Shown here piece by piece: positions 1-24,992 of a stretch of 24,992 nt of DNA (the stretch's first letter is position 1; each line of letters starts with the position of its first letter). Origin of the DNA: a virus; IMG/VR virus record IMGVR_UViG_3300042515_001220, positions 1 to 24,992 of that record; one strand, 5' to 3'. A model generated the notes under the pieces. It did not search any database. It saw nothing but the letters and a program-made list of their open reading frames with translations, and was not told where the DNA came from. Position numbers and translations under genes: made by a program.

Positions 1-328
1 CCTCTAGCCCGTTGGGCAGGCTGAGCAGTAGGCCGCTGATCAGGCCACCCGCAAACGGGTTATTGATGGTCAGCGGAATATTGGCGACCCGTAGCGTGGG
101 GCGCGGCAGTGATCCGGTGCCGGTCAGGGCAAAACCCTCAGCCTCTATAGGCAGCGCTTCGTAGGTGTTGCCGGCCCACACTACGTCGCCGGTCTGTTTC
201 GCGTTGATGCCGGCATGGAACCTGTAGACCTGATCGACGCCGTGAATAGCCGCAAATAACTGCAGCTCAAATAGCTCAATCAGTGCGGACGGGGCCGGGA
301 GCTGCGCCTCGGCGAAGGGAATTGGCAT
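1..328 (-). CDS. Minor tail protein L (gpL-like), 3' part cut by window edge
   Basis: This gene starts at an ATG (326-328) that shares its first base with the TAA stop of the upstream gpM-like gene (TAATG), and it stays open to the left edge of the window, so only the first 109 codons are visible. I translated it by hand. It begins MPIPFAEAQLPAPSALIELF and contains VYRFHAGIN, DVVWAGNTYEALPIEAEGF and LPRPTLRVAN. These match the start of lambda minor tail protein L: a LIELFEL segment, a YRFH-G segment, VW-G--Y, then EGF and LPRPTL-VAN. In lambda, gpL is an Fe-S-containing part of the tail tip, acting beside gpM, gpK and gpI. The position directly after gpM agrees. The C-terminal cysteine cluster of gpL would lie outside the window. 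Confidence 0.88.
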   Translation of the reverse strand, partial: MPIPFAEAQLPAPSALIELFELQLFAAIHGVDQVYRFHAGINAKQTGDVVWAGNTYEALPIEAEGFALTGTGSLPRPTLRVANIPLTINNPFAGGLISGLLLSLPNGLE

Positions 329-663
329 TAGAACTCAAACACCTGGACAAAGGTGGCCGTGATTTGATTGTTATTGAAATTGCTGTAGGTCACTCTCCAT
401 TCTGGGCACTTGAATTTGCCAGCGCTGCCCCATGGCGGTGTCCAATCAAATGACTCGGCGCCGCCCCTGGCGTCTAGGAATGCTTCGATCTGATCGCGCT
501 CGGTGTTGCTGCGATTCTTGAACTGCAGTGGATAAATCTTAGGGTTTGAATTGAGCCCCCTTGGAATACGCTGGCCGTAGCCATCTCCAAATTGGGATTC
601 GTAGACGGCTGGTTTGCTTTCCTTGGGAAGGTCAAAATCTGGCGTCCAGGTGAAGGTAGCCAT
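328..663 (-). CDS. Minor tail protein M (gpM-like)
   Basis: This 111-aa protein opens MATFTWTPDFDLPKESKPAV and continues QFGDGYGQRIPRGLN, a pattern typical of the lambda gpM family: a short beta-rich tail-tip protein of about 110 residues. Lambda gpM is 109 aa, so the size fits. The -FGDGY-QR- motif and the late DWTPP-G--GKF-CPEW segment are the strongest family signs. Its start overlaps the tape-measure stop by one base and its stop overlaps the gpL start by one base, so the three genes are probably translationally coupled. It should be assembled into the tail tip that closes the distal end of the tail. No odd features were seen. Confidence 0.9.
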   Translation of the reverse strand: MATFTWTPDFDLPKESKPAVYESQFGDGYGQRIPRGLNSNPKIYPLQFKNRSNTERDQIEAFLDARGGAESFDWTPPWGSAGKFKCPEWRVTYSNFNNNQITATFVQVFEF

Positions 664-3600
664 TAGCGGTTCAGGAGGCCTCCTCGCTCCATGTGCCGCT
701 GCAATTGCCGATCGACCATCGGCCCCACCATCGGCACCAGCATGCGAGCCAGATCGTTGCCCAGGGCCTGGGCGTCGCCGGAGCCGTCGCTGTTGCTGGT
801 CACGTTGCCATTGGGGTGGACGTGAACCGCAATATTCACCTGGGTCGAGCTGGTGGTGCCGCTATTGCCCTGCGCATGGTCCACCACGGTTTCCCGAGGG
901 TGGAGCATGGCCATGAATCCACCACGGCCATCCAAGCCGCCAGATCTAGGGCCGTTGCCGGTGTAGCCGCCTCCGGCAAAGCGGGGCAGGCCGACAGGCG
1001 CTGGCCCCACTGGGTTGAACGATGTAATAGCGCCAGGGAAGCCCGTGCTAATTCCGCCACCAAAATCGCCAGTAAATGACTGTGCCATGGACGGCGCGGC
1101 GGCTGCCGATGGCGACAGGAACCCCAGCGCCGTCATGATGGTTTTTAGCACGAACTGCCGAAATATCATCCGACTGGTGTCGGTTAATACGCTAGCCGCG
1201 AATGCATTGAAGTTGCCGCTGCCGGTAGTAGCCAAGCTCACCAGGCTATTCTCTAATCCACCCATGCCGTCTACGGTCAAAGACGCAATTGCGTCGCGCA
1301 CATTGCCAATAGAATCGCCATATTGCTTCATTCCTTGAGACAACCCGGCGCTTGCGGAATCGCGAGATTGATATTCCTTGATTGCGTCGCCCATGGCGAA
1401 CACATTTTCCAGACGCTGCCGATCGAGGTCGAGCTGCTCTTCTGTGATCCGCTTGAGACCCTCGCGATACTGGATCTCAGCCGCGCCAGCGTCGGCAACC
1501 TGTGCGCTCAGCAACGCCCGCCGCTCATCGTCGCTCAGTGCAGCTCTCAGCCGATCGGCGTACTCGCGCATCCGCTCAGTCCTGGCCGCATCGAACTCAG
1601 CTAGCAGCTTCTCTGCGGGGCCTGTGGCCTGGGCAATGCGCAGCAGGCCCTGCTTGGTGGCCAGCAGATCGCGGGAGGCTGCCAGCTGATCGGCTCGGGT
1701 TTTCTGCAGCGCCGCGGTCTCCTCTCTGCCTTGCACCTGATCAGCGCCGGCTTGGGCCAGGTCGTAGCCCACATTCTCCAAGCTGCCGCCGAAAAACATG
1801 CGCAGCGCCTTCTGACGGTGCGGGCCCATGCGGGCCACTCCGCTGGCGGGGGTGACTTTATTGCCGTCCGTGCGGGTCAGGCTGGCCTTGGGGTTGCCCC
1901 CCAGCACCGTGCGGTAGAGCGTCAGCAGGTCGGCGCCCTGGGTCGACATTCCCCGGCTCTTGAACCGATCCTGGAGGTATCTCACCACAGGGCCTTGAAC
2001 CTGTTCCTCGAACGATTGGCCAGCATGGGCGCCGTATTTCTTGCGTTCTGGGCCGCCCATTTGAATCAGGCCCAGATAGTTATTGCCAGAGCCGCCCCAC
2101 TTGCCTGGGCTAAATGTGCCGCCAGTCTCAAACGAAATAATCGTTGCCAAATCAAGCGGCGATACGCCTAGCTTGCCGGCGGCGCTGATCAGGGCGCGGG
2201 CTTTGCTGCTGGGCTGGAAGCTGGTGCTGGTGCGTGTCTCCTTGGCGGCTGTCTTTGCCGCATCGTCCGCTGTCACCTGGCGAGCTGCTGCGGCACGGGA
2301 GCGCTCACCGCTTAGGTCGCGAGAAATTGAGGCCCCGGTAATCGGATCGTAGGTGATACCTGCGACCGTATAAGGCTTGAGTTTGGGCCCGGTGAGCCTT
2401 GGCGCTTTGGCGCCTCTAGGCGTGGGATCCGCGCCAAGTCCCATGGCCAGCACGGACCAGTCAACACTATTGATGCCCTGAATGATTTTTGTGGTGACAT
2501 CTAGAACGCCTACGAATGCTGGCATTGCGGCGGTGCCAACCGTTACAGACAGCTCGTTCCATGCCTTCTTCAGTGCATTGGTCTTTTCAATGGGTCCTTC
2601 CATCGAAGCAGCCAATTTACCGGCGCCTTCCTTGGAGATATTTTGCAACGCTTGCAAAACAATAGCGCTTGTAATTTTGCCTTGCTTGGCATAGTCTTTA
2701 ATCTTGCCAATAGGAATATCCATCACTTCGGCGATCTCGCGAATCACCTGCGGTGTTTGCTCGTAGACGCTGTTAAGCTCTTCCCCTCGCAAGGCGCCAG
2801 AGCCTAGCGCCTGGCTTAGCTGCAGCCAAGCACCAGCGGCCTCTGATGCAGTCGTGCCCGAGAGCTTTGCGGCAGTATTAAAACCGCTGTAAATATCGCT
2901 TATCTCGGCTAGCGTAAACCCAAGAGGGCGAAGCCGCGCATAAGAGCTGGCGAATTGATTAGACGCATCCGCCTGGATTGTATTAAATTTATTACCTAGA
3001 TCGATTGCTGTTTTTTGAACAGCGTTGAACGAATCAAACCCTTCCGACAGCAACTTCAGCCGCAGCTGGGATTGCTGTAGTTGCATGGCGTTGGTTACCC
3101 CGCTGCCCAGCGTGGCCCCAGCTGCTGCCACTCCCGCGCCCGCCACGATGCCGGCAGGACCGCCAGAGAACGCCAGCCCCCCAGCCAGGGCCCCAATGGC
3201 GCCCTGCGCACCACCGCCACTGGCCAGGGTGCCCAGGGCGCTGCCGATTGCCTCGCGGCCAATTCCCTGCCGCTGCACATCCTGCTGTTTTCGCTGGGTT
3301 GCGGTCAGCTTGGCCAGCTTCTCATCGAGCTGCTGCACCTGCGCCGTCGCCCTGGCATAGGCCGGTGCTGCTGGACTCACCGCGACCCGGAGGGCTTCCC
3401 AGGCGCTGCGTTGCCGCTGCAGGCTGCTGACGCTTCCGTTGCTTGCCGCCGTCACCCGATCAATAGTGATGAACAGCTCGGCAAGGGCGCCCCGTGTGCG
3501 CTGGCTGGCTTGCGCGGTGGCATTGCTGGCCACGCCGAATTGAGGTCCGGCGTAGTCGCTGGCGCCACCGAACGCGGCACGGCCAGTGCGATCGACGCCC

Positions 3601-6020
3601 ATGATCAATGGCCGCTCGCCGCCAGCGGTAATGGCCGCCCTGGCACCGCCGCCAAAGCCGCGGCTATCAATTGCGCCTTGAAAGCTGGTCTGCCCTGCTG
3701 CTGGGAGGGCCAGCGTGCGAGCTGGGGCCCCAGCAAATGCCGGGGTGTATCGTGCCCGCGCCAGCAGTCCGGCCTCCAGTGCAGCCGCTGCGGCCTTCTG
3801 GGATGCAGCGATCTGATCGAGCTGCCGATCCAAGGCCTTCAGCTGGTCGGCCGCTCGCGCAAAGGCTGGCGCTGCTGGGTTGACCGCGTTTTGCAGCGCA
3901 GCCCATGCCGTTCGCTGTTGGTTGATGCTGCCGATGCTGCCATTGCTGGCAGCTGTAACCCGGTCGATCTCCAGGTACAGCTCAGCCAGTGCGCCACGGG
4001 TGCGCTGGGCGGCATCCTGTTGTTGCCGCAACACCGCATCAGATCGGCTGGCCATCACCTGGCCGATGTCGTCGCGGGTGCCGGCGGTTTCGTAATTGCT
4101 GAGAATCCGAGCCCCGCCGCCCATGCCCAGGGCATTGACGCGCCCCTGGAAACTGCTCTGCCCGGCTGCGGGTAGCAGCAGGCTGCGAGCCGAGGCGAAT
4201 GCAGGGGTGTAGGCAGCCCGAGCGGCCAGCGCCGCCTGCCGCTCTGCCTCGGCAGTCGCTTTTACCGCAGCTGTGAGCTGTTGCTGAGCCTCCAGCCGAT
4301 CGCGGACGCCCTGCACCAGCGCCTTCTGCTCACCCTTGATCCGGTTGATCTCCCGCTCAGCCGACACCACGGCATTGGCCGCTCGACGGGCCTCCGCCGA
4401 ATCGCTGGGCACCTCGCCCAACCGCTGCAGGTTGCGATCCCTCAGCTCTTGCTGAGCCTCCAATCGAGCGTTGGGCACCTTGTCGTAGATGCGCACCAGA
4501 TCGCTCAAAACCTTCTGGGCGCCGTCGCTGATGCCACGGAATGAGGCCTCTAGATCGGCCTGCGCTTCGTCTGCCTGGCGACTCAGAACCTGATAGACCC
4601 CAGCAATCGCCAGCGATGCCACGCCGGCCGCAGCCGACGCTTCAGGCCCGATAGCGCTGATGGCGTTGCCAATGGCCTCGAATGGCCCAGATAGCGCCGT
4701 CAGTTTGGCTTGGGCAGCGGTGAGCGATGCCGACCACTGGCCCACGCTGTTGGCCGCTGCTGCCGCCGGTTCTGATAGCAGGCCGCCCAGGGGTTTCAAC
4801 ACCCCAGGCATTGCTGCGGCCTTGGCCGCAATCGCATCGAGGCTGTTGGCCAAGCCCTGTGCGCCGCCGGCCATGCCGCCAAGGCCCGATGCCATCCCCA
4901 TACCGGCGGCACCGGCAACACCAGATGCTGCCAGCCCTTCACCGGTGAGCACCACCCGGCCCATCATTGAGCGGGCTAGGTCCTGGCGCATCGCCACAAT
5001 GTTTTGCACGGCGCCGACCGTGCCCCGCGCCACGTTGCCAGGGGTGACCTGGAGGCCCTTGCTCAGATCGAGGCTGGCGGCCTTCTGGCGCAGTGCGTCG
5101 ATCTCGCGGCCAACCCGTCGGTAGGCGTCGCCGGCCTCACCTAGCGTCGCCTGCAGCAGGGTGACCTGACGCGACTGCTGAGCGACGGATTCACCTGCGG
5201 CCTTTGAAAATAATTTCCAGCCGCGAATCCCAGGCTCCCAGGCCAGCCCGATCTGTACCGCGCGATCCTTAAGTTTGTCTAGTTCTGCCGTGTGCTGGCG
5301 AATATCGCCACCACCTCGCCGCATCAATTCTATAAATTCCCGCTGCTCCTGAATTTGCTGACTCACTGAGTCAGCGTGCGCCTGCCCAGCTGCAGCAGCG
5401 CGTTTCAGGTTGTTGACATTATTGCTAGATTCAATATCTGCGGCTTTGGTAATCGCCGTAAGCCGCTGAATATCGCTGCTCAGTGCATTAAAGGTGCTGC
5501 CGTTAATCTCCGCTTGGCTGCGTAGATTCTTTAGCGCAGTGAGCTGCAGATTTATGGAGCGCTCAGATTGAGTATTAGCGGCGCCATATTGCAAAACGCT
5601 TTCGCGTAATTTTGCTAGTTGCGCTTCGGCCGGCTGCAGGAAATCTTGCAGCTTGCGAATGCTAGCGGCACCTTTCACCGCCGATCCGCTCAGCCCATCA
5701 AAGGCGCCGGTGCTCTGGTTTTTGATCCGCTGAAAATCAGCACCCAGGGCCTTGGCCTCGCCGCCCATCCGCCGCATCTCAGCAGCGCCGGCCTGGGCAC
5801 CGGTGCGCAAGGCCTGGAGCGCTACCGCCTGACTCCTGGCTGCTGCGCCGGCTCGCGCCGATTCATTGGCAGCCCGGCTGGATTCTTGCGCTGCCTGCTG
5901 TAGTCCGGTGCTGGCATTTTTGGCCGAGCTTTCTACGCCCTGGAGCCCCTCGCCCAGCGTTTTGATCTCGTTGGCGCCAGCAACCTGGGCCGTAATTTTG
6001 AGAATCGCGTCGAGATTCAC
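663..6020 (-). CDS. Tail tape-measure protein with internal duplication and lysozyme-like domain
   Basis: At 1785 aa this is the largest gene in the window. It starts at GTG (6018-6020) because AGGAGG lies 7 bases upstream, inside the end of the T reading frame. The first ~330 residues are helical, rich in Q, A and R, as expected of the tape region. Residues ~640-900 hold two related copies of a ~150-aa block. Residues ~985-1170 look like the conserved tape-measure domain (GEELNSVYEQTPQVIREIAE, then IVLQAL, then ALKKAWNEL). Residues ~1272-1411 look like a lysozyme-type fold, with SFETGGTFSP (candidate catalytic Glu 1298) and YLGLIQMGGPERKKYG. The C-terminus has a Gly-rich segment, RFAGGGYTGNGPRSGG then AMLHPRETVVDHAQG, common at the end of tape-measure proteins. 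The protein sets tail length, is ejected with DNA, and may open the peptidoglycan. At about 0.15 nm per residue (lambda gpH rule) the tail could be up to ~270 nm, less for the globular domains. Confidence 0.93.
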   Translation of the reverse strand: MNLDAILKITAQVAGANEIKTLGEGLQGVESSAKNASTGLQQAAQESSRAANESARAGAAARSQAVALQALRTGAQAGAAEMRRMGGEAKALGADFQRIKNQSTGAFDGLSGSAVKGAASIRKLQDFLQPAEAQLAKLRESVLQYGAANTQSERSINLQLTALKNLRSQAEINGSTFNALSSDIQRLTAITKAADIESSNNVNNLKRAAAAGQAHADSVSQQIQEQREFIELMRRGGGDIRQHTAELDKLKDRAVQIGLAWEPGIRGWKLFSKAAGESVAQQSRQVTLLQATLGEAGDAYRRVGREIDALRQKAASLDLSKGLQVTPGNVARGTVGAVQNIVAMRQDLARSMMGRVVLTGEGLAASGVAGAAGMGMASGLGGMAGGAQGLANSLDAIAAKAAAMPGVLKPLGGLLSEPAAAAANSVGQWSASLTAAQAKLTALSGPFEAIGNAISAIGPEASAAAGVASLAIAGVYQVLSRQADEAQADLEASFRGISDGAQKVLSDLVRIYDKVPNARLEAQQELRDRNLQRLGEVPSDSAEARRAANAVVSAEREINRIKGEQKALVQGVRDRLEAQQQLTAAVKATAEAERQAALAARAAYTPAFASARSLLLPAAGQSSFQGRVNALGMGGGARILSNYETAGTRDDIGQVMASRSDAVLRQQQDAAQRTRGALAELYLEIDRVTAASNGSIGSINQQRTAWAALQNAVNPAAPAFARAADQLKALDRQLDQIAASQKAAAAALEAGLLARARYTPAFAGAPARTLALPAAGQTSFQGAIDSRGFGGGARAAITAGGERPLIMGVDRTGRAAFGGASDYAGPQFGVASNATAQASQRTRGALAELFITIDRVTAASNGSVSSLQRQRSAWEALRVAVSPAAPAYARATAQVQQLDEKLAKLTATQRKQQDVQRQGIGREAIGSALGTLASGGGAQGAIGALAGGLAFSGGPAGIVAGAGVAAAGATLGSGVTNAMQLQQSQLRLKLLSEGFDSFNAVQKTAIDLGNKFNTIQADASNQFASSYARLRPLGFTLAEISDIYSGFNTAAKLSGTTASEAAGAWLQLSQALGSGALRGEELNSVYEQTPQVIREIAEVMDIPIGKIKDYAKQGKITSAIVLQALQNISKEGAGKLAASMEGPIEKTNALKKAWNELSVTVGTAAMPAFVGVLDVTTKIIQGINSVDWSVLAMGLGADPTPRGAKAPRLTGPKLKPYTVAGITYDPITGASISRDLSGERSRAAAARQVTADDAAKTAAKETRTSTSFQPSSKARALISAAGKLGVSPLDLATIISFETGGTFSPGKWGGSGNNYLGLIQMGGPERKKYGAHAGQSFEEQVQGPVVRYLQDRFKSRGMSTQGADLLTLYRTVLGGNPKASLTRTDGNKVTPASGVARMGPHRQKALRMFFGGSLENVGYDLAQAGADQVQGREETAALQKTRADQLAASRDLLATKQGLLRIAQATGPAEKLLAEFDAARTERMREYADRLRAALSDDERRALLSAQVADAGAAEIQYREGLKRITEEQLDLDRQRLENVFAMGDAIKEYQSRDSASAGLSQGMKQYGDSIGNVRDAIASLTVDGMGGLENSLVSLATTGSGNFNAFAASVLTDTSRMIFRQFVLKTIMTALGFLSPSAAAAPSMAQSFTGDFGGGISTGFPGAITSFNPVGPAPVGLPRFAGGGYTGNGPRSGGLDGRGGFMAMLHPRETVVDHAQGNSGTTSSTQVNIAVHVHPNGNVTSNSDGSGDAQALGNDLARMLVPMVGPMVDRQLQRHMERGGLLNR
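1790..2205 (-). other. Lysozyme-like (peptidoglycan hydrolase) domain inside the tape-measure gene
   Basis: Residues ~1272-1411 of the tape-measure protein form a compact domain: helix SSKARALISAAGKLG, then LDLATIISFETGGTFSPG, then NNYLGLIQMGGPERKKYG, then SFEEQVQGPVVRYLQDRF. The E-T-G-G after a hydrophobic helix followed by G-L-I-Q is the usual layout of lysozyme/transglycosylase-like domains carried by phage tape-measure and tail proteins. Glu 1298 (codon at 2127-2129) is the candidate catalytic acid. The domain would help the tail cross the cell wall during DNA injection. Assignment is by motif reading only. Confidence 0.7.
3300..4217 (-). repeat. Intragenic tandem duplication in the tape-measure gene (two diverged copies, period ~460 bases)
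   Basis: Two blocks of the tape-measure protein share an ordered set of segments. Copy 1 (about 3800-4217) has AAYTPAFASARSLLLPAAGQ, SFQG, GGGAR, QRTRGALAELYLEIDRVTA, SNGSI, QRTAWAALQNAV, PAAPAFARAADQ and LDRQLDQ. Copy 2 (about 3300-3757) has ARYTPAFAGAPARTLALPAA, SFQG, GGGAR, QRTRGALAELFITIDRVTA, SNGSV, QRSAWEALRVAV, PAAPAYARATAQ and LDEKLAK. The stretch between GGGAR and QRTRGALAEL is less conserved. The order is the same, so this is a duplication rather than chance low complexity. Confidence 0.85.
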
Positions 6021-6022
6021 GG

Positions 6023-6412
6023 CTAGGCCTCCTGTGCGCGAAGAGCAGTGAGCGCGGCATGCTCCATCACCCGCAACCGCTCCACCATGGCCCGGTGGTC
6101 AGGCACCTCGTAGAGCTCGAACAGCTTGCCTGGGCCCAGATAGGTATTGAGGTCAAGGCATTCCCGACCGTTCAAGCTGAATTGCCACTGCCCTCGGCAG
6201 AACATCATCACGGCGTCCCAGTTAGCGGGGAGCACCGGGTAATCGATGATTTTGGGTTCGGGCATGGCAGGGAGGGCTACACCGAAGGCTTCGGCTGCGG
6301 CGATGGCGTCGGGGCTGTAGAGGGCTGCTGTTCGCTTACCGCCGGTTGCCCAGTATTCAGCGGCACCTGTGAGTTTTTTTCTTCGCCTTCGGTATCCAGG
6401 CTGTCGATCCAC
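6023..6412 (-). CDS. Tail assembly chaperone T-part, made as G-T fusion by -1 frameshift
   Basis: This open frame overlaps the end of the G-like gene in the -1 frame. Its only upstream start would be a GTG at 6410-6412 with no sensible protein after it (QPGYRRRRKK). The useful part begins at base 6373, right after the slippery heptamer, with LTGAAEYWATGGKRTAALYS. A frameshift there would give a 247-aa G-T fusion: 131 residues from G and 116 from T. The T part contains NWDAVMMFCRGQWQFSLNG and ends with MVERLRVMEHAALTALRAQE. That resembles the W--V--F---QW--- segment and terminal helix of lambda gpT-type extensions. In lambda the rare G-T product binds both the tail tube protein and the tape measure during assembly and is absent from the virion. 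The stop TAG lies 2 bases before the tape-measure GTG, and the tape-measure ribosome binding site lies within this frame. Confidence 0.85.
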   Translation of the reverse strand: MDRQPGYRRRRKKLTGAAEYWATGGKRTAALYSPDAIAAAEAFGVALPAMPEPKIIDYPVLPANWDAVMMFCRGQWQFSLNGRECLDLNTYLGPGKLFELYEVPDHRAMVERLRVMEHAALTALRAQEA

Positions 6413-6765
6413 TTGTCGATGATGGCCCGCAACGCTCCCTTGATGCCTAACACTTTGTTGCGCGAGGCTTCGTCAAATGGCACAGGCTTGCCCTGAGGAT
6501 CGTTGATGTCTCCCCAGCCGCCCAGGATGATGTCGACTATCTCCCGGTCTGTTCTGGGCTTTCTGGTTTTCTCCTCCTCGGTCAGCTCATCTTGCTGCCC
6601 GGAAGCTCGCCAGAAATCAACAAATACATCCCTGATCTGTTTTACGTCTAGTCGATTAAACAGCGCCGTAAATTTAATTTCAATCGGAGTGCTGGGGCTG
6701 TTGCCCGGCACCTTCCAGCTCACCTCACGTGAGTAGGTGGGGGACAGGTCAAGAACGAAGGCCAT
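6277..6765 (-). CDS. Tail assembly chaperone G (gpG-like), zero-frame product
   Basis: This 162-aa protein starts at ATG (6763-6765) with no clear Shine-Dalgarno sequence. It lies exactly between the tail tube and tape-measure genes, where tail chaperones are found in long-tailed phages. The N-terminal half (FVLDLSPTYSREVSWKVP, then FTALFNRLDVKQIRDVFVDF) is a beta segment with charged helices, as in gpG-like proteins. Residues 126-131 (GEEKNS) span the slippery site, after which the zero frame gives only a short Pro/Gln/Thr-rich tail ending PSPQPKPSV. That low-complexity ending fits a normal termination product, while the -1 product is the functional extension. Overall length and layout agree with lambda gpG (140 aa) plus gpGT. 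Confidence 0.85.
   Translation of the reverse strand: MAFVLDLSPTYSREVSWKVPGNSPSTPIEIKFTALFNRLDVKQIRDVFVDFWRASGQQDELTEEEKTRKPRTDREIVDIILGGWGDINDPQGKPVPFDEASRNKVLGIKGALRAIIDKWIDSLDTEGEEKNSQVPLNTGQPAVSEQQPSTAPTPSPQPKPSV
6373..6379 (-). promoter_or_regulatory. Programmed -1 ribosomal frameshift site, A AAA AAC
   Basis: On the minus strand the G-frame codons read GAA AAA AAC TCA. The heptamer A AAA AAC is in the exact phase required for a simultaneous -1 slip of two tRNAs (X XXY YYZ). After slipping, the next codons are CTC ACA GGT, which continue the T frame to 6023. The site is ~96 bases before the zero-frame stop at 6277. This is the arrangement conserved in long-tailed phages, with lambda using G GGA AAG. 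I see GC-rich sequence just downstream but did not establish a stable pseudoknot or stem. Confidence 0.88.
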
Positions 6766-6814
6766 AGGTGGTGGTGAGTGGGGATTGGGCTAGGGAGTCT
6801 GAGCCAGCGGACGC

Positions 6815-7768
6815 TTAGGTAAATGCAAACGTGTGGCCATCGTTGCCTGTAGTGCTGGGCAGCAAAATGCCCGGCACCCTCATCATTACCACCCCGTTGT
6901 CGCTTTCATAAGAAGGAATCAGCGTCTTGGCCCTGGCAGCTGCAAATGCCACGCGGTTGCCGTTGGTGGTGCCTTGGGTGACACTGAGGGCCCCAGTGGT
7001 ATTAGTAAGCGCAGCTGCAAATGGGTCGAATACCGATTGCAGCGGGGCCTCGTACACGACCTCGAACGTCGTGGTCTGCATACCGGTGATCAACACCTCT
7101 CTGGCGCCACCTGGCCGGGACTTATAAATCGTGTCATTTGTCAACGTCACCCGGAAGCTTTGCAGGTACCCAGCGCTATAGCCGGCAATGTTTATGTTCA
7201 GCGTATTGCCCAGGGTGACCGGTAGCGCAAGCGGCGCTGTAGTGGAGAATGTATAAGTAGGCAGCGCAGTGGTCACCGGCCCCGCGTAGATGCCAAGGCC
7301 CTGGAAGGTAAAGTAGCCCTTATCGTTATCAACCAGCTCAAATGTCACTGAAGAGCCGCGCCAACCGGTGATGGCGTGGCGCGACCCGTTGTACCAGATG
7401 TAGCAAGTGACGCTAGTGCTAGCGGCGCCAATTGTACTAATCTCGGAATAAGTATTAGACGTGGTGGCAACCGTAGTCATCGCGTGGCGGCTGGCCTGTA
7501 GCAGTGAGCCATAGCGCGGCGCAGTACCGGCGGCGCCGCTGCCGTTAACCTCGACTTTGAAATTGACCGCGTAATGCTCGCCGACAACCATCTGCCGCTG
7601 GCCGCCCATAAACGGCCGCACCAGGCTCTCGGTGATAACTTCCCCGCGCATCTCGGGGATTACCGGCTCAGTGCAAAGAATGGCATCGTTAGCTGTAGGA
7701 ACAGCATCGACGCCATAGTTGGTCTCCAGCTTGACCAGCGCTAGGTTTTCAACTGCAAAATTAGCCAT
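6815..7768 (-). CDS. Major tail tube protein
   Basis: The 317-aa protein opens MANFAVENLALVKLETNYGV, then DAVPTANDAILCTEPVIPE. The K-E--YG-DA-PT-A-DAIL pattern is typical of siphovirus major tail tube proteins (gpV-like families). The remainder is beta-rich and Thr/Ser/Gly-rich, with little charge, as expected for a protein that stacks into hexameric rings around the tape measure. A segment around SPFDPFAAALTN-like residues (QSVFDPFAAALTN) and YESDNGVVMMRVPGILLP closes the protein. The ATG is at 7766-7768, two bases after the TAA of the small upstream gene. Position before the G/GT chaperones and after the tail terminator supports the call. It is longer than lambda gpV (246 aa), so an extra surface domain is possible, but I could not delimit one. 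Confidence 0.88.
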   Translation of the reverse strand: MANFAVENLALVKLETNYGVDAVPTANDAILCTEPVIPEMRGEVITESLVRPFMGGQRQMVVGEHYAVNFKVEVNGSGAAGTAPRYGSLLQASRHAMTTVATTSNTYSEISTIGAASTSVTCYIWYNGSRHAITGWRGSSVTFELVDNDKGYFTFQGLGIYAGPVTTALPTYTFSTTAPLALPVTLGNTLNINIAGYSAGYLQSFRVTLTNDTIYKSRPGGAREVLITGMQTTTFEVVYEAPLQSVFDPFAAALTNTTGALSVTQGTTNGNRVAFAAARAKTLIPSYESDNGVVMMRVPGILLPSTTGNDGHTFAFT

Positions 7769-7770
7769 GA

Positions 7771-7959
7771 TTATTTACCGGGGGCTGGGGTGGAGGGGTT
7801 GACCTGAGCTGCGGCAGGCTTGGTAGGCTTGGTAGGCTCGGGAGCCTCCGCGGGCAGCGCAGGCTCTGTGATGAGCGTGCGCTTCCCGGTCGCAGGGTCA
7901 AGCAGGTAGCTGCCGCCGTGGCCAGCAGCAAACATTTCATCTCCAGTCAGGCTAGCCAC
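7771..7959 (-). CDS. Small uncharacterised protein between tail terminator and tail tube genes
   Basis: This 62-aa product is read from a GTG (7957-7959) preceded by AGGGGG about 6 bases upstream, a good ribosome binding site. Its front half is MASLTGDEMFAAGHGGSYLL then DPATGKRTLI. Its back half is Pro/Ala/Thr-rich (LPAEAPEPTKPTKPAAAQ) and looks disordered. I do not recognise a family with certainty; short proteins with a GGSY--DP-TG-RTLI motif occur beside tail tube genes in other siphoviruses, but I cannot verify this here. The tight spacing (2 bases to the tail tube start, 10 bases from the previous gene) supports that it is translated. Confidence 0.65.
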   Translation of the reverse strand: MASLTGDEMFAAGHGGSYLLDPATGKRTLITEPALPAEAPEPTKPTKPAAAQVNPSTPAPGK

Positions 7960-7969
7960 TCCGATCCCC

Positions 7970-8398
7970 CTAGATAGTTGCGGTCGGGTCGTCGCGCCGG
8001 TGGCGGAAACGAACCTCGAACCTCAGCCTAGCAATTCCGATCTCTCCCACGGCACGATCCCACTCTGTCCCTTCGGGCACGATGTCCCAGGCCAAGCCCC
8101 CCAGGGTGCGGGGGCTGGCCATCAGCCGCTGACTGATTTCAACGCGGATCGGATCGGCCAATGTGCTGAGCGGCCGGCCTGAAACGCAGATGTCAACGAA
8201 GGCCTTCAGCCGGCAGTCCACCACGGGCACCGTTCCAGCGCTGCTGATCTCAGCGTCGCAGCCCAGGATCAGGCACGGGCATTCGTCGCGGCTGGGCGGC
8301 TCCTCGCGCTCGCGCCAGATCCTCGCGCCTACCTGCGGCACGCCCTGCAGCAGGGCCTCGACGGCCACCAGGATGCGCTCACTGATGCTGCTGGTCAT
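7970..8398 (-). CDS. Tail terminator / minor tail protein U-like
   Basis: This 142-aa protein has the layout of tail terminator proteins: helix SSISERILVAVEALLQGVPQ, a strand with ARIWREREEPPSRDECPCLI, a central strand VVDCRLKAFVDICVSG, then RPLSTLADPIRVEISQRLMA, LGGLAWDIVPEGTEWD and a final strand LRFEVRFRHRRDDP. The DP-R-EI---L--- and terminal -R----DP motif are common in gpU-like and related families. Lambda gpU is 131 aa. It would cap the tail tube once it reaches the length set by the tape measure and offer the joint to the head. It is placed just before the tail tube gene, as in lambda (U then V). The ATG is at 8396-8398, without an obvious Shine-Dalgarno sequence. Confidence 0.8.
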   Translation of the reverse strand: MTSSISERILVAVEALLQGVPQVGARIWREREEPPSRDECPCLILGCDAEISSAGTVPVVDCRLKAFVDICVSGRPLSTLADPIRVEISQRLMASPRTLGGLAWDIVPEGTEWDRAVGEIGIARLRFEVRFRHRRDDPTATI

Positions 8399-8444
8399 GG
8401 CCGGCGGCTATAGGGGTCAGGGTCGAGAGTCCGAGCGCCAGGGG

Positions 8445-8684
8445 TCAGCGCACGCGGCGGGTTGGGGCGGCCCCAGTGCGGCCGGCAGAATCCGGCCCGC
8501 CAGCAGCGCCACGAGCAGCAGGGTTAGCAATAGCTCGCGCCAACGCGATGGCATCGCCACGCCGCGCGGCGCTCAGCACCAGCTGTAACACGCTGTTGCT
8601 CCGCAGCCTGCTCATGCCGATCAGCTCGCTGGTCACAAAAAGCCCTAGGCCTACATATTCCACGTAGTGGCTGAAGATGGTCAT
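8445..8684 (-). CDS. Small uncharacterised protein, possible membrane-associated N-terminus
   Basis: This 79-aa protein begins at ATG (8682-8684) with GAGG 6-9 bases upstream. The N-terminal ~40 residues (YVEYVGLGLFVTSELIGMSR, then RSNSVLQLVLSAARR) are hydrophobic to amphipathic and look like a folded or membrane-associated segment. The C-terminal half is Ala/Gly/Arg-rich and probably disordered (ARAIANPAARGAAGG). The SELIG---RLRSNSVLQL motif reminds me of small conserved proteins in cyanobacterial phages, but I cannot check this. It lies in a run of small genes between the head-tail joining and tail terminator genes. Function unknown. Confidence 0.55.
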   Translation of the reverse strand: MTIFSHYVEYVGLGLFVTSELIGMSRLRSNSVLQLVLSAARRGDAIALARAIANPAARGAAGGPDSAGRTGAAPTRRVR

Positions 8685-8730
8685 GGGGTGCCTCTGTCTG
8701 GCTACAGGCTACTGCCAACAGCCGGCCAGC

Positions 8731-8931
8731 TCACAGGCCGCCATCCCTCAGTCGTTCGTCGTGGCGGTCGGCGACCTGCTCCAGTCGGTTGATCTGGGAT
8801 TGCTGGTTCCGGATCACCTCAAGGATTTTGGCCTCGAACGAGCCGAGGCCCCTGGCAATTTTGAACAGTGCTGCGGCGCCAGCAGAGCCCACTCCCAGCA
8901 ACGACAGGCCTAGGGCCGCTAGCGCGATCAT
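8731..8931 (-). CDS. Small one-helix membrane protein with coiled coil
   Basis: This 66-aa protein starts at ATG (8929-8931) with GGGAG about 9 bases upstream. Residues 1-24 (IALAALGLSLLGVGSAGAAA) form one membrane helix. Residues ~30-62 form a charged amphipathic helix with heptad-like spacing (FEAKILEVIRNQQSQINRLE, then QVADRHDERL). One helix plus an exposed coiled coil fits a holin-accessory, spanin-like or membrane-anchored structural role, but nothing decides between these. It sits among small genes in the head-to-tail region, not next to a visible endolysin, so I do not call it a holin. Confidence 0.6.
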   Translation of the reverse strand: MIALAALGLSLLGVGSAGAAALFKIARGLGSFEAKILEVIRNQQSQINRLEQVADRHDERLRDGGL

Positions 8932-8950
8932 TGCATCAACTCCCGTCGCC

Positions 8951-9325
8951 TCAGGCTAGCGAGTCTAAGGCTGACTCACCATCGCCGGGTTCCGGATCGG
9001 GCTCGGGCAGTCGAACAATGGTGGCCGTGCCGTCAAGGTGCAATGTGACATCCCAGGGGGCCATCAGCTGCAATCGGTCGGCAGTGCAGCCTGGAGAATA
9101 TTTTTCCAGCAACTCGCACAAGTCAGCGGACAGCGCAAACATTCCAGACGCTGTAATCCCTAACTCCGCGACTGTTGCGGCTGGATCTGCGCATTGCCAA
9201 ATTTTGTCCATACCCATTTGCCATGCGTTCAGCATGGAAGCGAGCGTGCTGAGTGCCATAGTCTGCACTTCTAGCGCGGCTCGTTTTGCCTGGGCATTGC
9301 TGCTGAGGGCTTGAATCGTATCCAT
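8951..9325 (-). CDS. Uncharacterised protein in the head-tail block
   Basis: This 124-aa protein starts at ATG (9323-9325), three bases after the TAA of the 660-aa virion-protein gene. I do not recognise a family. The first ~75 residues are predicted by eye to be helical (ALEVQTMALSTLASMLNAWQ; TASGMFALSADLCELLEKYS). They are followed by PWDVTLHLDGTATIVRLPEP, a likely beta hairpin, and an acidic end (DPEPGDGESALDSLA). There is no signal peptide or membrane segment. Tight linkage to the 660-aa gene suggests it works with that product, for example as a chaperone or partner subunit. This is inference from position only. Confidence 0.6.
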   Translation of the reverse strand: MDTIQALSSNAQAKRAALEVQTMALSTLASMLNAWQMGMDKIWQCADPAATVAELGITASGMFALSADLCELLEKYSPGCTADRLQLMAPWDVTLHLDGTATIVRLPEPDPEPGDGESALDSLA

Positions 9326-9328
9326 GGG

Positions 9329-11311
9329 TTAGAACCCTTTCAGAAGTACATAATTTAGGATTGTAGTGCCGCCAGATCCGGCGGTAACGACAATCCCCCG
9401 AATAGCCTGGGTGTTTACGTTGGCGACGGTAACGCTCGCCGGCCTAGCCGCGTTTGCCGCAAGCGCAGCGCCAATGTCGTACCACGCGGCTGTTGGCGAT
9501 TGCCAATCGTCCTCCGTGCCCTGCATTTGAACTACCGGGGCAGTGGTGCCGATAGCGTCAGCCCTGATTACCATTTGCAGGTTGCGGCAATCGCCAACAA
9601 TCAGAGCTGGCGTCACGGACGAGGCTGTAGTTAGCGATATGGTGCGGTCATAGCGCTGGCGAATAGCAAGAGGCGCTGCACTAAAGACAAGGCGACTAAT
9701 TGAGCGCGTGAGCTGCGTTCCAGTGTTTAGGGTTTGAACGTAGCGCCACCTGTTGCCACCAGAAATCAGCGCTGGAGACCTGTACTGGCCATTTGCTGTA
9801 ATGCGCGGCAAATCATAAATAACATACCAGGTTGCGCCAAGGTCGCCGGATTGCTCAATCCTAAAGTCGGCCCAGGCATTTGCCCCTGACATGCCGCTTA
9901 TTGAAATCTCAACTGCAAAACTAAGCCCCCAACTGTGCGAGATGTTGGCTGAAGTTACGCTGGCGGATATTGTCGCTGAAATAACGTCAGTGGTCTGGGC
10001 TGTTGCTGCCAGGGCAATAAATGAGCCGGGCACCGGCACGATCGCTTGGATGCTAGGCATAAATGATGTTTCACTCCATTGCTGTAGATTAACGTAAACC
10101 GTGCTTCCAGTTGTTGCGGTAGCCAATCGCAATCTAAACCACAACGCGCAAACGTTTGTGTTATAATTACCTACGGCAAACGTCGTGAGAGCAGCGCCGT
10201 TTGTGGCATTTATTAATTGCGCAGTAAATACGCCAACGCTGAAAGAGCTATCTGGCGCCCACTCTGCCACAATTAGGCCACCTGTGCCTATTGAAAAACA
10301 CTGTATCGACAGCATGCGCGTATTGGCGCAGTCGATTGGGCCGATCAGAATTGTGTTGACGCTCAGCGGGCCAGGAGTTGCCTGCTGGTAGACCGAATTA
10401 ATAGGCGCGGCGGGCGACGCAACAACAGGCAACGCCGTGCCGCCGCTGGCCCCCTGCACCGACAACACATCCCCGCTGGGGGTTCCGGGAACGCCAATAG
10501 CTGGCTGTCTAGCGGCTGTGGCCGCGCCGGTCGGCAGGCTGGGCTCCACCAACAGCCGACCACTGCTCAGCGCGGCCGGGAGCCGATCCAGCAGCGCCTG
10601 GTAGAGCACCTGCACCAATCCCGCGAGGCCGCTGGCGCCAGTTGGCAGGGTGGGGGCATCTGTGCCGGTGACGCCCAGTCTGCCGTCAATGCTGCCCAGC
10701 GCAACATTAGATGCCGCCTGGTTGGTGGCTGTGGATGCATTGGTCGCCAACGACGGTTCAACCTGCAGCCGCGTGCCGGATAGGGTCAGAATTGGCAGCC
10801 TCGCAGTCAGCTGCACGTTGGTCAGCGGGCCAGAGACCGGCTGAGTTGTCTGCCAAAAAGTCCCTGAAACCGGCTGAGTTGCTGGCCAGAACGTTCCGCT
10901 GACTGGCACTGGCTGAGCCCTCAGCTCAACATCAGTCAGCGGTCCAGATACGGGCCACCGTCCACCGTCCAGCGGCGGCAATTTGTCGCCGATGCCACCC
11001 AGCAGGACATTCCCGGCTGCCTGCAGTGCGCTGGTAGCGCCTATTTCGCTGTCATCAATAACAATTTGCAGCGCATCGCCGCTGTTCATTGCTGTGGTGG
11101 CGATCTCAAGCGTTAAAATGCCTGTTGTCGCGTTATATGCGCCGCCACGTCCCGACTGTACGGGCAGATAAAGATAAATCTCATTAGAAGTATTGACAAT
11201 GCTGACAATCTGTGCCTGATGCGTTGGCCTCGTAGATCCCGCTGCAAACGTCACCGTTCCAGCCGTTGGGCTAAACGTGAACAGCGATGGGTCGAGCGGT
11301 GGCTTGCGCAT
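9329..11311 (-). CDS. Large repeat-containing putative virion protein
   Basis: This 660-aa protein starts at ATG (9309+2000=11309-11311), sharing one base with the TAA of the upstream head-tail joining gene. Residues ~1-95 are a beta-rich N-terminal domain (FSPTAGTVTFAAGS, then EIYLYLPVQSG, then ALQIVIDDSEIGA). Residues ~115-180 carry short repeats of the PVSG type (QPVPVSGTFW, TQPVSGTFW, TQPVSGPL). Then come two VEPSL-T-A-TA--Q-A repeats. The C-terminal ~350 residues are Ser/Thr/Gly-rich beta segments (GDLGATWYVIYDLPRI; QGTEDDWQSPTAAWYDIGAA) resembling receptor or decoration domains. PVSGT-type repeats are common in phage virion proteins of unknown role. It sits where lambda has FII, Z and U, far from the normal tail-fibre position, so a neck or head/tail decoration role is possible. 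Transcribed with the head genes; exact function unknown. Confidence 0.7.
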   Translation of the reverse strand: MRKPPLDPSLFTFSPTAGTVTFAAGSTRPTHQAQIVSIVNTSNEIYLYLPVQSGRGGAYNATTGILTLEIATTAMNSGDALQIVIDDSEIGATSALQAAGNVLLGGIGDKLPPLDGGRWPVSGPLTDVELRAQPVPVSGTFWPATQPVSGTFWQTTQPVSGPLTNVQLTARLPILTLSGTRLQVEPSLATNASTATNQAASNVALGSIDGRLGVTGTDAPTLPTGASGLAGLVQVLYQALLDRLPAALSSGRLLVEPSLPTGAATAARQPAIGVPGTPSGDVLSVQGASGGTALPVVASPAAPINSVYQQATPGPLSVNTILIGPIDCANTRMLSIQCFSIGTGGLIVAEWAPDSSFSVGVFTAQLINATNGAALTTFAVGNYNTNVCALWFRLRLATATTGSTVYVNLQQWSETSFMPSIQAIVPVPGSFIALAATAQTTDVISATISASVTSANISHSWGLSFAVEISISGMSGANAWADFRIEQSGDLGATWYVIYDLPRITANGQYRSPALISGGNRWRYVQTLNTGTQLTRSISRLVFSAAPLAIRQRYDRTISLTTASSVTPALIVGDCRNLQMVIRADAIGTTAPVVQMQGTEDDWQSPTAAWYDIGAALAANAARPASVTVANVNTQAIRGIVVTAGSGGTTILNYVLLKGF

Positions 11312-11670
11312 TACTGGAACACAGATAGGTAGTAAGAAATGCCAACATCATCGCTGGCGGGCGGTGGGGTTTCGTCAGTGAGGATTAGCGGCACAATGCT
11401 CCAGGTGCCATCGCCAAGCCTCATAGGTTGTTTTTCGGTCTTGTAGTTAGTGCCGTCAACGACAACAAAATCTCCATAGCCTAAGTTGCCAAACTTGCTG
11501 GTTTCGATCTCCAATAGATGATCAACGATGACCAGATCGCCGCCAAGGACGGCCTCGCTGTTGTGACGCAAAAAACCTTTGCCGGTTGTGGCGCCAGCAG
11601 TGACGCTGACGCCGCCCAACCGGTCGAGTGCCACGCGATCGGCGGCAGCTGATAGCGTGGCCCAGCTCAT
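11311..11670 (-). CDS. Head-tail joining protein, gpFII-like
   Basis: This 119-aa protein has a short helix at the start (LSAAADRVALDRLGG) followed by beta strands: VTAGATTGKGFLRH, LVIVDHLLEIETSKFGNLGY, GDFVVVDGTNYKTEKQPMRL and GDGTWSIVPLIL. The order 'polar target, --L-GD-V-VDG--Y-V------GDG---V-L-L' is the pattern of gpFII-like connector proteins (lambda gpFII is 117 aa) that complete the head vertex and receive the tail. Its start shares one base with the stop of the DUF2190 gene (TGATG), and its stop shares one base with the next start (TAATG). The location after the capsid genes is the lambda position of FII. Confidence 0.75.
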   Translation of the reverse strand: MSWATLSAAADRVALDRLGGVSVTAGATTGKGFLRHNSEAVLGGDLVIVDHLLEIETSKFGNLGYGDFVVVDGTNYKTEKQPMRLGDGTWSIVPLILTDETPPPASDDVGISYYLSVFQ

Positions 11671-11999
11671 CAGAAACTGGCGTTCAGCCGCACTTCTGCC
11701 AGCGTGTCGGCAGAGGCGTAGGCCGTCACGAACACACCGATAAGCGTGTTGGTGCCAACAGTGGCGGTTACGTTTCGGTTGGTGTTATCCCAGTAGGCGC
11801 GGGCGCCGCGCGTCGCAGCAACGCCAGTAGCCTTGGGAAAGTTGTAGCAACCTTCCAGCTCAAACGCCCCAACCTCATTTAGCGCCAGAGTATTGACGGA
11901 AACGCCAAAAATGGCGCCGACCAATGCACCCTGCCCAGCGGTCACGGCGTAGGGAGCGGGAAGAGTTAAAACCTTGCCGCCTTGTGTAGAGTTTTTCAT
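11670..11999 (-). CDS. DUF2190-type capsid decoration/cement-like protein
   Basis: This 109-aa protein opens MKNSTQGGKVLTLPAPYAVT then AGQGALVGAIFGVSVNTLAL, followed by GAFELEGCYNFPKATG, ARAYWDNTNRNVTATVGTN and IGVFVTAYASADTLAEVRLN. This is the DUF2190 pattern: G--L-L-AP-AV--G----VG--FGV, then F-LPKA, then YWD, then iGva. Members of this family are often next to major capsid genes, and some are thought to act as capsid decoration or cement proteins. It occupies the lambda gpD-like slot, though here after the capsid gene rather than before it. Spacing of 60 bases from the capsid gene start region leaves room for a ribosome binding site, though none is obvious. Confidence 0.85.
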   Translation of the reverse strand: MKNSTQGGKVLTLPAPYAVTAGQGALVGAIFGVSVNTLALNEVGAFELEGCYNFPKATGVAATRGARAYWDNTNRNVTATVGTNTLIGVFVTAYASADTLAEVRLNASF

Positions 12000-12059
12000 G
12001 GAATTGCGTTAAGCAAATGGATTGGTGGGCCGGGGTTGCCGGCCCGTGATTCACGAAAA

Positions 12060-14132
12060 TTAGACGCCAGAAGAGCGGTAAATAAAACGCCAATCTTTTA
12101 CTGCGGCGCCGAAGTCGAAGCGAGCCAGCAGGCTTAGGCCATCCGGGTCGCGCTCAGGCACCTGGGTGATCGAGGGGCCCGGCTCATCCGTCAGGTAGCC
12201 GTAGACCAGGCCGTCGATGCGCCTGGGGGCGGCGGCTGCGTACCACTGGGTGGCGCTGCCGTCGAGGCGTGGCTCGGTGATCAGCTCAACGTTGCGGGCG
12301 TAGGGATTGGGGCCGTTGGCGCCAGTGGCAGTGGCGGGGGCGTATCCGGTGGGGTACAGGAATTGCAGACCCGCAGCCTCTAAATCTGTTGGCACAAACA
12401 TGAAATCAGGCGTCAGGTTGACCGTGACGCCACTGATGTCCGTCTGCTTGCGCATTGCCTTCTTGGCCGCATTCCAGCTGGCAATGCCAATAGCGCCAGT
12501 GCCGGTGTTGTTGTGGCCGGCGGCGAACAGTGCGAGCCCGTCCACCGATGTGACGGCATTGCCGGTGATTAACCCCCACACCAGGTTGGATTCCAGTCGG
12601 CGGAAGCCACGGCCCAGCAGCTCCGGGACGCGCTCCAAGGCAGACAGGTCATCGTTGATGATTGCCTGCCTGGAAACTGTAATCTTTTTGGTGTACGTAA
12701 GCAGCCGCCAGGTGGCCTGGGCTTCCTGAAGTGTGCCCTTGCGGTATTCGGCTCCCTCCAGCGTCAACTCAGGGGTCAAATCGCTAGCGACAACCAGATC
12801 AGAGGCGTTTTTAAAGTCCGGCAGGTTGTTCTGTCTGGCGGCTACCTTCCAGGTGGCGGGCTCTTCCTCGTAAGCAGCGTCAAGGCTTTTGTTCGCCAGG
12901 TTGCTGAACAACAGCGGGAAATCGCTGGTGCTGTGCATGGCCATGACCGCCAACTCGCTCCTGGAGCGGCCAATGGTGGAAATGCCGCGCGACTCGGCGT
13001 AGGTCCTGATGCATTCCATCAGGGAATAACCCCGGTAGCTGCGGCCCGCATCGGCCAGGGGCAGCTGGGGATTGATGCGCGTCGCCAGCATCGCCTCAAT
13101 GCCGGCCATGACATTCGAGCCCGGATCGCGGGTCACCTGCAGGCGGGCAGGGTGGCCGGCGCTGCTGCGCCCCTCCACCAGGGTGGCGTGGGCCTGCACA
13201 ATCTCGACGGCCACCTCGGCGAACGGTTTGCCGTTGTCCACCAAGGCCTGCACGGCATCAGCGCTCAGGCTGGCCTGAGCGGCGCAGCGGCGGATGTCGA
13301 TCTCGCGCCGTGCAGCGGCTAGGGCTGCCGAGTCTGAGGCAGCCTGGACAGCCTCGGTGGGGGTGGTGGGGGTGGTCGCCGGTGCGGTGGCCGCAGCCTG
13401 GGGGGGAGCGGCCTGGGGGGCCTGGGTTGCCGGCTCCCCGCCGGCTTGAGTTTGCACCGTCATCGCTAATGTCGGGGGGGGCGTAGTTGAGCCCAGTCCT
13501 GTACTCAGACTACCGACTCCAGCCCAGCTAGTGAGCAACGCCTCCGGGGGGTTGCTGAATCGATCGGCAGGCATCGGCGGATAGGCCTGGGCTCGCACGT
13601 TTGCGGCAGGGGTGATTTCGTCAATCAGGCCCGCTGCCAGCGCAGCCTCAGCATCGAACCACGTGCCAGCGCCGCCATTCGCCGCCATCCATTCCGCCAC
13701 CTGGGCCTCGCTGGCGCCGGATTTGCTGGCATAGGTGCGGCGGAAAGCCGCGCTGAAGACGTCCAGCGTGTCGGCCTGGGCCCGCATGGATGCGGAATCG
13801 CCAACGGCCATGCTCCAGCAGTTGTGGATCATCAACAGAGCGTTGGCCGGCATTACCACCCGCCCGGCCATGGCCGACAGGCTGCCTGACGACGCGGCAA
13901 CACCATCAATTGTGATTGTTTTCTGGCCGCTATAGCCGGCCAGAATGTCGTAAATTGCCAGGCCTTGGCCAGCATCGCCGCCATAGCTGAACAGGTGGAT
14001 AGCTAGAGGCCGGCCACCCGCAGATGCCAGCGCAGCCGATACGTCAGTGGCGAGAATGTCTAGCCCGAAATCGCCATACAGCTGCAACACCGGGGCAGCC
14101 GCAGAGCCTTTTACCGTTACGCCTAGCGCCAT
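12060..14132 (-). CDS. ClpP-like prohead protease fused to major capsid protein
   Basis: One 690-aa frame carries two activities that most phages encode separately. Residues ~10-175 are a ClpP-type protease: IHLFSYGGDAGQGLAIYDIL, then GVAASSGSLSAMAG (candidate nucleophile Ser 81), then ALLMIHNCW (His 103), then TWFDAEAALAAGLIDEI. The third triad residue is not clear. Residues ~210-265 are a Pro/Ala/Thr-rich linker (PPPTLAMTVQTQAGGEPATQ). Residues ~265-350 form charged helices that could serve as scaffold (delta) domain. Residues ~385-690 are the capsid protein: ATWKVAARQNNLPDFKNASD, KKITVSRQAIINDDLSALER, LLGRGFRRLESNLVWGLITG, VNLTPDFMFVPTDLEAAGLQ. These capsid motifs resemble Mu gpT/HK97-type major heads. 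The protease would cleave the linker and helical region during head maturation. Such protease-capsid fusions are known as an annotated class. The ATG is at 14130-14132. Confidence 0.92.
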   Translation of the reverse strand: MALGVTVKGSAAAPVLQLYGDFGLDILATDVSAALASAGGRPLAIHLFSYGGDAGQGLAIYDILAGYSGQKTITIDGVAASSGSLSAMAGRVVMPANALLMIHNCWSMAVGDSASMRAQADTLDVFSAAFRRTYASKSGASEAQVAEWMAANGGAGTWFDAEAALAAGLIDEITPAANVRAQAYPPMPADRFSNPPEALLTSWAGVGSLSTGLGSTTPPPTLAMTVQTQAGGEPATQAPQAAPPQAAATAPATTPTTPTEAVQAASDSAALAAARREIDIRRCAAQASLSADAVQALVDNGKPFAEVAVEIVQAHATLVEGRSSAGHPARLQVTRDPGSNVMAGIEAMLATRINPQLPLADAGRSYRGYSLMECIRTYAESRGISTIGRSRSELAVMAMHSTSDFPLLFSNLANKSLDAAYEEEPATWKVAARQNNLPDFKNASDLVVASDLTPELTLEGAEYRKGTLQEAQATWRLLTYTKKITVSRQAIINDDLSALERVPELLGRGFRRLESNLVWGLITGNAVTSVDGLALFAAGHNNTGTGAIGIASWNAAKKAMRKQTDISGVTVNLTPDFMFVPTDLEAAGLQFLYPTGYAPATATGANGPNPYARNVELITEPRLDGSATQWYAAAAPRRIDGLVYGYLTDEPGPSITQVPERDPDGLSLLARFDFGAAVKDWRFIYRSSGV

Positions 14133-14160
14133 TGCCAGCCTGTCGTTTGGCTCAGGCTAG

Positions 14161-15630
14161 CTAGTCCATCCTGGCAGGGGCCACGGTTCCGCTGTCGCCT
14201 GTGGTGGGCGTGGCGCCCTGGGATCCCTGGGCAACGCCCGAGTCGCTCACCAGCCCTGCATCCACGGTCAGCGTCAGGCCCGCTGCGCGGGCTCGCTCGA
14301 TGTCCTGCGCCAGCTCTGCCCGCACTTCGTCAGGCACATACCCAAACGATCGCTGTACCTCGCTCAGGCTCATTAGTCCGGCCCTGATCGCGTCGATCAG
14401 CGCCGGGATTTCTCGGGTGGGGTCGATCATCTCCCGCCGTGGTGGCGTGTGGATCCAGGTGACGGGGCCCTTTAGTAGGCCGCTCATCCGCGCTAGATCG
14501 TCATGCCAGCGGCATATCGGATCCATCATGCCCGGATAGGAAACTTTGCCTCTCAGGTAAGCAATGCGCCGCTGAAACTCAAGCCAGCCGCCTCGAAAGC
14601 TAGAGAAATTGACGTTGCTTAAGTCACCGGTAAGTGATTCGTAGGTGATCTGGTAGGCCGCTGCTACCGAGTGAGCGTATTCGCGGTGCGTGCTAACAAA
14701 ATCGCCAGAACTCGGGGGGGTAAACGCCTGGAAAGTGCGGCCAGGTGGCAGGTGCATATTGGCACCTGGCTCGATTGTGTCAAATACGGTACCAGTCTTG
14801 CCGGGGTCAGGCTCGCCGTCTGTGTCGGTGGTTACCCCAAAAAAGCACGCCGCGATCTTGTCTCTCAGCTGCTGGGCTGCGCGAATGTCGCCCATATCGC
14901 GCAGCGTCAGGATCGCAGCCGTGCCAAACGGCAGACCCATGCGCTGGCCTGGCCTTTGGCAATCAAAGTGCAGGCGGATTTCTTGTTTGGGCACAAAGCT
15001 ACTTTGCACCCTTACGCCAGTGGCTAGCACCGATTCGCCGGGATGGTTGTCACGTATCCAGTAGCCTTGTAGCCGTCCGGCTGTATCAAATTGCTGGCCA
15101 AATAATATGTCTACTCCATTGTCTTTATTGAAATCAAGCCAGTCAGGCTCTAGGGTCTGCACCTGTAGGGGCACCATGCCATAGCGCTCCAGCAGCTCTG
15201 GGCGCACCCGCTGGCGCAGCACCACGGCGCCTCGCACGGCTGTCGTTCTGGCCCCCAGCGCTTGATTGCCGTACCAATCGTGGGTTTCGTAAAAGTCGGA
15301 TTCTGGCGATTCTGCCCACGTCTTCCACAGCCCCTTGTATTTCTTGGTGGCGCCTTGTGGCGTTGACATAATGCCGTCGCCTATCCAGTTGTTGACGATC
15401 ACGCCAACAGCTCTACCCGCATAAGAATCATTATCTGCTAGATCTTGGTGGCGCTTTACCAGCCAATGCCACGACTGCCTAAGATCGCTGTTGGGGCCGC
15501 TATTGCTGCTCCACCAGCCCTCAGTTTGCCGTGTTTGTTTTGCTGCTTCAAACGCTTGCGAGCGCTCTATAAATAGCTGTCGCTCCAGCGCTTCTACCTG
15601 CTGGGTTTTGCTTTTCTTGCGTTTTCCCAT
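14161..15630 (-). CDS. Portal protein, lambda gpB family
   Basis: This 489-aa protein starts at ATG (15628-15630), sharing one base with the TAA of the gpW-like gene. Family signs are the Lys-rich start (MGKRKKSKTQQVEALERQLF), WWSSNSGPNSDLRQSWHWLV, RHQDLADNDSYAGRAVGVIV then NNWIGDGI, then QTLEPDWLD, IRLHFDCQRPGQRMGLPFGT, and late ITYESLTGDLSNVNFSSFRG then GWLEFQRRI. The sequence ESL-GDLS-VN-SS-R-G is the hallmark of lambda-type portals. It forms the 12-fold ring at the packaging vertex through which the terminase drives DNA, and the head-to-tail joint is built on it. Lambda gpB is 533 aa, so this one is slightly short. The C-terminal 25 residues are low complexity (SQGATPTTGDSGTVA). Confidence 0.95.
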   Translation of the reverse strand: MGKRKKSKTQQVEALERQLFIERSQAFEAAKQTRQTEGWWSSNSGPNSDLRQSWHWLVKRHQDLADNDSYAGRAVGVIVNNWIGDGIMSTPQGATKKYKGLWKTWAESPESDFYETHDWYGNQALGARTTAVRGAVVLRQRVRPELLERYGMVPLQVQTLEPDWLDFNKDNGVDILFGQQFDTAGRLQGYWIRDNHPGESVLATGVRVQSSFVPKQEIRLHFDCQRPGQRMGLPFGTAAILTLRDMGDIRAAQQLRDKIAACFFGVTTDTDGEPDPGKTGTVFDTIEPGANMHLPPGRTFQAFTPPSSGDFVSTHREYAHSVAAAYQITYESLTGDLSNVNFSSFRGGWLEFQRRIAYLRGKVSYPGMMDPICRWHDDLARMSGLLKGPVTWIHTPPRREMIDPTREIPALIDAIRAGLMSLSEVQRSFGYVPDEVRAELAQDIERARAAGLTLTVDAGLVSDSGVAQGSQGATPTTGDSGTVAPARMD

Positions 15631-15836
15631 TAGGTAGGCCGCTGGAATGTGTAATACGTGCGCTTGACCATTACGGTCGTTGTTGGTTCCAGCTCGGCGG
15701 CCATCGTCGCCTCGATGCGCCTCATTTCGTCCAGGCTGCGATATGTCAGCTCTCGGCCGTCGGTGAAACGCACGCGGAGCACGCCCTCGGCAATCGCGCT
15801 GCGCAGGTCTGCTAGCTGCTGAGTGGTGTACGCCAT
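15630..15836 (-). CDS. gpW-like head-tail joining protein
   Basis: This 68-aa protein (lambda gpW is also 68 aa) reads AYTTQQLADLRSAIAEGVLR, then VRFTDGRELTYRSLDEMRRI then EATMAAELEP. Two helices flank a beta hairpin with the Y-R-SL-EM-R-E segment typical of gpW. The C-terminal tail is basic and aromatic (VMVKRTYYTFQRPT). gpW binds the portal ring after packaging, closes the channel and prepares the site for the next joining protein. Its position between the large terminase and portal genes is the same as in lambda (A, W, B). The ATG is 37 bases after the large terminase stop. Confidence 0.9.
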   Translation of the reverse strand: MAYTTQQLADLRSAIAEGVLRVRFTDGRELTYRSLDEMRRIEATMAAELEPTTTVMVKRTYYTFQRPT

Positions 15837-15873
15837 GCCCTCAGACTACCTACTCTGACCAGCCAGGCGCCAT

Positions 15874-17811
15874 CTAGCGGCTCAGCCAACCCTTGCGGGC
15901 CAGGGAGCTGCCAAGCCATCCTGGTCGCCCAGCATCAGCCTCTGCAGGCTGAGCCTGCGGCGTCGGCAGGGGATCAGCCAGGGCCCGCACCTGCGCTTCC
16001 AGTTGATCCCACATCGTCGCCCGGTTGTAGCGGCGGGCAACCAGCTGCAGCGCCGCATAGGCCATCCTGGTGCAGTCGCCGGCCTCATCGCGGGAGCCGT
16101 TGGGGAGTACCCAGCTGTAGGTTGTTTGGCCGTTGTGCCGTTTGGGCATGCGTTTCCACGGGAACAGCTCCGCCAGGAACTGATCAGTCGAGGCCTCACC
16201 AAAATGCAAATAGCCGGGGCCTGGTTGTTCGTTGCGCAGCCGGCCCTGCAGGTGATTGATGCTGGCGTCGTAGCCGATGCCATAGAGCAACACGCCCCTT
16301 TTCACGATGCCTTGGTTCTTGCGGTTGACATCCACGGCCACACCTTTCCCGAGCAGCGGCTTGCCCTTCTGAGGGGCCCCTTTCATCGGCACCCAGTTGG
16401 CAGTGCGGCCCCGGCACCAGTCGCGCACCTCATGAGTGGCATAGCCGCCGTCGTCAATGCCGCCCATCGCCAGCCGCATCTCCGCGCCATCGGCCCTGGC
16501 CCACCGGGTTTTGGCGATCTGGTCGAGCTGCGCCAGGGTCTCGGGCTGCTGCGGGTCGCCATCGATCTCCCAGTGGCCCAGGTGCCAGCCCTCTTCACCA
16601 CGGCCCCAGCCCCATACCGTCACCACCAGCCGCTCGCCTGATGTGCCGCCGCCGCCCTGCACGTCAACGCCAGCGGTGATCAGCAGCACGCCATCTGGCA
16701 CCGTGCCAGCCGGGTAGCCGTTGCCGGCGGTTTCGTTCTTGCGGCGCTCGGCCAGGCCGTCGCCGGTCAATTTGCTGGAGATCGAATCCTCCCAGGGCAG
16801 CCCTAGCACGGTGTTGTGGAACGTCTGCATCGCGTCAGGGTCGCCCTTGCGCATTGCCTCCAGGGCCTCGGCGTGCTCGCGCACCAGCACGGGCCAGCTC
16901 GCCGCTGGGGAATAGCTGTAGGCGGCCCAGATGTGGAAGCTCACCAGGCCCGGCTGCTGGCTAACAGCCGTGGGGCGCCACTCGCCGCGCTCCACCATCC
17001 ACCGTTTTTTGCTGTGTGGGATCGGCTCGGCGCAGTTCTCGCATCCGTAGTGGCCGGCGTGCTCGCCCTCGCAAATCATCTGCTGCCAGCGCAACACCTG
17101 CATCGCCTGGCAGAACGGACACGGCACGAAATAACGCCGCTGGTCGCCACGCAGAAACCACTCTTCAGTTTTGCCACCCTTGAAAATTGGAGTGCCGCCT
17201 AGGCCGATCTTGCGATCCCAGTAATAATCGGCCCTATTGCGGCCCAATTTGATTGGATCGCCTTCATCAAGCTTGGGATAGGCGTCTACCTCATCAAACA
17301 GCACAACCTTGCGGCTTTTGCGTCGGAAACTGCGACCGCTGGCAGCGTTCACAATGTCAATCAAGCCGCCGTTGCTCAGCTGCTTTAACAGAATCGTGTT
17401 GCTGACTGTATTGCGAGCTTTGCTTTCGGAGATTAGGCCACGCAGGCAGGGCGTATCTTGAAACAAGTCCTTAATTTCTTCTTTGCTATAGCCCTCTGCG
17501 TCTTCTTTGACCGGCTGCACAATCATCACGGGGCATGGATCCTGATGGGAGAACAGCTGAATCACCACGCCCAACATCTTTGTCCAGCCAATTCGAGCGC
17601 TCTTCATAATCGCCACCGTCTCCACAGCTGGGTCGGTGAAGGCGTCGAGAATCTCGCGCTGATAGGGGAGCGTGTGCCACCTCCCCTTCTCAGCAGCGTT
17701 GCCGGTCATCACCGCAAACTCGTCGGCGTACTCGCTCAGCCGCAACCGTGGCGGCGGCTTGAGGCCGGCCAGGATCTGCCTGGTGAGTTCGGCCGGATCG
17801 GCGGTGATCAT
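15874..17811 (-). CDS. Terminase large subunit, lambda gpA family
   Basis: The 645-aa size equals lambda gpA (641 aa). The ATPase part has TLPYQREILDAF, the Walker A-like MKSARIGWTK (residues 69-78), and Walker B VVLFDEVDAY (169-178). A zinc-finger-like pair of cysteines (CPFC at 231-234 and CENC at 257-260) follows, as in the GpA family. The nuclease part starts with VLLITAGVDVQGGG (Asp 383) and continues with GIDDGGYATHEVRDW and RDEAGDCTRMAYAALQL. The enzyme cuts concatemeric DNA and pumps it into the prohead through the portal with ATP. The start (17809-17811) overlaps the stop of the methyltransferase gene by four bases (ATGA), so translation is probably coupled. In lambda, gpA directly follows Nu1. 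Here a methyltransferase lies between them. Confidence 0.96.
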   Translation of the reverse strand: MITADPAELTRQILAGLKPPPRLRLSEYADEFAVMTGNAAEKGRWHTLPYQREILDAFTDPAVETVAIMKSARIGWTKMLGVVIQLFSHQDPCPVMIVQPVKEDAEGYSKEEIKDLFQDTPCLRGLISESKARNTVSNTILLKQLSNGGLIDIVNAASGRSFRRKSRKVVLFDEVDAYPKLDEGDPIKLGRNRADYYWDRKIGLGGTPIFKGGKTEEWFLRGDQRRYFVPCPFCQAMQVLRWQQMICEGEHAGHYGCENCAEPIPHSKKRWMVERGEWRPTAVSQQPGLVSFHIWAAYSYSPAASWPVLVREHAEALEAMRKGDPDAMQTFHNTVLGLPWEDSISSKLTGDGLAERRKNETAGNGYPAGTVPDGVLLITAGVDVQGGGGTSGERLVVTVWGWGRGEEGWHLGHWEIDGDPQQPETLAQLDQIAKTRWARADGAEMRLAMGGIDDGGYATHEVRDWCRGRTANWVPMKGAPQKGKPLLGKGVAVDVNRKNQGIVKRGVLLYGIGYDASINHLQGRLRNEQPGPGYLHFGEASTDQFLAELFPWKRMPKRHNGQTTYSWVLPNGSRDEAGDCTRMAYAALQLVARRYNRATMWDQLEAQVRALADPLPTPQAQPAEADAGRPGWLGSSLARKGWLSR

Positions 17812-18812
17812 GCTGCGCAGCCTGAGCTGAACAGGTCAGGCTGAACTGTCGTCAGGGATTGCGTCCCGACGCGGTGCCAATGGGGGCAGCGCTCAATGCC
17901 GATGAACTCCCGGCCCAAGGCAAGACAGGCTTGGCCCGTTGCCCCGCTACCAGCAAACGAGTCAAGCACCACGGCGCCGGGCTTGGTGCTACTGCTGATG
18001 ATGTGCCGCAGCAGGGCCTGGGGCTTCTCGCATGGGTGCTTCCCTGGCCGTGCCTGAACCGTGCGGAAGGTCCAAACGTCGGTGAACGGATCACAGCGGG
18101 TGACGTTGAACGGGCGGCGGAGATCCTCGTAGTCGCGGCGGAGATCCTCGTAGTCGCGGCGGAGATACTCGTGCCCTGGGCCGTTGTTGAACAAATGCCG
18201 CAGCTTGGCGTAGGCGTCTTCGGTGGGCAGCGCCCATTGGCTGGCCCCGAAATAATGGCGAGCCATGTCCGACGTGCCCAAGCACTCGTCAACCTGCCGG
18301 TTTGTAATGCCTGCCCTGTCGCGCTCCTGAAGCAAGTACTGGCGCAACGGCTCAAACACGCCAGCGCGAAGCTCTGCGCATTGATCGGCCCAACCTGACC
18401 CGTGGAGCGCTGAGCCATCCGCCCCGAACTGCTCAGCAAAGATTACCGCTTCCCACGGCGACAGGTAAGACCGCAGTGCCTCCTTCTCTGCCTTTTTATG
18501 CCATCCCTGGGCCTTGGTCCACCGGATGTTGTTCAACACCTGAAACCGCTGCCCCAGCATCACCTCAACCCGTGCCGCCATCTGCGGGGAAGCAAAGCAA
18601 TAGAGCGACCCGTTGGGCTTGAGAACCCGTTGCCATTGCTCGGCGACCTGATCTAGCCAAGCCAAGAACGCCTCTGGGTCGTCCCATTGGCGATCCCAGC
18701 CCTCGTTCTTGACCCGGTAGTACGGCGGATCCGTCACCACCGCGTCCACGCTGGCATCGGGCATGGTGCGCAGCACCTCCAGGCAGTCGCCGAGGTGCAG
18801 TGCCAGCGTCAT
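17808..18812 (-). CDS. DNA N4-cytosine/N6-adenine methyltransferase, beta-class layout
   Basis: This 334-aa protein has the catalytic DPPYY (residues 28-32, motif IV) near the N-terminus, after LHLGDCLEVLRTMPDASVDA. The SAM-binding FAGSGATG (286-293, motif I) is near the C-terminus, preceded by KHPCEKPQALLRHII. DPPY before FxGxG is the beta class of N4-C/N6-A methyltransferases. The middle region (res ~120-240) would hold the target-recognition domain; it contains AGITNRQVDECLGTSDMARHY and the tandem LRRDYED repeat. It probably modifies phage or host DNA, for defence against restriction, regulation, or marking DNA for packaging. Both ends overlap terminase genes by four bases (ATGA), which makes it a fixed part of the packaging operon. 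Target base and sequence cannot be read from the protein. Confidence 0.93.
   Translation of the reverse strand: MTLALHLGDCLEVLRTMPDASVDAVVTDPPYYRVKNEGWDRQWDDPEAFLAWLDQVAEQWQRVLKPNGSLYCFASPQMAARVEVMLGQRFQVLNNIRWTKAQGWHKKAEKEALRSYLSPWEAVIFAEQFGADGSALHGSGWADQCAELRAGVFEPLRQYLLQERDRAGITNRQVDECLGTSDMARHYFGASQWALPTEDAYAKLRHLFNNGPGHEYLRRDYEDLRRDYEDLRRPFNVTRCDPFTDVWTFRTVQARPGKHPCEKPQALLRHIISSSTKPGAVVLDSFAGSGATGQACLALGREFIGIERCPHWHRVGTQSLTTVQPDLFSSGCAA
18115..18172 (-). repeat. 21-bp tandem repeat inside the methyltransferase gene (2.8 copies)
   Basis: Two identical 21-base units (18115-18135 and 18136-18156, each starting CGGCGGAGATCCTCGTAGTC on the plus strand) are followed by a third partial unit (18157-18172) with one mismatch. 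In protein this gives LRRDYEDLRRDYEDLRR. Because the unit is 21 bases, changes in copy number keep the reading frame and would add or remove seven residues in or near the target-recognition region. Confidence 0.95.
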
Positions 18813-19393
18813 GCCGCCACCTCCCCAGCTGCCAACTCTTCGAGCGCATCTCGTATCAGCGTGGTCAGCAGCTCGACCTCTTCCAGCTCCAGATGCGGGA
18901 TCCTCTGTTTCGCCGCGCTGGGCACGCCTAGCAGGCGGTTGCGGGTGATGTTCACTGCGCTGCCCCAGGCCTGCTCTGCATCCTCACGGCGCAGCAGCTG
19001 GCCTTCCTGCGTCTTGCGTTGCAGCTCTAAGAGGTTGGCCTTCTCGTATTCGCTGCGGGCGCGGCTGACCGTGTAATCGGGCAAATCTTCGGGCGCGTCG
19101 CTGGGCAGTTGCGCGGGGTGGCGCCGGAGTGGCGCCGGGGTGGCCTTATCCGATGGCTCGCTGCGCTTGGCAGCCGGCTGCGACGCCTCGACTTGATCAG
19201 GCGCCACCCGCGCAAGGTACTCGCTGACCAACAGGTCGCTGTCTACCAGCAGCGGCTTTTCTCGGACAATGCATCGACTGCCCCGCAGTGCGCCTTTTTC
19301 GCAAAGCTTTTCAAGGTTTTGCCTGGTGCATTTACGCCGGGTTTGGCCCACGATCAGATCGGCGCCCGCTTTGCTGTTGATCGGAGTTGCCAT
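18809..19393 (-). CDS. Terminase small subunit, gpNu1-like
   Basis: I choose the ATG at 19391-19393, giving 194 aa (lambda gpNu1 is 181). Upstream codons in this frame encode a low-complexity Ala/Cys-rich stretch over an inverted repeat, so are unlikely to be translated. Residues ~1-55 (NSKAGADLIVGQTRRKCTRQ, then NLEKLCEKGAL) look like a winged-helix DNA-binding domain. A linker rich in Pro/Ser/Ala follows. Residues ~125-190 (RARSEYEKANLLELQRKTQE, then QLLRREDAEQAWGSAVNITR, then RLLGVPSAAKQRI) match the gpNu1-like helical part that contacts the large subunit. The protein should bind the packaging start site and hold the large terminase. The stop overlaps the methyltransferase start by four bases (ATGA). 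Confidence 0.85.
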   Translation of the reverse strand: MATPINSKAGADLIVGQTRRKCTRQNLEKLCEKGALRGSRCIVREKPLLVDSDLLVSEYLARVAPDQVEASQPAAKRSEPSDKATPAPLRRHPAQLPSDAPEDLPDYTVSRARSEYEKANLLELQRKTQEGQLLRREDAEQAWGSAVNITRNRLLGVPSAAKQRIPHLELEEVELLTTLIRDALEELAAGEVAA

Positions 19394-19445
19394 TGCAACC
19401 ACTCTAGCCAGGCAGCCGCAACCGGTTGCAAGGGTTGCGGCTGCC
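19386..19445. promoter_or_regulatory. Inverted repeat cluster of GCAACC/GGTTGC units at the small terminase start
   Basis: A perfect 13-bp inverted repeat, GGCAGCCGCAACC (19411-19423) and GGTTGCGGCTGCC (19433-19445), has a 9-base spacer that begins with another GGTTGC. GCAACCGGTTGC (19418-19429) is also a perfect palindrome. Two more partial units, GTTGC (19386-19390) and GCAACC (19395-19400), lie on either side of the small terminase ATG. Five units thus fall in 60 bases between the HNH stop and the terminase gene. It could be a terminase recognition (cos/pac-like) site, an operator, or an RNA hairpin controlling terminase translation. A factor-independent terminator is less likely because no T-run follows on the minus strand. 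Confidence 0.7.
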
Positions 19446-19458
19446 GATGCTGAGGCAA

Positions 19459-20433
19459 TCAGGCCAGAGCCAGCGCAAGCTGCTGTGGCGGCGGCGGGCA
19501 AGTCGCGCAATGAATGCGCCGCATCCGCAGCTCATCAAAGAACGGCTGAGCTTGATACCACTCGCTCATCTCCCTAGCGCGTTTGCTGCTATTGCAAGAT
19601 GCGCAAGCTGGCACGATATTGTAAATTGCGTGAGCGCCCCGGGCGGCTATAGGCTTTACGTGCTCGATCTCCATGTCACCGCCGGAACCACAATAAGCGC
19701 AACAATCGCCAAACTCGGCAAACCGCTTTCTAATTGCCGCTACAGAGACTTTATCCACAGTTTGCAGCTTGCGCATTTGCGCTTTTCTGCGTTTTGACTT
19801 TTCTCGATTGTACAGCCTGGCAGCCGGGCAAATTTGATACTTGAGCCACTTCTTATCTGCATAGTGTTTTCGGCAATACGCCGTTCTCTCTTTTGGATTT
19901 TCGCGCCAATAGTTTTGCTGCTGTATATACACTAGATTGGCCACGCTCGGGGTGGACCCGGCTTTTTTGATGGCTGCCATTAACGTTATGACGCTTTGTG
20001 GCTTGGCTCCTCCATCGGTGCGGATAGGTGCAGTGCCCCTGGTGGTCAGCCCTTGCTTGCGCAGCTCCTCCTTTCGTCTAATTTTATACTTGGCCCTATT
20101 CTTTTTCCTTTGCTGCGAAACTCGATCACACTCTAAGCACCTGCGCTGATAGCGTAAAGATAGGTCTAACCCCTGCCACTTATGCCCTCTAGCGCAAAGA
20201 GTGCTTAGAGTAAAGTGTTCTTCAAAGCCCATGGCGGCATTGTCGATAAACGGAATTAGCCAATGCCGCCGTCGCCCTGGCTTCCTTTCGCAACCCACGC
20301 ATTCACCGTGCAGGGCTGGTTGAGAAAGGTTGATCCTGCGCAAGCTTTGCCCACTCCCTGGCCATTCGTGGCCATGCTTGCAAAGTTGGCCCAGCCAAAA
20401 GCAATTTTCGTCGAATGCGTAAATTAGTTCCAT
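19459..20433 (-). CDS. HNH endonuclease with two N-terminal Cys/His modules
   Basis: The 324-aa protein ends with a clear HNH nuclease: CCAYCG (CxxC 245/248), MEIEHVKPIAARGAHAIYNI (His 258, Asn 272), then CASCNSSK (Cys 277/280). Two similar N-terminal modules precede it: LCKHGHEWPGSGQSLRR followed by HGECVGCERKPG (residues ~17-53), and LCARGHKWQGLDLSLRY followed by RCLECDRV (~79-106). Each has C-x-GH-W and C--C, so each likely binds zinc and DNA. A basic segment (RKKNRAKYKIRRKEELRK) follows. HNH proteins next to terminase genes can be required for packaging-related cleavage (known for HK97-type phages), but a free-standing homing nuclease is also possible. The gene is visibly more AT-rich than its neighbours, suggesting separate acquisition. 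A TATAAT box lies 57 bases upstream. Confidence 0.92.
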   Translation of the reverse strand: MELIYAFDENCFWLGQLCKHGHEWPGSGQSLRRINLSQPALHGECVGCERKPGRRRHWLIPFIDNAAMGFEEHFTLSTLCARGHKWQGLDLSLRYQRRCLECDRVSQQRKKNRAKYKIRRKEELRKQGLTTRGTAPIRTDGGAKPQSVITLMAAIKKAGSTPSVANLVYIQQQNYWRENPKERTAYCRKHYADKKWLKYQICPAARLYNREKSKRRKAQMRKLQTVDKVSVAAIRKRFAEFGDCCAYCGSGGDMEIEHVKPIAARGAHAIYNIVPACASCNSSKRAREMSEWYQAQPFFDELRMRRIHCATCPPPPQQLALALA

Positions 20434-20489
20434 CGGCCTGTGTCCGCAGGTTGATCAGGGTCGGGAGTCTCACCTCGCCGGCCCAACCA

Positions 20490-20495
20490 ATTATA
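20490..20495 (-). promoter_or_regulatory. Candidate -10 box (TATAAT) upstream of the HNH-terminase operon
   Basis: On the minus strand a perfect TATAAT lies at 20490-20495, with G just before it, 57 bases before the HNH ATG (20431-20433). The region upstream at 17-base spacing (20513-20518) reads TAAGGT, a poor -35. A better match, TTGCGT (20508-20513), is only 12 bases away, too close. Phages of some hosts use -10-only promoters or an activator. If used, transcription would start near 20483 with a ~50-base leader. Judged by eye only. Confidence 0.4.
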
Positions 20496-20664
20496 CGGAA
20501 CCCTGAGACGCAACCTTATCGAGAGCCGTTCTCAAGAGAAAGCGCAGGCTGCGAGTGCACCCACGGCTTAGGGCCCTGGAAGGACCCGGAACGATTCTCA
20601 TTCTCATCCTGCCCGCTCGACGCATGTCCTGCCTGCCCTGCGTGCGAATGATTCTCGATCTCAT
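20491..20664 (-). CDS. Possible small arginine-rich protein (doubtful)
   Basis: A 57-aa frame starts at ATG (20662-20664) in an ATGA overlap with the end of the gpZ-like gene, the same coupling seen at other gene junctions here, and stops at TAA inside the TATAAT box. The product has 14 arginines (MRSRIIRTQGRQDMRR, then AGRMRMRIVPGPSRAL) and no recognisable fold. It spans the imperfect direct repeat at 20590-20670, which explains its repeated RMRMRI/MRSRII segments. It may be a coincidence of frame. Without homologues I would not treat it as established. Confidence 0.25.
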   Translation of the reverse strand: MRSRIIRTQGRQDMRRAGRMRMRIVPGPSRALSRGCTRSLRFLLRTALDKVASQGSV

Positions 20665-20670
20665 CTTGCC
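20590..20670. repeat. Imperfect 24-bp direct repeat, 57 bases apart
   Basis: Segments 20590-20613 and 20647-20670 on the plus strand agree at 20 of 24 positions (shared core GATTCTC, then TCTCATC, then TGCC). The second copy covers the end of the gpZ-like gene and the overlapping start of the small Arg-rich frame; the first lies in the non-coding gap. This could be a binding-site pair ahead of the HNH-terminase operon or a footprint of duplication. Confidence 0.6.
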
Positions 20671-21308
20671 GTCGCCAGTGCCTCGGCCATGCGTCGGTTC
20701 ATCAGGCCAGCCCAACTGGCGTTCACCGATTCGCGGGCGATGCGCTCGATGGGCCAGCGGCGGGGGATGTTGGGCAGGTTGTTGAAACGCAGGATTGAAC
20801 GCACCTCTTTCTGTTTCCGGCCCCTGCGTTCGTAGATGCCGGGGCCAAGCTTCCCTCGTCGATCCTTGATGGTGAAGTAGGCGGCGCCGCCTTTGAGCGC
20901 CTTGATGGCCTGAGCCTTGCTGATGTTGCCGGTAGCGTTGCTGATCGTGGCGTCGCGGCCAGGACGCCATGCGGGGGCAATGCCGAGGCGGCGCTCAGAT
21001 GGACGCTGAGGGCGAATTCCGCCCTGAATAGACGGCAGCAAATAGCTGCGCTGGATAGGCCTAAGGTCTAGCTCTACGGTGAGATCGGTCTTGCTACTGT
21101 ATCGCGAGACGTAATAACCTCGCTGCGTAAATCTTGTAGGGCGATCGAAATATTTACCCGTTGAATTATTAAGATCAACGGCGGCTTGCTTGGCTACATC
21201 GTTGAGCGCTCGGCTGGCAGCAAATGGAATCTGGCCATGGACGTATGCGACCCAGGCCAGGGCCTGATCTATGCCGCTGCTGTCAACGCCCATGGTCGTG
21301 ACTGCCAT
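20661..21308 (-). CDS. Minor tail protein Z-like (tail completion), displaced from the tail cluster
   Basis: I choose ATG 21306-21308 (215 aa), with AGGGG about 8 bases upstream, over the TTG one codon earlier. The protein has QIPFAASRALNDVAKQAAVD then LNNSTGKYFDRPTRFTQRGY, next LTVELDLRPIQRSYLLPSIQ, then a basic Gly/Lys/Arg-rich middle (KALKGGAAYFTIKDRRGKLG, PGIYERRGRKQKEVRSILRF), and a C-terminal helix. The IPFA--RALN--AK motif and general layout are those of gpZ-like minor tail proteins (lambda gpZ is 192 aa), which prepare the tail for joining to the head. In lambda Z lies between FII and U. Here it is upstream of the HNH gene, next to the recombination genes. The assignment is moderate because the family is loose; the fold would need confirmation. 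Confidence 0.65.
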   Translation of the reverse strand: MAVTTMGVDSSGIDQALAWVAYVHGQIPFAASRALNDVAKQAAVDLNNSTGKYFDRPTRFTQRGYYVSRYSSKTDLTVELDLRPIQRSYLLPSIQGGIRPQRPSERRLGIAPAWRPGRDATISNATGNISKAQAIKALKGGAAYFTIKDRRGKLGPGIYERRGRKQKEVRSILRFNNLPNIPRRWPIERIARESVNASWAGLMNRRMAEALATAR

Positions 21309-21347
21309 CAAGTGATCCCCTGCTGCTGGGCTCAGTCTGCCGCGCGA

Positions 21348-21770
21348 TCACTGCATGGTCTCGATCTCGATCTGACAGCCCTCTAGCTCGGTGGCGGAGC
21401 CGGGCGTGCAGTATTTCTTTGACGCCGACATGAACGCCACCTGGCTGTCGTCGGCGAACAGCACACCGGTGAGGCCGTCAAGCGTGCTGCGGCAGAGCTT
21501 GTCCAGGTCAGGCCTGGTGATGTGGTTAGTGGGTGCCGAGGGTTTGAGCTGGCCCTTGGCGTTGCGGTGGCCCTTGGGCCTAGCGAAGCGGAACGTCAGG
21601 CGCAGGTAGATCGGGGCGCTGGTAATGGCTAGGCCCGTGGCTAGCGCCTCCTGCCTGACCGCCTCGCGCCAGGGCCTGACCTTGGCGCTGCTCTCTATCA
21701 TGCGGCCACCGCCAACGTGGCGCTTGCTGCCTTGTGGCGCTGGGGTAATGCCGCAGATGTTAAATATCAT
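21348..21770 (-). CDS. rusA: RusA-family Holliday junction resolvase
   Basis: This 140-aa protein fits the length of RusA (120 aa). It contains the signature RPDLDKLCRSTLDGLTGVLF then ADDSQV (residues 86-111). In E. coli RusA the acidic residues of this D-x-D-x3-K region and the following D bind metal and cut symmetrically at four-way DNA junctions. The visible candidates are Asp 88, Asp 90 and Asp 107/108. The N-terminus PAPQGSKRHVGGG and WREAVRQEAL are also typical. Resolvase activity would process recombination or replication intermediates before packaging. The ATG overlaps the previous stop by four bases (ATGA). Confidence 0.92.
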   Translation of the reverse strand: MIFNICGITPAPQGSKRHVGGGRMIESSAKVRPWREAVRQEALATGLAITSAPIYLRLTFRFARPKGHRNAKGQLKPSAPTNHITRPDLDKLCRSTLDGLTGVLFADDSQVAFMSASKKYCTPGSATELEGCQIEIETMQ

Positions 21771-22018
21771 GGGCTATATTCTTGCGCCAGAAATTGCACC
21801 GCGTCATAGAAAGCAAGGGGCCGCCCCACCAGTTGCTGATGCGCCGTCAGCTCGGCGGCGAGGTGAAGCAGCGCCTCCCGTGCCACTTGCTGCGGCCAGT
21901 CCTTGCCGACCGAGCTATTTTCCAGCACCTCCAGGATCGCGGCGGCTAAGCGGCCCTCTAGGGTGGCAAGGTCGACGGGCAGCGTGTTGCCGTCGTTCGC
22001 CCAGGGGTCAGCGATCAT
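21767..22018 (-). CDS. Small uncharacterised helical protein
   Basis: This 83-aa protein starts at ATG 22016-22018 and ends at 21767; both ends overlap neighbours by four bases (ATGA), which supports real translation. I recognise no family. It is mostly helical (VDLATLEGRLAAAILEVLEN, then QQVAREALLHLAAELTAHQQ, then PLAFYDAVQFLAQEYSP), has an acidic-neutral balance and no signal or membrane segment. Position between a 112-aa unknown and RusA suggests an accessory role in recombination or replication, but this is only context. Confidence 0.65.
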   Translation of the reverse strand: MIADPWANDGNTLPVDLATLEGRLAAAILEVLENSSVGKDWPQQVAREALLHLAAELTAHQQLVGRPLAFYDAVQFLAQEYSP

Positions 22019-22353
22019 GTCTTGGGCCCCTTGATTGTCCAGAACGGGGCGCCTGTGCTGGCGGTGGCGCTGCCGTCAGCTTCAGCCACTTTCTTGGCGG
22101 CCTTGAGCTGCTGCTCTAGGGTTTTGACTGGAACGGGGTATGCCCAACTCCGTCGCCCTTCGCTCCACGAAAACGCCCAGTCATTGTGGCGGAAGCCACC
22201 TGGGTCAATTTGGCCGGCTGCTACTCGCCGGTCTAATTCGTGAAGCAAGGCTTGAAGATTGTCTTCGATAGACTTTTGTTCAGCTTTAAGGCTGACAATG
22301 GCATCTAGCAGTCCATTGCTAGATGCAAAGACGGGGTGAGATACGCCGCTCAT
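22015..22353 (-). CDS. Uncharacterised protein with N-terminal coiled coil
   Basis: I place the start at ATG 22351-22353 (112 aa), because it overlaps the stop of the upstream 53-aa membrane gene as ATGA. A longer version beginning 20 codons earlier would read through that gene in another frame. Residues ~10-45 (ASSNGLLDAIVSLKAEQKSI, then EDNLQALLHELDRRVAAGQI) form a coiled coil. A conserved-looking patch GGFRHNDWAFSWSEGRRSWA then YPVPVKTLEQQLKAAKKV follows. The W-rich segment and the basic helix resemble a nucleic-acid or protein binding module. No family recognised; it may be an accessory of the nearby nuclease or resolvase. Confidence 0.65.
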   Translation of the reverse strand: MSGVSHPVFASSNGLLDAIVSLKAEQKSIEDNLQALLHELDRRVAAGQIDPGGFRHNDWAFSWSEGRRSWAYPVPVKTLEQQLKAAKKVAEADGSATASTGAPFWTIKGPKT

Positions 22354-22511
22354 CTGATTGCCCCGTGAACTAGGGAGGCAAAGATTGCGGCGAAAAACAG
22401 AAACACGGCCCACTCGCCAGCCTGGCTTTTGCTGCGGCGGCGTCGTGCCTGGGGCGGGATGGCTGCGCTGTGGTCGCGGCGCCAGGGAGGCGCTGAGGAT
22501 TGATAAGCCAT
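22350..22511 (-). CDS. Small single-pass membrane protein (53 aa)
   Basis: This short gene starts at ATG 22509-22511 and stops at TGA 22350-22352, sharing ATGA with the next gene. The first 33 residues are polar and strongly basic (QARRRRSKSQAGE at ~21-33). Residues ~34-52 (WAVFLFFAAIFASLVHGAIR) are one hydrophobic helix, so by the positive-inside rule the N-terminus should face the cytoplasm. No clear Shine-Dalgarno sequence precedes it. The 120 bases before it (22512-22631) hold no obvious gene. Possible roles include superinfection exclusion, a holin-like function, or membrane tethering of the nuclease cluster; none is shown. A competing frame over the same bases (22370-22552) starts at TTG and has an unnatural composition. 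Confidence 0.6.
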   Translation of the reverse strand: MAYQSSAPPWRRDHSAAIPPQARRRRSKSQAGEWAVFLFFAAIFASLVHGAIR

Positions 22512-22631
22512 GGGGGGACGCGAATTGGAGTCGAGATGCTGAGCCGCCGCAACCGTAGGGCAGATCAGCTCAGATCACCGAGGCGGTTGTTACCGTTCGT
22601 TACGTGGCCCTGGCTCGGGAGGGGGAGGCGA

Positions 22632-23366
22632 TCACGAGAGGGCAATGCCAGGCTCAGGCCTGGGGTGATGGGGGTGCAGAGCCCGCCAGGTAGCCCAGGC
22701 CCCAGCCCACGCCAGGCGGCACTCGGCGACGCTGTAGAGCGGGGAGAACGTCGTAGAGCCGGGCCTGGCCCAGATGGTCTGGCCGAAGTCGTACCAATTG
22801 CCGTGGGCGGCTTCGAGGGCCTGGTAGCCGCCGAGCTGGGCGGCTGTGGAGTACGTGGCGCCCCCCTCGCCCAGGGTCTTCAGGTCCGCCAACACCCTGG
22901 CGGGCCCAGTGGCCCATGCGGGCCGATCTGGCGAGGGGGGCAGGGCGGGATCGATGTAGGCCACGTCGAACGTGCCGGCGACCCGGCGCCTGACGCAGCA
23001 GGTGGGGCGTTCGCAGGCGATCACCTCGACCTGAGCCCAGCGTTCGTGGTTGAGCAGCGGCGCTGTCCAATCGCTGTAGTCCCCGTGCAGCAGGCCCACC
23101 ATCTCGTCGGATTCGCTGCGAAAGCCAGGCTGGTCGCTGTGCTCCAGCAGTAGGAACAGCTCCAAAACTCGGTGGCAGCTGTTACCTCTGGGCTCCCAGG
23201 TGGCGCGTGTGGCCTCGATCCTGGCCATGGCGAACTCGCTCTTCAGCACTGACAGGACGCCGGTCACCGAGACGGGGAACTCCAGATCGCCTAGCCAGTA
23301 CCGGTGTTCAGGGTCGCGGCGGTGCAGGCCGGGGATGGCGGGGAGCCAGGAGGGGGATGTGGTCAT
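22632..23366 (-). CDS. PD-(D/E)XK nuclease, RecB-like exonuclease
   Basis: This 244-aa protein shows the RecB-family nuclease pattern in order: GNSCH (Gly 61, His 65) in a helix RGNSCHRVLELFLLLEH, Glu 114 in WAQVEVIAC, VAGTFDVAYID (Asp 134), VLADLKTLGEGGATYST (Asp 161 and Lys 163 in DLK), and AAQLGGYQ (Gln 177, Tyr 181). These are motifs of the fold shared by RecB, lambda exonuclease-like and Cas4-like proteins. It probably degrades DNA ends for recombination or processes host or phage DNA during replication. It starts at ATG 23364-23366, 18 bases from the 17-base G run at 23385-23401. It sits beside the helicase-like gene and upstream of RusA, consistent with a recombination module. Confidence 0.9.
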   Translation of the reverse strand: MTTSPSWLPAIPGLHRRDPEHRYWLGDLEFPVSVTGVLSVLKSEFAMARIEATRATWEPRGNSCHRVLELFLLLEHSDQPGFRSESDEMVGLLHGDYSDWTAPLLNHERWAQVEVIACERPTCCVRRRVAGTFDVAYIDPALPPSPDRPAWATGPARVLADLKTLGEGGATYSTAAQLGGYQALEAAHGNWYDFGQTIWARPGSTTFSPLYSVAECRLAWAGAWATWRALHPHHPRPEPGIALS

Positions 23367-23384
23367 CGGGGGTCGAGAGGCTGA

Positions 23385-23401
23385 GGGGGGGGGGGGGGGG
23401 G
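23385..23401. repeat. 17-base G homopolymer (C on the coding strand) before the nuclease gene
   Basis: Seventeen consecutive G on the plus strand (C on the minus strand) end 18 bases before the nuclease ATG, and are followed on the plus side by the palindrome CTACGTAG (23404-23411). Long G/C runs are prone to slippage, so the length may vary between copies of this genome and could alter promoter spacing or leader structure. It may also be a sequencing or assembly artefact. Confidence 0.95.
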
Positions 23402-23415
23402 TACTACGTAGGGGC

Positions 23416-23620
23416 GGGAATCGGGAATTTTTCGGCCAAACGGCAGTAGTGGCGGGCGATCTCAGCTTTCAGAGAGCGGGAAAATGTGTGGGAATTTGGA
23501 GGCCCATCGGGAAAACAGGCGGGAATGCCGGGAAGGCGTCGGTGAAGGCTCGATTCCAAGGGGCGAAAAATCCCGATCAATTCCCGCATTTTCCCGCTGT
23601 TTTCCTGATTTCCATTTCCC
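23416..23620. repeat. Array of GGGAA/TTCCC motifs with a 12-bp inverted repeat (possible origin or operator)
   Basis: This non-coding stretch between the helicase-like and nuclease genes holds seven GGGAA copies on the plus strand (23416, 23423, 23478, 23490, 23509, 23521, 23530), then three TTCCC copies (23581, 23591, 23616). Thus the motif flips direction around ~23555. A perfect inverted pair, AGCGGGAAAATG (23475-23486) and CATTTTCCCGCT (23587-23598), and GGAAAACAG (23510-23518) with CTGTTTTCC (23597-23605), support a folded or dyad arrangement. Iterated short motifs next to a helicase gene are typical of phage replication origins or regulator sites. No motif-binding protein is known here. 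Two weak open frames cross it but have repeated composition. Together with 23367-23415 and 23621-23712 it fills the only gene-free stretch longer than 300 bases. Confidence 0.6.
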
Positions 23621-23712
23621 CAGATCCACTGCACCGCAAGGCATTACAAAGAATAATTCCTGATTCCTTCTCTCTTTAGGGGGAGAGAGAGGGGTACTTG
23701 CTGCTGTGGTGG

Positions 23713-24992
23713 TTAGCGCCATGGGTTGTGGGTGCCCTGGCTGATCAGGTCGAGGGCCCTGCTGCCGGCTGGCGTGAGCTTCCAGGCGGTCCCGGACTTG
23801 CTGACCAGGCCCCGTTTGCGCAGCCAGGTGAGGTTGTTTCTGATCGTCGATTCGTTGTGGCCGTTGAGTTCGGTGATGATCAGGTTCGTTGCGGTCGAGA
23901 TCTTGCGCTGGGTGCGCACCTCAATGCAGTCGAGGATTGCGCCCCGGGCGTTGCCGGTGACCTCGCCGCGCGTTACCTCAAAGCCGTCCTCGGAGAGGCG
24001 ATAGCAAAACTCGCGAGACGGGGAGCCTCTGAGCTTGTGAACGCTCCATTCGTTGCCGGGCCCCCGGTCGGTGACCACACGGGTGAGCTGATGCACGGCG
24101 CTGGGCACCTGGTTAATGTTCTGGCTGCCTGCCGCGGCCTGCAGCCCCTTGCCAGCGGCCTTGCCGCCTGCGGGGTGATGCAGCCACAGGAGCGAGCAAT
24201 GGCGGCCAACCAGGGCTTGCATGAACCGCATCAGGGTGCCGACCGGGCCGATGCCGAAGTTGATGCCGGCCAGTTCGAGCACCGCCTTTAGGCTGTCAAT
24301 CACCACTAGCGCGTAGTCGCCCTGTTCGAGTTCGTCGCGCAGCTCCAGGAGGCCCCGGGGTGAACAACTCCAAGCGGGGGTGCCCTCGGAGCCCTCAGCT
24401 GTCCAGATGGTGAACCCGGCGATCACCTCGGGGTCAGTAGCGACTCCGAGATCCTCCAGGTACTCGCGCACCATTGCCCTGGCGCCTTCGCCGCCGTCGC
24501 TGCCAATCCAGAGGATTCTGCCGCTGCGATCAGGGGTGATCTGCTGATCAAGGAATGGCCGGCCCTTGATGATCGAGACGCCCATGGCGGCTGCGGCCAT
24601 GGTCTTGCCGGTGCCGCCAGCGCCGAAAAGGACATGATCGCGGCGCCAGAGCAGGAACCCAGGCAGCAGATCCTCAGCGGGCGAGTCGAGGGGATCAGCA
24701 ATTGAGCGGCCACGGCGCGCGCCACTGTGTCCTGCCTGCAGGGGCAGGCCCCATCGGGCGGCCAGCGCGTACATCATGCGATCGTCGATGGCGTCGCCGC
24801 GCACGCCCAGGTTCCACAAGTCCGCGCGGCAGGCCTGCTGTTTTGCCCAGGGATCGGACGGGTTTAGGTGCAGGTCGAGCAGGTGGTCTAGGAGCCGCTG
24901 AATCTGCTCATCTCGGGGCAGCTCTTCTGGCTGATCGCTGCTGGCGGTGGGCGTTGCGGCCGCGCCCTGCGGCTGTGGCGGCGTGGGCTGGC
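23713..24992 (-). CDS. RecA-fold ATPase / replicative helicase-like protein, N-terminus outside window
   Basis: The frame is open from the right edge to a TAA at 23713-23715, so about 425 codons of the C-terminal part are visible; the true start is outside the window. A TTG at 24817-24819 is only an internal codon option. The visible upstream part is Pro/Gln-rich, followed by EELPRDEQIQRLLDHL. Then come FLLWRRDHVLFGAGGTGKTM (Walker A at 24601-24624), RILWIGSDGGEGA, the Walker B-like YALVVIDSLKAVLELAG, and SLLWLHHPAGG, an arrangement of RepA/DnaB-type hexameric helicases and archaeal-type RadA/KaiC-fold proteins. The last ~70 residues (TIRNNLTWLRKRGLVSKSGT) form a winged-helix domain, perhaps for origin or partner binding. 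The likely role is DNA unwinding or loading in phage replication. It could also be the helicase part of a larger primase-helicase. Confidence 0.85.
   Translation of the reverse strand, partial: QPTPPQPQGAAATPTASSDQPEELPRDEQIQRLLDHLLDLHLNPSDPWAKQQACRADLWNLGVRGDAIDDRMMYALAARWGLPLQAGHSGARRGRSIADPLDSPAEDLLPGFLLWRRDHVLFGAGGTGKTMAAAAMGVSIIKGRPFLDQQITPDRSGRILWIGSDGGEGARAMVREYLEDLGVATDPEVIAGFTIWTAEGSEGTPAWSCSPRGLLELRDELEQGDYALVVIDSLKAVLELAGINFGIGPVGTLMRFMQALVGRHCSLLWLHHPAGGKAAGKGLQAAAGSQNINQVPSAVHQLTRVVTDRGPGNEWSVHKLRGSPSREFCYRLSEDGFEVTRGEVTGNARGAILDCIEVRTQRKISTATNLIITELNGHNESTIRNNLTWLRKRGLVSKSGTAWKLTPAGSRALDLISQGTHNPWR

Follow-up and report, generated by a model that had tools for sequence, protein, structure and literature searches.

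A candidate replication origin of two inward-facing iteron sets beside a RepA-type helicase gene in a phage probably infecting picocyanobacteria

The array and its flanking genes

The window, that is, the whole stretch of DNA that was analysed, is a virus record of 24,992 bases. The longest gap in its series of minus-strand genes is a gene-free stretch of 346 bp (23367-23712), already singled out for its size in the preliminary description, between a helicase-like gene (23713-24990) and an exonuclease-like gene of the minus strand (22632-23366, PHROG 298). This gap is occupied by an array of short motifs. On the plus strand, seven copies of GGGAA (at 23416, 23423, 23478, 23490, 23509, 23521 and 23530) are followed by three copies of TTCCC (at 23581, 23591 and 23616), exactly as first described. 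Ten copies thus lie within 205 bp; in 200 genomes simulated with a first-order Markov model the genome-wide maximum was 5 (mean 3.0), and none of 5000 simulated, locally matched sequences reached ten. CGGGAA proved to be the better core word, with eight exact copies and one CGGGAT; read on the minus strand, which is the gene direction, CGGGAA(T) occurs first in forward and then in reversed copies. The boundaries given earlier, 23416-23620, enclose a real array and are too narrow, as outer sites, AT-rich DNA and a G tract extend the whole feature to about 23385-23671.

In the gene direction, the left half begins with an AT-rich segment on the initiator side (23642-23671), a candidate melting region whose 70% AT is equalled by only 0.5% of the 30-bp windows of the record, and which contains a degenerate outer site, AGGAATTATTC. 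It is followed on the minus strand by a second conserved element, TTGCGGTGCAGTGGATCTGGG (23619-23639), matching 17 of 19 consensus positions, a number reached by none of 100 shuffles, and by the inner iterons nearest the initiator gene (23570-23596), namely CGGGAA at 23591-23596 and 23581-23586 and CGGGAT at 23570-23575. Motif orientation switches at the dyad centre (23535-23569), the sequence of which is variable. The other half, on the plus strand, comprises inner iterons (23477-23534; CGGGAA at 23477, 23508, 23520 and 23529 and the variant TGGGAA at 23489), a degenerate copy of the second element, GGCAGTAGTGGCGGGCGATCTCAG, recognised by half-site alignment (23443-23466), and the outer iterons CGGGAATCGGGAA (23415-23427), at a distance of 55 bp (23422 to 23477) from the closest inner iteron. 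A tract of 17 G (23385-23401, plus strand) ends the cassette before the next gene.

No known RNA family matched the array region. Two small ORFs of 76 and 86 aa overlap the gene-free stretch, and L003, the closest relative, has retained the longer one, as would be expected if one of them were a real gene and the repeats incidental. However, neither is conserved among the relatives, the 76-aa ORF has no family match, and no frame stays open across the relatives, so that the conserved protein-coding ORF named in the preliminary description as contrary evidence was not found. The probability of a coding function is next to negligible, and judged by these comparisons the array is non-coding.

The helicase-like gene, cut by the window edge before its primase part, encodes on the minus strand the C-terminal 425 aa of the initiator. 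It matches Pfam AAA_25 (E 5.6e-13), and the best PDB match of its AlphaFold2 model (mean pLDDT 72.6) in Foldseek was RSF1010 RepA, a replicative helicase that forms hexamers (1olo, E 4.4e-9). The protein is predicted to have a RecA-fold core like that of RSF1010 RepA, with a Walker A motif, the GKT of which is invariant, and is a putative hexamer. The winged-helix end proposed earlier is well predicted too: it spans residues about 346-417, within the last 80, with pLDDT of about 90 or more, and is modelled as helix-helix-helix-strand-strand-helix. Its PDB matches are DNA-binding regulators, mostly at about 1.4-3.5 Å over 64-75 residues and with weak E-values. Full-length relatives (716-863 aa) carry an N-terminal primase module, the kind of which varies: Prim-Pol and PriCT_2 were identified in L011, L013 and L036, and L003 and L007 gave PHROG matches of primase type. 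In the relatives, a single protein thus unites the primase, the helicase and the winged helix at the C-terminus, the combination that marks P4 alpha-like initiators.

Winged helices are often transcription regulators and the best PDB matches of this domain are repressors; since the array also lies upstream of the exonuclease gene, it could be an operator and no origin at all, used by the winged helix to control how the initiator gene, or the exonuclease gene and those that follow it, are transcribed. We consider this unlikely. The array follows the 3' end of the initiator gene and is flanked by genes of one orientation, and a search of the region for promoter or terminator patterns gave none, including no sigma-70-like promoter. 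Moreover, the protein has helicase and primase modules, and about ten sites in a two-arm layout with an AT-rich flank would be unusual for an operator. Regulation of transcription may nevertheless be a function of the array in addition to that of an origin.

Source phage and conservation of the half-origin layout

Relatives of the helicase were found in other virus records and in Synechococcus/Cyanobium genome assemblies, and the host of the phage is therefore probably a picocyanobacterium (freshwater cyanobacteria of the Synechococcus/Cyanobium type). The record G001 (46.1 kb), with a helicase 97% identical to that of the window, has a terminal overlap of 127 bp and is thus probably a complete circular genome; it contains the array once and shares the long late-gene module of the window. 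Each of four longer relatives likewise has the array cluster only once. The window itself encodes a terminase small subunit and tail families, and we therefore rejected its assignment to PICI elements, i.e., satellites without full capsid and tail genes. A 690-aa protein (12060-14132, minus strand) resembles, by reading, a ClpP-type prohead protease fused to a major capsid protein. Among sequenced phages, the only DNA-level relative was a RusA fragment of S-CBS1, where the helicase had no match. A comparable array was found neither in S-CBS1 nor in 9 kb of S-CBS3, though the latter has an annotated RepA helicase.

The alignment with relatives proposed in the preliminary description revealed strong conservation of motifs and layout, the lack of which would have spoken against an origin. 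In 23 of 26 relatives, with helicase identities from 63 to 97%, a CGGGAA array with an orientation switch follows directly after the gene; of the remaining loci, one (L013) has an array built of another word and two (L024 and L028) end inside the gene. The array faces inward in every one of the 23 loci of the CGGGAA clade that are of sufficient length to reveal it. When left halves were aligned with reverse-complemented right halves, both shared the same order: outer site, spacer with the second element (consensus TTGCNNTGCAGTGGATCTCAG) and inner sites. In most half-origins with both sites recognisable, the outer-to-inner distance is 54-56 bp (55±1), as in the left halves of L006, L066, L018, L020, L026 and L065 and the right halves of the window, L003, L006, L007, L010, L066, L018, L020, L026 and L094-L096. 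The inner CGGGAAT iterons, two or more per half-origin, are mostly 9-12 bp apart; a pitch of 11 bp is clear in L018 and L020 and irregular in the window. An AT-rich segment of 67-80% occurs at the equivalent place in most close relatives, in loci that are themselves about 31-44% AT; it is mostly located at the initiator-side flank and lies between the two iteron sets in some loci only.

These direct repeats and their spacing also bear on the possibility that a long stem-loop, as in the origin of pRN1, is the recognised feature instead of the iterons. The pRN1 origin likewise lies 3' of a gene for a primase-helicase that ends in a winged helix, and the window strand folds better than its shuffles (z -2.86). 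However, a second calculation gave only -1.1 for the window, the z-scores are near 0 in L010, L011, L066, L026, L093 and L095, and repeats and spacing are kept in relatives with such scores. A conserved long stem-loop was rejected based on this inconsistency, which makes a pRN1-type origin very unlikely.

In most close relatives the second element reaches significance; it also occurs near some unrelated helicases (L037 and L054) and is absent from the TGTGA clade. Its resemblance to the DnaA box is limited to GTGGA. It was also considered as a primase start site and rejected: the primase domains of L007 and L036 are homologous (71%) and only L007 has the element, which therefore does not simply follow the primase.

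Several loci show further peculiarities. A G/C homopolymer of about 9-17 bases, a length that could be affected by assembly, closes most arrays (L003-L027); the L014-L027 group has a C tract on one side of the array and a G tract on the other, and the TGTGA group (L036, L042 and L090) has an alternating CGCGCGCG in its place. The intergenic region of L065 that holds the CGGGAA array (about 4567-4900) also contains interspersed copies of another repeated word, TGCTAC. In L094 (9293-9540) and L096 (7091-7350), additional copies of the outer half-element (TTGCAGGGCAGTGGATCT...TTTCACGG) precede the main array on the side of the gene. L050 (841-1521) has tandem arrays whose words are similar without being identical (GTGAAC in the first and GGTCAC in the second), as would result from the duplication and divergence of an origin. 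Upstream of the primase-helicase gene, L018 (6154-6414) contains an ORF of Gly-Tyr-Gly-Asp/Asn repeats (ATAGCC x14).

Array word and the C-terminus of the helicase

Relatives of the exonuclease gene that lie next to other helicases lack CGGGAA arrays and have arrays of other words: CCGGACA (L034 and L048), GCCAAC (L037), GTCACA (L049 and, more weakly, L036 and L039) and GGAAAC (L054, all in one orientation). RTGAA and TGTGA[AC] are further words among relatives with other helicase C-termini. Based on the count of the top word alone, L036 and L052 were not significant; L037 and L052, the latter with a DUF3987 helicase, have related sequences at the position of the array. In L033, which has a VapE-type helicase, an ATGGCC/GGCCAT array (5300-5900) lies inside the 3' end of an ORF that reaches the start of the exonuclease gene.

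Within the close family, the recognition helix E(S/A)T(I/V)RNNLTWLRK pairs with CGGGAA, while EGSVRNNLTWLRK (L013 and L093-L096) pairs with RTGAA-type words. The helicase cores of the EGSVRNNLTWLRK proteins are 77-79% similar to that of the window, compared with 76-79% for several CGGGAA members. The correlation between motif and recognition helix rests on few independent evolutionary changes.

Two pairs of loci differ by a natural exchange. Upstream, L007 (CGGGAA) and L036 (TGTGAC) share 96-97% identity, which falls to 71% in the primase domain; no DNA similarity is detectable over 1.6 kb (L007 4907-6525), and the 5.2 kb that follow are 92% identical. L018 (CGGGAA) and L084 (TGTGAAC) share 85% in the primase domain, are dissimilar over 7977-9556 and are 92% identical thereafter. 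The exchanged piece consists in both pairs of the helicase, the winged helix and the array; it starts in the linker that follows the primase domain and stops close to the point where the next gene begins, so that the exonuclease gene stays outside. Since both exchanges move the array and the helicase C-terminus as one piece, the simplest reading is that the two must match, which suggests that the sites of the array are recognised by the helicase. As read from the sequences, these exchanges are the strongest evidence in the case for an origin, and they support the candidate origin put forward in the preliminary description.

The exchanges also bear on a packaging (cos/pac) or partition site, of which iterated sites about 4 kb from the terminase module might be a sign. 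This is highly improbable, as the array moved jointly with the helicase half of the initiator and the genes downstream stayed 92% identical, and the search of protein families revealed no partition gene among those covered.

Origin model and comparison with known systems

Taking together the observed array, its symmetry, spacing and conservation, its association with the part of the gene that encodes helicase and winged helix, and the fold class predicted for this part, the array is very probably the replication origin of the phage. A GC-skew change, also expected in the preliminary description, was not convincingly found: in seven relatives, two of which have terminal overlaps suggesting complete circular genomes, the skew was weak and gave no consistent pointer to the array, with detrended percentiles at the array that were low in G001, G005 and G006 and at the 96th in G010. 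We regard as highly likely the whole model, in which two inward-facing half-origins form the origin and their iterons are recognised by the C-terminal winged helix of the adjacent primase-helicase. Each half-origin would consist of an outer site, a 55-bp spacer with the second element and inner CGGGAAT iterons. Bound to these iterons by their winged helices, helicase rings would assemble face to face, one per half-origin, and the AT-rich DNA at the initiator-side flank would melt. The N-terminal primase would then lay primers for a host polymerase to extend, and bidirectional synthesis would begin.

There is a broader reading that, taken as a whole, may be right or wrong with about equal chance. 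It holds that RepA-type helicase, winged helix and symmetric iteron origin define a class of phage replicons as one exchangeable specificity cassette with interchangeable primase modules, that picocyanobacterial phages swap this cassette for origin specificity, and that half-origins of 55 bp (about five turns) load two opposed rings with no separate loader. The paired changes of motif and recognition helix make origin specificity directly testable, the natural cassette swaps being ready-made controls, and candidate origins can be offered for picocyanobacterial phages, including the isolate S-LBS1. This Synechococcus phage isolate (MG271909, L123) appears from its sequence to carry an equivalent array at 34237-34641: CTAACCT/AGGTTAG sites with a CTGCTGCAGTGGAT element directly 3' of a primase-polymerase gene, although the helicase part matches other helicase families. 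Part of the array is repeated at the end of the record. The text of the paper that describes S-LBS1 does not contain the word 'repeat', and 'replication origin' was found only in its reference list.

P4 alpha has an SF3 helicase, and P4 has two separate sites, ori and crr. Like the window system, P4 alpha is a single protein with a primase, a helicase and a winged helix at its C-terminus, but the window helicase has the AAA_25/RepA fold. The primase of P4 alpha is of the Toprim type and its C-terminal winged helix binds the origin repeats; pRN1 ORF904 also has a winged-helix DNA-binding domain (PMC4234260). ORF904 is likewise a primase-helicase whose origin lies just downstream of its gene, but this origin is a 100-nt stem-loop without iterons (PMC4234260) and the helicase is SF3, whereas the window has iterons. 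By its fold, the helicase core comes nearest to RepA of the RSF1010 RepA/RepB'/RepC system, the oriV of which is also an iteron origin. RSF1010 uses distinct proteins for iteron binding (RepC) and for priming (PMC4234260), whereas recognition, unwinding and priming seem fused in the window system.

The origins of SaPIs and PICIs are also comparable. Their known Rep helicases are of the DUF927 or Primase_C-term/D5 type and are found on satellites, unlike the RecA-fold, RepA-like (AAA_25) helicase of the window, which belongs to phages that carry virion genes. The PICI origin follows the 3' end of the initiator gene closely and consists of AT-rich DNA with an iteron set on either side (PMC6092414), while the AT-rich DNA of the window is mostly at the flank and not clearly between the sets. 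The C-terminal domain of SaPI Rep acts on the origin directly downstream, and the protein appears to bind as two hexamers (PMC7581432). Both systems nevertheless share an origin directly 3' of the initiator gene, two sets of short, initiator-specific iterons and a helicase C-terminal domain that recognises the origin in SaPI Rep and would do so in the window, with two hexamers proposed. The occurrence of a similar layout on phages with an unrelated helicase fold suggests that it is a more general solution.
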